Below, in pieces: positions 1 through 64,000 of a DNA stretch of 64,000 nucleotides. A model generated the notes under the pieces. The model saw nothing but the letters and a program-made list of their open reading frames with translations, ran no database searches and was not told the DNA's origin. The stretch's first letter is position 1. Every line of letters begins with the position of its first letter. The position numbers and the translations under genes were made by a program. This DNA comes from an uncultured Sphingomonadaceae bacterium (lineage in GTDB: Bacteria; Pseudomonadota; Alphaproteobacteria; Sphingomonadales; Sphingomonadaceae): contig CAJXSN010000011.1 in assembly GCA_913060895.1 (NCBI GenBank), positions 1 to 64,000 of the forward strand. Direction: 5' to 3'.

Positions 1-49
1 ATCTACACAGAGTAGATCGTCGGCAGCGTCAGATGTGTATAAGAGACAG
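1..49 (+). other. Untrimmed Illumina Nextera adapter (not genomic)
   Basis: Bases 1-8 match the 3' end of the Illumina P5 index primer. Bases 9-16 (AGAGTAGA) match Nextera i5 index 504. Bases 17-30 are the read-1 adapter core, and 31-49 (AGATGTGTATAAGAGACAG) are the 19-bp Tn5 mosaic end. All parts are in the order expected of a library molecule, so this is a library artefact retained at a contig end. Genomic sequence starts at about base 50. Confidence 0.97.
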
Positions 50-51
50 TT

Positions 52-252
52 GTTACCATGCGCATCACAGTCGGCTCGAACGGACGGGTTTCTGCCTGCA
101 CTGTAACGGGTGGTTCGGGGTCGAGCACGCTCGATCAGGCTGCCTGCCGAGGTATGGAGCGCTATGCCCGGTACAATCCGGCACTTAACGACGCTGGCAA
201 CCCGATCAGCTCAACCACTTCGCAATCGATCCGGTACGTATTGCCAGATTGA
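52..252 (+). CDS. tonB: TonB C-terminal domain, 5'-truncated at contig end
   Basis: Only the last 66 or so codons of an energy transducer TonB remain. The reading frame stays open into the adapter junction at base 50, so the ATG at 58 is an internal methionine and not the start. The visible part is a TonB C-terminal domain: a VTVG-type strand with NGRV, a central Cys pair (ACTVTGGSG ... DQAACRG), the ARYNPALN segment and a final YVLPD. This domain contacts the TonB box of outer-membrane receptors in the periplasm. The N-terminal membrane anchor and proline-rich linker are missing. The gene directly precedes exbB, exbD and a second exbD, the usual sphingomonad TonB energising cluster. Confidence 0.9.
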   Translation, partial: VTMRITVGSNGRVSACTVTGGSGSSTLDQAACRGMERYARYNPALNDAGNPISSTTSQSIRYVLPD

Positions 253-296
253 CGCCGACTTTTTAAATTATCTCTTTATCCGAGAGGACTTAACCA

Positions 297-1094
297 ATGA
301 TCATTGAACTTCTTACCGTTGCGGCCGGGGAAGCCGCCCCGCAGAACCAATTCGGTTTTATGGAGGCCATGGAACAAGGCGGCGCGATCGCCTGGGCCAT
401 CTTCACCGTTCTCGTCATCATGTCTGTGGGCTCGTTCTATATCCTGTTCACCAAGCTTCTTGAGCAGCGCAAGATCAACTCGCAGTACCAGCAGGTGCGT
501 GGCCAGTTCTGGAAGGCCAATTCCCTGAAAGACGGCTCTACCAAGCTCGATAAGAACAGCGCATGGCGCCAGCTGGTCGACGATGCGCTTGCCGCCGACG
601 AGAAGCACGGCAAGATGACCGATACGATGGAAGCCCATGACTGGCTGCACGGTTCGCTCCAGCGTTCAGAAGACAGCATCAATGCGAAGCTTGCGGGCGG
701 GCTGCCGTTCCTCGCATCGGTTGGTGCAACGGCGCCGTTCATCGGCCTGCTGGGTACGGTTATCGGTATCTACCGCGCCCTGATCAACATCGGCCTCGCC
801 GGTTCGGCATCGATCGACAAGGTCGCCGGCCCTGTTGGTGAAGCCCTGATCATGACCGCTATTGGTCTGCTCGTGGCTGTGCCTGCCGTGCTTGCCTATA
901 ACTGGCTGCAGAGCCGCAACCGCCGGATCGCCGAAAAGCTGAGCAGCTTCTCGACCGACTTGCTGGCAAACATCAATTCCAACGGCGCGATTCGCCCGAC
1001 GGTGATGACTGCTACTTCGGCCAAGACAGCATCTACGGCTGCCAAGGCGCCTGCTGCCAAGCCAACCACGACCACCACCACGGTCAAGAAGTAA
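297..1094 (+). CDS. exbB: ExbB/TolQ-family proton channel subunit
   Basis: 265-aa MotA/TolQ/ExbB proton channel protein, the inner-membrane scaffold that couples proton flow to TonB. A hydrophobic segment lies at about residues 31-53. The diagnostic block with GLPFLASVGATAPFIGLLGT follows at about 135-155, then a third membrane segment at about 183-200. The C-terminus is a low-complexity Ala/Thr/Lys tail from about residue 236 with a run of threonines, longer than in classical ExbB and probably flexible. It starts 44 bp after the tonB stop. Its position next to tonB and two exbD genes favours ExbB over TolQ, because no tolA/tolB/pal genes are present. Confidence 0.93.
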   Translation: MIIELLTVAAGEAAPQNQFGFMEAMEQGGAIAWAIFTVLVIMSVGSFYILFTKLLEQRKINSQYQQVRGQFWKANSLKDGSTKLDKNSAWRQLVDDALAADEKHGKMTDTMEAHDWLHGSLQRSEDSINAKLAGGLPFLASVGATAPFIGLLGTVIGIYRALINIGLAGSASIDKVAGPVGEALIMTAIGLLVAVPAVLAYNWLQSRNRRIAEKLSSFSTDLLANINSNGAIRPTVMTATSAKTASTAAKAPAAKPTTTTTTVKK

Positions 1095-1168
1095 GAATGC
1101 CGGCGGGTCGGCCTTATTGCCGGCCCGCACCCGCATTCCCCAAACTTTCCCATGGATAGGATGTAATC

Positions 1169-1696
1169 ATGGCAATTACGATGGCAGGCGGCGAAACGCC
1201 GATGTCAGACATCAACACCACGCCCCTCGTGGACGTGATGCTGGTGCTGCTGATCATCTTCCTGATCGCGGTTCCGGTCGCCATCCAGACGATCGAAAAG
1301 CTCGAGGTTCCCATTATGGAATCCGTCGAGTCCAAGGATAAGGTTGAAAACCTGCTCCTGACCGTAAGCACGACTGATCAGGCCGGTATCGCAGCCGGCG
1401 AAGGTAATTTTCAGGGCGCATCGCGTAACGGCGAATGCCGCGTCTATTTCAACAATGTCACTCCTGTGACGTCTGAAGAGCTTTACGATCAGGCGTTCAG
1501 TCGCCTCGATGCAATCGTGCAGCGCGCTGGCGGCCCGGAAGCGATCATGGAAGACCCTGACGCCATTCCGCAGGTACACATTCGCGGCGACAAGAACGCA
1601 CCGTGGAAGTGTGTTGCAGGCGCTATCTACAATGTTCAGGCGGCCGGATATCCGACCGTCGGATTCATCTCCAACCCGGTCGATCCGAACGGCTGA
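1169..1696 (+). CDS. exbD: ExbD-family biopolymer transporter (first copy)
   Basis: 175-aa ExbD/TolR protein with a single N-terminal membrane helix carrying the conserved proton-relay aspartate, D22 in TPLVDVMLVLLIIF. The rest is periplasmic. It is longer than the second copy, with an insertion around residues 70-100 that includes GECRVYF, and it contains cysteines that could pair in the periplasm. It forms the proton-conducting core with ExbB. Tandem exbD genes are common in sphingomonads and xanthomonads; the two copies here differ strongly and are not a recent duplication. Confidence 0.93.
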   Translation: MAITMAGGETPMSDINTTPLVDVMLVLLIIFLIAVPVAIQTIEKLEVPIMESVESKDKVENLLLTVSTTDQAGIAAGEGNFQGASRNGECRVYFNNVTPVTSEELYDQAFSRLDAIVQRAGGPEAIMEDPDAIPQVHIRGDKNAPWKCVAGAIYNVQAAGYPTVGFISNPVDPNG

Positions 1697-1728
1697 TCGG
1701 GCAACAGAGATTCAAGGAGTAACAGACC

Positions 1729-2163
1729 ATGGCAATGGCAGGTGGTAAAGACGACGGAGCACCGATGCTCGAAATGAACATGACGCCGTTGATCGACGTC
1801 CTGCTCGTGCTGCTCATCATGTTCATCATCACCATCCCGGTGGCTACCCACGCGGTGAATATCGATCTTCCGCAGCCGGATCCCAATCCGCCGCCGGAAG
1901 ACATGATCGAACCAGACAAGAACAAGATTGTTCTGACCCAGAATAACGAGATTCTCTGGAACGGAACCGGAATCAACCAAAACGAGTTGGTTCGAAACTT
2001 GCAGTTCACCAAAAATATCGTTCCGGAGCCTGAGCTTCAGTTCGAGCCAGAGGCTACCGCCAGCTATGACCTTTCGGCCCGTGTGCTGAATGTCATTAAA
2101 GGGTCGGGTGTCTCGCGTTTCGGTTTCGTCGGCAACGAGCAATATCGTAGCTTCGGCAAATAA
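1729..2163 (+). CDS. exbD: ExbD-family biopolymer transporter (second copy)
   Basis: 144-aa ExbD/TolR protein. The helix at about residues 19-40 carries the essential aspartate D23 (NMTPLIDVLLVLLIMF). A proline-rich stretch PQPDPNPPPED follows, then a small periplasmic domain. It lies 32 bp after the first exbD and is the last gene before a strong terminator. It probably acts alongside the first ExbD in the same ExbB complex. In Xanthomonas a second ExbD is needed only for some substrates; a similar division of labour here would be inference. Confidence 0.92.
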   Translation: MAMAGGKDDGAPMLEMNMTPLIDVLLVLLIMFIITIPVATHAVNIDLPQPDPNPPPEDMIEPDKNKIVLTQNNEILWNGTGINQNELVRNLQFTKNIVPEPELQFEPEATASYDLSARVLNVIKGSGVSRFGFVGNEQYRSFGK

Positions 2164-2191
2164 CCGGCAGCCCGGAATAAAAACATCGAAA

Positions 2192-2219
2192 GGGGGCGGA
2201 GCAATCCGTCCCCTTTTTT
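2192..2219 (+). terminator. Rho-independent terminator of tonB-exbB-exbD-exbD
   Basis: A 9-bp stem (GGGGGCGGA / TCCGTCCCC, one G-T wobble) with a GCAA tetraloop is followed by six T residues. It lies 28 bp after the second exbD stop. Confidence 0.9.
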
Positions 2220-2261
2220 ATGGGTCCGAGGATCAAATTCAAAAGGTGCGGGCAAATGGAA

Positions 2262-4709
2262 CTACGTCCGCGCATCATCCACCCGCATTGCCGCACCTGC
2301 CAAACTCTCCGCTTCCAGCAGCAATTCGTCATCGACCGCACCCTGCGGGGTCGCCTCGCGACCGATCATAACCATTATCGGCACGGCAAGCGGGCTGACC
2401 CGGTCCAGTTCGACGTGCACCAGCCGCTCTGCCGCAGTGTCGAGCAAATCACCCAGACGTCCGACATCGGTCAGCCGCTCCCGCGCATCGGCCCAGGCGG
2501 CCTCCAGCAAAACGTGCTCCGGTTCGTATTTGCGCAACACATCATAGATGAGATCGGTCGAGAAAGTGACCTGCTTACCGCTCTTGCGCTTGCCGGGATG
2601 CTGGCGCTCCACCAGTCCGCCGATAACTGCCACTTCGCGGAATGACCGGCGCAGCAAATACGAATCCTGCACCCAGTCGACAAATTCATCGGCCAGAATA
2701 TCGGGCGACAGCAGGGGTATGGGATCGGTGACAGGCTTCAGACCCCATACCGCCAGCGAATAGTCATTCGCAACGAAGCCCCCCGGCATCAGCCCGCGAT
2801 CTTCCATCCGCTTGGTAATCAGCATGCCCAGCGACTGGTTCGCGTTCCATCCGGTGAAGGTATAATAGACCGTGTAATGCCGCTTCGCATGGGGGAAGCT
2901 TTCCACCAGAAGATTGTCCGGCCCAGGCATCTCGCTGCGCCAGTCCTGCACCTCCAGCCACTCACGCACATCGTCGGGGAAGCGGGCCCAGCCGCCACGG
3001 TCAACCAACATCTGACGCACACGGCCTGCAAGATGGGTTGTAAGCGGCATTCGCGCACCGCCGTAAGACGGAATCATGGCAGATTTGGAGGATGCCTTAA
3101 CCGTCACCTCCATGTCTTTCATCTTTTCAACTTCCAGCGACATGCCGGCAAAGGCAAATGTGTCGCCCGCAGAAAGCTGCGCCGCAAACCGCTCCTCCAC
3201 CTTGCCAAGGGAGCGCCCGTTACGGAACCGTACGGCAATCATCTCGCCATCCATGATGATACCTGCATTGAGCCTGTGGCGTGCCGCCTGCTCTGGATGA
3301 GCCAACCGCCACATCCCGTTCTTTTCCCGCACAATCCTGCGAAATTTGTCATAGGCCTTCAGCGAGTAGCCGCCTGTTGCCACGAAGTTCAGCACCCTGC
3401 TCCAGATTTCCTTGTCCACCCAAGCATAGGCTAGGCTTGAACGGATTTCAGCAAGCAATGCCGCCTCGTCGAACGGGGCCGCACATGCACAGGCCATTGC
3501 GTGCTGGGCCAGCACATCCAAACCGCCAGGCCGAAAATCCTCCCCGTCGCGCTGGCCTTCATCCACCGCATCCTTGGCCGCTATCGCTTCCAGAAACTCA
3601 AACCGGTTACCCGGGACCAGCAAGGCCCGGCTGGGCTGATCGAGGCGGTGATTGGCCCGGCCTACGCGCTGTAAAAGGCGGCTGGAGCCTTTGGGCGCGC
3701 CCATCTGTACCACGCAATCGATATCGCCCCAATCAACCCCCAGATCGAGGCTGGCCGTCGCCACCAGAGCGCGTAACTCTCCGCGCGCCATAGCTCCCTC
3801 GACTTTGCGCCGCGCCTCCTTGCTCAAACTGCCGTGATGGATACCGATCGGCAGATGATCTTCGTTTGCGTCCCACAGGTTCTGGAAAATATACTCTGCC
3901 AGAAAGCGCGTATTGGTAAAAATCAACGTCGTTCGGTTGGCCCCGATCACTTCGGTCAGCTGCGGAATCGCCCAAGTCGCGGCATGGCCGCCCCACGGCA
4001 CGCGCTCTTCATCCGGCAGCAGAATTTCCACCTCGGCAGGCGCACCAGCTTCTCCCTGTACCAGCGTGACAGTATCCAGATCGCCCCACGGGGCCAGCCA
4101 TTCGCAGTAGCTTTCCGGGTTGGCCACGGTCGCCGATAAGGCAGCACGCTGCACATCGGGGGCCAGCGCCTGCAGGCGCGACAGGGACAGCGCCAGTAAA
4201 TCGCCGCGTTTGCCCGTTGCAAAGGCATGAATTTCGTCCACCACCACCCGCTTCAGTCCGGCGAACAAAGTCGCGCTCTCGGGATAACTCAGCAGCAGCG
4301 AGAGCGATTCAGGCGTAGTCATCAGGATATGCGGCGGCCGGTCGCGCTGGCGGCGCTTGCGGTCCGACGGAGTGTCCCCGCTGCGCGTTTCAATGCGCAC
4401 CGGCAGGCCCATCTCCTCGACCGGCATCACCAGATTGCGCTGCACATCGTGCGCCAGCGCCTTCAGAGGGGAAATATACAGCGTGTGCAGCCCCTCTGGC
4501 GGTTTGCCCCCATCCAGACGTGATGGTGTAAAAGCCGCCAGCGTTGGCAGGAAGCCCGCCAGAGTCTTCCCGGCCCCGGTATCTGCCACCAACAGGCTGT
4601 GCTGCCCCGCATCGCTGGCCTCCAGCATCTGCGTCTGATGCCGCCGAATGCGCCAATCGCGGCCCGCGAACCAAGCCTCTATCTCGGGGGGCATGTTCAG
4701 TTTTATCAT
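2262..4709 (-). CDS. Lhr-type (ligase-associated) DEXH-box DNA helicase
   Basis: 815-aa superfamily 2 helicase. Walker A is DTGAGKT (about residues 43-49), Walker B is DEIH (about 158-161), motif III is SATVANPE and motif VI is QRVGRANHR. A long C-terminal winged-helix/DEAD-associated region follows, as in the Lhr-core 'ligase-associated DNA damage response DEXH box helicase' family. The family is usually encoded with a DNA ligase, an MBL-fold exonuclease and the pdeM phosphoesterase; none of these is adjacent here. I chose the ATG at 4709 because upstream in-frame residues are atypical and homologous sequence begins just after it. A second ATG at 4694 is possible. Role in DNA repair is by family. 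Confidence 0.88.
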   Translation of the reverse strand: MIKLNMPPEIEAWFAGRDWRIRRHQTQMLEASDAGQHSLLVADTGAGKTLAGFLPTLAAFTPSRLDGGKPPEGLHTLYISPLKALAHDVQRNLVMPVEEMGLPVRIETRSGDTPSDRKRRQRDRPPHILMTTPESLSLLLSYPESATLFAGLKRVVVDEIHAFATGKRGDLLALSLSRLQALAPDVQRAALSATVANPESYCEWLAPWGDLDTVTLVQGEAGAPAEVEILLPDEERVPWGGHAATWAIPQLTEVIGANRTTLIFTNTRFLAEYIFQNLWDANEDHLPIGIHHGSLSKEARRKVEGAMARGELRALVATASLDLGVDWGDIDCVVQMGAPKGSSRLLQRVGRANHRLDQPSRALLVPGNRFEFLEAIAAKDAVDEGQRDGEDFRPGGLDVLAQHAMACACAAPFDEAALLAEIRSSLAYAWVDKEIWSRVLNFVATGGYSLKAYDKFRRIVREKNGMWRLAHPEQAARHRLNAGIIMDGEMIAVRFRNGRSLGKVEERFAAQLSAGDTFAFAGMSLEVEKMKDMEVTVKASSKSAMIPSYGGARMPLTTHLAGRVRQMLVDRGGWARFPDDVREWLEVQDWRSEMPGPDNLLVESFPHAKRHYTVYYTFTGWNANQSLGMLITKRMEDRGLMPGGFVANDYSLAVWGLKPVTDPIPLLSPDILADEFVDWVQDSYLLRRSFREVAVIGGLVERQHPGKRKSGKQVTFSTDLIYDVLRKYEPEHVLLEAAWADARERLTDVGRLGDLLDTAAERLVHVELDRVSPLAVPIMVMIGREATPQGAVDDELLLEAESLAGAAMRVDDART

Positions 4710-4909
4710 CCAGCTAACTGAACCGCTGGAACGCTTGAAACATTTGGAGCACGGTCCAGAGGGAAAAAGAGGCCGTACTGGCTTGAGGTGGCATTCAATG
4801 TCATCACCACCCCAACGGACAAGGCGCGCGCAAGGGGCCAGCGCCATGCACGGGGCCTCTCAAGTACCATCAGGCCATGTAAAACTCAGCTGAACGAAGC
4901 GGACGCCGG

Positions 4910-5836
4910 TTAGTAGCCCTCAGCCTCCTCCACATAGTCCACCGCTTCTTCCTCTAAATAATCCCCGGCCTCTACCGCGAAGTCTTCCGCCCCTCCCAGC
5001 GCGCTTGTATCAAGCTCGGAAGACTGGATACCCAGCAATTCTGCCAGACGGGTACGGTCCTCTGCTGTCAGATCGCTCTCGCTGCGCACAGCCGGGAGAT
5101 TCGCTGTCTTGTCAGCCATCTCCTCCATCATAAGGGGGAGTTCCTCGAACATGAGCGGCATCGCCTGCTGCATAGCGCCCATAACCTGAGGATCCGCGTA
5201 GATAAGGATCGACTCGCCGGCATATTTGCTACCGACCGAGGTGGCGAAGAACCCACCGATTTCCGCTAGTTCCGCCTTGTCGAAACGGGAGGCGTAGGCA
5301 CGTCCAAGCCCGTCTTTGTACAGCGGCTCCACCTTGGTCATCATCCGGCCAATCATGCCAACTGTCGCTTCGGATATGATCGCGTTGCGCTCTTCAAACG
5401 CCGGATCGACAATCGCCATGATCTCGCTCAGCGTCGTATCGCCAAGATTCTCGACTTCTTCCGAGTCCAGATTGGAATAGGCCAAGAGAGTCGCCATCGG
5501 CATTTGCCCCATGCCACCCATTATACCGTCCATCATCGGCGCCATCATCTTATCCATCAGCTGCTGATAGGTGCCCGGGGGAATCATTTGTTCGACCAGC
5601 TTCATTGCGATGGGCAGGCGTGCGGTCTGCTCGGCTGTCAGAGGTTCGGGCTCGGGAAACATGCCTCCCATCACTTCACCCATGCCCGCCATCATTGCCG
5701 ACATCGCCTTACGATCGGCCGCAGCGGCATCACGCTCTGCAACGGGTTCGTCCTGCGCCAGAGCCGGAGTAGTCAGAGCCAAGGCCAGCGCGCCCAACGG
5801 CGCAGCAATCCATTTCTTCCGTTCAATCACTGTCAT
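4910..5836 (-). CDS. Met-rich exported DUF2059 protein
   Basis: 308-aa exported protein with a Sec signal peptide (KK followed by a hydrophobic stretch ending ALAQDE, cleavage after about residue 27). The middle resembles DUF2059 proteins, with a predicted all-helical periplasmic domain. It is unusually methionine-rich: 29 Met, concentrated in three patches (residues about 45-60, 95-120 and 218-240) with spacing such as MMAPMMDGIMGGMGQM. The C-terminal 50 residues are acidic and alternate Glu/Tyr/Val. It lies 6 bp downstream of phosphomannomutase on the same strand. Function unknown; Met-rich patches could bind Cu(I) or be helix-packing residues, and the sequence alone does not decide. Confidence 0.75.
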   Translation of the reverse strand: MTVIERKKWIAAPLGALALALTTPALAQDEPVAERDAAAADRKAMSAMMAGMGEVMGGMFPEPEPLTAEQTARLPIAMKLVEQMIPPGTYQQLMDKMMAPMMDGIMGGMGQMPMATLLAYSNLDSEEVENLGDTTLSEIMAIVDPAFEERNAIISEATVGMIGRMMTKVEPLYKDGLGRAYASRFDKAELAEIGGFFATSVGSKYAGESILIYADPQVMGAMQQAMPLMFEELPLMMEEMADKTANLPAVRSESDLTAEDRTRLAELLGIQSSELDTSALGGAEDFAVEAGDYLEEEAVDYVEEAEGY

Positions 5837-5842
5837 TCCTCC

Positions 5843-7258
5843 TCAATGTCCGGCCTGTTCGCCGCGCTCCAGCCCGCTCAGGCCTAACTGCTCGTCGATT
5901 TGAGCCATCAACCGCGTCAGGCCAGCTTCGTCATCGCTTTCTGCACGGGCGACCAGAACATCCTGCGTGTTGGATGCGCGAAGGAGCCACCAGCCATCAT
6001 CCGTCGTCACCCGCACACCGTCGGTGCTGTTCACATCGGTTACACCGGGTGCGGGGTTATCGGCGAGCCGGGATTTCACCTCGTCTATGGCGGCAAATTT
6101 ACGGCTTTCATCGACCTGAAACCGCATTTCCGGGGTGTTGACCATCGGCTTCATCGCGCCCCGAATTTGCGTGATGCTGCGGCCCAGATTGGCGCTGGCC
6201 GCCATCAGCCGCAGGCCTGCATACAGCGCATCGTCATAGCCGTAATAGGTATCGGCAAAGAACACATGGCCGCTCATTTCGCCTGCCAACGGAGCGCCTG
6301 TCTCTTTCATCTTGGATTTTATCAGACTGTGGCCGGTCTTCCACATAACCGGTTTTCCACCCAGCTCGCTCACCCGATCGAACAATGCGCGGCTGGCCTT
6401 CACATCGGCAATGACCGTGGCATTCGGAAGCCAGCCTAACAGGTCTTCTGCGTAAATCATCAACAACTGATCCCCCCAGATCACCCGCCCCTGGCCGTCA
6501 ATGGCGCCAATCCGGTCACCATCGCCATCGAACGCGACACCGAAATCGAGGTTCTTTTCTGCGACCAACGCGCGCAAATCCGCCAAATTAGCTTCCACCG
6601 TGGGATCGGGGTGGTGGTTGGGGAAATTGCCGTCGACCTCTGTAAACAAGACATGGTGTTCCCCCGGCAGCCTTGCGACGAGCTTCTCCAGGGCCGGGCC
6701 GGCCGCGCCGTTCCCTGCATCCCAGCCAATGCGGAGGCTGGAAAGGGCCGTCTGATCAATCCCCTCCAGTGCCTGCATCAGCCGGTCGATATAATCGTCC
6801 AGAATGGGCAGATCGGTGACTTCACCCGCTCCGTCGTCCCAGTCCCCGGAAGCTGCCATCGCGCCCAGATCCTGAATATCCTGCCCGAAAAACGGTCGGC
6901 CCTGAAAAACCATTTTGAAGCCGTTGTAATTGGCCGGATTGTGGCTGCCCGTTATCTCTATGCCGCCATCCACTTCCTCGCGGGAGGCCTCCGCGTAATA
7001 CAGCATCGGGGTGGGGCCCATGCCGATGGTCACTACATTGCACCCACTTGCGGTCAGGCCTTCGACCAGCGCGCTTTCCAGAATGGGCGAGCTGACCCGG
7101 CCATCATAGCCGACCGCCACTGTCCTCCCGCCTGCGCGCATCATCATCGTGCCGAAACTACGGCCGATTGCGCGGGCATCGTCTGCCTCCAGCGTTTCGC
7201 CGATAATGCCGCGAATATCATATTCGCGCAGAATGGTCGGATTGAACGTATGGCTCAT
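5843..7258 (-). CDS. Phosphomannomutase/phosphoglucomutase
   Basis: 471-aa alpha-D-phosphohexomutase of the AlgC/ManB type, interconverting mannose-6-P and mannose-1-P (often also glucose phosphates) for GDP-sugar and polysaccharide synthesis. Visible signatures are the phosphoserine loop TGSHNP (Ser105), the Mg-binding loop DGDGDR (244-249), the sugar-specificity loop GEMSGH, and a C-terminal phosphate-binding loop RASNTQ. Length is normal for the family. Its start overlaps the stop of the J-domain gene by 4 bp (ATGA), so the two are co-translated. Confidence 0.93.
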   Translation of the reverse strand: MSHTFNPTILREYDIRGIIGETLEADDARAIGRSFGTMMMRAGGRTVAVGYDGRVSSPILESALVEGLTASGCNVVTIGMGPTPMLYYAEASREEVDGGIEITGSHNPANYNGFKMVFQGRPFFGQDIQDLGAMAASGDWDDGAGEVTDLPILDDYIDRLMQALEGIDQTALSSLRIGWDAGNGAAGPALEKLVARLPGEHHVLFTEVDGNFPNHHPDPTVEANLADLRALVAEKNLDFGVAFDGDGDRIGAIDGQGRVIWGDQLLMIYAEDLLGWLPNATVIADVKASRALFDRVSELGGKPVMWKTGHSLIKSKMKETGAPLAGEMSGHVFFADTYYGYDDALYAGLRLMAASANLGRSITQIRGAMKPMVNTPEMRFQVDESRKFAAIDEVKSRLADNPAPGVTDVNSTDGVRVTTDDGWWLLRASNTQDVLVARAESDDEAGLTRLMAQIDEQLGLSGLERGEQAGH

Positions 7259-7551
7259 TTCAGGGGTCTTTCATCAGGCAATTCGTCAAGGAGGAGGTCC
7301 CGTGCGGCTGTCGCCTCGTGAACCTGTGAATTGGTGCCGCCGCGATCGGGATGGACCATGGCGACCAACCGCTTATGCGCGGCATTGATGTCATTGCGGT
7401 TTGCGTCTGCCGGTAGAGACAGCAGTTTTCGCGCGTTGAATACCGCCTGCGACCGGGTGGACCTGCCACGCAGATATTCCCACGGCCAGCGCCCGAAGAC
7501 CACACGGCAAGCAAGTGACAGCAGCCCGGCAATGATAAGAAACCGCATCAT
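7255..7551 (-). CDS. Membrane-anchored J-domain (DnaJ-like) protein
   Basis: 98-aa protein with one N-terminal transmembrane segment (residues about 3-19), a basic linker and a C-terminal J-domain. The HPD motif is at residues 67-69 (AMVHPDRGG). There is no Gly/Phe region or zinc finger, so it is a type III J-protein of the TIM14/Pam18 shape. It would recruit and stimulate a cytoplasmic Hsp70 at the inner membrane. It overlaps the phosphomannomutase start by 4 bp. Client unknown. Confidence 0.85.
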   Translation of the reverse strand: MMRFLIIAGLLSLACRVVFGRWPWEYLRGRSTRSQAVFNARKLLSLPADANRNDINAAHKRLVAMVHPDRGGTNSQVHEATAARDLLLDELPDERPLK

Positions 7552-7562
7552 AAGCGGCGACC

Positions 7563-8375
7563 TTAGGCCGGTTCTAGCTGGCGCGCCATATTGGGAATGA
7601 TCGGCAGGTTCAGGCCTTTGAGCAATTGCCGCAATTCCTGCCGCGCAACCAGATGGCTGGTCCCCAGATCGCCCAGATGCCCCTTGTCCAGCAGGGTCAG
7701 CCCGCTGGGGAACAGTTCGCGGTAAATCACCCGCTCCGACAATCCAGCCGTGACACGAAAGCCCACGCGCTTGCTGAGTTCTTTCAGGGCCTTCTCGATG
7801 CGCGCCATGTTGCGCGCCTCTGTATGGCCGGTGCGGTTGCGCACCACCACCCAGTCCATTTCTCCGCGCTTTTCTTCGATTGTCGCGCGGCTACGTTTCA
7901 TCCGCGCCTCCCAGATCAGTTCTGCATAAAAGCTCAACCGGCGGACCTTGAAGGTTTCGGCATCGACCTGGCCGATCAGATCGAAATCGACGAAACTGTC
8001 ATTGAGCGGGGTGACCAGCGTATCGGCCTGCGTGGCAGCATGGCGCGCCAACGGGTCATCGCGGCCCGGCGTATCGAACAGGACAAAATCCGCATCAGCT
8101 GCATGGCTCGCGACCAGCTCTTCCAATGCATCGGTATCGCCGCCATCGAACACGGCGCAGTCGGCAGTCGCCAACTCGATATTCCGGCGATGTGCGGTTT
8201 CCCTGCGGTTTTCGAGATAGCGGTCCATCGTACGCTGCCGGGGATCAAGATCGATGGCCGCGACTCTTGCACCGCTGAACGCAAGCGCTACTGCGACATG
8301 TACCGCCGTGGTGGATTTGCCAGTTCCGCCTTTTTCATTCGCAAAGACGATACGGTGCGGGGCTTTGCGGGTCAC
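7563..8375 (-). CDS. mipZ: MipZ, ParA-like division-plane positioning ATPase
   Basis: 270-aa deviant-Walker P-loop ATPase with NEKGGTGKST at residues 13-22 and the conserved DLDPRQRT segment typical of MipZ rather than ParA/Soj. In alphaproteobacteria MipZ binds ParB at the origin-proximal parS region, forms a bipolar gradient and inhibits FtsZ polymerisation, placing the septum at mid-cell. The C-terminal part, including the FxELI-W and GHLGDLGTSHLVARQELR segments, fits the family. It lies 11 bp upstream of the J-domain gene on the same strand and is divergent from panC. The origin it is thought to sense lies about 49 kb away in this window. Confidence 0.93.
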   Translation of the reverse strand: MTRKAPHRIVFANEKGGTGKSTTAVHVAVALAFSGARVAAIDLDPRQRTMDRYLENRRETAHRRNIELATADCAVFDGGDTDALEELVASHAADADFVLFDTPGRDDPLARHAATQADTLVTPLNDSFVDFDLIGQVDAETFKVRRLSFYAELIWEARMKRSRATIEEKRGEMDWVVVRNRTGHTEARNMARIEKALKELSKRVGFRVTAGLSERVIYRELFPSGLTLLDKGHLGDLGTSHLVARQELRQLLKGLNLPIIPNMARQLEPA

Positions 8376-8466
8376 TCGGCGGTTCCTTCGGATGTGGCGG
8401 CATATGGTGGCACGGGGCGGACACCTTCGCTATTACAGATGCAGGTTTATCGAAGGGCTGGAATCC

Positions 8467-9333
8467 GTGCAAACACTTGGCCAACTGGACATGTTGAGAA
8501 CAGCCGTGGCGCAGCTGACGCAAGACGGCTCGCGCCTTGCTCTGGTACCCACAATGGGCGCGCTGCACGAAGGGCATATAGCGCTGGTGCGCGAAGCGGC
8601 TAGACATGCCGATCACGTCGCGGTTTCAATCTTTGTGAACCCCACACAGTTCGGCCCGAATGAGGATCTGAATGCCTATCCGCGCCAAATGGCCGCCGAC
8701 AGTGCTATGCTGGAGGCCGAAGGTGTGGCCCTGTTATGGGCCCCGTCGGTGCAGGTGATGTATCCGCAGGGTTTTGCAAGTTCCATCGCGGTGGAAGGGG
8801 TCAGCGCAGGGTTTTGCGGTGCTGCCCGTCCTGGCCATTTCGACGGGGTGGCGACGGTGGTATGCAAGCTTTTCCATCAGGTGCTGCCGCATGTCGCATT
8901 GTTTGGCGAAAAAGACTGGCAGCAACTGGCCGTGATCCGCGCGATGGCCCGCGATCTGGACCTCACTCGCCCGCATATGACGGATATTGTCGGTATGCCG
9001 ACAGTGCGCGAATCGGATGGCCTCGCAATGTCGAGCCGCAACCGGTACCTTTCCGCAGAACAGCGTATGGCGGCCGTGGCCCTGCCGAACGGCATGCAAA
9101 ACGCCATTGCCCAGATCGAAGCCGGCACCTCGCCAGCCCGCGCGCTCGGCAATTTGCGCGAGGCATTGAAAGCCGCCGGCTTCGACCGTGTGGATTATGC
9201 CGCCCTGGCCGATGCCGACACGCTGGAACCGCTGGATGAATTGGAAACACGCCCTGCGCGCCTGCTGGTCGCAGCAAGGATCGGCGGAACCCGTCTGATC
9301 GACAACATGCCGGTAAACAATCCGGCGAAGTAG
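8467..9333 (+). CDS. panC: Pantothenate synthetase
   Basis: 288-aa pantoate--beta-alanine ligase, the last step of pantothenate synthesis. Signatures are PTMGALHEGH (HIGH-like nucleotide site), NPTQFGPNEDL, the Rossmann segment VALFGEKDWQQL, and MSSRNRYLS (KMSKS-like). The open frame extends upstream, but homology starts just after a GTG at 8467 that is preceded by GAAGGG at suitable spacing; the ATG at 8491 is less likely. It is divergent from mipZ and is followed by an oppositely oriented tRNA-Gly. Confidence 0.93.
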   Translation: MQTLGQLDMLRTAVAQLTQDGSRLALVPTMGALHEGHIALVREAARHADHVAVSIFVNPTQFGPNEDLNAYPRQMAADSAMLEAEGVALLWAPSVQVMYPQGFASSIAVEGVSAGFCGAARPGHFDGVATVVCKLFHQVLPHVALFGEKDWQQLAVIRAMARDLDLTRPHMTDIVGMPTVRESDGLAMSSRNRYLSAEQRMAAVALPNGMQNAIAQIEAGTSPARALGNLREALKAAGFDRVDYAALADADTLEPLDELETRPARLLVAARIGGTRLIDNMPVNNPAK

Positions 9334-9398
9334 CGCGCAGCGACAATTGGAGCCCGGCGCACGGACTGAACAACAGCTATGTTTTCTGGCAGGAGAGC

Positions 9399-9472
9399 TG
9401 GAGCGGGTAAGGGGAATCGAACCCCTCTAGCTAGCTTGGAAGGCTAGAGCATTACCACTATGCTATACCCGC
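9399..9472 (-). tRNA. tRNA-Gly (TCC anticodon)
   Basis: The minus strand folds as a full cloverleaf. The 7-bp acceptor stem is GCGGGTA/TACCCGC. The D-arm contains AGTGGTAA. The anticodon loop CTTCCAA is flanked by CTAGC/GCTAG and reads TCC. The T-arm is GGGG-TTCGATT-CCCC. The discriminator is T and the CCA end is encoded. Confidence 0.97.
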
Positions 9473-9542
9473 TCAACGCTGGAAAAGCCGATGCCACCGG
9501 CAGGGGCCATCGGTCAACTGTTTCGCGACATTCTTGATACGT

Positions 9543-10166
9543 TCAATTACCAGCGGCCGGTCTGAGCAGGCTGCCGGTCTCCTCCCCATCAGCGGGCGGA
9601 GCGGTGGGTTCCGCCGGTGTAGGAATGCTTGCCCCTTCGGGAACCGCAACATGAACCTCGGCCCGCCGATTGGCCGCGCGGCCTTTCTCGTTCGGCGTGC
9701 CGTCAGGCAGGGCATTGGGCTCGATCGGATTCTGCTCGCCAAATGCAATGATTTCGATCCGCTCACTCGAAACGCCTTTTTCAACCAGCCATTCGGCCAC
9801 GGTTTCAGCCCGCTCGCGGGATATGCGTAGATTAACCGTATCATTGCCCCCGGCATCGCTGTGGCCGCGCACGGTAATGGTACCGCCGAACTTCGATACC
9901 TGAAGGCTCTCCAGCAGTTCGGTCAAGGCGGTCACCGCCTCGGCTGACAATTCGCTGCCGCTATCGCCGAAAGTCAGCGTCAATTCGACCGGTTCCACGT
10001 CCGTGGTGCGGGCGATTTCGATATCCGCGCGGATAATCGATGCCTGATCTTCCTGCAGTTCCTCCGGCTCTGTCTCCACCGGTTCGGGCGTAGGCGCCGG
10101 CTGGGTATCGTTGCAAGCAGCCAGTGCCAGACAGGCAAATACGGTCAGGCAGGGTCGGATATTCAT
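9543..10166 (-). CDS. OmpA-family lipoprotein
   Basis: 207-aa protein starting at an ATG preceded by AAGGA. It has a lipoprotein signal with lipobox LALAAC (Cys18), an acidic Pro/Glu linker, and an OmpA-like peptidoglycan-binding domain from about residue 50 to 170. Within it, GHSDAGG and NLRISRERAETVAEWL are the characteristic second helix and loop. The C-terminus is Pro/Ala-rich. It probably tethers the outer membrane to peptidoglycan. It sits between tRNA-Gly and the antiporter gene, 14 bp downstream of the latter. It is not Pal, since no tol genes surround it. Confidence 0.88.
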   Translation of the reverse strand: MNIRPCLTVFACLALAACNDTQPAPTPEPVETEPEELQEDQASIIRADIEIARTTDVEPVELTLTFGDSGSELSAEAVTALTELLESLQVSKFGGTITVRGHSDAGGNDTVNLRISRERAETVAEWLVEKGVSSERIEIIAFGEQNPIEPNALPDGTPNEKGRAANRRAEVHVAVPEGASIPTPAEPTAPPADGEETGSLLRPAAGN

Positions 10167-10180
10167 AGAGGTCCTTATAA

Positions 10181-12070
10181 TCATGCCGGTTGCGGCCGCG
10201 AGCTGCCGCTATCTTTGGGTTTCTCGTCGGATTTTGGTTCCTTGCGCCCCTCCCTCTTGGCCGAGGCTTCCTCTGCCGTTTTGGGGCGGGGCGGGCTGAA
10301 GGAGACGATTACATCACCTGCCCGTGGCTCTGGCCGGGCGGCATGGGTAAAGAAACGCATCCGTCCACTTTCCCGTAGCAACAGCAGCATGTGGGTCGAT
10401 TCAGGCAGCTTTTCCTGCGCGTCATCGAAATCGAACTGGTCCGACAGTTTTGTACGGCGGAACACCCAGCCCTTCTGCTGGAGCTCCTGCAGATCACCTA
10501 CACCGAACCCGCTTTCGAATAGCGAGCGGCCGCGCAGGCTTTCCGGCAGGGCGCGGTGATCGTCATCATTCGAATCGCCAAGTTGATAGACCGAATCGCG
10601 CCCGATCTCGTGGGCGAATTCATTGCAGACCAGCGCGTTATACGCCTCGTTATCAGTCGCCGCGACCAATACCTGATAGGGGCTAAGGTCGAGATTATGC
10701 TCGGTCGCCTCGTTAAGAATCTCGCCATGATAATAGGGCAGGCCAGCACGGCGTGCAGCGGCAAGGCGTTGCCAGCTCGAATCGACCACCATTACCGGGG
10801 TTTCCAGTTCCATCATCTGCTTTGCAAGGGCGATGGTCCACGGCGTACTGCCTGCAATCAGCAGGCCAGGCCGCTCCGATCCTTTTATATTGAGCAGCTT
10901 TGCCACAAGATCGACTGTAAAGCCGTGCGCGATGATGGTCGCGACCACCACAGCGAAACTGAGCCCGATCAGGATCGACCCATCACCATAGCCCAGCTCG
11001 TTAAGGCGCAGGGCAAAGAGGCCGCAGATTGCCACCAGGACGATGCCACGCGGGGCAATCCATGACAGGAACAGCCGCTCGTTCCACGGCACCGAACTGC
11101 CCAGCAGGCTGACCAGAACTGTCGCCGGGCGCACCACGAACAACAGAACCAGCAGGAACAGCCCGAAACGCCATTCGAAATCGCGCAGTTCTGCAAAATC
11201 GAGGCTGGCCGACAGAAGGATGAATATCCCCGACACCAGTATGATTGCGATGTTTTCTTTAAACGGATGAATGCTGCGAATGCTCGACACGTTCATATTG
11301 GCGAGCGCGATTCCCATCACGGTGACAGCCACCAGACCGGCCTCGTGCTCGATCATGTTTGAAATCACGAATACGCCGATCACGACGGTGAACAGCACCG
11401 GCACTTTCAGATATTCCGGTACTGCGCCGCGCGGGAATGCCCAGGCGACTGCCGCTGCTGCGGCGAAGCCCAGCAGGCCTGCAAGAATCGCCGCGAAGAT
11501 CAGCGGCGGGACGATTTCGATAATCGAAGCGCCGGGGCTTTCAGCGGAAATACGAAAATATTCGTAGGCGATAACGGCACACATGGCGCCGAACGGATCG
11601 TTGACGATGGATTCCCATTTCAAAATCGAGGCAGGTCGGGCTTGCACGTTCGACTGCCGCAGCAACGGAATAACGACTGTCGGTCCGGTCACCACCAGAA
11701 TCCCTGCAAACAGAATGGCGACGGGCCACACCAGACCGGCAACGTAATAGCAGGCGAGTGAGCCGAGTAACCAGCCGATGGGCACGCCGAACACCACCAT
11801 TCGCCAGACCCCATCGCCGGAACGGCGCAGTTCGCGCAGATCCAGGCTGAGTCCGCCTTCGAACAGGATAAGCGCGACACCGATGCTGATCATCGGCTCC
11901 AGCATCGGCCCGAATATCTCCTCGGGGTCAAACAGGTTGAGCACCGGTCCGGCAAGGAAGCCAGCTACCAGCATCAGAACAATCGCGGGCCAACCTGTAC
12001 GCCAGGCAATCCACTGTGCCCCGATTCCGAGGACGCCGATTGTGGCAATAACAAGCGCTTGCGATTCCAT
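10181..12070 (-). CDS. CPA1-family cation:proton antiporter with RCK domain
   Basis: 629-aa membrane antiporter with about 12 hydrophobic segments in the first 395 residues. These include the conserved ILFEGGLSL motif and the WESIVNDPFGA segment with its N-D pair in the transport core. A cytoplasmic TrkA-N/RCK-like nucleotide-binding domain follows (about 395-530, starting LLIAGSTPWTIALAKQMM), then a TrkA-C-like tail ending in a Lys/Glu/Ser/Pro-rich stretch. The family exchanges Na+ or K+ for H+. The RCK domain suggests gating by nucleotide or redox state, which is inference. Cation specificity cannot be read from sequence. Confidence 0.9.
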   Translation of the reverse strand: MESQALVIATIGVLGIGAQWIAWRTGWPAIVLMLVAGFLAGPVLNLFDPEEIFGPMLEPMISIGVALILFEGGLSLDLRELRRSGDGVWRMVVFGVPIGWLLGSLACYYVAGLVWPVAILFAGILVVTGPTVVIPLLRQSNVQARPASILKWESIVNDPFGAMCAVIAYEYFRISAESPGASIIEIVPPLIFAAILAGLLGFAAAAAVAWAFPRGAVPEYLKVPVLFTVVIGVFVISNMIEHEAGLVAVTVMGIALANMNVSSIRSIHPFKENIAIILVSGIFILLSASLDFAELRDFEWRFGLFLLVLLFVVRPATVLVSLLGSSVPWNERLFLSWIAPRGIVLVAICGLFALRLNELGYGDGSILIGLSFAVVVATIIAHGFTVDLVAKLLNIKGSERPGLLIAGSTPWTIALAKQMMELETPVMVVDSSWQRLAAARRAGLPYYHGEILNEATEHNLDLSPYQVLVAATDNEAYNALVCNEFAHEIGRDSVYQLGDSNDDDHRALPESLRGRSLFESGFGVGDLQELQQKGWVFRRTKLSDQFDFDDAQEKLPESTHMLLLLRESGRMRFFTHAARPEPRAGDVIVSFSPPRPKTAEEASAKREGRKEPKSDEKPKDSGSSRPQPA

Positions 12071-12178
12071 GCGGGTCTCCTACTCGCGCGTGGCCGGTCG
12101 GACACATCCGGTGTGCTTACATACTGTTTGCAGCGCGGGCTATGCACAAATGTTTCAATGTCTTGTCTGGCGGCGAAT

Positions 12179-12709
12179 TCATTCGCCGTCGAAAGACACC
12201 AGCGCATCGACATCCACATCTGCAGCCCGCAGACGCGTGGCACCGCCCAAGTCGGGCAGATCAATCACGAAGGCAGCGCGGCTGACAGTCGCACCCGCAT
12301 TCCGCAGCAGTTGCGCAGCAGCACAGGCGGTGCCGCCGGTAGCGATCAGATCATCGACGATGGCGACGATGGTTCCCGAAGGAATGGTCGACGGGTCGAG
12401 TTCGAGCCGGTCGGCCCCGTATTCCAGAGCATATTCGATACCGACGGTCGCAACCGGCAGCTTGCCCGGCTTGCGGATCGGAATGAAACCTACACCCAAC
12501 CGTATGGCGACTGCAGCGCCGAAAATAAAGCCGCGCGCCTCCATTCCGGCAACGGCCTGCACTCCCTGCAATCGCTCGGCCAGTTGCTCGATCGCTGCCG
12601 CCAGCCCTTCTGGATGGGCCAGCAATGGCCCAATGTCTCGGAACAAAATGCCGGGCTTCGGAAAGTCCGGAACAGTGCGGATAATGGCGCGCAAATCGTC
12701 TTGCGTCAT
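12179..12709 (-). CDS. apt: Adenine phosphoribosyltransferase
   Basis: 176-aa type I phosphoribosyltransferase converting adenine and PRPP to AMP. Signatures are PDFPKPGILFRDI near the N-terminus, GMEARGF for base recognition, and the PRPP loop VAIVDDLIATGGT. Start at ATG 12709 gives the family-typical MTQDDLRAIIRTVPDFP; a TTG at 12724 and an ATG at 12715 lie just upstream. It is downstream of the bc1 operon on the same strand, with a 42-bp gap to petC. Confidence 0.93.
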   Translation of the reverse strand: MTQDDLRAIIRTVPDFPKPGILFRDIGPLLAHPEGLAAAIEQLAERLQGVQAVAGMEARGFIFGAAVAIRLGVGFIPIRKPGKLPVATVGIEYALEYGADRLELDPSTIPSGTIVAIVDDLIATGGTACAAAQLLRNAGATVSRAAFVIDLPDLGGATRLRAADVDVDALVSFDGE

Positions 12710-12751
12710 GCCCATTTTCCGCAATGTTCGATCATCTTGTCCGGCGCGATC

Positions 12752-13609
12752 TTAATCCTTCCGCTTGGCAGGTTTCACTGCCGACCAGATCTGCTGTTTC
12801 GCCATCCAGGCAAGGATGGTTGCGAACAGAAGGAAAATCAACACGGGCCAACCGGTCTGCTTGCGCTTCACTAGGGTCGGCTCTGCGCTCCATGTAAGAA
12901 ACGCAGTAACGTCCTCAGCCATTTGCGGAATCGTCGATTCAGTGTCGTCATCATAGGTCACCTGACCGCTCGAAGTCAGCGGTGGGGCCATCGCGATGTT
13001 CAGATACTGGAAGTACGGATTATAATAGAGGCCGGCGGGTGTCTTGAATTCCGGAAATTCCGCCTTCAGTTCATTCGGTATCGGCTGGTAGCCGCTCAGC
13101 AGCGAATATACATAATCCGTGCCGTGATGACGCGCCTTGGTAATCAGCGACAGATCAGGCGGGATGGCATTGTTGTTTGCCGCAGCAGCAGCAACATCGT
13201 TCGGATAGGGCGAAGGGATGTAATCCGTCGGCTCGGCCGCCCGCATCGTTGCTTCACCTGTTGCCGGATCAATACCGGGAACCTGCCAAGTAGCAGCCTC
13301 GGCACGGATCTGGTTTTCGGTATAGCCCAGATCGGCCAAATTGCGGAACGCCACGAACTTCATGCCGTGGCAGGCAGAGCAGACTTCCTTGTACACTTTG
13401 TAGCCGCGCTGAAGCTGGGCGATATCCCATTTCCCCAGTGGCCCGTTGAATGACCAGCCACCATCCGGCGAGCGGGCTTCTTCATGAAACACATACTCTG
13501 CCGTTTCCGGGGTGTCGGTCGTTGCCGCATTATATGCGTCGGCAACGAAGGAGATCATCACCACCAGGGTGAACAGCAGGCCGGCACCGATTGCGAGAAG
13601 GCGAACCAT
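12752..13609 (-). CDS. petC: Cytochrome c1 (bc1 complex)
   Basis: 285-aa haem c protein of complex III. It has an N-terminal membrane/signal segment (about residues 3-25), a haem-binding CSACH motif, the axial-methionine region IAMAPPL, and a C-terminal anchor helix (GWPVLIFLLFATILAWM) followed by a basic tail. It passes electrons from the Rieske protein to cytochrome c in the periplasm. ATG 13609 is chosen because AGGAAAGAG lies just upstream; the longer frame would add 17 residues that break the signal sequence. Third gene of petABC. Confidence 0.94.
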   Translation of the reverse strand: MVRLLAIGAGLLFTLVVMISFVADAYNAATTDTPETAEYVFHEEARSPDGGWSFNGPLGKWDIAQLQRGYKVYKEVCSACHGMKFVAFRNLADLGYTENQIRAEAATWQVPGIDPATGEATMRAAEPTDYIPSPYPNDVAAAAANNNAIPPDLSLITKARHHGTDYVYSLLSGYQPIPNELKAEFPEFKTPAGLYYNPYFQYLNIAMAPPLTSSGQVTYDDDTESTIPQMAEDVTAFLTWSAEPTLVKRKQTGWPVLIFLLFATILAWMAKQQIWSAVKPAKRKD

Positions 13610-13631
13610 AACGAAACTCTTTCCTATTCGC

Positions 13632-14924
13632 TCAAACGGCTGGCGAGGTATTCTCGCCAAGCACTGCTTTTTTGTCGGACCCCAGCACAGCTTCGGTAAT
13701 CGAATATGGCAGCGGCTCTGGCTTCTCGAACGAAGAGAGCAGCGGCAGGATCACCAGGAAGTGCAGGAAGTAATATGCCGTCGCGATCTGGCTGGCCAGA
13801 ATCGTGAAGGTCGAAAGATGCGCGCCGCCGCAATAACCCAGCACCAGAATGCAGGGTATCAGGCCGAACCAGAAGAACTTGCGGAACAGCGGGCGATAAT
13901 GGCCACTGCGCACCGGCGAACGGTCCAGCCAGGGCAGGATGAACCACAGCAGGATCGAAGAGAACATGCCGATCACGCCCCACAGCTTTGCGGGCAGGAT
14001 GAAATCGAACGTAAAGGCGCGCAGGATCGCGTAGAACGGCCAGAAATACCATTCAGGAACAATGTTCGCAGGCGTCGCCAGCGGGTTCGCTTCAATATAA
14101 TTGTCTGCATGGCCGAGATAGTTCGGCAGGAAGAACACCATCGCCATATAGGCGATCAGGAAGACCCCCAGCCCGAAACCATCCTTCGCCGTATAATACG
14201 GGTGGAACGGGACGGTATCGCTCTCGCTCTTCACTTCGACGCCGGTCGGGTTCGACGAACCCGGAATGTGCAGCGACCAGATGTGCAGGATAATCACACC
14301 CGCCGTCACGAATGGCAGCAGGAAGTGCAGGCTGAAGAAGCGGTTGAGCGCGGCGTTGTCAGGCGCATATCCGCCCAGCAGCCATATCTGGATCGGCTCG
14401 CCCACCAGCGGGATAGCGCCGAACAGGCCGGTAATAACCTTCGCACCCCAGAAGCTCATCTGGCCCCACGGCAGGACGTAGCCCATGAATGCAGTCGCCA
14501 TGACCAGCAGGAAGATGACCACACCCAGCAGCCAGATCATCTCGCGCGGGGCCTTGTAGGACGAATAATACAGGCCGCGGAAGATGTGCAGATAGAGAAC
14601 GAGGAAGAAGAAACTCGCCCCGTTGGCGTGAGCGTAACGCAGCATCCAGCCCCAGTTTACGTCGCGCATGATATGCTCGGTACTGGAGAACGCGACCAGC
14701 GCGTTCGGCGCGTAATGCATCGCCAGAATAACACCGGTAACGATCTGCAGAACCAGACAGAAGCCCGCCAGGACACCGAAATTCCACATATACGACAGGT
14801 TGCGCGGCACGGGGTAGCCCGCGCCGACGGCATTGTAGACGAGACGCGGCAAAGGCAATTTCTCGTCGACCCACTTCGTGAAGTCGTTGCCGGGGGAATA
14901 TTGCTTGGCCCAGGGGAAGCTCAT
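13632..14924 (-). CDS. petB: Cytochrome b (bc1 complex)
   Basis: 430-aa membrane subunit with eight hydrophobic helices. The haem-ligating histidine pairs sit in helix II (RYAHANGAS ... LYLHIFRG) and helix IV (SLHFLLPF ... ILHIWSLH). The Qo-site motif PEWY occurs in [14 protein letters not shown]. It oxidises ubiquinol at the Qo site and reduces quinone at Qi. It is encoded between the Rieske and c1 genes with 20-22 bp gaps, the standard proteobacterial fbc order. Confidence 0.95.
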
Positions 14925-14944
14925 AGTTCAGGTCTTTCTAGCGC

Positions 14945-15544
14945 TCAGCCTACGCGAATAGTTGTGTCGGACGTGAATTCGTAATCCGGCACTTCGAGAT
15001 TGGTCGGTGCGGGGCCCTTGCGGATGCGCCCGGCGGTATCGAACTGGGAACCGTGGCAGGGGCAGAAATATCCGCCGAACTCGCCCTGGTTCTCGCCCTC
15101 TGCAGCGCCCAGCGGCACGCAGCCGAGATGGGTACAGACGCCCATCGTGACCAGAAGATCTCCGTGACCTTCCTTGGTCCGGTCGGCCAAGCTTTCCGCA
15201 TCGCGCAGCGAATCCGTCGGCGTATCGTTGGCAGCCTTGATTTCTTCTGGCGTCAGGCGCCGGACAAACAGGGGCTGCTTGCGAAACACCGCCTTGATCG
15301 CCTGCCCCGGTTCGATCGCGGACACATCGACATCGGTGCTGCTTTCCGCAAGCACGTCGGCAGAAGGGGCCATCTGGGTGACGAGCGGATAGATCACCGC
15401 CGCCCCGCCGACACCCGCTGCGCTGAGTGCAGCAATATTGATAAAGTCGCGGCGACGAACGCCATCCCCGCCAGCAGCCGCATCGTCATGTGCGACAGTG
15501 CCGGTGGCAGTATCCGCAGTTGCTGTGCCTGACGTATCAGCCAT
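14945..15544 (-). CDS. petA: Rieske iron-sulfur subunit (bc1 complex)
   Basis: 199-aa ubiquinol-cytochrome c reductase iron-sulfur subunit. A 28-residue Ala/Thr/Asp-rich N-terminus is followed by a twin-arginine segment VRRRDFINIAALSAAG, which forms the uncleaved Tat membrane anchor. The Rieske [2Fe-2S] ligands are in CTHLGC and CPCHGS. First gene of the bc1 operon; its promoter should lie in the 180-bp gap upstream (15545-15724). Confidence 0.95.
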   Translation of the reverse strand: MADTSGTATADTATGTVAHDDAAAGGDGVRRRDFINIAALSAAGVGGAAVIYPLVTQMAPSADVLAESSTDVDVSAIEPGQAIKAVFRKQPLFVRRLTPEEIKAANDTPTDSLRDAESLADRTKEGHGDLLVTMGVCTHLGCVPLGAAEGENQGEFGGYFCPCHGSQFDTAGRIRKGPAPTNLEVPDYEFTSDTTIRVG

Positions 15545-15724
15545 CGATTCCTACCTTAAGCCAGCGGGCGTGACAGAAGCGCCATCGCCCAAACCTTCGT
15601 AAAGGGCCGGCATGCGCGATCGGTCGTTCATGCAGCCCCAGCATATATGAGGCCCACCCCACATATGTTTGGGCGCGCTCCTAGCGGCTATACAGGGCAA
15701 AGCCAATGCCCTTTTCAGCATTGA

Positions 15725-16501
15725 TTATGCCGTAGCGCGCAACCCGATCAAGGCTGCTTGGCGGCCATAGCTGGCTTCACCGCGATGGGTTGCGCGGCGA
15801 TAGGAATAAAATCGCGACTCGTCCGAATAGGTGTCGAGCCCGAGCGGCTCTATTGCTCCGATCCCTGCGCGCTCCAGCCGTGCCGCAGCGTAACCTTCCA
15901 GATCGAAATGCAATCGGTCCCCGTTGCCAGGGGCAAAGAATCGGTCGTCCCCCGCCCCGAATTCATCGCGCATTTCAGGGCCGACTTCATAATTCGCCTG
16001 GGCAATAGCAGGGCCGATAGCAGCAACGATATGCCCGCGCCGGGCACCCAGACTTTCCATTGCTTCCAGCGTCGCCTCAAGAATGCCGCCCACTGCGCCG
16101 CGCCATCCGGCATGGGCGGCAGCGACAACGCCCGCCCCGGTATCGGCCATCAGAACCGGCCCGCAGTCCGCCGTGACAACGCCCACCAGCAGCCCCGGTG
16201 TGGCTGTTGCCAGAGCATCGGCCCGGGGCCGTGCATCACCCTTCGTCGCTGCACTAACCACAACCGCATCGGCGCTATGGACCTGATAGGGCATGGCAAG
16301 ATCGGCTCCGGGAAGGATGGCAGCAATCGCCCGGCGGCGGTTTTCCTCCACAGCGGCCGGTTCATCGCCTGCGCCTGTGCCGAATTGCAGTCCGGCCACC
16401 GGTCCGGCGGAAACACCGCCAGCCCGCGTCAGAAATCCGTGCGGCACATCGTTGAGCACGGACGCCCTGACCGGACAGACAGCATCGCCCGCTTCAGCCA
16501 A
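15725..16501 (-). CDS. pgeF: Peptidoglycan editing factor PgeF (YfiH/DUF152)
   Basis: 258-aa laccase-like copper/zinc-fold protein. The conserved metal ligands are visible in PYQVHSAD, VTADCGPVL and AAHAGWRG. Family members hydrolyse misincorporated L-Ser from UDP-MurNAc in E. coli, and some have been reported as purine nucleoside phosphorylases. The gene start overlaps the pepN stop by 8 bp, so it is translationally coupled to pepN. Length is normal. Confidence 0.9.
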   Translation of the reverse strand: MAEAGDAVCPVRASVLNDVPHGFLTRAGGVSAGPVAGLQFGTGAGDEPAAVEENRRRAIAAILPGADLAMPYQVHSADAVVVSAATKGDARPRADALATATPGLLVGVVTADCGPVLMADTGAGVVAAAHAGWRGAVGGILEATLEAMESLGARRGHIVAAIGPAIAQANYEVGPEMRDEFGAGDDRFFAPGNGDRLHFDLEGYAAARLERAGIGAIEPLGLDTYSDESRFYSYRRATHRGEASYGRQAALIGLRATA

Positions 16502-19139
16502 GGCTGCGGCTCACCTGTTCGTATGTGTCGCGCGACAGCGCATCCGCAGCGGCAATCCGTTCCAGCTCTGCACGCATCAGCGCCGCACGGCCCGGCTCCA
16601 TGCGCCGCCAGCGCCCGAGCGGAGTAACGAAACGTGCCGCCGTCTGCGGATTGATCGGGTCGAGAGCGAGGATGAGATCGGCAATCATGCGATAACCTTC
16701 GCCGTCTTCTGCATGGAAGGCGTGTGGGTTGGCGGCAAAAGCCATATAAAGCGAACGGACGCGATTGGGGTTGCGCAGAGTAAAGTCGGCGTGACCGGCC
16801 AGCGTTTTTACATGCGCGATGTTCTGCGGATGGAGCGATCCCGCCTGCAATGCAAACCACTTGTCGATCACCAGCGGATTGTCCTGATAGCGGCTATAGA
16901 AATCCGTCAGGCGTTCGGTCCGTTCCGGCCCGTCCAGGCCAGCCAGCACCATCAGTGCACCCTGCCGGTCGGTCATATTGTCGGCCCGGTCATATTGCTG
17001 CGCAGCCAGCTTTGCGGCCTTCGCCGGATCGCTGGCGGCAAGATAGACCAGTGCCTGCGCCTTCACCTTGCGGGCCCCGCGCGCCGCCTGCGTCATTGCA
17101 AACGGGATCGCTGCGGCGCGTTCATACAGAGCGTGCAAATCGGCTTCGAGCTCGCGGCCCAGATACGCCTTCATCGCTTCTCGCTCGGCATGGATGGCGC
17201 CAGGCTGCGATACCAGCATCTGCTCCATCAGATAGGTCTGGCTGGGCATCAGCATCAATTCGCCGCGCATGGAATCGTCCAGCGTCGCGTCGTTAAGGAT
17301 CGCGCGCATCGCATCGGCAACCGCCTGCCGGCCTACTTCTGCATCGCCAGACCCGTCAACTCCTGCCAGCAATTCGCCGACCAGCAATTCCTGCATCGCC
17401 TCGTACCGGGCGAAACTGTCATCATCATGCGCTGCCAGGAATACCAGATCGTCGCGCGCCGCTGTGCGTTCGATCGAGACGGGAGCAGTGAAGCCGCGAT
17501 TGATGGACAGCACCGGCGCTTTCCTGAACCCGTCCAGACGCAGCACCTTCTCCGCGCTGTCCAGAATCACCAGTTGCTCACCCGAATGCTTGCCCGTTTC
17601 GCGGTTCAGCAGGGCGATCTTCAGCGGAATCGGCATGGGCAGTTTGGCCGGCTGGCCTGGCGTCGGCGGAACGGTCTGGCGAAGGGTGAGAATGGCGGTT
17701 TCGCCTTCGTGCGTCATGGTCACTTCTACCTTCGGCGTGCCAGCCTGCCGGTACCACAGGCGGAACTGGGTCAGATCGAGGCCAGTGCCGTCTTCCATCG
17801 ATTTGACGAAATCCTCGCAGGTCGCGGCCTCTCCGTCATGCCGCTCGAAATAGAGGTCGCTGCCCTGACGGAACGCCGCCTCGCCCGCCATAACGCGGAT
17901 CATACGGATGACTTCGGCGCCCTTGTTATAAATCGTCGGGGTGTAGAAATTACTGATTTCGCGGTAGGAATCAGGGCGGATCGGATGCGCTAGCGGGCCT
18001 GAATCTTCTGGAAACTGGACACCGCGCAAGACCCGCACATCCTCGATCCGCTTGACCGCTTCGCCCTGCATATCCTGCGAGAACAGCTGGTCGCGCAGCA
18101 CGGTGAAGCCTTCTTTCAGGCTCAGCTGGAACCAGTCGCGGCAGGTGATCCGGTTGCCCGACCAGTTATGGAAATATTCATGCGCAATAACGCCCTCGAC
18201 CGCGTCGAAATCGCCATCGGTGGCGGTGTCGTGGTCGGCCAGCACATATTTGGTATTGAAGACGTTGAGGCCCTTGTTCTCCATCGCGCCCATATTGAAA
18301 TCGCTGACCGCGACGATGTTGTAGATGTCGAGATCATATTCGCGCCCGAATGTATCCTCATCCCACTTCATCGAGGTTTTGAGCGATTCCATCGCGTGTT
18401 GTGTGCGTTCCAGATCGCCGTCGCGAACCCACACCGCCAGATCGACGTTGCGTCCGTTCATGGTGGTGAAACTGCCGCGCCGCGCCACCAGATCGCCAGC
18501 GACCAGCGCAAACAGATAGGACGGCTTCAGCCACGGATCCTGCCATACGGCATAATGCCTGCCATCTGCGGCATCGCCCGTTTCGATCTCGTTGCCGTTG
18601 GCCAGCAGAATCGGGAAATCTGCCTTCGATCCCTCCATTCGCACGGTGTAGCTGGAGAGCACATCGGGCCGGTCGGGGAAGAAGGTAATCCGGCGGAACC
18701 CCTCCGCCTCGCATTGGGTGCACAGCATTCCGTTCGAGGCAAACAGGCCCATCAGTGCGCTGTTGGCCGACGGATCGATGATGGTGGTGATTTTCAGTTC
18801 GTGCGCATTGCCGGGCAGAGTGACCAGCAAATCATCGCCGTCCATCGTCCAGCTGCTGCATTCCTTGCCATCAAGAAGCAGGGCTTCGAGTTTCAGCGCA
18901 TCGCCGTTGAGGCGGATGACCGGCGACGGATCGGCCTCGGGATTGCGCTCCACCGTCAGGGTCGCGGTGACTTTCGTTCGTTCCAGACCCAGATCGAAAT
19001 CCAGATGGGTGGCCGGCAGCAGCCATTCGAACGGCGTATATTCTTCGCGCCGGATAATCGCAGGCTCCTTTGGCGCAGGCGGTGCATCGGCCAGTTGCGG
19101 GTTGCCGTCTGCGGTCGAAGGGGTGCGGGCAATATCCAT
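16494..19139 (-). CDS. pepN: Aminopeptidase N (M1 family)
   Basis: 881-aa M1 zinc aminopeptidase. The substrate-anchoring motif is GAMEN (FNMGAMENKGLN) and the zinc site is HEYFHNWSGNR, with the second glutamate in LSLKEGFTVLRD. The C-terminal DUF3458-type region is present, giving the usual proteobacterial PepN length. Start at ATG 19139 (MDIARTP) gives the expected length; the longer frame reaches 19220 but has no homologous content. It is divergent from the SDR gene at 19220 and is followed by overlapping pgeF. Confidence 0.94.
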   Translation of the reverse strand: MDIARTPSTADGNPQLADAPPAPKEPAIIRREEYTPFEWLLPATHLDFDLGLERTKVTATLTVERNPEADPSPVIRLNGDALKLEALLLDGKECSSWTMDGDDLLVTLPGNAHELKITTIIDPSANSALMGLFASNGMLCTQCEAEGFRRITFFPDRPDVLSSYTVRMEGSKADFPILLANGNEIETGDAADGRHYAVWQDPWLKPSYLFALVAGDLVARRGSFTTMNGRNVDLAVWVRDGDLERTQHAMESLKTSMKWDEDTFGREYDLDIYNIVAVSDFNMGAMENKGLNVFNTKYVLADHDTATDGDFDAVEGVIAHEYFHNWSGNRITCRDWFQLSLKEGFTVLRDQLFSQDMQGEAVKRIEDVRVLRGVQFPEDSGPLAHPIRPDSYREISNFYTPTIYNKGAEVIRMIRVMAGEAAFRQGSDLYFERHDGEAATCEDFVKSMEDGTGLDLTQFRLWYRQAGTPKVEVTMTHEGETAILTLRQTVPPTPGQPAKLPMPIPLKIALLNRETGKHSGEQLVILDSAEKVLRLDGFRKAPVLSINRGFTAPVSIERTAARDDLVFLAAHDDDSFARYEAMQELLVGELLAGVDGSGDAEVGRQAVADAMRAILNDATLDDSMRGELMLMPSQTYLMEQMLVSQPGAIHAEREAMKAYLGRELEADLHALYERAAAIPFAMTQAARGARKVKAQALVYLAASDPAKAAKLAAQQYDRADNMTDRQGALMVLAGLDGPERTERLTDFYSRYQDNPLVIDKWFALQAGSLHPQNIAHVKTLAGHADFTLRNPNRVRSLYMAFAANPHAFHAEDGEGYRMIADLILALDPINPQTAARFVTPLGRWRRMEPGRAALMRAELERIAAADALSRDTYEQVSRSLG

Positions 19140-19219
19140 GACGGGGGAGGTACTCTCTTTGCATTGATGGTCGAAAGGGGTGCTTGAACAGGTTGAAGAC
19201 TCGGTTATGCAACGCTGCA

Positions 19220-20002
19220 ATGAAGCAAATGTTCATATTCGGCCTCGGGTTTTCGGCCAAGCGCATTGCAGCCCTGCTGGAAAGCGATGGCTGGCTGGTG
19301 CTGGCCACGGGCAGCGACGGGTCGATAGCGTTTTCCGACGAAGCAGCCGTGCGTGCGGGTCTGGCCGAATCGAGCCATGTCCTGTCCTCGGTTCCGCCGG
19401 ACCGGTCCAGCGGGGAAGATCCGGTGCTGGCCGCTTACGGCGATGCACTGAAACAGGGCTGGCTGGGCTATCTTTCCTCTACCGGAGTGTATGGCGACGC
19501 TGGCGGCGCATGGGTCGATGAAACAGCGGCCACCGGCACGGGGCGGCGCAGCGCAAGGGCCGCGTGCGATGCGCGCTGGATGGACCGCGGGGCCCGGGTG
19601 TTCCGCCTGCCCGGCATCTATGGCCCGGGCCGTTCCGTGCTGGACCGCGTGCGTACCGGCAGGGCGCACCGGATCGACCTGCCGGGGCAAGTCTTCAGCC
19701 GCGTCCATGTGGAAGACATTGCCAGCGGCGTAATCGCCGGTATGGATGGCCCGCCGGGAGCCTACAATCTGGGCGACGATCTACCCGCCAGCCACAATAT
19801 CGTGACCGAAGAAGCCTGCCGCCTGCTGGGGGTGGAGCCCCCTCCGCTGCAAACGATGGACGAAGCGGGCCTGAGCGAAATGGCGCGCGGGTTTTATTCC
19901 GAGAACCGGCGTGTGGCGAATGGCAAAGCGAAGCGGGTGCTGGGCTGGGAGCCGCGCCATCGCACCTTCCGCGAAGGACTTCGGAGTCTATTGCCGGACT
20001 GA
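19220..20002 (+). CDS. SDR-family NAD(P)-dependent epimerase/dehydratase-like protein
   Basis: 260-aa Rossmann-fold protein of the extended SDR type, related to YeeZ. It starts MKQMFIFGLGFSAKRIA (nucleotide-binding glycine motif FGLGFSA). It has a YLSSTGVYGD segment, where the normal YxxxK active-site pair appears reduced to the SST..Y part, then RLPGIYGPGR and a HVEDIA segment. Substrate unknown. ATG 19220 is preferred over 19184 because homology begins at once there. Stand-alone gene, divergent from pepN and convergent with the EamA gene. Confidence 0.82.
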   Translation: MKQMFIFGLGFSAKRIAALLESDGWLVLATGSDGSIAFSDEAAVRAGLAESSHVLSSVPPDRSSGEDPVLAAYGDALKQGWLGYLSSTGVYGDAGGAWVDETAATGTGRRSARAACDARWMDRGARVFRLPGIYGPGRSVLDRVRTGRAHRIDLPGQVFSRVHVEDIASGVIAGMDGPPGAYNLGDDLPASHNIVTEEACRLLGVEPPPLQTMDEAGLSEMARGFYSENRRVANGKAKRVLGWEPRHRTFREGLRSLLPD

Positions 20003-20034
20003 TCGCCAATGGCGTTGCCCGTCCGGACACGAAC

Positions 20035-20982
20035 TTATGGCTCCGGCATAGCTCTCTTCGCAGGGGGACTGCCCCGCCCCCGCAGCGCGACGACCAGTCC
20101 GGCCAGTGCCAGAACCGCGCCGGCCGCCGGCAATGCGCTCCATTCGAAACCTTCGAACAGCGTCGACAAGACCATTGCCACCACCGGCACCAACACGCTG
20201 GAATATGCTGCCTTGCCCGCCCCGACCTCGCGCACCAGCCGGTAATAGAGCGGGAAGGTGCAGACCGATCCCAGCAGGCCAAGAAAGAGTATTCCGCCCA
20301 GATAGCTTGGCCGCGTGTCGAATGTGGGTGGGCCGAAAACGGCGAAGGAAAACACAGCGTTGACCAGTGTGCCGAACGCCATTGCCCATGCCAGCATGGT
20401 CAGGAAGGGGAGGCGCTTTGCCCCTTCCATCGCCTGCACGATATTGGCGCCCGATGCCGCCATGATACCGCCGAATGCGAGCCCGACGCCCAGTAATACT
20501 TCGGCCAGCGTTGCGGGAGAGGAACGGTATTCATGCACGAACAGCAGCGCGATACCGCAGGCCGCGATACCGGTGCCGAACACGAAGCTGCGATGGATCG
20601 GCTGGCCCAGCAGGAACTTGCCGAAAATTGCATTCGGTACCATCAGCAGGGCGAACATTACCGCGACCAGGCCCGAGGTGATGAACCGTTCCGCATTGTA
20701 AACGAAGGTAAAGTTCAACACGAACTGCAGGATACCCAGCAGCACGATCCAGCCACGTCCCTGCCGGGGCAGGGCCAGTGGCTCCCGGCGTATCGCTACC
20801 AGCGCGAACATGCCCGCAGTCGCCACCACGAAGCGATAGGTAATGGACCATTGCGCGGGCACACTGGACAACTGGTCGCGGATTACCAGCCATGTCCCGC
20901 CCCAGATCAGGCTGACCAGCAGGAAAGACAAGATATTGAAGGGGTCGAGAAGGCTTGCCGGCTTCCGGTTATCGCCAGTCAT
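20035..20982 (-). CDS. EamA/DMT-family transporter
   Basis: 315-aa inner-membrane protein with ten hydrophobic segments in two EamA repeats; FLLVSLIWGGTWLVIRDQ opens the first. Drug/metabolite transporters of this type export amino acids, purines or other small metabolites. Its start overlaps the stop of the threonine aldolase gene by 4 bp, so export of a threonine- or glycine-related metabolite is possible but only suggested by linkage. Confidence 0.87.
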   Translation of the reverse strand: MTGDNRKPASLLDPFNILSFLLVSLIWGGTWLVIRDQLSSVPAQWSITYRFVVATAGMFALVAIRREPLALPRQGRGWIVLLGILQFVLNFTFVYNAERFITSGLVAVMFALLMVPNAIFGKFLLGQPIHRSFVFGTGIAACGIALLFVHEYRSSPATLAEVLLGVGLAFGGIMAASGANIVQAMEGAKRLPFLTMLAWAMAFGTLVNAVFSFAVFGPPTFDTRPSYLGGILFLGLLGSVCTFPLYYRLVREVGAGKAAYSSVLVPVVAMVLSTLFEGFEWSALPAAGAVLALAGLVVALRGRGSPPAKRAMPEP

Positions 20983-22007
20983 AACGCAGCGATAGCCCGG
21001 CCCAGTGTCTGCGCGGCGCCATGATCGCTGTCCCAGCTGGCTACGAAGCGCGCGGCATCCGCGCCCCAGTCGTAAAATTCGAAACCCTGCGCGCGCAAGG
21101 TCTCGCGCTCGGCAGGCTCCAGCCGCATAAACACCTCATTGGCCTCGACCGGATGCATCAGCCGCTCGCTTGCTTCGACTGCAATCGCCTGGGCGGCGGC
21201 ATTGGCTGCGCGGGCATTGTCCAGCCACACATCGCCCTCCACCATCGCCAGCAACTGCGCGGCGAGATAGCGGCCCTTGGATTGCAGGTGGCCCGATCGC
21301 TTGCGCCGATAGCGGACCACATCGGCCAGTTCGGCATCGAAGAACACGATGGCTTCGGCATTCATCCCGCCGTTTTTCACGCAGCCGAAACTGAGCGCCT
21401 GCGCCGGCCCAACTGCCTCTGCGGGCGAGCATCTCAGATGCGCCACGGCATTGGCGAACCGTGCGCCATCAACATGGAAGCCCAACCCGCGTTCCTTCGC
21501 CAGAGCGCCCAGCGCCTCCAGCTCCGCTGGCAAATAACAGCGGCCATATTCGCTCGCCTGAGTGATAGAAACAGCGTGCGGCTGCACCTGATGCACATCA
21601 TCGCGGATGGGATCGATAACGGCGCGGACCGATTCGGGCGTGATCTTTGCGCCTTCCCCTTCGGCCAGCAACAGCTTCGCCCCGTGGAGATAGAACCCCG
21701 GCGCGCCGCCTTCATCCATTTCGATATGCGCCTCGCGGTGGCACACCGCCGCCCCGTGCGGCGGAACCATTGCTGACAGCGCGAGACAATTGGCAGCCGT
21801 GCCCGTCGCGACCCATAACACCGCGACATCCTGCCCAAACACCTGCCCGAATACCTCGTCCAGCCGGTGCGACAGCCTGTCTCCATCGTAAGGCGCATCG
21901 CCTCCATCGGCAGCCCGCATTGCGTCCCACAGCGCCGGATGCACACTAGCGGCGTTGTCGGACAGGAAGCGCATCGGCGGTGTCTCGCGGGCTGTTGAAC
22001 TGCTCAT
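20979..22007 (-). CDS. Low-specificity L-threonine aldolase (PLP)
   Basis: 342-aa fold-type I PLP enzyme of the beta-eliminating lyase family. It starts MRFLSDNAASVHPALWDAM within the first 15 residues. The cofactor aspartate is in GFHVDGARFANAVA, and the Schiff-base lysine is expected in LSFGCVKNGGMNAEA. This would cleave L-threonine/allo-threonine to glycine and acetaldehyde. I placed the start at ATG 22007; ATG 21974 is also plausible. Translationally coupled to the EamA exporter. Confidence 0.88.
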   Translation of the reverse strand: MSSSTARETPPMRFLSDNAASVHPALWDAMRAADGGDAPYDGDRLSHRLDEVFGQVFGQDVAVLWVATGTAANCLALSAMVPPHGAAVCHREAHIEMDEGGAPGFYLHGAKLLLAEGEGAKITPESVRAVIDPIRDDVHQVQPHAVSITQASEYGRCYLPAELEALGALAKERGLGFHVDGARFANAVAHLRCSPAEAVGPAQALSFGCVKNGGMNAEAIVFFDAELADVVRYRRKRSGHLQSKGRYLAAQLLAMVEGDVWLDNARAANAAAQAIAVEASERLMHPVEANEVFMRLEPAERETLRAQGFEFYDWGADAARFVASWDSDHGAAQTLGRAIAAL

Positions 22008-22056
22008 GGGAACGCCCTTACGCCGCGCACCGTTGAGCGCAAGAAGGAGCACAGCA

Positions 22057-22374
22057 ATGAACGCCGAGACAGCACAGGTCACCATTACGCATCACGTCCA
22101 GGGCCAGGGTGGCAAATACAACGCCGATGTCGAAGGCGAGGATGCAAACGGCTATCTGGAATGGGAACCAAAATCTGCCAGTTCCAATGCGGATGTCCGT
22201 GTGGCCACCCATACCGTAGTTCCGCCAGAGATCGGCGGGCGCGGAATTGCCGGGCAGCTGGTCGAACGGCTGGTCGCCGATGCCCGGTCACAGGGCTTCA
22301 AGATTGTGCCGCAATGTTCTTACGTCGAGAAAAAGTTCGATGAAAATCCCGACTGGAGCGATCTGCGCGCCTAG
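22057..22374 (+). CDS. Small GNAT-family N-acetyltransferase (YjdJ type)
   Basis: 105-aa minimal GNAT domain with the acetyl-CoA loop VVPPEIGGRGIAGQLVERLV (Q/RxxGxG/A form) and a terminal CSYVEKKF/PDWSDL segment, as in the small YjdJ-like acetyltransferases. The start has AAGGAG 8 bp upstream; the open frame runs further upstream only by chance. Substrate unknown. Its stop overlaps the convergent PH-domain gene by 4 bp. Confidence 0.85.
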   Translation: MNAETAQVTITHHVQGQGGKYNADVEGEDANGYLEWEPKSASSNADVRVATHTVVPPEIGGRGIAGQLVERLVADARSQGFKIVPQCSYVEKKFDENPDWSDLRA

Positions 22375-23963
22375 ACCAGTTCGGAGAAGTCGCTGGTCGC
22401 AATGCTGTCCAGTATCGCAGCCCGCCACTCGCGCGCGCGGTCGACAGGAATACCCGGCACTGCCAGTTTACCGCCTGCCAGCCCCAGATGGAGCGTGGCA
22501 AAGCCGAATCGGCGGGCAAATGGCCCCTGCGCAATCTCCACCGACTGCAATTTGACCCGCCGCCCGATATCGAGTGCGGGGGCGAGCCAGCCGGTGCGTA
22601 CATAGATCTGCGTGGTGCCCAGCGCATGCCGTTCATAACGCCACAGAAACCACTGCCATATGCCCGCCGCCACGCCGATTGCCACAGGTATCAATGCCGC
22701 CCATTCCTGCCCATCGAACAGATCGATCTCGAACACGAACAGCGCGATTTCTATGGCGACGCCCAGCGCGATCAGCGCACCAGCTTCGGCGATTGCGGTA
22801 ATTATGCGATAGGCTCTGGAAGCCCGCTTCCATGCTGTATCGCCGGGCGGAGGAGTGAACCCGGCTGCATGGGCGATTGGCAGCAATTCGGCATCGCGGG
22901 CAAATGGCGCAACGACGTGGTTTCCTGCCCCGCTATCCTGCGCCAGACTGATAAATTTCAAACCCTGCCAGCCGAACCGCCGGCGCATGATGCCGGTGGT
23001 AAACCGCAGCGCCTGCACACGGTGGGCGGGCATCACCACATCGGTGCGCGTAAACAGTCCGCGGCGCCGGCGGAACCCCTTGGCCGTGCGGTCCAACCGA
23101 AAATCCCAGTCCCGCAGGAAGGTGCGAACCAGCCCTGTGACCATACCTGCTATCACCAGCGTACCGGCAATCAGCATAACGCCGACAAATTGCATCACCG
23201 GGCCTGCACCGGCGATCCGCTCTCCCGGCCCGGCAAAGGTCTGCATCCAGAAATCGGGATCCCACAGATCGAAGGGCAGCAGGAAATCCAGCTGCTGCGC
23301 GGCTGCTGCCAGAACGGCCACCAATGCCAGCGAAAATTCGAACAGACCGAAAGTGAACAGCCGCCCCGGGCCCATTGCAAACAACGGCCTGGCCTGCTCC
23401 TGCGTGTTTATAGTGGCCTCTTCTGCAGTATCTGCTGCATCTGTGGCCACGCCATCGGCTTCGTCGCGGCGTTCGCGCACCACTTCACGCAAAGCCTCGC
23501 CCTGCTCCTGCGACAGATAGGCCAGCGCCAGCTCGTCCTTGCCCCCCGCACCCGTCTCGAAGCGGACTTCGACAAGTCCCAGCAGTCGGGCAACGAATTT
23601 CTGCTCGAGGCTTACATCCTGTATCCGTTCATACGGCACCGACCGTGCGGACCGTGACAGCAGGCCGCTTTCCACGCGAATATCGGCCTCGCCCACGCGG
23701 TAGGTGAAGCGCCGCCATTGCAGCCATGCAATACCCAGATTGAGCGCAATCAGAGCGGCAATCAGCAGCAGGATGAGCGATAGCCGGCCGATGCCGCCAG
23801 CCTCCATGTCGCGGGTTACGCTGAAATAGGCGAAGCCTGTCGGCAGGGCGAGCTGAGGCAGCAGCACGGCCGCCTTTACTATAAAGGACAGCGGATCGGT
23901 GCGCCTTGGCTCGCCTTCTTCGATTGCTGTTTCGCCCGCAATGCCCTCCATCGCCCCGGTCAC
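22371..23963 (-). CDS. Multi-pass bacterial PH-domain protein (YdbT-like)
   Basis: 530-aa membrane protein with three bPH2 (DUF304) domains, separated by paired hydrophobic segments. The first domain has RFTYRVGEADIRVESGLLSR and PYERIQDVSLEQ, and similar blocks recur around residues 300 and 440. YdbS/YdbT pairs are widely conserved membrane proteins with PH-like folds and uncertain function. It overlaps the smaller YdbS-like partner by 4 bp. Confidence 0.88.
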   Translation of the reverse strand: MTGAMEGIAGETAIEEGEPRRTDPLSFIVKAAVLLPQLALPTGFAYFSVTRDMEAGGIGRLSLILLLIAALIALNLGIAWLQWRRFTYRVGEADIRVESGLLSRSARSVPYERIQDVSLEQKFVARLLGLVEVRFETGAGGKDELALAYLSQEQGEALREVVRERRDEADGVATDAADTAEEATINTQEQARPLFAMGPGRLFTFGLFEFSLALVAVLAAAAQQLDFLLPFDLWDPDFWMQTFAGPGERIAGAGPVMQFVGVMLIAGTLVIAGMVTGLVRTFLRDWDFRLDRTAKGFRRRRGLFTRTDVVMPAHRVQALRFTTGIMRRRFGWQGLKFISLAQDSGAGNHVVAPFARDAELLPIAHAAGFTPPPGDTAWKRASRAYRIITAIAEAGALIALGVAIEIALFVFEIDLFDGQEWAALIPVAIGVAAGIWQWFLWRYERHALGTTQIYVRTGWLAPALDIGRRVKLQSVEIAQGPFARRFGFATLHLGLAGGKLAVPGIPVDRAREWRAAILDSIATSDFSELV

Positions 23964-24472
23964 AGGCTCTCACGCTTGATATGCGCGCGGATCGTTTCGC
24001 GCATGGCCAATGCGTCGTCATGGTTCAGGCCCGGTAGGTGGACAGAGGCATTGTGGCTGCCTGCAGTATGCAGGGTCAGCGTGGAGAGATCGTAATACCG
24101 CTCCAGCGGACCGCGGTCGACATCGATATGCTGGACCCGGCCGAACGGCACCACGGTGTCGGAACGGAACAGCAGGCCGCGCACCACGCGCAGCCTGTCA
24201 TCGCTCATCGCAAATCCGCGTGCCGCAAACCGCCGGTGCGGCAGCCGGAGGATCAGGATCATGGCAATACCCAGCACGACCAGAAAGATGGCTCCGGGAA
24301 AAATTGGCGCGAACCAGTCCGCAACCGCTGCAGCAATCAAGACGGGAATGGCAAAGCCGATACCCTGCACCCGCATCGCTTTCTCGTGGTTGGGATGCAG
24401 CTGGGTCAGCGCATCGCCCGGCTGGATGGCGGCAATGAAATCGGCTTCCTGATCGGTCATTCCAATGCGCAT
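23960..24472 (-). CDS. Bacterial PH-domain membrane protein (YdbS-like)
   Basis: 170-aa protein with two adjacent transmembrane segments (about residues 33-70) followed by one bPH2 domain (SDDRLRVVRGLLFRSDTVVPFGRVQHIDVDRGPLE). ATG 24472 is preceded by GGAAGGAGAGG, so the longer frame reaching 24592 across the tRNA side is rejected. It is the upstream half of a YdbS-YdbT pair with a 4-bp stop/start overlap. Confidence 0.88.
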   Translation of the reverse strand: MRIGMTDQEADFIAAIQPGDALTQLHPNHEKAMRVQGIGFAIPVLIAAAVADWFAPIFPGAIFLVVLGIAMILILRLPHRRFAARGFAMSDDRLRVVRGLLFRSDTVVPFGRVQHIDVDRGPLERYYDLSTLTLHTAGSHNASVHLPGLNHDDALAMRETIRAHIKRESL

Positions 24473-24547
24473 GAATCCTCTCCTTCCGCTTTTCAAGCAG
24501 ACATTCGACGAGAGTAGCCTGTGGCTGGACAGGGAAATGGAGGAAAA

Positions 24548-24622
24548 TGGTGCCACGAGAGAGAATTGAACTCTCGGCCTCGTCATTACCAATGACGCGC
24601 TCTACCACTGAGCTACCGCGGC
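24548..24622 (-). tRNA. tRNA-Thr (GGT anticodon)
   Basis: The minus strand gives a complete cloverleaf. The acceptor stem GCCGCGG pairs with TCGTGGC (two G-T wobbles). The D-arm is GCTCAGTGGTAGAGC. The anticodon loop TTGGTAA reads GGT. The T-arm is GAGAG-TTCAATT-CTCTC. The discriminator is A and CCA is encoded. Confidence 0.97.
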
Positions 24623-24723
24623 TCCGGAAGTGCCTGTTGAAAGGCAGGCGCGCCCATTGCCTGATGCGCCCCGTGAGTCAAGCAAAGCTTGAGCGCGAAG
24701 CGGGATCGCGGCAAGGGTCGGGG

Positions 24724-24861
24724 ATGACCGATCCCAAGCCAGCCCTGACCCGCGAAGAACGCATGGCCGCCAAGCTGCGGGAGAACCTGCGCCGCCGCAA
24801 GGCGCAGGCGCGCGAGATGAATGTGCCGGAAACCCTTCCAAAAGGCGATAGTGCGGGCTAA
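24724..24861 (+). CDS. Small basic conserved hypothetical protein
   Basis: 45-aa highly charged protein (LTREERMAAKLRENLRRRKAQ is the core) that looks like one amphipathic basic helix. Very similar short ORFs occur before gpmA or tRNA genes in sphingomonads, as I recall; I cannot verify this here. A longer frame reading from 24547 runs through the antisense of tRNA-Thr and is not credible. It ends 36 bp before gpmA on the same strand. Function unknown. Confidence 0.65.
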   Translation: MTDPKPALTREERMAAKLRENLRRRKAQAREMNVPETLPKGDSAG

Positions 24862-24897
24862 CGGATGCCGCTCCCGATTATGGTTGGAGCTTAAGCG

Positions 24898-25587
24898 TTG
24901 CCAAGTCTGATTCTCGTACGTCACGGACAAAGCGAATGGAACCTCGCCAACCGGTTCACCGGATGGTGGGATGTCGGCCTGACGGACAAGGGCGTGGAAG
25001 AAGCGCGCGCAGCAGGTAAGCTGCTGAAGAATCACCCCGACCTACTGCCGGTGCGGGCCTTCACATCCTTCCAGTCCCGCGCGATCCGCACTCTGCATCT
25101 GGCATTGGAGGAGTGCGACCGGCTATGGATACCCGAAACCAAGGACTGGCACCTGAATGAACGTCATTATGGCGGGCTGACCGGCCTCGACAAACAACAG
25201 ACCCGTGACAAGCATGGGGACGAACAGGTGCATATCTGGCGCCGCAGCTATGATGTGCCGCCTCCGCCGATAGAGGCAGGCAGCGATTTCGATCTGTCGG
25301 AATATCCCCGGTATGCGGGCGTCGATGTGCCGGAAGCGGAAAGCCTGAAGCTCACTATTGAACGGGTGCTGCCCTATTACGAGCAGGCCATCGTACCTGC
25401 CCTGAAAGAGGGCGGCCCGGTAATCGTGTCGGCCCACGGCAATTCCCTGCGCGCACTGGTCAAGCACCTGTCGGGCATATCGGATGACGATATCACGGGG
25501 CTGGAAATCCCCACCGGCCAGCCGATAGTATACGAATTCGATGATTCGATGCAGGCCGGCACACGCTATTATCTGAAAGACCGTTAG
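24898..25587 (+). CDS. gpmA: 2,3-bisphosphoglycerate-dependent phosphoglycerate mutase
   Basis: 229-aa histidine phosphatase-fold glycolytic mutase. The phosphohistidine motif is [10 protein letters not shown], followed by [11 protein letters not shown]. The second-half residues are in [17 protein letters not shown] and [15 protein letters not shown]. The start is TTG 24898, with TTGGAG upstream; homologous N-termini begin exactly there and no ATG is available nearby. It interconverts 3- and 2-phosphoglycerate. Confidence 0.94.
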
Positions 25588-25637
25588 GGGTATCGGCCAG
25601 AACCGGAGTTCGGAACCGGCCGGGGGGAGCTTTGACA

Positions 25638-26129
25638 ATGACCGATGCACCGCAAGTCGCCATCGTAATGGGCAGCCAGTCCGACTGGCCGACAATGCAA
25701 TGCGCGGCGCGGGTTCTGGAAGAACTGGCCGTGCCACACGAGGCGCGAATCGTTTCGGCCCACCGCACGCCGGACCGGATGGTCGATTTCGCCCGGGATG
25801 CTGCCAATGAAGGCTTCAAGGTCATCATTGCAGGCGCTGGCGGCGCAGCCCATCTTCCAGGGATGATCGCTGCAATGACGCATCTGCCGGTGCTGGGCGT
25901 GCCGGTGCAGTCCAGAGCGCTGTCGGGCATGGATAGCCTGCTCTCCATCGTCCAGATGCCTGCTGGCGTACCCACGGGCACATTGGCCATTGGCGATGCG
26001 GGCGCAACCAATGCCGGTCTGCTGGCCGCAAGTATCCTGTGCCTCTCGGACGAGCCGCTTGCCGAACGACTGAAAGCATGGCGCGCCAGCCGCAGCGATG
26101 CCGTTGCCGAACGGCCGACCGGCCCGTAA
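25638..26129 (+). CDS. purE: N5-carboxyaminoimidazole ribonucleotide mutase
   Basis: 163-aa class I PurE. The N-terminal motif [14 protein letters not shown] is followed by SAHRTPDRM and the [12 protein letters not shown] core. It catalyses carboxyl transfer from N5-CAIR to CAIR in purine synthesis. The start is ATG 25638, preceded by a GGGGGGAG ribosome-binding site. The stop overlaps the purK start by 1 bp (TAATG), and the two enzymes act in consecutive steps. Confidence 0.95.
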
Positions 26130-27184
26130 TGCTGAAACCCGGTTCCACCATCGGCATTCTGGGCGGCGGCCAACTGGGCCGGATGCTCGCCATAGCGGCG
26201 GCGCAGATGGGCTACCGCTGCATCGCCTACAGCCCGGAAAAAGAAATCGTCGCAGCGGATGTCTGTGCCGACATTTTCCGTAACAAGTGGGATGACGCGC
26301 AGGCAATGGCGGCCTTTGGGCAGGCCTGCGATGTGGTCACCTGGGAATTCGAGAATGTGCCCGTTGCCCCGCTCGGCGCGCTCGGCGAATTGCTGGTGCC
26401 GAATGCGCGCGCGCTGGAAACCGCTCAGGACCGGCTGAATGAAAAACGCTTCGTCGAAGGGCTCGGCGGCAAGCCTGCGCCCTATGCCACCGTCGACAAC
26501 CGCGCCGATCTGACCGCCGCTATCGAACGGATAGGGACGCCGGGCATCCTGAAGACGCGCGGCGAGGGCTATGACGGCAAGGGTCAGTGGCGCATCCAGT
26601 CCGCCTACGAAGCAGAGGGCATCGCTATTCCTGACACGCCCGCGATCTATGAAGGCTTTATCGAATTCGAAGCCGAGTTCTCGGTCATTCTGGCTCGCGG
26701 GCAGGATGGCGAAATGGTGTTCTGGGACAGTACCCATAATGTCCATGACGGAGGGATGCTGGCGACATCTACCCTGCCCGCCCCCGACATCGTGACAGCG
26801 CAGGTGGGCGAGGCGCGCGATCTGGCGCGGCAGGTGGCCGACGCATTGCGCTATGTCGGCGTGCTGACACTGGAATTCTTCGCCACCGGCAATGGGCCCG
26901 TATTCAACGAGATGGCCCCGCGCGTCCACAATTCCGGCCATTGGACCATCGAGGGCGCGGCTACCAGCCAGTTTGCCAACCACATCCGCGCGATCTGCGG
27001 CCTGCCGCTGGGCGATACCCGCACCATCGCGCCGGGCATGGTGATGCGCAACATAGTGGGCAAGGATGCAAACACAGCGCACAGCGCACTGTCCGACCCC
27101 GCCACGCAGCTGCACCTGTATGGCAAGGCCCGCGCTACGGACGGGCGCAAGATGGGCCACACGACGGCGCTGACATTCGACTGA
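26129..27184 (+). CDS. purK: 5-(carboxyamino)imidazole ribonucleotide synthase
   Basis: 351-aa ATP-grasp enzyme forming N5-CAIR from AIR, ATP and bicarbonate. It starts with the dinucleotide-like motif IGILGGGQLGRMLA. The ATP-grasp residues are in GILKTRGEGYDGKGQW and EFFATGNGPVFNEMAPRVHNSGHW. ATG overlaps the purE stop, and its TGA overlaps the folA ATG, so translation is coupled on both sides. Confidence 0.95.
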   Translation: MLKPGSTIGILGGGQLGRMLAIAAAQMGYRCIAYSPEKEIVAADVCADIFRNKWDDAQAMAAFGQACDVVTWEFENVPVAPLGALGELLVPNARALETAQDRLNEKRFVEGLGGKPAPYATVDNRADLTAAIERIGTPGILKTRGEGYDGKGQWRIQSAYEAEGIAIPDTPAIYEGFIEFEAEFSVILARGQDGEMVFWDSTHNVHDGGMLATSTLPAPDIVTAQVGEARDLARQVADALRYVGVLTLEFFATGNGPVFNEMAPRVHNSGHWTIEGAATSQFANHIRAICGLPLGDTRTIAPGMVMRNIVGKDANTAHSALSDPATQLHLYGKARATDGRKMGHTTALTFD

Positions 27185-27708
27185 TGGGCGAAGTTTTCCT
27201 GATCTACGCCCGCGCCGCAAACGGCACGATTGGCAAGGGCGGTCAATTGCCGTGGCATATTCCTGCGGACCTGAAACGGTTCAAGGCGCTGACTATGGGG
27301 CCCGAGGGAAAAGGGCTGCCGATGATCATGGGCCGCAAGACTTTCGAAAGCCTGCCCGGGATCCTGCCCGGGCGGCACCATATCGTGCTGACCCGGCGTG
27401 AAACCTTCGATGCACCGGGTGCGGATATCGTACGTTCCGTGCCCGAAGCGCTGGCATTCGCCCGGCAGGATGATCCCGAAACCGATATCGCAATCGTTGG
27501 CGGGGCTGCTGTATATGATGTTTTCCGCCCGATGGCAGACCGTGTGGAGCTGACTGAAATCCATGCCGATTTCACCGGCGACACCTTTATGAAACCTTTG
27601 GGCGCGGAATGGGAATTGTCGGCCCGTGAAGATCATCCGGCACGCGCAGACAAGCCTGCATTCTCCTTCCTCACCTATCTCCGCCAGCAAAAAAGTGCCC
27701 CGGCATGA
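27184..27708 (+). CDS. folA: Dihydrofolate reductase
   Basis: 174-aa DHFR. It has the M20-loop region GTIGKGGQLPWHIPADLKRFKALT with the catalytic acid Asp in the DLKRF segment, the NADPH-binding IMGRKTFESLP, and VGGAAVYDVF. It reduces dihydrofolate to tetrahydrofolate, whose one-carbon forms feed purine synthesis by the upstream genes. The start ATG overlaps the purK stop and its stop overlaps ribF by 4 bp. Confidence 0.94.
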   Translation: MGEVFLIYARAANGTIGKGGQLPWHIPADLKRFKALTMGPEGKGLPMIMGRKTFESLPGILPGRHHIVLTRRETFDAPGADIVRSVPEALAFARQDDPETDIAIVGGAAVYDVFRPMADRVELTEIHADFTGDTFMKPLGAEWELSAREDHPARADKPAFSFLTYLRQQKSAPA

Positions 27709-28631
27709 GGTGGCTCGATCACCGTGAGCCCATGCCTGCTTCGTTGCGCGGGGCAATCATCGCGCTGGGCAATTTCGACGGCTTCCACATCGGCCATCAG
27801 GCGGTGGCTGGCGAAGCGATCCAGTGGGCGCGCGCGGAAGGCCGCCCGGCCATTGTCGCAACCTTCGATCCCCACCCGGTGCGCCATTTCAAACCCGACA
27901 CGCCCCCGTTCCGCCTCACTACTCTGGAGCAGCGGCAGGAGCTCTACATCGCCGCCGGAGCCGCAGCGATGCTCGTGTTTCATTTCAATGCCGAGCTTGC
28001 CGGGACCAGCGCAGAAGACTTCATTGCCGACATCCTGATCCGGCGGCTGGGCGCACACGGCGTGGTAACAGGTGAAGATTTCACTTTCGGCCAGCGGGCG
28101 CAGGGCGATGTCGCGATGCTGGCAAAGCGTGGCGCGGAATTGGGGCTGCAATCGCGCACTGTGTCGCCCGTCGAAGACGGCACAGCGCCGGTATCTTCCA
28201 GCCGCATCCGGGCGGCTTTGCGCGAAGGTGATTGCACCACGGCGACCGAGCTTCTAACCCGCCCCTTCGCCATTCGCGGCATCGTCCAGCATGGTGACAA
28301 GCGGGGCCGCGAAATCGGATATCCCACCGCCAATCTGGATATCGAAAGCTATCTGCGTCCGCGCTACGGTATCTACGCCGTGACCGGGAAAGTTCTGGCA
28401 ACCGGCGAAGTGCTGAAAGGCGCGGCCAATCTCGGCGTGCGCCCCCAGTTCGACCCCCCCAAGGAATTGCTGGAGCCGCATTTCTTCGATTTCTCAGGCA
28501 ATCTGTATGGTCAGGAAATCGAAGTAGCCTTCCATCACTTCCTTCGCGGGGAAGCAAAATTCGAATCGCTGGAAGGCCTGATCGCCCAGATGGATCAGGA
28601 CTGCGATACGGCGCGGGCATTGCTTGCATGA
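27705..28631 (+). CDS. ribF: Bifunctional riboflavin kinase/FAD synthetase
   Basis: 308-aa two-domain enzyme. The N-terminal FAD synthetase nucleotidyltransferase has IALGNFDGFHIGHQAV and TFDPHPVRHF. The C-terminal riboflavin kinase has GDKRGREIGYPTANL and the GxANLGVRPQF segment. It converts riboflavin to FMN and then FAD. It overlaps folA and the following gene by 4 bp each. No FMN riboswitch is present upstream, since the gene lies inside an operon. Confidence 0.94.
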   Translation: MRWLDHREPMPASLRGAIIALGNFDGFHIGHQAVAGEAIQWARAEGRPAIVATFDPHPVRHFKPDTPPFRLTTLEQRQELYIAAGAAAMLVFHFNAELAGTSAEDFIADILIRRLGAHGVVTGEDFTFGQRAQGDVAMLAKRGAELGLQSRTVSPVEDGTAPVSSSRIRAALREGDCTTATELLTRPFAIRGIVQHGDKRGREIGYPTANLDIESYLRPRYGIYAVTGKVLATGEVLKGAANLGVRPQFDPPKELLEPHFFDFSGNLYGQEIEVAFHHFLRGEAKFESLEGLIAQMDQDCDTARALLA

Positions 28632-29674
28632 ACAGGTGGCTTGTTCGCATTGGCGCAGGGATCGCCCTGGCCATCCTGATCCTGACCATCGTCAACGCGC
28701 AATGGCTGGCACCCGAGCCGAAGGGCAGCGTTAAACTTGTGGCGCAACACGGTATCGGTCCGCTTCCCCTCACGCCCGGCAGTACGGGGTGCCCCGGTAC
28801 CGCCATCGAAACGCCCTACACCGATTACCTGCCGAACAGCGTCGATAGCATCGTCCGATCCCTGAAACTGGGTGCAGGCATAACGCTGGTGAATGTCAGC
28901 CTGAGCGCCGATGGCGAGATCGTCCTGCTCGGCAGCAACGATCTGTCCTGTCTGACCAATGGGACCGGACAGGTATCAGAGCAGACTGTAGAACAGCTCA
29001 AGACGCTCGACACAGGCTACCGTTACACTGCCGATAGCGGCGAGAGCTTCCCGCTGAGGGGCAAGGGCATCGGCCAGATCGCGACGCTGGCAGAACTGGT
29101 TCCCGCCCTGCCCCGCCGCGCCCGGCTGATGTACAGCCTGCCTGCAGACAATCCGGCGGTAGCGACTGCCCTTCTGGGGCAGCTGGCGGCGCTAGATCGC
29201 GATCCCGTGGCCGTGCGCGATGCCTTTACCGGCGACGTTGCAGCCACGGATATCATCCGTCGGCGCCTTCCCGAAGCATGGGTCTGGAATGCGCAGCAGG
29301 CCCGCGAATGCAGCGGTGATTACAAGCTGTGGGGGTGGACCGGGTATGTGCCCGCCAGTTGCCGGGGCGGAACAATGATTATTCCGGTCGATGGTCAGCT
29401 GCTCTATTGGGGTTGGCCCAACCGTCTGATTGCGCGGATAGAGGCGCATGGCGGCCAGATTATCATGACCGGATCTCATGGGTCGGGCGCCCCACTCCCC
29501 GGCATTGCCTTGCCCGAGACCCTCGGAGAGGTTCCCGCCAGTTTCAACGGGTTTCTGATGACGGCTGATATCTTCTCCATTGCGCCCGCGCTGCACACGA
29601 GGCTGGACAACCGCACGCAGGCCGAAATTGATGCGACTATCCGCGCGATGCAGGCGCGGCGTTCCTCTGAGTGA
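28628..29674 (+). CDS. GDPD-like membrane-anchored protein with degenerate active site
   Basis: 348-aa protein with one N-terminal signal-anchor helix, then a domain that follows the glycerophosphodiester phosphodiesterase (GDPD) pattern. The family block DGEIVLLGSNDLSCLTNGTGQVSEQT aligns with the canonical 'DG..VVxHDxxLxRxTNGTG'. The catalytic residues are largely replaced: HRG appears as QHG, the ENT motif as NSVDS, the metal-binding ExD as VNVS, and HD as ND. It probably sits on the periplasmic face. It overlaps ribF by 4 bp and precedes ileS by 60 bp. A pseudoenzyme role is inference. Confidence 0.7.
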   Translation: MNRWLVRIGAGIALAILILTIVNAQWLAPEPKGSVKLVAQHGIGPLPLTPGSTGCPGTAIETPYTDYLPNSVDSIVRSLKLGAGITLVNVSLSADGEIVLLGSNDLSCLTNGTGQVSEQTVEQLKTLDTGYRYTADSGESFPLRGKGIGQIATLAELVPALPRRARLMYSLPADNPAVATALLGQLAALDRDPVAVRDAFTGDVAATDIIRRRLPEAWVWNAQQARECSGDYKLWGWTGYVPASCRGGTMIIPVDGQLLYWGWPNRLIARIEAHGGQIIMTGSHGSGAPLPGIALPETLGEVPASFNGFLMTADIFSIAPALHTRLDNRTQAEIDATIRAMQARRSSE

Positions 29675-29734
29675 GCGCCTTGCGACAAGCAGGCTTTATC
29701 CGCCCCGCATTATGCCCTAACCGCCCTGCCCATC

Positions 29735-32620
29735 ATGTCCGATAGCAAGCCCGACTATAAAAGCACCGTCTTCCTGCCGAAGACCGACTTCCCCATGAAG
29801 GCGGGGCTGCCGCAGAAAGAGCCGGGTATCCTGGCGCGCTGGCAGGACGAGAAGCTGTACGAGGAACTGCGCGAAACCCGCGCCGGGCGCGAAAAGTTCA
29901 TCCTCCATGACGGCCCGCCTTACGCCAATGGCGACATGCATATCGGCCATGCGCTGAACCATGTGCTGAAAGACACCGTGGTTCGCACGCAAAGCCTGAT
30001 GGGCAAGGACGCGCCCTATGTGCCGGGCTGGGATTGCCACGGCCTGCCGATCGAATGGAAGGTGGAGGAACTCTACCGCAAGAAGAAGCTTAACAAGAAG
30101 GAAGTCCCGCCCAAGGAATTCCGCGCCGAATGCCGCGAATACGCCCAGAAATGGGTCGATGTGCAGCGCGAGCAGCTGAAACGCCTGGGCATTCAGGGCC
30201 GGTGGGACAAACCCTACCTGACCATGCGCCCCGAAGCGGAAGGCGCGATTGTCGCCGAACTGCACAAATTCGCCGAGACCGGCCAGCTCTATCGCGGCGC
30301 AAAGCCGGTGATGTGGTCGCCGGTCGAGGAAACCGCGCTGGCCGATGCCGAGGTCGAATATGCCGACCTGACCGACAGCCCTCAGATCGATGTGGCGTTC
30401 GAGATTGTCGAAAGCGGCATCCCCGAACTGGTCGGCGCGCATGCGGTAATCTGGACGACGACGCCTTGGACGATTCCGGTTAATCAGGCGCTCGCGTATG
30501 GGCCGGCGGTTGAGTATGCTTTGGTCGAATTTACCAAGACCGGCTTGGCGATGCCGAGCGAAGATGGCACTCCCTACTTCGGTCCAGACGACGAGTATCG
30601 TTTCTTGATCGCTACGCCACTGCTTGACAGCTTCGAAGCGCGTCTCGGTCACGATTGGTCAAAGGGTGAAATTGTCTGGACCGGAAAAGGCTCCGCCCTA
30701 GCCGGAACAATCGTCCGCCACCCGATGCATCATCTTGGCGGGTTCTACGCCAAGCCGCGCCCCATGCTCGCGGGCGATTTTGTCACCACCGACAGCGGCA
30801 CCGGCATCGTCCATATGTCGCCCGATCACGGCGAGGACGATTTCGACTTGTGCAAGGCGAACGGCATCGATCCGGTGTTCGCCGTCATGGGCGACGGACG
30901 CTACCGCGACGACTGGCTGTGGCTGGGCGGAGATGATGACCGCCGCCGCAGCGTCATCAACAAGCCGTTTAACGCGCCCGACGGGCCGATCTGCAATGAT
31001 CTGCGCGAGGCAGGCGCGCTGCTATCGGCCAGCGCCGATTACCACCACAGCTACCCGCATTCCTGGCGCTCCAAGGCCAAGGTCGTCTATCGCTGCACTC
31101 CGCAATGGTTCATCTCGATCGACGAGACACTCGATTTCCAGATGCCGCGATGCGCCGAAGAAGCACAGATTCGTGCGGACCAGAACGATGGGGAGACCCT
31201 TCGCGCGATCGCATTGTCCGAAATCGAGCGCGTGCGCTTCGTACCGGAGAAGGGCCGCAACCGCCTGCGCAGTATGGTGGAGGGCAGACCTGACTGGTTG
31301 ATCAGCCGCCAGCGCGCATGGGGCGTGCCGCTCGCGCTGTTCGTCCACCGTGAAACCGGCGAATTGCTGGTCAACGCGGAAGTGAACGCCCGCATTCAAG
31401 CTGCCATCACCGCCGGTACGGTCGACGCATGGGAAGAAAGCCGCGCTGCCGAATTCCTTGGCTCCGATCGCAACCCCGACGACTACGAGATGGTCACCGA
31501 CATTCTCGATGTATGGTTCGATAGTGGCTCCACCCACGCCTTCGTGCTGGAATCGGACGAATGGCCCGAACTTCAATCGCCCGCTGATCTTTATCTGGAA
31601 GGCAGCGACCAGCATCGCGGCTGGTTCCAGTCGAGCCTGCTGGAAAGCTGCGGCACACGGGGCCGTGCGCCTTACGACGCAGTACTGACTCACGGCTTCA
31701 CTATGGACCCCAAGGGGTTCAAGATGTCGAAATCGCTCGGCAATACGGTCGATCCGCTGAAGGTGATGGAGCAATACGGCGCGGATATCGTCCGCCTGTG
31801 GGCGCTGAGTGTCGATTACACCGAAGACCACCGCATCGGGAACGAAATCCTGAAGGGTGTGGGCGACCAGTACCGCCGCCTGCGCAACACGTTCCGCTAT
31901 CTGCTGGGCGCGCTGAACGGCTTTGTCGGCGATGCCGGTGATGTGGGCGAAGTGCCGGAACTGGAAATCTATGTCCTGTCATTGCTGGCAGATCTGGACG
32001 GCAAACTGAAGCAGGCGGCGAACGATTACGACTTCAACACCTACACACGCTTGCTCGTTGATTTCTGCAACGAAGATTTGAGCGCGTTCTTCTTCGATAT
32101 CCGCAAGGATACGCTGTATTGCGACGGGCCAGACAGCACGGTTCGCAATGCTTATCGCACCGTGCTCGACCTGCTGTTCCATGCGTTGGTCCGCTATGCC
32201 GCTCCGGTTCTGGTCTTCACGTCCGAAGAGGTGTGGGGCACGCGCTATCCCGATGGCGGCAGCGTTCACCTTCTGGAGTGGCCGCAAGTTCCCGCCGTGA
32301 CCGCCGACACCGCGCGCTGGGAACAGCTGCGAATCTTGCGCGAGCGTGTAACCGAGGCCATCGAGCCGCTGCGCCGCGAGAAAACCATCCGCTCTAGCAA
32401 TGAAGCCGACGTTACCGTACCCGCTGCGGACATTCCCGAAGGCTTCACCGACGAAGCTTTGGCAGAGCTGTTCATTTGTGCGTCAGTCACGCGCAGCGAT
32501 GGAGACAGCGTGACTGTTACGCGCTCCACCGAAGACAAATGCGGCCGCTGCTGGCGTCTTTTGCCCAGTGTGGCCGAAGACGGCGCGCTGTGTGACCGGT
32601 GCGAAGGAGTGGTCGGATGA
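29735..32620 (+). CDS. ileS: Isoleucyl-tRNA synthetase
   Basis: 961-aa class I synthetase. HIGH is at residues 69-72 (DMHIGHALN), the editing (CP1) domain follows with WTTTPWTIPVN, and KMSKS is at 663-667 (FKMSKSLGNTVDP). The C-terminus has a zinc finger with two CxxC pairs (CGRCW ... CDRC). It charges tRNA-Ile and edits valine. Its stop overlaps the lspA ATG by 4 bp; ileS-lspA coupling is common in proteobacteria. Codon choice within about 30480-30720 looks less GC-biased than the rest. Confidence 0.96.
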   Translation: MSDSKPDYKSTVFLPKTDFPMKAGLPQKEPGILARWQDEKLYEELRETRAGREKFILHDGPPYANGDMHIGHALNHVLKDTVVRTQSLMGKDAPYVPGWDCHGLPIEWKVEELYRKKKLNKKEVPPKEFRAECREYAQKWVDVQREQLKRLGIQGRWDKPYLTMRPEAEGAIVAELHKFAETGQLYRGAKPVMWSPVEETALADAEVEYADLTDSPQIDVAFEIVESGIPELVGAHAVIWTTTPWTIPVNQALAYGPAVEYALVEFTKTGLAMPSEDGTPYFGPDDEYRFLIATPLLDSFEARLGHDWSKGEIVWTGKGSALAGTIVRHPMHHLGGFYAKPRPMLAGDFVTTDSGTGIVHMSPDHGEDDFDLCKANGIDPVFAVMGDGRYRDDWLWLGGDDDRRRSVINKPFNAPDGPICNDLREAGALLSASADYHHSYPHSWRSKAKVVYRCTPQWFISIDETLDFQMPRCAEEAQIRADQNDGETLRAIALSEIERVRFVPEKGRNRLRSMVEGRPDWLISRQRAWGVPLALFVHRETGELLVNAEVNARIQAAITAGTVDAWEESRAAEFLGSDRNPDDYEMVTDILDVWFDSGSTHAFVLESDEWPELQSPADLYLEGSDQHRGWFQSSLLESCGTRGRAPYDAVLTHGFTMDPKGFKMSKSLGNTVDPLKVMEQYGADIVRLWALSVDYTEDHRIGNEILKGVGDQYRRLRNTFRYLLGALNGFVGDAGDVGEVPELEIYVLSLLADLDGKLKQAANDYDFNTYTRLLVDFCNEDLSAFFFDIRKDTLYCDGPDSTVRNAYRTVLDLLFHALVRYAAPVLVFTSEEVWGTRYPDGGSVHLLEWPQVPAVTADTARWEQLRILRERVTEAIEPLRREKTIRSSNEADVTVPAADIPEGFTDEALAELFICASVTRSDGDSVTVTRSTEDKCGRCWRLLPSVAEDGALCDRCEGVVG

Positions 32621-33153
32621 GCAGTATTGTCACCAAAAACCGCCTGATTGGCCTCGCCATTGCGGTAATCGTTTGCGCCGCGGACCAGTACATCAAATGG
32701 CTGGTGCGTGTGCCGCTGGAGCTGCGTGAAAAGGGCGTGATCGAACTGATCCCGTTCTTCGACCTGCGTTGGACCCAGAATTTCGGTGTGTCGCTTGGTA
32801 TGTTCGAAGCGACCAGCATGGAGATGCGCTGGATACTGGTGCTGGTTACCGCGCTGATTGCCGTCGTGGTGCTGGTCTGGATGCTGCGCGAACGCTCGAT
32901 GGGCGAGATACTGGGCCTCAGCCTGATATTGGGCGGCGCACTGGGCAATATCTACGACCGCTACGCCTGGGGCTATGTGATCGATTATGCCGATCTGCAT
33001 TTCGGCGAATTTCGCCCCTTCCTCATCTTCAACATAGCCGATGCTGCGATCACCATCGGCGTGCTGATAATCCTTGCCCGCTCCTTCTTCCTGCGCGACA
33101 GTGAAGAAAGCACACCAAAAGACGCCAAAGCTGCGTCTCCGGAGACGAATTGA
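32617..33153 (+). CDS. lspA: Prolipoprotein signal peptidase (SPase II)
   Basis: 178-aa four-helix inner-membrane aspartyl protease that removes lipoprotein signal peptides. The first catalytic aspartate lies in the GNIYDRY/VIDYAD region and the second in FNIADAAITIG. The ATG overlaps the ileS stop (ATGA). The C-terminal tail is charged and lies in the cytoplasm. The next gene encodes a lipoprotein and overlaps lspA by 1 bp. Confidence 0.94.
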   Translation: MSSIVTKNRLIGLAIAVIVCAADQYIKWLVRVPLELREKGVIELIPFFDLRWTQNFGVSLGMFEATSMEMRWILVLVTALIAVVVLVWMLRERSMGEILGLSLILGGALGNIYDRYAWGYVIDYADLHFGEFRPFLIFNIADAAITIGVLIILARSFFLRDSEESTPKDAKAASPETN

Positions 33154-33566
33154 TGCGTATTATCGCCTTTAAGCCCGCCCTACTCTCTCTCGCAACGCTG
33201 GCTATGGCTGGCTGCAGCAGCGGCGGTTTGCTGGACCGCGACCGGCCTGATGAATTCGCCGTGCAGCGTCAGGCTCCGTTGGTGATACCGCCCGATTTCA
33301 ACCTGGTTCCCCCCACCGATGGCGCCCCCCGGCCGGCTGGCGGCACGGCCAGCGAGCAGGCTCTGGATGTATTGTTCGGTGGCCCCGCGGCCCGCTCCAG
33401 CGTGGAAACCAGTGTTCTCGACCGCGCCGGTGAAGCAGCACCCGGCATACGTTCATCAGTCGGTAGCGAAAAAACCAATACCGTCGCCAAGGGCCGCGTG
33501 ACGCGTGACATCATCGCTGCGCCCGAGGGGGATGGGCAGGCTGCCCAAGCGGTCATTCCCGGCTAA
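33153..33566 (+). CDS. DUF3035 lipoprotein
   Basis: 137-aa lipoprotein with signal and lipobox LAMAGCSS (Cys about 21). The DUF3035 hallmark PDEFAVQRQAPLVIPPDFNL follows. The rest is probably disordered and Pro/Gly/Ala-rich. The ATG overlaps the lspA TGA, with GGAG upstream. DUF3035 lipoproteins follow lspA in many alphaproteobacteria; a role in outer-membrane assembly has been suggested but is not shown by this sequence. Confidence 0.87.
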   Translation: MRIIAFKPALLSLATLAMAGCSSGGLLDRDRPDEFAVQRQAPLVIPPDFNLVPPTDGAPRPAGGTASEQALDVLFGGPAARSSVETSVLDRAGEAAPGIRSSVGSEKTNTVAKGRVTRDIIAAPEGDGQAAQAVIPG

Positions 33567-33587
33567 TTTCTTTGGAACATACAAAAC

Positions 33588-33622
33588 AAAAAGGGCGGCG
33601 AAATCAATCGCCGCCCTTTTTT
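33588..33622. terminator. Bidirectional Rho-independent terminator
   Basis: Inverted repeat of 14-bp arms (AAAAAGGGCGGCGA / TCGCCGCCCTTTTT) with a 6-nt loop. It yields a T-tract on both strands. It lies between the convergent DUF3035 and CsbD genes and can end both transcripts. Confidence 0.93.
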
Positions 33623-33636
33623 GTTGGAGGGAAGAA

Positions 33637-33807
33637 TTAGACCTTGTCGCCCAAGGCACCCTTCACTTCGCCCTTCAGATTTTGGGCTTCTCCCTTGCGT
33701 TCCTGGGCCTTGCCCTCGGCACGCGTTTCAGGATCGTTCGATGCTTGCTTCACGTTGCCTGCAGCTTCGTTTGCAATGCCTTTTGCTTTATCTTTCAGTT
33801 CGCCCAT
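33637..33807 (-). CDS. CsbD-family stress protein
   Basis: 56-aa hydrophilic Lys/Glu/Ala/Gly-rich protein with the CsbD pattern (MGELKDKAKGIANEAAGNVK ... KGEVKGALGDKV). CsbD-like proteins are induced by general stress in many bacteria; molecular function unknown. ATG 33807 has AGGAG upstream. Convergent with DUF3035 across a shared terminator. Confidence 0.9.
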   Translation of the reverse strand: MGELKDKAKGIANEAAGNVKQASNDPETRAEGKAQERKGEAQNLKGEVKGALGDKV

Positions 33808-33957
33808 TGGTATTCTCCTGCTAATATGGCCCGCCGGCAGGAATGTGCCTGTCGGTGGCAAGCCGCAGGATGGCGGCTCAATCTATCAACGACTTAACTC
33901 TGATTCGGTGCCGCGCCTGATACACGATAGCGCCAGAATGCCCTTTTACAGCGACAA

Positions 33958-34947
33958 TCAGATAAGTCCCGCCAGCGGACTACTGGGATCCGCATATTTT
34001 CGCGTTCCCATACGCCCGGCCAGATAGGCGTCGCGGCCAGCCTCCACCGCCAGTTTCATCGCGCGGGCCATGCGAATCGGGTCCTTTGCCTCGGCAATCG
34101 CGGTGTTCATCAGTACACCATCACAGCCCAGCTCCATCGCTACTGCTGCATCGCTTGCCGTGCCGACGCCGGCATCGACCAGCACGGGCACTTTCGCGCC
34201 TTCCACGATCAGACGGATGGTCACGCGGTTCTGGATACCCAGCCCGCTGCCGATCGGTGCGCCCAACGGCATGATGGCAACGGCGCCCGCTTCTTCCAGC
34301 TGCTGTGCGGCGATCGGATCGTCCACGCAATAGACCATTGGATGGAAGCCTTCTTTGGCCAACACTTCGGTAGCCTTTAGCGTTTCACGCATATCGGGAT
34401 AGAGCGTGCGCGCCTCGCCCAGCACCTCCAGTTTCACCAGATCCCAGCCGCCTGCTTCACGCGCGAGCCGCAGAGTGCGAATCGCGTCATCGGCAGTGAA
34501 ACAGCCCGCCGTGTTGGGTAGGTATGTCGTTTCTTTGGGGTCGATGAAATCCGTCAGCATGGGTGCTTTGGGGTCGGTGACATTGACCCGGCGCACCGCA
34601 ACGGTGACGATTTCCGCGCCGCTTGCTTTCAATGCTGCGGCATTCTGCTCGAAGTCCGTATACTTGCCAGTGCCTACAATCAGCCGGGAGCGGAAGGTAT
34701 GGCCCGCTACGCTCCATGTATCGGCATCACTTGCAGCATCGCCCCCACCTACAAAATGCACGATTTCCAGCACATCGCCATCACCCAGCGTCACTGCACC
34801 CAGTTCCGAGCGCGGCGCGATTACGCCATTGCGCTCCACCGCAACTTTCTCAGGCTCCAGATCCAGCTCGCGCACCAGATCGGCCACTGTGCGGGCGGTG
34901 GTACTGCGGCTTTCGCCGTTGACGGTAATCGTGTGGTTCTCGCTCAT
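33958..34947 (-). CDS. thiG: Fused ThiS-ThiG thiazole synthase
   Basis: 329-aa fusion. Residues 1-69 are a complete ThiS sulfur-carrier domain ending in EIVHFVGGG, exactly where free-standing ThiS ends. About ten linker residues follow, then a full ThiG barrel: [11 protein letters not shown], the catalytic-lysine segment LVKLEVLGE, and the phosphate loop [12 protein letters not shown]. ThiG builds the thiamine thiazole from DXP, dehydroglycine and ThiS-thiocarboxylate. Because the Gly-Gly tail is internal, sulfur loading would need processing or another route. An annotated bifunctional family of this form exists. ATG 34947 is chosen over the TTG at 34968. Confidence 0.92.
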
Positions 34948-34964
34948 GCCAAGCGAGATAGCGG

Positions 34965-35348
34965 TCAACGCGCGTCAGACAAGTGCGGGCGCAAATTGAG
35001 AATGTGGCCCAGCGATACCAAAGCGACGCCGATAATCGTCAGAACCGCCTCTTCCATCCCGTGCGGCGCAGCCAGCGCGCCGCCCATGAAGGAAAGCCCC
35101 ATCATCGCGACGACGAACGGGGCACGGCGGCGGTGACGCAGCGCGCCCCAGCCGATGGTTACCGCCGCGATGATGAGCGCAACCAGCAGGCCCCAGCGGT
35201 GAATATCGGGCGCGAGAAACCACTGTCCGCCCAGACCCAGCGCAGAGATAATCGCAATACTGGCCAGGCAATGCACTGCGCATAATCCCGAAAGAACGAT
35301 ACCCGCACGGTCAAGCCGCTGGCGCATGGGATTAAGGGGCCGAGTCAT
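34965..35348 (-). CDS. MerC-domain membrane protein
   Basis: 127-aa protein with four hydrophobic segments. A CxxxC pair (Cys23 and Cys27 in [11 protein letters not shown]) sits at the start of the first helix, the MerC metal-binding signature. Chromosomal MerC proteins without mer genes are thought to move divalent metals such as zinc rather than mercury. The open frame extends to 35747 antisense to ctaA, but the ATG at 35348 is the credible start. A palindrome lies just upstream. It precedes thiSG with a 17-bp gap. Confidence 0.85.
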
Positions 35349-35359
35349 TATGCGAATCC

Positions 35360-35386
35360 AAATAGGTGATAATGTATCATTGTACA
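35360..35386 (-). promoter_or_regulatory. Candidate merC promoter with Fur/Zur-like operator
   Basis: The core TGATAATGTATCA (35367-35379) has perfect 5-bp arms around a 3-bp centre. It is AT-rich like Fur/Zur-family operators. On the minus strand it lies in the spacer between a possible -35 (TTGTAC) and a -10-like TATTTG 17 bp apart, 19 bp before the MerC start. Binding of a metal regulator would block the promoter. This is inference from sequence. Confidence 0.45.
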
Positions 35387-35442
35387 AGTCCGGCGTTTTG
35401 CCACGCTTGCAACATCCGCGCCGCACGCCCAATAAACGGCGC

Positions 35443-36504
35443 ATGGCGACCGATGCTGTCACTCCCCGTCCTTCTTCCGTCACACCGGGGTCTTCTGCCC
35501 GTCCCGATCTGCTGGCGCGGTGGCTGTTCATCGTCGCATCCATGATTGTCGGCATCGTATTGGTGGGCGGTATCACGCGGCTGACCGAATCGGGCCTTTC
35601 GATTACCCAGTGGCAGCCCATCACCGGCACTCTCCCCCCGCTCACCGAAGCACAGTGGCAGGCGGAATTTGCGGAATATCGCGCCACGCCGGAGTATATG
35701 TTCGAGGCTGGGCCTGCTGGCATGACGCTGGCGGATTTCAAGTTCATCTTCTTCTGGGAATGGTTCCACCGCTTTATCGGCCGGATGATCGGCCTCGTCT
35801 TTGCCCTGCCACTGGCCTATTTCTGGGTCCGTAAGATGATACCTTCGGGATACAAGCTGCGTTTGGTTGCCCTGCTGGCGCTGGGCGGTCTGCAAGGGGC
35901 GTTTGGCTGGTTTATGGTCCGCTCCGGTCTGTCGGGGCAAATGACCGATGTGAGCCATTTCTGGCTTTCCATCCATCTGCTCACCGCACTGTTTACGCTT
36001 GGCGGTCTGGTGTGGACGGCACTGGACCTGCGGCGGCTTGCGCAGATGAAGGATGCACGGCCTGCACGGCTGACGGGTCTGGCACTGGTTGCGGCGGCGG
36101 TGCTGTTTGTTCAGTTGCTGCTGGGCGCCTGGGTCGCGGGGCTGAATGCGGGTCACGCGTCCGATACCTGGCCGCTGATGCAGAACCGGATAATCCCGGA
36201 ATACGACGCTGGCGAGGGGCTGTTCCGGGCTGTCACGCACGACCCGTATCTGCTTCACTTCCTCCATCGCTGGTGGGCATGGGTCGCCTTTATCGGCATT
36301 CTTCTGTTCGCGCGCCACGTCAAGAAGCTGAGCCGTCGGCCCTCGGCGACACTGAATGCGCTGCTGGGCGCACAGATGGTGCTGGGTATCGCCACGGTGA
36401 TGACGGGTGTGGCGCTATGGATCGCAGTGGCGCATCAGCTGGTCGGCGCACTGCTGGTCGCAGCCTTTGCATGGGCAGCGCACGTCTCCGGACGAACGGC
36501 TTAG
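35443..36504 (+). CDS. ctaA: Haem A synthase (CtaA/COX15)
   Basis: 353-aa membrane protein of the COX15/CtaA family that oxidises haem O to haem A for cytochrome aa3 oxidase. It has eight hydrophobic segments. VGGITRLTESGLSITQWQPITGTLPP is the diagnostic first-loop motif, and conserved histidines occur in FFWEWFHRFIGR, HFWLSIHLL, FLHRWWAW and AVAHQLVGAL. This is the longer, alphaproteobacterial/mitochondrial type. ATG 35443 is the likely start. Confidence 0.93.
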   Translation: MATDAVTPRPSSVTPGSSARPDLLARWLFIVASMIVGIVLVGGITRLTESGLSITQWQPITGTLPPLTEAQWQAEFAEYRATPEYMFEAGPAGMTLADFKFIFFWEWFHRFIGRMIGLVFALPLAYFWVRKMIPSGYKLRLVALLALGGLQGAFGWFMVRSGLSGQMTDVSHFWLSIHLLTALFTLGGLVWTALDLRRLAQMKDARPARLTGLALVAAAVLFVQLLLGAWVAGLNAGHASDTWPLMQNRIIPEYDAGEGLFRAVTHDPYLLHFLHRWWAWVAFIGILLFARHVKKLSRRPSATLNALLGAQMVLGIATVMTGVALWIAVAHQLVGALLVAAFAWAAHVSGRTA

Positions 36505-36524
36505 TTCGCGTATAATTGCCTTGC

Positions 36525-36538
36525 GGTATTATAATACC
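36525..36538. promoter_or_regulatory. Perfect 14-bp palindrome upstream of rplM
   Basis: GGTATTATAATACC is an exact palindrome within the 177-bp gap between ctaA and rplM. It is flanked by a looser TTGCG...CGCAA pair. It is 22 bp upstream of the TTGACT at 36561. No T-tract follows, so an operator is likelier than a terminator. The regulator is unknown. Confidence 0.45.
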
Positions 36539-36560
36539 TCTACGCAACCCCGCTTCCAGC

Positions 36561-36589
36561 TTGACTTAGGCGCGCATCACAGTCATTTG
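36561..36589 (+). promoter_or_regulatory. Possible rplM-rpsI promoter
   Basis: A TTGACT -35-like element at 36561 is followed after 17 bp by CATTTG, a weak -10. About 90 nt of leader would precede rplM. Only the -35 is convincing. Confidence 0.3.
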
Positions 36590-36681
36590 CCCGCCCGGAT
36601 TGAACGCGGCCATCGCGCTTCGTTCGTTGCGCCCGCAAGCGGGCCTGCTCCAAGACAAGAGACATAAGGACTTTACCAGCC

Positions 36682-37161
36682 ATGAAGGCGCTCACCAAAG
36701 CGACCCGGTCGATCAAACCGGCAGAGGTCGAAAAAGACTGGCATATTATCGATGCCGACAATCTGGTTGTCGGCCGTCTGGCCGCGATCGTTGCCAACCT
36801 GCTGCGCGGCAAGCACAAGCCCAGCTATACCCCGCATGTCGATTGCGGCGATCATGTCATCATCATCAATGCCGACAAGGTGAAGTTCACCGGCAAGAAG
36901 ATGACCGACAAGACCTATTACAAGCACACCGGCCACCCCGGCGGCATCAAGGAAACGACTCCAGCGAAAGTTCTGGAAGGCCGTTTCCCAGAGCGCGTTC
37001 TGGAGAAGGCCGTACAGCGCATGATCCCGCGCGGACCACTGGGCCGCGACCAGATGCGCGCCCTGCACCTGTATAACGGCACCGAGCATCCGCATGACGG
37101 CCAAAAGCCGAATGTGATGGATGTTGCCTCGATGAACCGCAAGAACAAGGCTTCCTCGTAA
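36682..37161 (+). CDS. rplM: 50S ribosomal protein L13
   Basis: 159-aa L13, an early-assembly large-subunit protein. [16 protein letters not shown] is near the N-terminus, and the signature [10 protein letters not shown] and LPRGPLGR-type block ([10 protein letters not shown]) follow. The TAA overlaps the rpsI ATG by 1 bp. rplM-rpsI is the universally conserved pair. Confidence 0.97.
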
Positions 37162-37808
37162 TGGCTGACGACAAGAAACCAGAAGACACCGCCGGAACTG
37201 CAGCAGAATCGCCTGAGACCAAGGCTGAAACCGCCGCGACCGAAACACCCGCGGAAACTGAAGCCCCTAAGGCTGAAGAAAAAGCTGAAGCAGCACCCAA
37301 GGCCGATACGGTCACCGACCTTGCCGATCTGGGCGCAATCGCGGGCGATGCCCCCGATGCAGACGCCAAGGCGATTGCCAACAACCCCGCCACGCCTCTG
37401 CGTGCGCAGGAGCTGGACGATCAGGGCCGTGCCTACGCGACCGGACGCCGCAAGGATGCGGTCGCCCGCGTCTGGATCAAGCCTGGCAAGGGCACGATCA
37501 CAATCAACGGCAGGGATCAGGAAACCTATTTCGCACGTCCAACGCTGCGTCTGATTTTGGATCAGCCTTTCACCATTACCGACCGCCAGGGCCAGTACGA
37601 TGTTATCGCTACTGTTCGCGGCGGCGGTCTGTCGGGTCAGGCTGGCGCTGTGAAGCACGGCATCAGCCAGGCTCTTACCCGTTACGAGCCGGAGCTTCGC
37701 TCCACGGTTAAATCCGCAGGCTTCCTCACCCGCGACAGCCGCGTGGTCGAGCGTAAGAAATACGGCAAGGCAAAAGCGCGCAAGAGCTTCCAGTTCTCGA
37801 AACGTTAA
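37161..37808 (+). CDS. rpsI: 30S ribosomal protein S9 with long acidic N-terminal extension
   Basis: 215-aa S9. The conserved core starts at about residue 89 ([17 protein letters not shown]) and ends in the tRNA-contacting KSFQFSKR tail. The preceding 88 residues are an Ala/Glu/Thr/Pro-rich acidic extension. Its last part ([12 protein letters not shown]) resembles the shorter extension seen in Caulobacter S9; the first 50 residues are additional. Most bacterial S9 proteins have about 130 residues. The start is fixed by the 1-bp overlap with rplM. Confidence 0.95.
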
Positions 37809-37856
37809 TGTTGCCGCCCTATACGGGCACACAGTTCTCAACCGAGACACCAAGAG

Positions 37857-37890
37857 AGGGCGGTTCCTGCAAGGGAGCCGTCCTTTTCTG
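37857..37890 (+). terminator. Rho-independent terminator of rplM-rpsI
   Basis: 11-bp stem AGGGCGGTTCC / GGAGCCGTCCT (two G-T wobbles), followed by TTTTCTGTT. It lies 49 bp after the rpsI stop and ends at the stop of the convergent phosphoesterase gene. Confidence 0.85.
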
Positions 37891-38745
37891 TTAGCGAACT
37901 GGCGGATCCGTGCGCGGCACCTGATTGACCGCAGCCACCGGCTCGCCCTGATGGCGCGGGGGAGTGGCGTCTTCAGGTACGTCGTCGATCATCATCGCCT
38001 GCGAATCGATGTCGTCCAGATTGCGCACTTTAACTTTCAGGCGCTCGCCGTCCCATAACAACTCATTGAAACTCGGTGGCGTCGACCTCGTCCGTTTCGA
38101 CAAAGTCCCGGCTCCGATCATTCGCACCGGACCGTTTTTCGTTTGCTCGACGATATCAAAGGCATCGTGCACATGGCCCGATAACACCGCCAGCACAGGG
38201 CGGCGGGCAAGTTCGTTCAATGCTTTCAACCCGTTTTTCGTCAGTGCAGTTCCTTCGGTACCAACTTCCCGCAGGGGATGATGAACTGCGACAAGTGCCA
38301 TCTGGCCATCGGGCAGCGCATCTATCGCCTTCAGACATTTGCCCAGCGCCGCATCGGTGACCCAGCCTTTGGACCAATTCAGCCGTGGCTGCGCGCGCAC
38401 CGCAGTTTTCAACGGGACGATAGCGAAACCTGGGAGATCCAATTCACGTTCGACCAGTTCAGCCATACCCCTGAACCGGCGATACGGATCGAAGAAGCGT
38501 TCTATCGGATTGAAATACGGCATGTCGTGATTACCGACCTCCACCGTTACCGGAACGCCCAGAGACCTGATCCACTGTGTTGCAGCAGCAAACTCCGAAT
38601 GCCGCGCCCTCATCGTCAGGTCGCCAGTAATGGCGATGGCATCGGGCCGGCGCGTGGAAATCTCATGCTTTACCCAATCGAGGGCCTGGTTATCTTCGAG
38701 GCCGAAATGTATGTCCGACAGATGAAACAGGAGCGTGTTGTTCAT
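37891..38745 (-). CDS. Calcineurin-like metallophosphoesterase
   Basis: 284-aa dinuclear metallophosphoesterase with all five motif blocks: SDIHFG, GDLTM, GNHD, VHHPLRE and SGHVHD. This resembles the CpdA/Icc and class III cyclic-nucleotide phosphodiesterase group, but the substrate cannot be read from sequence. The C-terminal 30 residues are Pro/Asp-rich and probably disordered. The start overlaps the stop of the lipid-kinase-like gene by 4 bp. Confidence 0.88.
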   Translation of the reverse strand: MNNTLLFHLSDIHFGLEDNQALDWVKHEISTRRPDAIAITGDLTMRARHSEFAAATQWIRSLGVPVTVEVGNHDMPYFNPIERFFDPYRRFRGMAELVERELDLPGFAIVPLKTAVRAQPRLNWSKGWVTDAALGKCLKAIDALPDGQMALVAVHHPLREVGTEGTALTKNGLKALNELARRPVLAVLSGHVHDAFDIVEQTKNGPVRMIGAGTLSKRTRSTPPSFNELLWDGERLKVKVRNLDDIDSQAMMIDDVPEDATPPRHQGEPVAAVNQVPRTDPPVR

Positions 38746-39587
38746 ACCGGTGAGCCAAGCAGAGACAGGCCCAGTGGCGCAAGGGCAAACCTCTCCTGAG
38801 ACTGCCCGTCGAACCGTTCACCATCTATCATCAGCTGAAGAGCTGTATTGGCAGTGGATTGGAACACGATTTCAGGGTTGCTTTCCAATTCGTCATACGG
38901 TCCCTCGCGGAAATTGCGCGCTAGGATTGCCGCTCCCTGTTGCACGAATTCTGCGGGCCTCTCGATCCGGTATCCTTGCGGGAGAAGCGCCCCTTTGGCA
39001 GGAGAAATACGGACACCGGCATAACCTTCCGGTCTTCCGATCTCGCGACGCCCCGCAAAAACCCGCACGAGAGGGCCGTTTTGGCTGGCCTGTATGGCCT
39101 CGACTGCCTTTGTAGCCATGTCGATTACGTCATGCTCACGCATTTCCTCGCGCACGTCCGCCCACAGCGACCCCGGACCGCCAAGCACTTCGGACAAGGC
39201 AATCCACTCGCGACCCTGAATACAGTCGATTTCCCGCAAGACGAGCTTTCCGTCACCCAATCGGCTGAGAATTTCGCCCGCAGTACTTTCGCCATGCAAT
39301 GTATGGGACAGGAGATTGGCGGTTCCGCCGGGCAGAACAAGGATACTTCCCGACCACCCGCGCACCTTTTTCAGGGCGGAATTGATCGTGCCGTCACCGC
39401 CAAAAACGGCGAGCATTTCTATCCCCGCCTCGTCCAGAGCCTTGGCGTCCGGCAGTCCGTCTTCACTGCAATCGATCGTCCGGAGCAAGGGCGATCCGGC
39501 CGCCTCGAACCCCTGCGCAAGACGATCCTCGGCATCCGGCGTATAGCTTCCGCTTTGCCGGTTGATGATCAGAATGGCGGTCGACAC
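38742..39587 (-). CDS. Diacylglycerol kinase-family lipid kinase-like protein
   Basis: 281-aa DAGK catalytic-domain protein. The ATP-binding glycine motif is FGGDGTINSAL, followed by LPGGTANLLSHTLH. It starts AILIINRQSGS, as in YegS/DgkB-type lipid kinases. It probably phosphorylates a diacylglycerol or related lipid at the membrane. It overlaps the phosphoesterase gene by 4 bp, suggesting a kinase/phosphatase pair, but their substrates may be unrelated. Confidence 0.87.
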   Translation of the reverse strand: MSTAILIINRQSGSYTPDAEDRLAQGFEAAGSPLLRTIDCSEDGLPDAKALDEAGIEMLAVFGGDGTINSALKKVRGWSGSILVLPGGTANLLSHTLHGESTAGEILSRLGDGKLVLREIDCIQGREWIALSEVLGGPGSLWADVREEMREHDVIDMATKAVEAIQASQNGPLVRVFAGRREIGRPEGYAGVRISPAKGALLPQGYRIERPAEFVQQGAAILARNFREGPYDELESNPEIVFQSTANTALQLMIDGERFDGQSQERFALAPLGLSLLGSPV

Positions 39588-39594
39588 GGCTGCT

Positions 39595-39861
39595 TCAGAC
39601 CCGCCGCGTCAGGATGAGCCAGGCCGCCAGCGCATTCAGCGCGGAATAGGCCAGATATCCCCAGGCCAGTGCAGGCCAGCCATTCGCGGCCAGCAGCAGA
39701 GCGGCCAGCAAAACCAGAAATTCGAACACCAGCGTCACTCGCCCGCCGATCATGTGAACGAACCACGGGACCTGCCCGATCAGCGGATGCCCGCTTTCGA
39801 GCACCGCCTTGTGCATGGCGAAATTACCGATGCCGAGCAGGAAGATCGCAAGAATGGCCAT
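39595..39861 (-). CDS. Small three-helix membrane protein
   Basis: 88-aa hydrophobic protein with three membrane segments (about residues 2-16, 42-58 and 63-84). Between the first two is a polar loop with HKAVLESGHPLIGQ. The gene lies 7 bp before the lipid-kinase gene on the same strand, so co-transcription is likely. I do not recognise a family. ATG 39861 is used; a GTG one codon upstream is possible. Confidence 0.65.
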   Translation of the reverse strand: MAILAIFLLGIGNFAMHKAVLESGHPLIGQVPWFVHMIGGRVTLVFEFLVLLAALLLAANGWPALAWGYLAYSALNALAAWLILTRRV

Positions 39862-39911
39862 CACCCGCTTATGTGGGCTGCAAATGCTGAATTACCAATG
39901 ACGCATTCGTA

Positions 39912-40673
39912 TTACCGGCCCGTCATTGCCTTGACCTTGGAAAGATAGGTCCGGCCGATACGCAAGGCGTCGCCATCTTCCAGCTCTACCGACCATACGC
40001 CCAACCCGTCGTGCCGCAGACCGCGAATGCTGTTTTTCCTGAGAATAGTCGATCGGTGAATGCGGATGAATTGCGCCGGATCCAGCTTCTTCTCCAACCC
40101 GGCAATGGTTTGCAACAACAGGTAGGACCGGTCTTCTACGTGCAGCCGGACATAATCCCGCTCTGCATCGACGCGGTGGACCTGCGATGTTTCCAACCGG
40201 ATCAGTTCGGACCGGTGGGGTACCCACAATTCCTTCAGCCACTGGCTGTCGGCTCGATCCGTCGCTTCTCCCCGCCGCTCCAGCGCACGATCGATGGCCC
40301 GGGACAGGCGATCTTTCGCCACCGGTTTCAGGACATAATCGACAGCATCACAATCGAATGCCTCAACTGCAAAATTGTCATGTGCTGTGACGAAGATAAC
40401 GGCGGGGCCGAAGGTTGCATCTCCTGAAACTGCGGCAAGTTTTCTGGAGACTTCCAGCCCGTCCATTCCCGGCATGGTCATATCCAACAGGACAAGATCG
40501 GGATGCAGCTCGGCGGACAGCTTCAGGGCTTCCTCGCCATTATTGGCGGTTCCGACCACGTTCAGGCTTTTCAGCTTGGCGCAGATAACCTGCATCCGCT
40601 CCACCGCGAGGGGTTCGTCATCCACGATCAGGGTCCGCATGGGCGCGGCGATGTCTTTGGGCTGAGCGTTCAT
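39912..40673 (-). CDS. LytTR-family response regulator
   Basis: 253-aa two-domain regulator. The receiver domain starts RTLIVDDEPLAVERM and has the phosphoacceptor in LVLLDMTMPGMDG. A LytTR DNA-binding domain follows from about residue 150 (LIRLETSQVHRVDAERDYVRLH ... HRSTILRKNSIRGL). ATG 40673 overlaps the kinase stop by 4 bp, which decides the start over the TTG at 40679. It forms a cognate pair with the kinase upstream. Target genes are unknown. Confidence 0.92.
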   Translation of the reverse strand: MNAQPKDIAAPMRTLIVDDEPLAVERMQVICAKLKSLNVVGTANNGEEALKLSAELHPDLVLLDMTMPGMDGLEVSRKLAAVSGDATFGPAVIFVTAHDNFAVEAFDCDAVDYVLKPVAKDRLSRAIDRALERRGEATDRADSQWLKELWVPHRSELIRLETSQVHRVDAERDYVRLHVEDRSYLLLQTIAGLEKKLDPAQFIRIHRSTILRKNSIRGLRHDGLGVWSVELEDGDALRIGRTYLSKVKAMTGR

Positions 40674-41911
40674 GGGCAATCCTTGGGGAGAACAATCTGC
40701 GTGACATATCCCCCTCCTTCGGGGCCTGAATGGAACGACGCACCATCGCCGAAGCGGCCTTTCAGCCGGTCACGCACATTGGCCAATCCGATGCCCAGAC
40801 CCGGTGCAACGCCAATGCCCACACCCTGACCGGAGCCGTCATCGGCCACGCGCAAGACAACGCTGTTGCCTTCGGCCCATGCAGAAATCTGGACAGTCAC
40901 GACACGCTTGGCCGGGGCGACGGCGTATTTCACGGAATTCTCGACCAGCGGCTGCAGGATCATGCCGGGCACCCGGCAATTCTCCAACCCTTCCGCCAGA
41001 TCAAGCCGTGTGGACAGTCTGTCAGGAAAGCGCGCTTCCTCGATATCCAGATAATGACGTTGCAACGCGAATTCTTCGGCGAGCGAGACATCGGCGGTGG
41101 TGCCTTCCGCCAGACTGTGCCGATAAAAATTGCTCATCGCCTGAATCATATCCTCTGCCCGTTCGGTGCGGCCGGTCATTACCAATGAGGAAAGCGAATT
41201 GAGTGTGTTGAACAGGAAATGCGGGTTCACCTGATACCGCAGGGACCGCAGCTCTGCCGCTTTCGCCGCGCGCCGGAACTCTCCTTCACGGCGTTCTGCC
41301 GCTCGGGCCTGGGCGCCTGCCAACAATGCGAGGTATAGCGACGTCCAGGCGATCAGCAGGAAATACCTGCCCAGCGCGATGTCGCTAATCCGCCGCCATT
41401 TGTCGAATCCGGTCGGGGCGTTTTGCAAGGTTACGGTAACCGTCTCGGAGTGCTGCGTCCCTCTGGGGTGCGCTTCGTCGACCTGGCCGGAAACACCGGG
41501 AATATCGATCAGCACATTGCCAGCCTCGTCCTGGCGCAGCTTAACTCCTTCGCGTTCGCCAGCCTTCTCGACGATTTTTCCTTCGATGTCGGAGAATACC
41601 AGCTGATTGATCTGGGCGATCAGGATGGATGCGGGCAGCGCGGCAATTATCGCCACGCCCACTTTCCATCCCAGCGAGCGGTCATCCACCAACCGCAGAA
41701 CCATCCATAACACGCAGGTTACAGCCATTCCCGCCAAGCTGACGACACCTCGACGCCACAGCATCTCCTGCTGCAATTCCAGTCCAAGAATAGAACCGCG
41801 CAGGGTCGTCAGCAGGAAATAGAACAGCCACAGGCCGCCTATGGAGACCAACACCGTCCGCAGCGACAGGTGTTCGGTTTGATCGGCAGATGTGCTCACG
41901 CGGTTAAACAT
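40670..41911 (-). CDS. LytS/YehU-type sensor histidine kinase
   Basis: 413-aa membrane kinase. Two N-terminal hydrophobic segments and a further pair (about residues 30-110) flank a roughly 70-residue loop, then another helix at about 175-200. The His_kinase block QVNPHFLFNTLNSLSSL and the ATPase segments LVENSVKYA and GIGLANVRDRL are typical of LytS-class kinases, which lack a standard DHp helix. It is coupled to the LytTR regulator by a 4-bp overlap. Signal unknown. Confidence 0.9.
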   Translation of the reverse strand: MFNRVSTSADQTEHLSLRTVLVSIGGLWLFYFLLTTLRGSILGLELQQEMLWRRGVVSLAGMAVTCVLWMVLRLVDDRSLGWKVGVAIIAALPASILIAQINQLVFSDIEGKIVEKAGEREGVKLRQDEAGNVLIDIPGVSGQVDEAHPRGTQHSETVTVTLQNAPTGFDKWRRISDIALGRYFLLIAWTSLYLALLAGAQARAAERREGEFRRAAKAAELRSLRYQVNPHFLFNTLNSLSSLVMTGRTERAEDMIQAMSNFYRHSLAEGTTADVSLAEEFALQRHYLDIEEARFPDRLSTRLDLAEGLENCRVPGMILQPLVENSVKYAVAPAKRVVTVQISAWAEGNSVVLRVADDGSGQGVGIGVAPGLGIGLANVRDRLKGRFGDGASFHSGPEGGGYVTQIVLPKDCP

Positions 41912-42007
41912 GCCCCCGCCTTGCGCCGGTGTGCGTCCGAGCGCCAGAACAGCGGTCGAGCGCTCGAACCCTTTGGTCGAAGTTTACAGTTAAGGAGCTG
42001 CTTTCGG

Positions 42008-43534
42008 CTAGCCAGCCGGAAGCAGGTTTTCCTCTGCGATACGCTTCTTCCACTGCGCCGGAGCCAGCGTATGGACATTGTTCCCTTCGCTATCGACTGC
42101 GACCGTAACCGGCATATCCTGCACGGTGAATTCGTAGATCGCCTCCATGCCCAGTTCCTCGAATGCGACGACTTTGCTTTCCTTGATCGCGCGGCTGACC
42201 AGATAGGCAGCCCCACCCGTCGCCATCAGATAGGCAACCTTGAACCGGCTGATCACTTCCACGGCATCCTGCCCGCGCTCGGCTTTACCGATCATCGCCA
42301 GCAGGCCCAGATCAAGCATGGTTTCTGTGAAGCGGTCCATCCGGGTGGCCGTGGTGGGGCCGGCGGGGCCGACGACTTCGCCCATCACCGGATCGACCGG
42401 ACCGACATAGTAAATTGCACGGCCTTTGAAATCGACTGGCAAATCCTCGCCCTTAGCCAGCATGTCCTCGATCCGTTTGTGCGCAGCATCGCGCCCGGTC
42501 AGCATCTTGCCCGACAGCAACAGGCGGTCTCCATGCTTCCAGCTGTTTACCTCTTCCTGCGTCAACGTATCCAGATCGACGCGGCGCGCCGATGCGTCCG
42601 GCTGCCACTGGACCTTTGGCCAGTCGTTCAGATCAGGCTGCTCAAGATAGCTCGGTCCGCTGCCGTCCAGCGTAAAATGCGCGTGGCGAGTGGCTGCGCA
42701 ATTGGGGATCATCGCCACCGGCTTGCCTGCAGCGTGACACGGCCAGTCCTTGATCTTCACATCGAGCACGGTGGAAAGGCCCCCCAGTCCCTGCGCACCG
42801 ACGCCCTGTGCGTTGACGGCGTCAAAAATATCGATTCGTAATTGTTCAATATCGGTTTGCGCGCCCCGCGCCTTCAGCTGACCCATGTCGATCGGGTCCA
42901 TCAGGCTTTCCTTGGCCAGGCCCATGCACCGTTCCGCCGTACCGCCGATACCGATGCCCAGCATTCCGGGCGGGCACCAGCCCGCGCCCATCGACGGAAT
43001 TTGTTCGACTACCCAATCGACGATATTGTCGCTCGGGTTCATCATTTTGAATTTCGACTTGTTTTCGCTGCCCCCGCCCTTGGCGGCGACGTCGATAGAA
43101 ACTGTATTGCCCTGCACCATCTCGACCGACAGCACGCATGGCGTATTGTCGCGCGTGTTGCGGCGGGTAAAGGCTGGGTCTGCCAGAATGGACGCACGCA
43201 GCTTGTTTTCGGAATGGTTGTACGCCTGACGCACACCCTCATCGACTACTTCCTGCAGCGCGCGCTTGCTGTCCAGACGGCAGTTCTGCCCCCATTTGAC
43301 GAACACATTCACGATGCCGGTATCCTGACAGATCGGGCGATGCCCTTCCGCGCACATCCGGCTATTGGTCAGGATTTGGGCAATCGCGTCCTTCGCAGCT
43401 TCCCCCTGCTCTGCTTCGTAAGCATCGCCGAGCGCGCGGATATAGTCCATCGGATGATAGTAGGAGATGTATTGCAGCGCGTCGCAGACACTCTCGATGA
43501 GGTCGTTTTCCGTGATTGTAATCATGTCGCTCAT
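42008..43534 (-). CDS. fumA: Fumarate hydratase class I
   Basis: 508-aa iron-sulfur (class I) fumarase, interconverting fumarate and malate in the TCA cycle. N-terminal domain motifs include RPICQDTGIVNVFVKWG with a cluster cysteine, and cysteines occur in WCPPGMLGIGIGGTAE and PNCAATRH. The C-terminal beta domain contains GPAGPTTATRMD. Length is normal. It is divergent from the pcm-tolC-popZ cluster. Confidence 0.94.
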   Translation of the reverse strand: MSDMITITENDLIESVCDALQYISYYHPMDYIRALGDAYEAEQGEAAKDAIAQILTNSRMCAEGHRPICQDTGIVNVFVKWGQNCRLDSKRALQEVVDEGVRQAYNHSENKLRASILADPAFTRRNTRDNTPCVLSVEMVQGNTVSIDVAAKGGGSENKSKFKMMNPSDNIVDWVVEQIPSMGAGWCPPGMLGIGIGGTAERCMGLAKESLMDPIDMGQLKARGAQTDIEQLRIDIFDAVNAQGVGAQGLGGLSTVLDVKIKDWPCHAAGKPVAMIPNCAATRHAHFTLDGSGPSYLEQPDLNDWPKVQWQPDASARRVDLDTLTQEEVNSWKHGDRLLLSGKMLTGRDAAHKRIEDMLAKGEDLPVDFKGRAIYYVGPVDPVMGEVVGPAGPTTATRMDRFTETMLDLGLLAMIGKAERGQDAVEVISRFKVAYLMATGGAAYLVSRAIKESKVVAFEELGMEAIYEFTVQDMPVTVAVDSEGNNVHTLAPAQWKKRIAEENLLPAG

Positions 43535-43633
43535 CGAACTATTGCTCCTGTCAGTCGAACCTGACTCCCTTTAGTCGCGCGTTGGCTTAGCCGTCAAAGC
43601 GCTTGGCGGGGTGATTGCTTTCGGACTATGGCA

Positions 43634-43661
43634 TTGACCAACTGTGTTGTTATTGTAATAC
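43634..43661 (+). promoter_or_regulatory. Likely promoter of pcm-tolC-popZ
   Basis: TTGACC (43634) and TAATAC (43656) are separated by 16 bp and lie 17 bp before the pcm-like start, which is preceded by AGAGG. Good match to a housekeeping promoter. Confidence 0.55.
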
Positions 43662-43677
43662 ACCCTTTAGAGGTCTT

Positions 43678-44256
43678 ATGAATTACCTGATTTCCCGCCG
43701 TGCCATGATCGACAGCCAGCTGCGCACCAGCGGCATCAACGAAGCGTTTGTGCTGGAACGCATGGGCACAGTCCCACGAGAGGATTTTGTACCGGATGGC
43801 GTGAAAAGCATTGCGTATATGGATCGCATCCTGCCGCTGGGCGATGGCTGCTTTCTGGCATCGCCCTTGGCGCATGGCCGGATGCTGGCCGAAGCCGCGC
43901 CGAAATCAACCGATCGGGCCCTGGTGATCGAAAGCGGCACCGGATATCTGGCGGAATTGCTCCGTCCGCTCGTGGCTTCGGTCGATACCCTTGATGCGTC
44001 AGAGTTGGCGCGCGGTAAGTCGAAGCTGAAGGATTTCGACCTCGTTCTGGTCGACGGGGCGTTGGGCGATGTGCCGAAATCACTGGTCAAGACTTTGGCC
44101 GAGAACGGGCGTGTCGTGTCCGGGATAATCGACGGCGATATACCGCGCCTTGCCGTGGGACGCCGCACCGGAGACCGAATTGCCTTCGACATGGTTGACG
44201 ACACCGCCCTGCCCGCGCTGCCAATGTTTGCGCAGGCGAAGGAATGGAGTTTCTAA
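43678..44256 (+). CDS. PCMT-like methyltransferase, apparently shortened
   Basis: 192-aa protein resembling protein-L-isoaspartate O-methyltransferase. It has the N-terminal RRAMIDSQLRTSGI and VPREDFVP blocks and a motif I variant VIESGTGYLAELL (residues 83-95). The next part goes directly from SVDTLDASELARGK to FDLVLVDGAL, omitting the roughly 25 residues that normally carry the GDG-x-G SAM motif. Catalysis is therefore doubtful. It starts at ATG 43678 with AGAGG upstream and is followed 4 bp later by tolC. Confidence 0.78.
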   Translation: MNYLISRRAMIDSQLRTSGINEAFVLERMGTVPREDFVPDGVKSIAYMDRILPLGDGCFLASPLAHGRMLAEAAPKSTDRALVIESGTGYLAELLRPLVASVDTLDASELARGKSKLKDFDLVLVDGALGDVPKSLVKTLAENGRVVSGIIDGDIPRLAVGRRTGDRIAFDMVDDTALPALPMFAQAKEWSF

Positions 44257-44260
44257 GGTA

Positions 44261-45757
44261 ATGACAGGCCGCAGCCTCCTTGCAGGATTGCTGGCGGGCA
44301 GCGCTCTGTCCGCCAGCATCGCGCCCCCGGCACACGCCGATACTCTGCGCGAGGCATTGACGCAGGCCTATCAGACCAACCCTACCTTGCAGGCCGCCCG
44401 TGCGCAGCAGCGTGCAACCGATGAGGGCGTGGCGATCGAGAGAGCCGCCGGACGCCCCAATGTCTCGGTCACCGGAAACTATATCGAATTTCTGAAAACG
44501 TCGGGCAACAGCTTCACTGCGCCGGACCGGACCATTCAGGTCGGCCCGGATCTTACTGTGCCTGTCTATCAGGGCGGGGCCGTAAAGAACGCCATCCGCG
44601 CCGCAGACGAGCGGGTAGCGGCAGGCCGCGCTGACCTGCGCGGAACAGAAAGCTCCATTTTCAGCCAGGTCGTTGCTGCCTATATGGATGTCTTGCAGGC
44701 AGAGGCGCTGGTCGGATTGAACATCAACCAGGTGCAGGTTCTGGCAACCGATGTGCAGGCAGCCGGTGATCGTTTCGAGATCGGAGATCTGACGCGCACG
44801 GACGTGGCGCAATCGCAATCGCGGCTGGCATTGGCCGAGGGCGATCTGCGCACTGCGCAGTCCAACCTGATCGGCGCGCGGGAAACCTATATACGGCTGG
44901 TCGGCGAAATGCCGACCAATCTTCAGCCGCCGCCGCCTTTGCCAAACCTGCCCGACAATCCGAATATGGCAGTGGACGTGGCTATAGAGCGCAATCCCGA
45001 TCTGCTCGCCGCCCGTGAACGCGCCCAAGCGGCGCGTTACGATGTGCGGGTTGCCGGGTCGAGCAGGCTGCCCCGGGTCAATGTCTTTACCGGCGTGGAT
45101 TATTCGAATTTCTTCGGCACGCTGGGTGGCGGAGGCGACCCGACAATCGCGAATTTCGCTCAAAGCGAACTGACAGCCAATGCCGGTGTGCAGTTTACGA
45201 TTCCCATTTATCAGGGCGGTCGGCCAGCGGCTCTGCAACGGCAGGCTCAGGCGCGCGAAGGCGCTGCACTGGAGCAGATTATCCTCGCCGAACGTAGCGT
45301 GGTTGCACAAGTCCGCGCGGCATTTGCCAGTTACCGCGCATCGCTTTCGATCATTGATTCCTCGCGCACGGCCGTGTCGGCAGCAGAGCTGAGCCTCGAA
45401 GGTGTGCGGGCAGAAAATTCTATCGGTAATCGCACCGTTCTGGACGTACTCAATGCCGAACAGGAGCTGCTGGTGTCCCGGGTCCAGCTGGTTACTGCCC
45501 GGCGCAACGCCTATGTCGCCGGCTTTACACTGCTGGCTGCGATGGGTCTGGCGGAGGCCCGTGATCTTGGGCTGGATGGCGGTACCCTGTATGATCCGAT
45601 CACCAATTACGACCGGGTTTCGGGGCAATGGTGGGATTGGCAGCGCGATCCCGATCCGATGCCGGTCGCGACACGCACCGTTGACATCCCCGCTGCGACT
45701 GCGAATGTTTCCCCAGATACTGATCCGGACAATCCGGAAACGATTACGGGGGAATAG
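44261..45757 (+). CDS. tolC: TolC-family outer-membrane efflux protein
   Basis: 498-aa TolC/OEP protein with a Sec signal (SLLAGLLAGSALSASIAPPAHA) and mature start DTLREALTQAYQTNPTLQAARAQ. Two TolC repeats are visible, with repeated QVVAAYMDVLQAE / QVRAAFASYRASL and YQGGxx-type segments. It forms the trimeric outer-membrane duct for type I secretion or RND/MFS efflux. No pump genes are adjacent, so it is probably a general channel. Confidence 0.93.
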   Translation: MTGRSLLAGLLAGSALSASIAPPAHADTLREALTQAYQTNPTLQAARAQQRATDEGVAIERAAGRPNVSVTGNYIEFLKTSGNSFTAPDRTIQVGPDLTVPVYQGGAVKNAIRAADERVAAGRADLRGTESSIFSQVVAAYMDVLQAEALVGLNINQVQVLATDVQAAGDRFEIGDLTRTDVAQSQSRLALAEGDLRTAQSNLIGARETYIRLVGEMPTNLQPPPPLPNLPDNPNMAVDVAIERNPDLLAARERAQAARYDVRVAGSSRLPRVNVFTGVDYSNFFGTLGGGGDPTIANFAQSELTANAGVQFTIPIYQGGRPAALQRQAQAREGAALEQIILAERSVVAQVRAAFASYRASLSIIDSSRTAVSAAELSLEGVRAENSIGNRTVLDVLNAEQELLVSRVQLVTARRNAYVAGFTLLAAMGLAEARDLGLDGGTLYDPITNYDRVSGQWWDWQRDPDPMPVATRTVDIPAATANVSPDTDPDNPETITGE

Positions 45758-45762
45758 TCGCA

Positions 45763-46260
45763 ATGCCGCAGCCGGGCGAATCGTCGGTCGAGGAAATCCT
45801 CGAATCGATCAAGAAAGTGATCGCACGCGATAACCGCGTAGTGGCCGCCGAAGCGCGCGTTCGGCGCGAACAGGCTACCGGTTCTTCTGAGGCGCCCGAA
45901 CCTGCCGCCGCAGAAGAAGCGGAAGAAATTCTCGATCTGGACGAAGCGATGGAAGACGGATCGGAAGTTGGAGATTTCGTCGAATCGCATGATGTCGCTT
46001 CGGATGAAGGCGAAGAGAACGCTTTTCTCCTCACCGATGCTGCCAGCAATGCCATGCGCGATAATCTTGCTGCTCTCGCCATGATGGCCACCCCGCCCGC
46101 CGCGCCGCAAATCGTCCGCAGCGGCGAAACCTCGCTTGAGGGGCTGGCGCGCGAAATGCTGCGCCCGATGCTGGCCGAATGGTTGGATGCCAATCTGCCT
46201 GCAATGGTCGAAAAAATGGTTCAGGCCGAAATCAGCCGGATCGCTGGCAAAAAGGGCTGA
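45763..46260 (+). CDS. popZ: PopZ polar organising protein (DUF2497)
   Basis: 165-aa protein with the two conserved ends of PopZ. The N-terminal hub helix is EESSVEEILESIKKVIARD-like (residues 7-23). The C-terminal oligomerisation part is EGLAREMLRPMLAEWLDANLPAMVEKMVQ. Between them is an acidic disordered region rich in Glu, Asp and Ala. PopZ makes a polar matrix that anchors ParB-bound origins in Caulobacter. It begins 5 bp after tolC. Confidence 0.92.
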   Translation: MPQPGESSVEEILESIKKVIARDNRVVAAEARVRREQATGSSEAPEPAAAEEAEEILDLDEAMEDGSEVGDFVESHDVASDEGEENAFLLTDAASNAMRDNLAALAMMATPPAAPQIVRSGETSLEGLAREMLRPMLAEWLDANLPAMVEKMVQAEISRIAGKKG

Positions 46261-46333
46261 TCGCCCCTGCTCTTGTACCGGAGCCCGGTGCAATTTCCTT
46301 GCGAGTGTACGGCAAGGCGATAAACCGGCCCGC

Positions 46334-48519
<2,186 letters not shown>

Positions 48520-48523
<4 letters not shown>

Positions 48524-48903
48524 CTGATGGCACGAAGGATATGGCAAAGGCCCGCAAGGCCTTTACCAAAATAGGTGCAGATACAGTCGAACGGCATATT
48601 TTTCTGTGTGCCGTATCGGAAAAACAGAAATGCTGCCCCCGCGAAGATGGTGAACGGGCCTGGAAATATTTGAAAAAACGGACGAAGGAGCTTGGCTTGG
48701 TGGGGCGCGGCGGAACCGTACAGCGCACCAAGGCCGATTGCCTGCAAATCTGCGCTGCCGGACCAATTGCCGTCGTACAGCCTGGCAATGTCTGGTACCA
48801 TTCCTGTCACGAAGCAGTCCTCGAGCGGATCCTGCAGGAACACCTTATCGGCGGCGAGCCAGTAGAAGACTTCCGCTTCCGTGCCGGGGATGACACGGGT
48901 TAG
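48520..48903 (+). CDS. Thioredoxin-like [2Fe-2S] ferredoxin-domain protein
   Basis: 127-aa protein with the (2Fe-2S) ferredoxin/NuoE-like fold. [14 protein letters not shown] provides cysteines in the first half and [12 protein letters not shown] the second pair. The spacing fits a thioredoxin-like ferredoxin of the type seen as a short stand-alone protein. Electron partner unknown. It overlaps the S9 peptidase stop (ATGA), so both are co-translated, though functional linkage is not obvious. Confidence 0.85.
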
Positions 48904-48909
48904 CGACTG

Positions 48910-49209
48910 CTAGAGGTCGCGCTTACGCTCTTCCTCGAACCGGTCGTCGACCGATGCATCATGGCCGGTGCCGTTGGACAGGAATACCAGTCCCATCAGC
49001 GCACTTGTCAGCAGCATCGAGAATCCGATGCCCAGCGCCACTGCAATATAAAAATGCACCGAAATATCACCCTCACGGGTGTAAAGCAGGGCCACGGCTA
49101 TCGCGACAACGCCCACGGTCAACAAGAACATGAACCGCATCAGCCGGCGGTATCGCGCCCATGCGAAGGCAGCGGTTTCCGGGTCCTCGAGAGGAGATTT
49201 GGGAGTCAT
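48910..49209 (-). CDS. Small two-helix membrane protein
   Basis: 99-aa protein with a polar N-terminus (DPETAAFAWARYRRLMRFM), two hydrophobic helices (about residues 28-44 and 52-76) and a charged C-terminus. It resembles uncharacterised alphaproteobacterial membrane proteins. It is convergent with the ferredoxin gene, 6 bp apart, and divergent from the CBS protein. Function unknown. Confidence 0.68.
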   Translation of the reverse strand: MTPKSPLEDPETAAFAWARYRRLMRFMFLLTVGVVAIAVALLYTREGDISVHFYIAVALGIGFSMLLTSALMGLVFLSNGTGHDASVDDRFEEERKRDL

Positions 49210-49335
49210 CGAATACTGTCCTATCGTTCAGTGCAGGATGGGCACCATTGCTGAAACGCTTCTGCGCGTTACGGGCCGATTCGCCAATCGCCAGCTTTCG
49301 TGGCATCTTCTGCTGGAAAGCGAAAGGAGCCGTCT

Positions 49336-49767
49336 ATGACCATAGAGCGTATCACTCAGGATCGCGACCCCGGCGACATTTTGACGTGCGAAGCCAGCGT
49401 TCTTGTGCGCGAGGCTGTCGGCCTGCTGGCCGGTAAACGGATCGGCGCGCTGCCGATTGTCGACCAGGGTATAGTCGTGGGCATTTTTTCGGAACGCGAT
49501 GTCATCTACCGGTTGGCCAGCGAAGGTGCCCTGTGTCTGGACAGGCCGGTGGGCGAGGTGATGACATCGCCAGCCATCACCGTAAGCCGCACGGACAAGA
49601 TCGACGAAGCGCTGGCTCTGATGACCAAAAGGCGGATCCGCCATTTACCGGTGGTCGAGGCGGACCGTTTGACCGGCTTCGTTTCTATCGGCGATCTGGT
49701 CAAATCCAAGATGGATCAGGTTGAGCATGAAGCCGCTTCGATGCGGTCTTATATCCAGACTGCTTGA
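49336..49767 (+). CDS. Tandem CBS-domain protein
   Basis: 143-aa protein made of two CBS domains (about residues 7-60 and 72-125). The motifs are IGALPIVDQGIVVGIFSERDVIYRL and IRHLPVVEADRLTGFVSIGDLVK. Stand-alone CBS pairs bind adenosine nucleotides and act as energy or redox sensors. ATG 49336 is preceded by GAAAGGAG. It is 31 bp upstream of the IscA-like gene. Confidence 0.9.
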   Translation: MTIERITQDRDPGDILTCEASVLVREAVGLLAGKRIGALPIVDQGIVVGIFSERDVIYRLASEGALCLDRPVGEVMTSPAITVSRTDKIDEALALMTKRRIRHLPVVEADRLTGFVSIGDLVKSKMDQVEHEAASMRSYIQTA

Positions 49768-49798
49768 GAGCAGCCGAGCGGTACCCTACATAGAGCCC

Positions 49799-50128
49799 AT
49801 GCCAGAAACACCGCAACTGACCGAAGCCGCAGCGACCCGCGTTGCATGGATTGCCGACAAGCAAGGTAAACCGGCGATTCTGCGCCTTTCGGTAGAGGGC
49901 GGCGGATGCTCTGGATTCCAGTACAAGTTCGCATTGGCCGACGCGCCCGAAGCGGATGATTTGACTAGCGAAACCGCCGATGCGCGACTGGTCATCGATC
50001 CGGTCAGCCTCGATCTGGTCGCAGGCAGCAAAGTCGATTATGTCGAATCGCTGGGCGGAGCAGCATTCAAGGTAGAAAACCCGATGGCTGCTGCGGGCTG
50101 CGGTTGCGGATCGTCCTTCGGAATCTAA
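49799..50128 (+). CDS. erpA: A-type iron-sulfur carrier (ErpA/IscA family)
   Basis: 109-aa HesB/IscA-like protein. The three cluster-binding cysteines are in VEGGGCSGFQY and AAAGCGCGSSF, the C-terminal CxC pair. It transfers [4Fe-4S] clusters to apo-proteins; likely clients in the window include class I fumarase and the FMN glutamate synthase-like protein. No isc or suf genes are adjacent. ATG 49799; the open frame upstream overlaps the CBS gene. Confidence 0.9.
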   Translation: MPETPQLTEAAATRVAWIADKQGKPAILRLSVEGGGCSGFQYKFALADAPEADDLTSETADARLVIDPVSLDLVAGSKVDYVESLGGAAFKVENPMAAAGCGCGSSFGI

Positions 50129-50201
50129 TGGTACGCCGTTCGCGGTGGCAAACTCCCCCTAACCATTAGACTGGCGAGCGTGCATCGGGCAGAACGCCCC
50201 C

Positions 50202-50987
50202 ATGCGTATCGCCACATTCAACATCAACGGAATCAAGGCGCGTTTGCCGCGTTTGCTCGAATGGCTGGAGGAAACCCGGCCAGCGGTCGCCTGCCTGCAG
50301 GAAATCAAGACGCAAGACGAGGGGTTTCCGGCCGAAGAGTTCGAGAAGATCGGTTACAAGGCGATCTGGCACGGGCAGAAAAGCTTCAACGGTGTCGCTA
50401 TTCTGGCCGACGGAGTTGAACCTGTCGAGACCATGCGCGGCTTGCCGTCGCTTTCGGATGATGACGAACCGGACGAACAATCCCGCTATCTGGAAGCGGA
50501 GGTCAACGGCGTGCGGATTGCCAATCTGTACCTACCCAATGGCAATCCCCAGCCGGGGCCGAAATTCGATTACAAACTGCGCTGGATGAAGCGGCTGCGC
50601 ATGCGAATGCATGATCTTTGGCAATGCGAGACCCCTGCTATCGTCTTAGGGGATTACAACGTCATCCCAGAGAGCAAAGACACCTATTCCGTCCGCGCAA
50701 TGGCCGACGATGCGCTAACGCAGCCCGCCTCGCGCGATGCCTATATGCGCCTGCTGGGCGATGGCTGGACCGATGCGTTGGACACGCTGAATCCCCGGGG
50801 CGGGGTCTGGACTTACTGGGATTACCAGCGCGGGGCATGGCAGCGCGATCATGGCTTCCGGATCGATCACTGCCTTCTCTCGCCCGAACTGGCTGACCGG
50901 CTGATCTCTGCAGGCGTGGACAAGGAATATCGCGGGCGCGAGAAGGCCAGCGACCATGCGCCTGTCTGGGTCGAAATCAGCGACTGA
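50202..50987 (+). CDS. xthA: Exodeoxyribonuclease III
   Basis: 261-aa AP endonuclease/3' exonuclease of the ExoIII family. Visible motifs are IATFNINGIKARL (Asn metal ligand), CLQEIKTQDE (catalytic Glu), VLGDYNVIPE (Asp/Asn pair) and the final KASDHAPVWVEI (Asp-His). It acts in base-excision repair. ATG 50202 starts the first beta-strand directly. Confidence 0.94.
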   Translation: MRIATFNINGIKARLPRLLEWLEETRPAVACLQEIKTQDEGFPAEEFEKIGYKAIWHGQKSFNGVAILADGVEPVETMRGLPSLSDDDEPDEQSRYLEAEVNGVRIANLYLPNGNPQPGPKFDYKLRWMKRLRMRMHDLWQCETPAIVLGDYNVIPESKDTYSVRAMADDALTQPASRDAYMRLLGDGWTDALDTLNPRGGVWTYWDYQRGAWQRDHGFRIDHCLLSPELADRLISAGVDKEYRGREKASDHAPVWVEISD

Positions 50988-50990
50988 CAT

Positions 50991-51028
50991 AAAAAAGGCC
51001 GCCAGCTCCATGATGGAACCGGCGGCCT
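50991..51028 (-). terminator. Rho-independent terminator for the SleB-type hydrolase gene
   Basis: Read on the minus strand, GGCCGCCGGTTCC / GGAGCTGGCGGCC forms a long imperfect stem around an ATCAT loop and is followed by TTTTTT. On the plus strand the T-tract is poor, so it serves mainly the minus-strand gene, whose stop is 22 bp upstream. It also lies 3 bp past the xthA stop. Confidence 0.88.
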
Positions 51029-51049
51029 TCCTGCGACCCTGTTCAGGGA

Positions 51050-51703
51050 TTATCGGTAAAAAATATGCGTATCGATGGTTGCCCGCGCGACCTTCTTGCG
51101 CGCCCATGACGGGCGAACATATTTTGCATGGAAATAAAGAGAATCGGCGGCTTCGCTGTCCCACAACCCGCGATGCGCGATGGTGGCGATCTTCTTGGCT
51201 TTGATCCATGTCGCAGACCCGCGGGAAATCCGGGGCATCCGGCCATTTTTTACGAAAGAGAATTGCGCGCGCTGATAGACGACGCCGCAATAATCGGAAG
51301 GAAACTGGTTGGACTCCGCGCGGTTGATTACAACCTGAGCGACGGCCAGCTGGCCGGTGATCGGTTCACCGCGCGATTCAAAATAAATGGCACCGGCAAG
51401 GCATTCCAGCTCCCGGCCCAGTTTCGCAGGCGTATCGACCCTGGCGATCATATCGAGCAGCGATCCTGCACCCGGGACAGGAATGTCCACATTCTCGACC
51501 TCGGGTTCGCGTTCGGGCAACGGCTGAACCACTTCCTCGGCGACGAAAACGGGAACCGTCTCGTCAACCAGAGCGACAGGTGCCTGCACTTGTATCTGAT
51601 TTGTATCTTCGGCATTTGCGCCGGAACCTTCGACCGTGGCGAAGATTAGTATAAAACCTGCTGCGATTGCAGCGAGGGAAATCTTGTGGGTCTTACGACT
51701 CAT
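51050..51703 (-). CDS. SleB-type cell wall hydrolase
   Basis: 217-aa exported protein with a signal segment (ISLAAIAAGFILIFATVEGSGANA), a Pro/Glu/Val-rich linker, and a hydrolase_2 (SleB) domain from about residue 90. The catalytic glutamate is in LAGAIYFESRGEP, followed by GQLAVAQVVINRAESNQFP. It is a peptidoglycan lytic transglycosylase/amidase-like enzyme by family. The 199-bp gap upstream (51704-51902) contains no gene that I can support. Confidence 0.88.
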   Translation of the reverse strand: MSRKTHKISLAAIAAGFILIFATVEGSGANAEDTNQIQVQAPVALVDETVPVFVAEEVVQPLPEREPEVENVDIPVPGAGSLLDMIARVDTPAKLGRELECLAGAIYFESRGEPITGQLAVAQVVINRAESNQFPSDYCGVVYQRAQFSFVKNGRMPRISRGSATWIKAKKIATIAHRGLWDSEAADSLYFHAKYVRPSWARKKVARATIDTHIFYR

Positions 51704-51902
51704 AAACCGTCATCTTTGAGCGGTGAGCGGACACTGGCGCAGGCGAAGACCCGTTTGCGTTATATGCAATTTGTAGGTTGGTCTGATTTCAAGCCTGCCG
51801 GCCGCTCCCCGTCTGCGTGCTTTCTTCGTGGACCTTAATGTCCAATCGAAGGCGCCTGCGCTGTCAGAAGCTGGGCGCCAACTAGGGTGGTTGACGTCTA
51901 AG

Positions 51903-52247
51903 TCAACTTAACGCGCCAAGACTTTCGATGAACCGTGCCGGATCAGCGACGTCTGCCTCGAGTATCCAGAGGTCAGGGTCCAGATCATGTCTTTTGGCGC
52001 AATAATCCGAAAATTCGTGATATTTTTCAACATCTTTCGGGGAGGTAGGCACCCAAGACCGGGTTCCGTCCATTTGCGGCATTCTTTCGTAAAGTTGCGC
52101 CTCTACGCCATTTTGTATGGTTAAGAGCAGGATTGTCCCGGCATCGCGTTCGCCTTTGTACAGGACGCTGGCAAACCCGCCTTGGCCTTCGACCAGCCGC
52201 CTTATCGCGCCAACCTCGATATGGGCGGGCAGCCGTGAATCACTCAT
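51903..52247 (-). CDS. DUF1491 family protein
   Basis: 114-aa protein with the DUF1491 pattern: LPAHIEVGAIRRLVEGQGGFASVLYKGERDAGTI, and a C-terminal DPDLWILEADVADPARFI. These small soluble proteins are restricted mostly to alphaproteobacteria; function unknown. Its start overlaps the thioesterase stop by 8 bp. Confidence 0.85.
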   Translation of the reverse strand: MSDSRLPAHIEVGAIRRLVEGQGGFASVLYKGERDAGTILLLTIQNGVEAQLYERMPQMDGTRSWVPTSPKDVEKYHEFSDYCAKRHDLDPDLWILEADVADPARFIESLGALS

Positions 52248-52743
52248 CGATGGATTTCGATGGATCGTATCCAGCCAGGCTCACCAGGGGGATATGCGAA
52301 CGCATGAAGGTACCCGTACCGCGCCCGATCTCGTCACCATCGGCATCGACCAGTCGCGATTCTGCCACCAGCACACGTCGGCGGCCACTGACCCAGCGGC
52401 CTTCCGCCACCACTTCGCCTTCACGTACCGGCTTGGTGAAGTGAAGGTTGAAGGATGTGGTCAGCAGGAAACGGTCGCTTACCATCGTATTGGCTGCGTA
52501 AAACGCTGCATCGTCCAGCATCTTGAAATAAATCGTCCCGTGCGCCGCGCCTGCAGCATGATAGGATGTGCGGGTTATCTGGAATACGAGCCGTGCGCGG
52601 CCTTCCTCCTCGATCGCCAGCTTGGATTCAAACAGACGGTTCACAGGGGCACAGCTGTAAAGACGTTCCAGAGCGCGAAAATGCGACTGGGCGCCGGTAT
52701 CATGTTCGACAGCATTGTCAGGCGGCATAATGCAAAGATCCAT
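52240..52743 (-). CDS. PaaI-type hotdog-fold thioesterase
   Basis: 167-aa hotdog-fold protein. The core is SYHAAGAAHGTIYFKMLDDAAFYAAN (the HGxxxxxxDxA motif) and FLLTTSFNLHFTKPVREGEVVAEGRWV. It probably hydrolyses acyl-CoA thioesters. Start is uncertain: ATG 52743 or ATG 52728, neither with a strong ribosome-binding site, and the open frame continues to 52836. It overlaps the DUF1491 gene by 8 bp and is downstream of hpf. Confidence 0.84.
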   Translation of the reverse strand: MDLCIMPPDNAVEHDTGAQSHFRALERLYSCAPVNRLFESKLAIEEEGRARLVFQITRTSYHAAGAAHGTIYFKMLDDAAFYAANTMVSDRFLLTTSFNLHFTKPVREGEVVAEGRWVSGRRRVLVAESRLVDADGDEIGRGTGTFMRSHIPLVSLAGYDPSKSIDE

Positions 52744-52817
52744 CGTTGAATGCTGCCGAACAGCTACAGTGAAAAATGCGTCTATTGCAGATAAAGTGGT
52801 CTGTCCGGGTGCACGGC

Positions 52818-53390
52818 CTATCTTGGCTCGACCCAACCCACGGATCCGTCCTGACGCCGATACACCATATTGTGGCGGCCCGTAGCGCCGTTCTTGAAGA
52901 ACATTGCGCCGGTATCGCGCAAATCCAGCATCATGACCGCATCTGCGACAGAAGCTTCGGGAATATCCACTTTCGTCTCGGCGACGATAACAGGCGCTGT
53001 TTCGCCGCTGTCTTCTTCAGGCTCTTCCACATCGGCAGGTGCAAAGATGGTGTAGGCAGCCTCTTCCTCGCGGGCGCTATGCGCGGTTTGTTCATGCCGG
53101 TCTTTCAGGCGCCTCTTGTACCGGCGCAGCTGCTTTTCAATCTTGTTCGCTGCACGGTCACAGGCCTGATGCGCGTCATGCGCTTCTCCGTGTCCCTTCA
53201 GGATCAGTCCCTGCATCGCATGCAGCACTATATCGCAAGAAAACGCACCTGCCCCCGCTTTTCCGAACGTGATATGAGAGGAAATCGCCCGGCTGAAATA
53301 CTTTTCGACCATTGCTTCCATACGGTCACGAGTATGATCCTGCAGGGCGGCGCCTGTTTCAACCTGATGGCCAGAAACGCGAATATCCAT
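52818..53390 (-). CDS. hpf: Long-form ribosome hibernation promoting factor
   Basis: 190-aa long HPF. The N-terminal S30AE domain (residues 1-95; MDIRVSGHQVETGAALQDHTRDRM, ACDRAANKIEKQLRRYK) is followed by an acidic linker and a C-terminal dimerisation domain (about 135-190; SVADAVMMLDLRDTGAMFFKN). It dimerises 70S ribosomes into 100S particles in starvation. It follows dnaQ by 56 bp; ptsN, a frequent neighbour, is absent here. Confidence 0.93.
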   Translation of the reverse strand: MDIRVSGHQVETGAALQDHTRDRMEAMVEKYFSRAISSHITFGKAGAGAFSCDIVLHAMQGLILKGHGEAHDAHQACDRAANKIEKQLRRYKRRLKDRHEQTAHSAREEEAAYTIFAPADVEEPEEDSGETAPVIVAETKVDIPEASVADAVMMLDLRDTGAMFFKNGATGRHNMVYRRQDGSVGWVEPR

Positions 53391-53446
53391 GATCGGGGCA
53401 CTCCTTTACTGTGCGTGGAAAGGCAGGTTTTGTATCGGGGCGGGGA

Positions 53447-54136
53447 TCATCCCGCCCAAATCGGTTTGGTTATCTTTTCGAGAAAAGCGCGATGACGCGA
53501 TAACTCTTCATCACTCGCCGAATGGGGCCGGGCGGGGCGTATAACTCGCTGTGTCGGGCGCTGTATGACCTCGGCCCGCTGAGACGTCTCGGCCGCGTCT
53601 TGCGCCGCCAGTTCCAACCCTATCTGACGTCCACCGGTCAGTTCCAGATAGACCTGCGCCAGCAATTCGGCATCGAGGAGCGCGCCATGCTTGACCCGGT
53701 GGCTGCGATCGACCCCGAAACGTGTGCACAGGGCATCCAGCGAAACCTTGGCGCCGGGAAATTTGCGGCGCGCCATGATGACGGTATCCACCATCCGGCC
53801 CATATCCACCGGGTCCCGTCCGCACAGATTCAATTCGCCGTTGAGAAACCCGAAATCGAAACTGGCATTGTGCGCCACCAAAGGCGCATCACCGAGGAAA
53901 TCCAGAAGCTTCTGCGCGCCATCTGCAAACAGCGGCTTGTCCGACAGGAACTGCGCGGACAGGCCGTGTACGGCTTCGGCCTCTGCCGGCATATCGCGTT
54001 CAGGATTGTAATAGGCGTGAAAGGTTGCACCACTGGGCATTCGGTCGATCATCTCGACGCACCCGATTTCAACCATTCGATCACCCTTTTTCGGGTCGAG
54101 TCCGGTGGTTTCTGTATCGAAAACTATTTCACGCAT
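53447..54136 (-). CDS. dnaQ: DNA polymerase III epsilon subunit (3'-5' exonuclease)
   Basis: 229-aa DEDDh exonuclease. Exo I is EIVFDTETTGLDP, Exo II VAHNASFDFGFLN and Exo III HGALLDAELLAQVYLEL. It proofreads for the replicative polymerase. A short C-terminal tail for binding the alpha subunit follows. Part of the origin-proximal run ppsR-maf-aroE-coaE-dnaQ, 51 bp after coaE. Confidence 0.94.
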   Translation of the reverse strand: MREIVFDTETTGLDPKKGDRMVEIGCVEMIDRMPSGATFHAYYNPERDMPAEAEAVHGLSAQFLSDKPLFADGAQKLLDFLGDAPLVAHNASFDFGFLNGELNLCGRDPVDMGRMVDTVIMARRKFPGAKVSLDALCTRFGVDRSHRVKHGALLDAELLAQVYLELTGGRQIGLELAAQDAAETSQRAEVIQRPTQRVIRPARPHSASDEELSRHRAFLEKITKPIWAG

Positions 54137-54187
54137 GTGACAAGACTATCGGCCCGGCAATCGCGGCTGGCAAGGGGGCTGTGCGCC

Positions 54188-54796
54188 TCAGGCTGCAGAA
54201 AGGCGCGCAACCACTGCTGCCACTTCGGCACGTGTGGCCTCCAGCGACTGCCCGGTGTCGATTACCGTGTCGGCCCGGGCTCGCTTTTCCTTGTCGGGAA
54301 CCTGCAATTTCAGAATTTTCTCGAATTTTGCAGGTGTCATATCGGGGCGCGCCAGCACACGTTCGCGCTGGGCCTCGGCTGGGGCGGAGACGACGGCGAC
54401 GTGATCTACAGCGGCAAAACCCCCTTTTTCAAACAGTAAGGGAATGTCGAACAGAACTATCGGGGCGTTGGCGTGCTGTTCCATAAAGGCCGCGCGGGCC
54501 TTTGCCACGGCCGGGTGGACGATGCCCTCCAGCACAGCCAGTTTTTGCGGATCGCCGAAGACCAATGTCCCCAGCGCATCGCGGTCCACCCCGTGCGGGC
54601 CGGTGGTGCCGGGAAAGGCCTCTTCGATTGCAGGCAGCAAATCGCCCCCCGCAGCCTGCAAGCGGCGGACTTCGGCATCGGCATCGAACAGCGGAACGTC
54701 CAGCTCCTGAAACATAGCGGCAACGGTTGATTTGCCCATGCCGATAGAGCCTGTAAGGCCTAGTATCAGGGGTTTTTTCGTGGCGGTTCCGTTCAT
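54188..54796 (-). CDS. coaE: Dephospho-CoA kinase
   Basis: 202-aa P-loop kinase performing the last step of CoA synthesis. Walker A is [11 protein letters not shown] and the adenine-binding and lid segment is around [16 protein letters not shown]. Length is normal. It overlaps aroE by 4 bp. It completes the pathway that includes panC elsewhere in the window. Confidence 0.94.
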
Positions 54797-55650
54797 TCCA
54801 TCAGCCTTTTGCGCAACTCGTCATCCGCATCACGCGGAGCGGGGGCACCGAAGAATTTCTCGAACGCCGCCGCAGCCTGCCCAATCAACATGGACAGCCC
54901 GTCAATCGTTTCCAACCCCTGCGTTTTGGCATCCGCCAGAAACGCTGTTTCGACCGGGTCGGTAACAATATCATATGCAATGGAGCCTGGCGGGGCATGG
55001 CTGAAATCAAATGCCAGCGGCGGCTGGCCGCGCATACCGAGCGGGGAAGCATTGACGATCAGGTCGCAGCATCCCTCGCGGTCGTCGAATGCAAAATCGG
55101 TCGCTTGCGCAAAATGGCTTAAAGGCGGGCTGTAATGCTCTCCCTCTGGGGTCAGTTCATTCAGCAGGCCGCGCGCTTTGTCCGGATTGCGTCCGGCCAG
55201 TACGATGGTGAAACCTTGTTCGGAAAGTGCGACCACTATTGCCCGTGCCGCGCCGCCGGTCCCCAGAATGCGCGCCATGCGATAAAGGTGCGGATGCGCG
55301 AGGGCCGCATCCAGAGGCTCCAGAAATCCGGCAATATCGGTGTTCCAGCCGACCAGTGCGCCATCCTGCGCCCGGGTCACTGTGTTTACCGCGCCGACCG
55401 TTTTTGCAACCGGATGCAGTCGGTCAAGCAGAGGAAGAATCGCCTGCTTGTGCGGCATTGTGACATTGCAGCCCCGCCATGTGGGATCGGCGCGCCTGTC
55501 TGCCAAATACGTCTCGAGCCCGCTCGCCTCCACCAGAGTTGCCTTGTAACCGGCCGCTATGCCGGCTTTCTCCAGCCAGAACCCGTGGATCGCGGGCGAT
55601 TTTGACTGGTGGATCGGATCACCGATTACTTCTGCATAACATTCGGTCAT
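54793..55650 (-). CDS. aroE: Shikimate dehydrogenase
   Basis: 285-aa shikimate dehydrogenase. The substrate site is [14 protein letters not shown], the catalytic region [10 protein letters not shown] (Lys/Asn/Asp set), and the NADP loop [11 protein letters not shown]. It reduces 3-dehydroshikimate in aromatic amino acid synthesis. ATG 55650 is used because AGGA lies 5 bp upstream; ATG 55656 is possible. It lies 10 bp after maf and overlaps coaE by 4 bp. Confidence 0.94.
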
Positions 55651-55660
55651 GTGCATCCTG

Positions 55661-56254
55661 TCATCGCGGGATTATGCCCCGTTCCCGCAAGGCACCCAGT
55701 ACCGGCAGCAAAGGCATACCCAGCACAGTAAAGTGCTCGCCTATTATCCGCTCGAACAGCTGCACACCCAGTGCTTCGATGCGGAATACGCCAACACAGT
55801 GGCTGACGGCGGGCCATTCGGTATCAAGATAATGTGCGATGAAATCATCGGACAGATCGCGCATATGCAAAGTGGCCAGGCTGGGTTCCACCCAGTCGAT
55901 CGCGCCATCGCGGGCAAGGGCAGCCGCACTGTGCAGCCGCATCGGCTTGCCGGAAAAGAACCGCAGATGCTCAGCCGCTTGCTCGCGGGTTTCGGGTTTG
56001 TCGAACCGGCGTCCCTCAACCTCGACAAGAGAATCGCTGCCGAGAACCCAGCGTCCTGAATGCGCTTCCGAAACGGCGGCAGCTTTCGCCGCTGCCAGTG
56101 CCTGAGCGATTTCGGCAGGCTCCGCCCCGTCCATCGCAGCTTCCAGCCCGCGTTCGTCCACATTGGCAGGCACACATTCATGCGCTACCCCCGCACCTTC
56201 CAGCATGGCGCGGCGAGAGGCACTTTTGGAAGCAAGGATGAGTATTCCGGTCAT
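55661..56254 (-). CDS. maf: Maf/YceF nucleotide pyrophosphatase
   Basis: 197-aa Maf-family enzyme that hydrolyses non-canonical nucleoside triphosphates. [17 protein letters not shown] is the phosphate/substrate loop, and [13 protein letters not shown] is the second conserved block. Its start overlaps the ppsR stop by 4 bp. Conserved member of the hemE|ori|DUF299-maf-aroE-coaE-dnaQ gene order. Confidence 0.92.
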
Positions 56255-57138
56255 ATCGGTTTCTCTCCCGGTTTCACGCGTCTTTGGCGTTCATTGTGAA
56301 TGCGGATTATGGCTGCGGCGGTTTCTTCGATCGAGCGGCGTGTCACATCGATGACGGGCCAGTTGTTGTCGGAAAACAAGCGGCGGGCAAAGCGCACTTC
56401 ATTCTTCACCCGCTCGTTATCGACGTAATCGGTCTGCTCGCGTTCGTTCAGTGTCAGAAGGCGATTGCGGCGGATCTGGACAAGGCGTTCGGGCGCAGTG
56501 GTCAGACCCACAATGGTCGGACCCTTCAAATCGTACAATGCAGCAGGCGGAGGGCTTTCGACCACCAGCGGGATATTGGCGACCTTGTATCCGCGATTGG
56601 CGAGATAGATACTGGTAGGGGTCTTGGAACTGCGCGATACACCGGCCAGCAGGATATCGGCCTGCTCCCAGTTTTCATGCGCAGTCCCGTCATCATGGGC
56701 TATGGTGAACTGGATTGCCTCGACCCGCTCGAAATAGGCTGCGTCCATCCGGTGCTGGCGCCCGGGGCGGCCATGCGCTTCCTGACCCAGCTGCGCTTCC
56801 AGCGCCACGGTCACTGTCTCCAGAGCATCCACCGCAGGCAAAGACATTTGCCGACAACATTCTTCCAGCCGGTTTCGAGTCTCGGCATTGACCAGAGTAT
56901 AGAGAACCAACCCCGGGGCGGCCTGCAATTCGGGAACGATCCGCTCCAGATGCGCCTGGCTGCGGACCATTGGCCAGAAATGGCGCACCACATCAGTCGC
57001 CTCGAATTGGGCAAGGGCAGCCTTGGCAATCATTTCCAGCGTTTCGCCGGTGGAATCGGAAAGCAGATGCAGATGAATACGTGACAGGAGAACAGGTCCC
57101 TTTTTCAGTGCCCTTCGGCTGTGGACAACCAAGCGCAT
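56251..57138 (-). CDS. ppsR: PPDK/PEP synthase regulatory kinase-phosphatase (DUF299)
   Basis: 295-aa DUF299 protein, a bifunctional ADP-dependent kinase/Pi-dependent pyrophosphorylase acting on PEP synthase or pyruvate phosphate dikinase. [14 protein letters not shown] is the N-terminal hallmark; the P-loop-like [18 protein letters not shown] is at about residues 170-185 of this model. Homology begins only at about residue 18, and no good ribosome-binding site precedes ATG 57138. A CTG at 57087 preceded by AAGGGA would give the family-typical length of about 278 aa. The upstream open frame to 57378 belongs to the origin region and is not coding. Confidence 0.88.
57120..57128 (-). promoter_or_regulatory. 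Best DnaA-box-like 9-mer in the origin region
   Basis: TGTGGACAA differs at one position from the DnaA consensus TGTGGATAA (reverse of TTATCCACA). It lies inside the 5' end of the ppsR model if ATG 57138 is used, which argues for a later ppsR start. Confidence 0.6.
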
Positions 57139-57385
57139 AAACCACGGGAGGAAAGAGCGGACAAGCGGTGGGCAGGATTCCACCCCCACTACCTTGGTTT
57201 CTGTCAGGGTGGTTGTGGACAGGTTCGCTGGCTTGTCGACAGTCTGCGAACAGCGTGGACAGCTTTCGATTGACTCATACAGGCTGGCGAGTCGGATCGC
57301 CATCGGATGCTGGAAAACCGGTGAAGATTCGGGCAGAGGCTCGTTCTCCCCGCTTTCCACAGGGCCAACTAACACCATCAGACTC

Positions 57386-57407
57386 TACTATATATTTTAT
57401 ATTGATA
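57386..57407. other. AT-rich tract, candidate DNA unwinding element
   Basis: The tract contains TATATATTTTATATTGATA and has only two G/C in 22 bp, in a GC-rich genome. It is at the hemE-proximal edge of the origin region, 16 bp before the hemE ATG. It may also serve as hemE promoter sequence. Confidence 0.65.
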
Positions 57408-57422
57408 GGATTCTCTTCTTCG

Positions 57423-58448
57423 ATGCCTGGAATTTTGCTCGAAACATTGCGCGGGAAACGTGCCGATCAGACACCACTTTGGCTCATGCGGCAGGCAGGG
57501 CGGTATTTATCTGAATATCGCGCTCTCAGGGCAGAAAAGGGCGGATTTCTCGATCTGGTCTACGACAGCGATGCAGCTTGCGAAGTGACTTTGCAGCCGA
57601 TCCGCCGGTTTGGTTTCGACGGGGCGATCCTGTTTTCCGATATTCTGATAGTTCCGCACGCTCTGGGGCAGAAGCTGGAATTTCTGGCCGGAGAGGGACC
57701 GCGCCTTTCTCCTAAGCTAGTGGATCATGCGCTCAGCGGCCTTGAAGAGGTGCCTGAGCGTCTTGAAGCCATTTACAGGACAGTGACCAAGGTTTCCGCT
57801 GCCCTGGGCCCTGAAACCACCATGCTGGGCTTTGCAGGCAGTCCGTGGACGGTGGCGACTTACATGGTCGCGGGCGAGGGTAGCCGGGATCAGCACCAGA
57901 CCCGCGAAATGGCGTATCGTGATCCGGCGGCAATGCAGGAAATCATCGATGCGATTGTCGAAAGCTCGATCGGATATCTCTCAGGCCAGATTAAAGCCGG
58001 AGCCGAGGCAGTGCAGTTGTTCGACAGCTGGGCAGGCAGTCTGGCACCGGATCAGTTCGAACGCTGGGTTATTGCCCCCAATGCCCGGATCGTAGCGGAG
58101 CTGAAAGACCTTCACCCCGAAACGCCGATCATCGGCTTTCCCAAGGGTTCGGGAGAGAAACTGGCGGATTATGCACGGGAGACAGGGGTGGATGCGATCG
58201 GACTGGACGAAACGGTCGATCCGGCCTGGGCGCATGGCATTCTGCCATCGGGAATGCCGGTGCAGGGTAATCTCGACCCGCTGATCCTGATGAGTACGCC
58301 TGACGCCATTGCAGCGCGGGCCGTAACCATTCTGGAAACTCTTCGTGAAAGGCCGCACGTGTTCAATCTGGGCCACGGCATCGGGCAGTTTACTCCGATT
58401 GCAAATGTCGAGGCTCTGGTTGACGCCGTTCGCGGCTGGAGTGGATAG
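57423..58448 (+). CDS. hemE: Uroporphyrinogen decarboxylase
   Basis: 341-aa UroD converting uroporphyrinogen III to coproporphyrinogen III. PLWLMRQAGRYLSEYR carries the substrate-binding arginines, SDILIVPHALG the conserved aspartate, and NLGHGI the C-terminal histidine. ATG 57423 matches family N-termini; the upstream frame to 57168 runs through the origin. In Caulobacter hemE flanks the origin in the same way. hemJ follows after 56 bp. Confidence 0.95.
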   Translation: MPGILLETLRGKRADQTPLWLMRQAGRYLSEYRALRAEKGGFLDLVYDSDAACEVTLQPIRRFGFDGAILFSDILIVPHALGQKLEFLAGEGPRLSPKLVDHALSGLEEVPERLEAIYRTVTKVSAALGPETTMLGFAGSPWTVATYMVAGEGSRDQHQTREMAYRDPAAMQEIIDAIVESSIGYLSGQIKAGAEAVQLFDSWAGSLAPDQFERWVIAPNARIVAELKDLHPETPIIGFPKGSGEKLADYARETGVDAIGLDETVDPAWAHGILPSGMPVQGNLDPLILMSTPDAIAARAVTILETLRERPHVFNLGHGIGQFTPIANVEALVDAVRGWSG

Positions 58449-58504
58449 TATTGCTGGTTCACCTGTTTTGAGGGGGTGACGCGAAGCGGTGAAGCGCCTA
58501 AATC

Positions 58505-58954
58505 ATGCTCATGCAGGAAATTCTCGGAACGCTCTATTTCTGGCTGAAGGCCGGGCACATTATTTTCGTAATTTTCTGGATGGCAGGTCTGCTGATCCTG
58601 CCGCGCCAGATGCTCTACATGCATGCGTCTGCTGCAGGGTCGCAGGAAGAGGCGCTGTGGGCGCAGCGCACCCGCAAACTGTCGCAGATTATTCTCATTC
58701 CCAGTATTATTATCGTATGGACCCTCGGTCTGCTGCTGATGGTGGCAATCGGCGCGCATACACAGGGGTGGTTTCATGCAAAACTGCTGCTGGTTCTGGC
58801 TTTGTCCGGCTATCATGGATTTATGAGTGCACGGGCCAAAGCAATGGCTCGGGGGGAGCGGCCTTTAAGTGAGAAGGCGCTGCGTCTGTGGGGAGAGGTT
58901 CCCGCGATTATCACCGTGCTGGTGGTTGTTTTGGTAATCATCAAGCCGTTCTGA
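58505..58954 (+). CDS. hemJ: Protoporphyrinogen oxidase HemJ
   Basis: 149-aa four-helix membrane protein. The N-terminal KAGHIIFVIFWMAGLLILPR carries the HemJ haem-binding histidine; FHAKLLLVLALSGYHG holds the second. It converts protoporphyrinogen IX to protoporphyrin IX with an unknown acceptor, in bacteria lacking HemG/HemY. Adjacent to hemE, so two haem steps are linked here. Confidence 0.92.
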   Translation: MLMQEILGTLYFWLKAGHIIFVIFWMAGLLILPRQMLYMHASAAGSQEEALWAQRTRKLSQIILIPSIIIVWTLGLLLMVAIGAHTQGWFHAKLLLVLALSGYHGFMSARAKAMARGERPLSEKALRLWGEVPAIITVLVVVLVIIKPF

Positions 58955-59117
58955 ACAATGCGATGATTCTGGCGATTGACGGGGCCGCTGCCCGCGCCTA
59001 ATCCGCAAGCTATCAACCGGCTGTCGGTCGCCGGGCGAACAATCGCCCGCCACCGCTTCCCGCTTTCCCAAAGCCCAATGGAAGTGCTGGCCTTTTTCTA
59101 AGATTACGGAAATACCA

Positions 59118-60383
59118 ATGCATCTTAAAGACTTGAAATTGAAAGCGCCGGCCGACCTTGTCCAGATGGCGGAAGAACTGGATGTGGAAGGCGCATCGAC
59201 CATGCGCCGCCAGGATCTGATGTTCTGCATTCTGCGCGAACTGGCAGAAGACGAAGAATACGACGAAAAAATCATGGGGATCGGCACGATCGAAGTGATG
59301 CAGGACGGTTTCGGTTTCCTGCGCAGCCCCGAAGCAAGCTATCTGGCTGGTCCGGACGATATCTACGTTTCCCCCAATCAGGTCCGCAAATCGGGCCTGC
59401 GCACCGGCGATACGGTCGAAGGTGAAATTCGCGCCCCCAAAGAAGGCGAGCGGTATTTTGCGCTGACCAAGCTGACCAGCGTCAATTACGAAGATCCCGA
59501 TGCGGTGCGGATGCGGACCAATTTCGACAACCTCACGCCGCTCTATCCCGATCAGAAGCTGTCGCTCGACACGCTCGATCCGACGGTTGAAGACAAAAGT
59601 GCGCGGGTGATCGATATCATCAGCCCGCAGGGTAAGGGTCAGCGCGCTCTGATCGTTGCCCCGCCGCGCACGGGTAAGACGGTTCTGCTGCAGAACATCG
59701 CCAAGGCAATCACCGACAACCATCCCGAAGTGTTTCTGCTGGTCCTGCTGGTCGATGAGCGTCCCGAAGAAGTTACCGATATGCAGCGCAGCGTGAACGG
59801 CGAGGTTATTTCCTCGACATTCGACGAGCCTGCAACGCGCCATGTCCAGGTTGCGGAGATGGTGATCGAGAAAGCCAAGCGCCTTGTCGAGCACAAGCGC
59901 GACGTCGTGATCCTGCTCGATTCCATTACGCGCCTCGGCCGTGCCTACAACACCGTTGTTCCCAGCTCCGGCAAGGTACTTACCGGCGGTGTGGATGCGA
60001 ATGCGCTGCAACGTCCCAAACGGTTCTTTGGTGCAGCCCGCAACATCGAAGAAGGCGGCTCGCTTTCCATCATCGCCACTGCGTTGATCGATACCGGCAG
60101 CCGGATGGACGAGGTAATCTTCGAAGAATTCAAGGGAACCGGTAACAGCGAAATCGTGCTTGATCGCAAGGTGGCAGACAAACGCATCTTCCCCGCGCTG
60201 GATGTGGGCAAATCCGGCACGCGCAAGGAAGAGCTGCTGGTCGAGAAGGACAAGCTGTCGAAGATGTGGGTCCTTCGCCGTATCCTGATGCAGATGGGCA
60301 CGATTGACGCGATGGAATTCCTGCTCGACAAGATGAAAGATTCCAAAACCAACGAAGACTTCTTCGATACGATGAACCAGTAG
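59118..60383 (+). CDS. rho: Transcription termination factor Rho
   Basis: 421-aa RecA-fold hexameric RNA helicase. The N-terminal [19 protein letters not shown] and the cold-shock-like RNA-binding domain ([23 protein letters not shown]) are present. Walker A is PPRTGKT and Walker B is [16 protein letters not shown]. There is no long insertion such as in actinobacterial Rho. The 163-bp leader (58955-59117) holds a small GGGCGA-ACAA-TCGCCC hairpin but no gene; Rho autoregulation through the leader is known in E. coli. Confidence 0.96.
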
Positions 60384-60420
60384 TCGGTTTGCACGAAAAT
60401 TGTGCATTGAGGGACGGAGT

Positions 60421-60819
60421 ATGGAACGGCTAATTTACAAAAGCATAGCTGCGCCCGGCGTCGGCACGCGGGAAGTTTTCGATATTGTGGAAACTTCGAC
60501 CGAGCGTAATCCTCCGCGCCAGATCACCGGTTTTCTATTGCATGACGATGATCGGTTTTTTCAACTGATAGAAGGTCCGGCAGTCGATATTGCCAACCTT
60601 CTGGACGAATTGAGGGCGGATGTCCGCCACCGCGAAATAGCTATCCTACAGCGGGTTGAGACAACGGAGCGTCTGTTTACGGATTGGGGCATGAAGAGGC
60701 TGATCAGCTTTACCGGAGAGCCGGCCATGTCGGAAATCAAACGGACAGTCGATGGTAAGGGCGGCGCTGAAACGATCGTTCAACTGGTATCGGAGTTCCT
60801 GAATATTTCCGTGGCCTGA
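60421..60819 (+). CDS. Single-domain BLUF blue-light photoreceptor
   Basis: 132-aa BLUF protein with an FAD-binding fold and no output domain. By comparison with AppA, the key residues are all present: Tyr6 (LIYKS), Asn30 (ERNPPRQ), Gln48 (RFFQLIEG), and Trp89 with Met91 (TDWGMK). Light would rearrange the Tyr-Gln-flavin hydrogen bonds, and signalling would go through a partner protein. ATG 60421 has GGGACGGAG upstream. It lies 37 bp after rho. Confidence 0.9.
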   Translation: MERLIYKSIAAPGVGTREVFDIVETSTERNPPRQITGFLLHDDDRFFQLIEGPAVDIANLLDELRADVRHREIAILQRVETTERLFTDWGMKRLISFTGEPAMSEIKRTVDGKGGAETIVQLVSEFLNISVA

Positions 60820-61224
60820 TCAAGCGGTTCCGGCTGCCTTCTCCAGCTGTGCGGCCATGGATTCCCACACTTTGTTCACCGCCTGAAGCGGCCTGATCAT
60901 TACTTTGAAATCCACGATGAGACCACTTTCATCAAAACGGATCAGATCAATTCCGTTTACGTGTATCCCGTCTATCGTACAGACAAACTCCAACATCACG
61001 TTCTGTCCGTCCACCAGCTCACGCTCGTAACGGAAATCGTTCTCTCCCAGTGTCGACGCAGCAGCCGACAGGTATGTTACGACAAGGTCGCGTCCCTCCT
61101 GCGGGCGGTGCACTACAGGAGAGTGAAAAACCGCATCTTCATGCACCAATCTGCCCAAGCGGGACGGGTCAGGCGCAGTGGCAAGTTCATGCCACTCGGC
61201 CAGAGCTTTTTCGGTAATGGTCAT
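60820..61224 (-). CDS. SnoaL/NTF2-like protein
   Basis: 134-aa NTF2-like fold protein with LAEWHELATAPDPSRLGRLVHEDAVFHSPV and GIDLIRFDESGLIVDFKVMIRP, the pattern of SnoaL-like polyketide cyclases/isomerases. Ligand unknown. ATG 61224 overlaps the stop of the glutamate synthase-like gene by 4 bp, so they are co-translated. Convergent with the BLUF gene with no gap. Confidence 0.85.
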   Translation of the reverse strand: MTITEKALAEWHELATAPDPSRLGRLVHEDAVFHSPVVHRPQEGRDLVVTYLSAAASTLGENDFRYERELVDGQNVMLEFVCTIDGIHVNGIDLIRFDESGLIVDFKVMIRPLQAVNKVWESMAAQLEKAAGTA

Positions 61225-62798
61225 GCTGCTCTCCGGAAACTGTCTGCTCGTGCAGCCCGCCAATGACGCGCCAGCAAGGTCGATTCGGGATCAACCGTCA
61301 GTGCATCGGGTTGCACGAAGGTGTAAATTCTGTCGATAGCATCGGACCGGGCGCCATTAACGCGTTCGCGCATGTCTTTGGGCTCTATCTGCCACGGGGA
61401 AGGGAGGCCCATCGCAACGGTAATCTCGCGAAGGGAATGCAAGGTCTGTTTCTGAAAGCGGGCAACTCGCGGCGCTTTGTCTTCCACGACCAATCCCTTC
61501 TGGCGCCAAGCCATCTGTGTAGCCACACCGGTAGGGCAATGACCCGTATGGCATTGCATGGACTGGACACATCCCAGTGAGAACATGAATGGACGCGCCG
61601 CGTTGCACCAGTCTGCACCAATGGCAAAAGCCTTGGCCATTTGTGCGCCAGAGTAAATCTTGCCCGATGCACCTATTTTTACGCGGTTCTTGAACCCCGT
61701 ACCTACCAACATATTGCGAACCCAGATTTGCCCCTCGCGCAGGGGCATGCCCACACTGTTGGATAGTTCCAGAGGCGCAGCGCCCGTACCGCCTTCGGCT
61801 CCGTCAACAGTAATAAAATCAGGGTGCATTCCGGTTTCCAGCATCGCCTTGCCGAGTGCCATCACTTCGTGCGGTTGCCCGACACACAACTTTATCCCGA
61901 CGGGTTTTCCGCCCGAAAGATCGCGTAATTGCTCTATCCATTCCAGCATTTCGATGGGCGTGGAAAAGGTCGAATGGGCTGCCGGCGAGATGACGGTTTC
62001 TCCCACGGGTACGCCACGCGTTTCGGCAATTTCCTGAGTTACTTTTTCACCGGGAAGAACACCGCCATGGCCAGGTTTCGCGCCCTGACTCAGCTTAACC
62101 TCGATCATTTTTACCTGATCGGGTGCTGCATTGTCGGCAAATCGTGCCGGATCGAAACTGCCATCTGCGGCGCGGCATCCGAAATATCCGCTGCCCAGTT
62201 CCCATACCAGGTCACCGCCGGGACCACGATGATATTTGCTGATGCTTCCCTCACCCGTATTATGAGCAAAATTGCCAATGGCTGCCCCGGCATTCAATGC
62301 CTCTATAGCGCGGCCCGAGAGGGAGCCGAAACTCATCGCGGAAATATTGAGAAGAGCAGAGGAATAGGGCTTTGCGCATGTTCCAGCGCCTATTTCCAAA
62401 CGCCATTCGCTGGGCGCACTGGAATCAGGCACTACGGAGTGGCTCATCCACTCATATTCGTCTGAATAGACATCCAATACCGTGCCCATAGGATGGGCAT
62501 CCAGATCACCCTTGGCACGGGCATAGATCAGTGAGCGTGCCTGATGACTGAACGGCCGTCCCTCCAGATCGCCTTCAACCAGATAGGACTGCGCAAAGGG
62601 CCGCAGATCTTCCATGATCCAGCGAACCCTTGCAAGCAAAGGGTAATTACGCCGAAGTGTATGATCTTGCTGGAAAAAGTCCCAAACTGCTACCGCAGTG
62701 ATCGGACCTGCGACAACCAGTCCCCATGGCCAAAACCAAGCCGTTACTGCGCACAGAGCCAGCATCAGCAGAGGGGTGAGATAGCGCCACTTCAGCAT
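61221..62798 (-). CDS. FMN-binding glutamate synthase-family protein
   Basis: 525-aa protein with two N-terminal hydrophobic segments (residues 8-45), then a GltS FMN-binding barrel. ISAMSFGSLSGRAIEALN, GAKPGHGG, DGAEGGTGAAPL and KIGASGKI are the FMN/2-oxoglutarate-region motifs. CVQSMQCHTGHCPTG carries the cysteines for a 3Fe-4S cluster. It lacks the glutaminase domain, so it is a stand-alone membrane-anchored paralogue of GltB with unknown substrate. It is transcribed toward the origin. Confidence 0.88.
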   Translation of the reverse strand: MLKWRYLTPLLMLALCAVTAWFWPWGLVVAGPITAVAVWDFFQQDHTLRRNYPLLARVRWIMEDLRPFAQSYLVEGDLEGRPFSHQARSLIYARAKGDLDAHPMGTVLDVYSDEYEWMSHSVVPDSSAPSEWRLEIGAGTCAKPYSSALLNISAMSFGSLSGRAIEALNAGAAIGNFAHNTGEGSISKYHRGPGGDLVWELGSGYFGCRAADGSFDPARFADNAAPDQVKMIEVKLSQGAKPGHGGVLPGEKVTQEIAETRGVPVGETVISPAAHSTFSTPIEMLEWIEQLRDLSGGKPVGIKLCVGQPHEVMALGKAMLETGMHPDFITVDGAEGGTGAAPLELSNSVGMPLREGQIWVRNMLVGTGFKNRVKIGASGKIYSGAQMAKAFAIGADWCNAARPFMFSLGCVQSMQCHTGHCPTGVATQMAWRQKGLVVEDKAPRVARFQKQTLHSLREITVAMGLPSPWQIEPKDMRERVNGARSDAIDRIYTFVQPDALTVDPESTLLARHWRAARADSFRRAA

Positions 62799-62815
62799 TG
62801 ATCCAGTACCGCCGA

Positions 62816-63514
62816 TCAGGACAGATGCTCGGTGAAAAAGGCATCAGTACGGCTGTCGGCCAGTTTCGCGCCTTCCTCGTCGCGTCGTTTGCCGAACTGC
62901 GTGGCAAAACCGTGGTCCAGGCCAGGGTAATCGTGCAGCGTGACTTTCGCATGGGCATCAAGCCCGTCATGCATTGCTGCCTGCGCAGCTTTGTCGACGA
63001 AGCCGTCTTCCTGTGGGATATGTAGCATCAGCGGATTGGCGATGGCTTTCGCTTCGTTCAGCATTTCATCGACACCGACGGCGTAATATCCCACAGTCGC
63101 ATCACTGTCGGTCCGCGCAGCGGTCATGTAAGCGAGTTTTCCGCCGAGGCAGTAACCGACCGCGCCCACTTTCCGGCCGCCGGATTCGTTGCGCGCCCAT
63201 TTAATTGTGGCTTCGATATCGCGGACGCCCTCATCCGCATCGAACTTGCCCATCAGGTCCAGCGCGCGCTGGAATTCAGGTTCGATATCCGGGTCCAGTT
63301 CGATTCCGCGCTCCAGTTGCCAGAACAGGTCTGGCGCAACTGCAAGGTAACCCTGTTCAGCCAGAACATCACACTTGCGGCGGATACCTGCATTTACGCC
63401 GAAGATTTCCTGAATCACGACAATCGCGGCCTTCGGCTCGCCAGCGGGGCGCGCGCAATAGCCGGAGAAGGTGTCCGCGCCGGAAAGGGTGGTGATGGTC
63501 ACAGTGGCAGTCAT
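62816..63514 (-). CDS. Dienelactone hydrolase-family protein
   Basis: 232-aa alpha/beta hydrolase with the DLH cysteine nucleophile in GYCLGGKLAY, the aspartate in PQEDGFVD and the histidine in GLDHGFA. EIFGVNAGIRRKCD is the substrate-entry block. Dienelactone hydrolases open lactones in chlorocatechol degradation, but stand-alone members act on other esters; no catechol genes are nearby. It lies 17 bp upstream of the glutamate synthase-like gene on the same strand. Confidence 0.88.
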   Translation of the reverse strand: MTATVTITTLSGADTFSGYCARPAGEPKAAIVVIQEIFGVNAGIRRKCDVLAEQGYLAVAPDLFWQLERGIELDPDIEPEFQRALDLMGKFDADEGVRDIEATIKWARNESGGRKVGAVGYCLGGKLAYMTAARTDSDATVGYYAVGVDEMLNEAKAIANPLMLHIPQEDGFVDKAAQAAMHDGLDAHAKVTLHDYPGLDHGFATQFGKRRDEEGAKLADSRTDAFFTEHLS

Positions 63515-63629
63515 ACAGGTTACTCCTAGTCAGATGGGCCGACAGAACGCTTGCAGGCGGTATCGCTTGCCAAAGTGTCCGTGCAAACCCAATTAAAGGT
63601 TCATACAAATACGTAACGGAGGAAACGCC

Positions 63630-63896
63630 ATGAAGGTCCATGTAGAAATCGATTGCACACCCGAAGAGGCGCGGACGTTTATGGGCCTTCCCGATGTTAG
63701 CAAAGCACATACGGTGTATGTTGATACAATGGCCAAGGCAATGAAGGGCGTTTCCAATCCCGACCAGTTGCAGGATATCGCCAAATCGATGGCCCCGATG
63801 GGCGCTATGGGTTTGAAAATGTTCCAAAACTTTGTCGATGGAAGTATGGCGTCCAAGGGAGCAACCTCCTCCAAACCGGGCGGTAAGTCCGACTAA
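63630..63896 (+). CDS. DUF6489 family protein
   Basis: 88-aa soluble protein beginning MKVHVEIDCTPEEARTFMGLPDV, followed by a Met/Ala-rich helix (KSMAPMGAMGLKMFQNFVDG) and a disordered tail. This matches the small alphaproteobacterial DUF6489 proteins encoded before mnmE. GGAGG lies 9 bp upstream of the ATG. Function unknown. Confidence 0.82.
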   Translation: MKVHVEIDCTPEEARTFMGLPDVSKAHTVYVDTMAKAMKGVSNPDQLQDIAKSMAPMGAMGLKMFQNFVDGSMASKGATSSKPGGKSD

Positions 63897-63912
63897 AGCA
63901 CCGCTGAAGGCG

Positions 63913-64000
63913 ATGGACACGATTTTTGCCCTGTCGAGCGGTGCTCCGCCTGCCGCAATCGGGGTGATCCGCATTTCTGGTACGGCGGCAGCGGATGCGT
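63913..64000 (+). CDS. mnmE: MnmE tRNA-modification GTPase (5' end only)
   Basis: The first 29 codons of MnmE/TrmE are present: DTIFALSSGAPPAAIGVIRISG matches the family N-terminus exactly in pattern. The window ends inside the gene. MnmE with MnmG modifies wobble uridine 34. In alphaproteobacteria mnmE-mnmG-rsmG-parA-parB normally follow, close to the origin. The start has GAAGG just upstream. Confidence 0.9.
   Translation, partial: MDTIFALSSGAPPAAIGVIRISGTAAADA

Follow-up and report, generated by a model that had tools for sequence, protein, structure and literature searches.

The divergent genes ppsR (minus strand) and hemE (plus strand) lie in the window analysed here, a stretch of 64,000 bases (1-64000) of contig 11 (85,914 bases), which belongs to a sphingomonad draft genome of 2,726,470 bases in 38 contigs (99.99% complete). 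The two genes are separated by a gap of 338 bases (57085..57422), measured between the conserved start of PpsR and the ATG of hemE. The left boundary gene, ppsR (Kinase-PPPase, DUF299/COG1806; 56251..57084, minus strand), matches PF03618 (E 6.1e-95), and Pfam places maf, aroE, coaE and a DnaQ-like exonuclease after it on the same strand, which confirms the predicted order of maf-aroE-coaE-dnaQ following the DUF299 gene. The right boundary gene, hemE (57423..58448, plus strand; PF01208, E 4.8e-114; TIGR01464), begins with ATG at 57423 and is followed on the plus strand by hemJ (UPF0093) and rho, both assigned by Pfam, and beyond rho the same contig encodes mnmE, mnmG, rsmG, parA and parB. Three reading frames cross the gap without a Pfam match at E 0.1, leaving no credible protein gene inside it, and Rfam gives no match at E 1 over 56800-57700, in agreement with the divergent genes and the gap without a credible gene described in the original prediction.

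The exact start codon of ppsR is uncertain. Its reading frame spans 56251-57378 on the minus strand and the conserved SRIHLHLL start lies at 57084, where the codon is CTG (57084-57086, minus strand), most relatives having ATG. PpsR is initiated either at this CTG or at an upstream start such as the in-frame ATG near 57139, in which case the DnaA box 1 described below would fall inside ppsR. Probable sequencing adapter, presumably Nextera, was observed at bases 1-49 of the window, in the last ~50 bases of contig 11 and in the first ~38 bases of contig 21; these ends look like an assembly leftover and not genome sequence.

Conservation of the gap among relatives

From at least 563 confirmed hemE loci of relatives, the best 80 were kept, mostly from Erythrobacteraceae, Novosphingobium and other sphingomonads, and the products of these best loci share 69-77% identity with the HemE of the window. 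The divergent ppsR-hemE pair is kept in all 80 of them, and the position of the gap between hemE and a COG1806/DUF299 gene, as in Caulobacter and Rickettsia, is thus upheld by both Pfam and the relatives. Gap length is 299-437 bases in 78 of the 80, the exceptions being L078 (540) and L061 (979), which have additional sequence on the ppsR side and keep TGTGGA sites and the AT-rich end before hemE. In L061, L078 and L081, where the calculated start of hemE falls on a codon other than ATG, the ends of the gap are approximate. Counts below refer to 81 gaps (the window and its 80 relatives) or to an alignment of 79 rows that includes the window and omits L061 and L078 for their length; conserved blocks are present throughout this alignment.

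A wider sample was drawn from the class (115 genomes, 87 of them with a hemE match), in which the 30 best-scoring loci were opened, leaving 29 further loci after removal of the window's own, one of them from the same family as the window. The divergent ppsR is found in 24 of these best-scoring 29, with gaps of 330-686 bases; in the other five, it was not found within 1.5 kb upstream of hemE. Four of the 24 class gaps (L154, L164, L170 and L177) have no 9-mer within one mismatch of the DnaA box consensus TTATCCACA.

DnaA boxes, AT-rich tract and a conserved 15-base element

As originally predicted, the gap contains four degenerate DnaA-like 9-mers when scored against TTATCCACA with a cut-off of two mismatches. 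These are box 1 (TTGTCCACA; 57120..57128, minus strand), the only 9-mer at one mismatch, and box 2 (CTGTCCACA; 57214..57222, minus strand), box 3 (TTGTCGACA; 57233..57241, plus strand) and box 5 (CTTTCCACA; 57353..57361, plus strand), all within two mismatches, of which boxes 2 and 3 are regarded as weak. A further weak candidate, box 4 (CTGTCCACG; 57254..57262, minus strand), has three mismatches, and no 9-mer of the gap matches TTATCCACA exactly. The two outer boxes have conserved cores: the plus-strand sequence at box 1 is TGTGGA in 77 of the 79 aligned rows, with a single letter differing in the other two, and box 5 reads TCCAC in all 79, followed by the final A in 78. Conservation of boxes 2-4 is only partial, box 2 having a plus-strand ACA in 78/79 rows and variable middle letters. 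The density of TCCACA/TGTGGA in the 85.9-kb contig peaks at the gap (three in 340 bases, the runner-up having two), and the 64-kb window is not box-rich overall, with 4 one-mismatch boxes vs 6.6 expected and 117 two-mismatch boxes vs 101 expected, the latter number being reached in 4/100 shuffles. The gap appears to hold several DnaA boxes, degenerate but with conserved cores.

The original prediction also had the boxes share GTGGACA and took this for a local preference of DnaA. The motif is present in two of the four 9-mers and missing from those at 57233 and 57353; it occurs three times in the gap and eight times in the window, vs 5.15 expected per 64 kb, which corresponds to ~0.03 for a stretch of gap length. 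The proposed preference is rejected, because the key letter at box 1 may be C, T, G or A in the aligned relatives (32, 23, 14 and 10 rows, respectively). At box 4 it is likewise variable (T 37, C 21, A 13, G 8), and box 2 is the sole box where it is nearly fixed (C in 78/79). The DnaA protein of the source genome also speaks against a special preference, carrying GGRDHSTVIHA, taken here to be the usual DnaA signature.

Beside hemE, and faced by box 5, lies an AT-rich tract (57377..57420), which by its composition is a candidate unwinding element. Nowhere else in the contig of 85,914 bases does a 30-base stretch reach so high an AT content, which bears out the isolated tract of the original prediction; the maximum at 20 bases is shared with one other place (260), and that at 40 bases has one tie (69504-69549). 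DnaA-trios, a further unwinding signal described in PMC8287927 and PMC10225481, were sought as at least three trios no more than 16 bases from a DnaA box. The window has one trio, and 16 of the 81 gaps pass vs 28.3 expected in shuffles, so a basal unwinding system of trios after box 5 was rejected as rarer than in shuffles.

Six bases past box 1 lies a conserved 15-base element, GCATAAACCACGGGA (57135..57149), which is present with at most two mismatches in 76/81 gaps vs 0/81 shuffled gaps (one mononucleotide shuffle each). The remaining five (L019, L061, L074, L078 and L081) have at least four mismatches, the deviation in L019 looking like a one-base deletion, and in the same-family genome L149 the core was not found within three mismatches. 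Of 296 genomes of the order, 55 contain an exact match to box 1 together with the element, always as a single copy, and the reversed-pattern control gave none. The element may include a weak DnaA-like site, TAAACCACG (57138-57146, plus strand), which would face box 1, and base pairing of the element with box 1 is possible (CTGTGG with CCACGG). The pattern TNTCCACAGGGCCAACA was found in 0/190 genomes of the class; since it is absent from the window itself and only three family members were drawn, including the window's own genome, this shows no more than that the block is not general in the class.

Probable placement of the chromosomal origin

Only three parS-like 14-mers (at most one mismatch) occur in the draft genome, all on contig 11 and 7.8-11.3 kb from hemE: at 65185 (between mnmE and mnmG), 67305 (in rsmG) and 68680 (in parB). 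Of 16 parS-like sites in five relatives, 14 lie no farther than 11 kb from hemE and two are ~49 and ~185 kb off. One of these five genomes, G005, also has two matches to the reversed parS control pattern.

The GC skew of Erythrobacter rubeus was sampled in 40 stretches of 20 kb along its 3.04-Mb contig, the terminus being assumed to lie opposite. Right of hemE, 17/20 stretches have positive skew, and left of it 16/20 have negative skew; the best split is at 2,680,000 (in 20-kb steps), where hemE starts at 2,677,072, with almost equal scores for steps between 2.60 and 2.74 Mb. The skew of the window's own contig changes sign at the gap, from -0.031 on its left to +0.022 on its right; this is not counted as proof, since the cumulative minimum is at 43,429, ~14 kb away. 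That minimum (-1082) is almost level with the value at the gap (-1063), and the contig's own skew therefore does not single out the gap. The skew check suggested beforehand favours hemE in the sampled relative and is ambiguous in the contig itself.

The location is an ordinary one, because this position is already known as an origin in relatives. The hemE origin is a known kind in alphaproteobacteria and is already in print for Sphingomonadaceae (PMC4741004), an oriC close to hemE being predicted there for most Sphingomonadaceae of DoriC. In Caulobacter crescentus, Cori is likewise bounded by hemE and COG1806/DUF299 and has DnaA boxes and an AT-rich stretch (PMC1914354), as well as GANTC motifs (PMC3973325); it differs from the gap of the window by its five CtrA sites and its IHF site (PMC1914354). 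The origin of Rickettsia prowazekii is also located between hemE and COG1806, and the hemE origins of Caulobacter and Rickettsia are described with DnaA, CtrA and IHF sites (PMC1914354). For Sphingopyxis granuli TFA and other Sphingomonadaceae, the predicted oriC lies near hemE and includes a putative DUE as well as DnaA boxes that are conserved, the accessible part of PMC4741004 mentioning neither GANTC nor GCATAAACCACGGGA. All three are compared here by their published descriptions.

The conservation of the gap could also be due solely to the divergent promoters of ppsR and hemE, with the origin elsewhere. Consistent with this, some conserved blocks have promoter-like spacing: the GACAAG block (57160..57165) may be a minus-strand -35 (CTTGTC) paired with TTTATG for ppsR, GCATAAACCACGGGA fitting the spacer and possibly overlapping this promoter, and on the plus strand TTGAC with GAGTC 19 bases from its start (57270..57293, the GANTC at 57289) may belong to a hemE promoter. 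The conservation of the gap is moreover only somewhat above that of the gap between hemJ and rho in these loci, with a mean identity of 0.584 (22 rows) vs 0.523 (21 rows) and 59/315 vs 19/146 invariant columns. Promoters by themselves would not account for the parS sites adjoining the gap, the DnaA cores conserved in 79 rows, the AT maximum of the contig, the split of the E. rubeus skew at hemE, or the divergent pair kept in 24/29 class loci, and this explanation is very improbable; promoters may well coexist with an origin in the gap. Even less probable is that the gap serves mainly a small RNA and is not the origin itself. The Caulobacter origin does give rise to such an RNA, CcnA (PMC8959179), but here the Rfam search was negative and a consensus fold of 22 of the 81 gaps gave nine pairs, none with compensatory changes, so a small RNA was rejected as the main content of the gap, where an RNA may still be additional to the origin. 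Equally hard to credit is an origin near dnaA, which often adjoins oriC in other bacteria: the single dnaA gene is on contig 21 (29,064 bases), and 20 kb of that contig have no box cluster, let alone a better one, with at most two TCCACA/TGTGGA per 340 bases and two one-mismatch boxes that are 8 kb apart, one of them within adapter sequence.

Because of the gene order, the conserved box cores, the parS sites nearby, the lack of a box cluster in 20 kb around dnaA and the skew of a relative, here it is proposed that the ppsR-hemE gap is, almost certainly, the chromosomal origin (oriC) of this sphingomonad, as had been predicted. In the proposed mechanism, DnaA, made elsewhere on the chromosome, would bind the nearly invariant outer boxes 1 (57120) and 5 (57353) as well as the weaker sites between them; the AT tract faced by box 5 would melt and the helicase would be loaded on the hemE side, after which the new origins would be segregated by ParB bound at the three parS sites, 8-11 kb distant.

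GANTC sites and possible cell-cycle control

GANTC motifs cluster in the gap of the window, at 57176, 57272, 57289, 57326, 57381 and 57409. These six compare with 1.9 expected from dinucleotide shuffles, and 338-base stretches of the contig clear of the gap have at most four. Over the 81 gaps the number ranges from 2 to 12, with a mean of 4.74 vs 1.47 expected, and is above expectation in every one; in 23 gaps outside the family the mean is 3.5 vs 0.69 from flank density. Relative to the rest of the 80 loci, the gap-to-flank ratio of GANTC is 6.6, the second highest of 16 palindromic pentamers after TA.TA, whose first rank is explained by the AT tract. The enrichment is not uniform: in 44/80 loci the gap has more sites than any other stretch of the locus, and in 58 it has at least as many; some gaps are unexceptional in number, such as that of E. 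rubeus, with two GANTC, as many or more being found in 336 of 4720 sampled stretches of equal length. The site at 57289 has the same place in 79/79 aligned gaps, and TTGAC precedes a GANTC by 18 or 19 bases in 57/81 gaps; 13 gaps lack any such pair at up to 40 bases. Several GANTC motifs are known from the origin of Caulobacter and its close relatives (PMC3973325). In the literature searched, mostly open-access papers, nothing was found that describes a GANTC site as invariant among the origins of sphingomonads.

Exact CtrA sites (TTAA-N7-TTAA, exact consensus only) are absent from all 81 gaps and present in two of the 23 gaps outside the family (L163 and L166), and one form of the IHF consensus is found in 1/81 gaps; both were looked for and rejected in the gap of the window, where none was found. 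By these patterns, the gap does not appear to be a Caulobacter-type Cori under CtrA control. The Caulobacter origin is repressed by CtrA (PMC8959179, PMC1914354), and loss of CtrA is described in PMC8116508 as harmless to growth in Sphingomonas melonis.

The source genome encodes GcrA (PF07750) and a CcrM-like methylase with N6_N4_Mtase and RAMA domains, for which the best NCBIfam model is CcrM, at 596 bits, below the cut-off of 830. As a speculative and rather unlikely possibility, the cell-cycle input to the sphingomonad oriC would be DNA methylation, with the CcrM site at 57289 and GcrA licensing replication once per cycle. Together with GcrA, the site would turn on (or shut off) transcription running across box 5 and the AT tract, and would do so in one methylation state only. 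Control by hemimethylation has been suggested for ori2 of Agrobacterium (PMC11514494), and CcrM is not required for controlling initiation in Caulobacter (PMC3973325). The general enrichment of GANTC in intergenic DNA (PMC8116508) counts against a special role of these sites here, as do the unexceptional numbers in some gaps.

The origin of this draft genome would thereby be placed, and the bases held fast in the sphingomonad origin are the two outer DnaA cores, the 15-base element and a CcrM site. Lacking exact CtrA sites but having a CcrM site in all aligned relatives, such an origin may make an alternative to CtrA control testable in sphingomonads.
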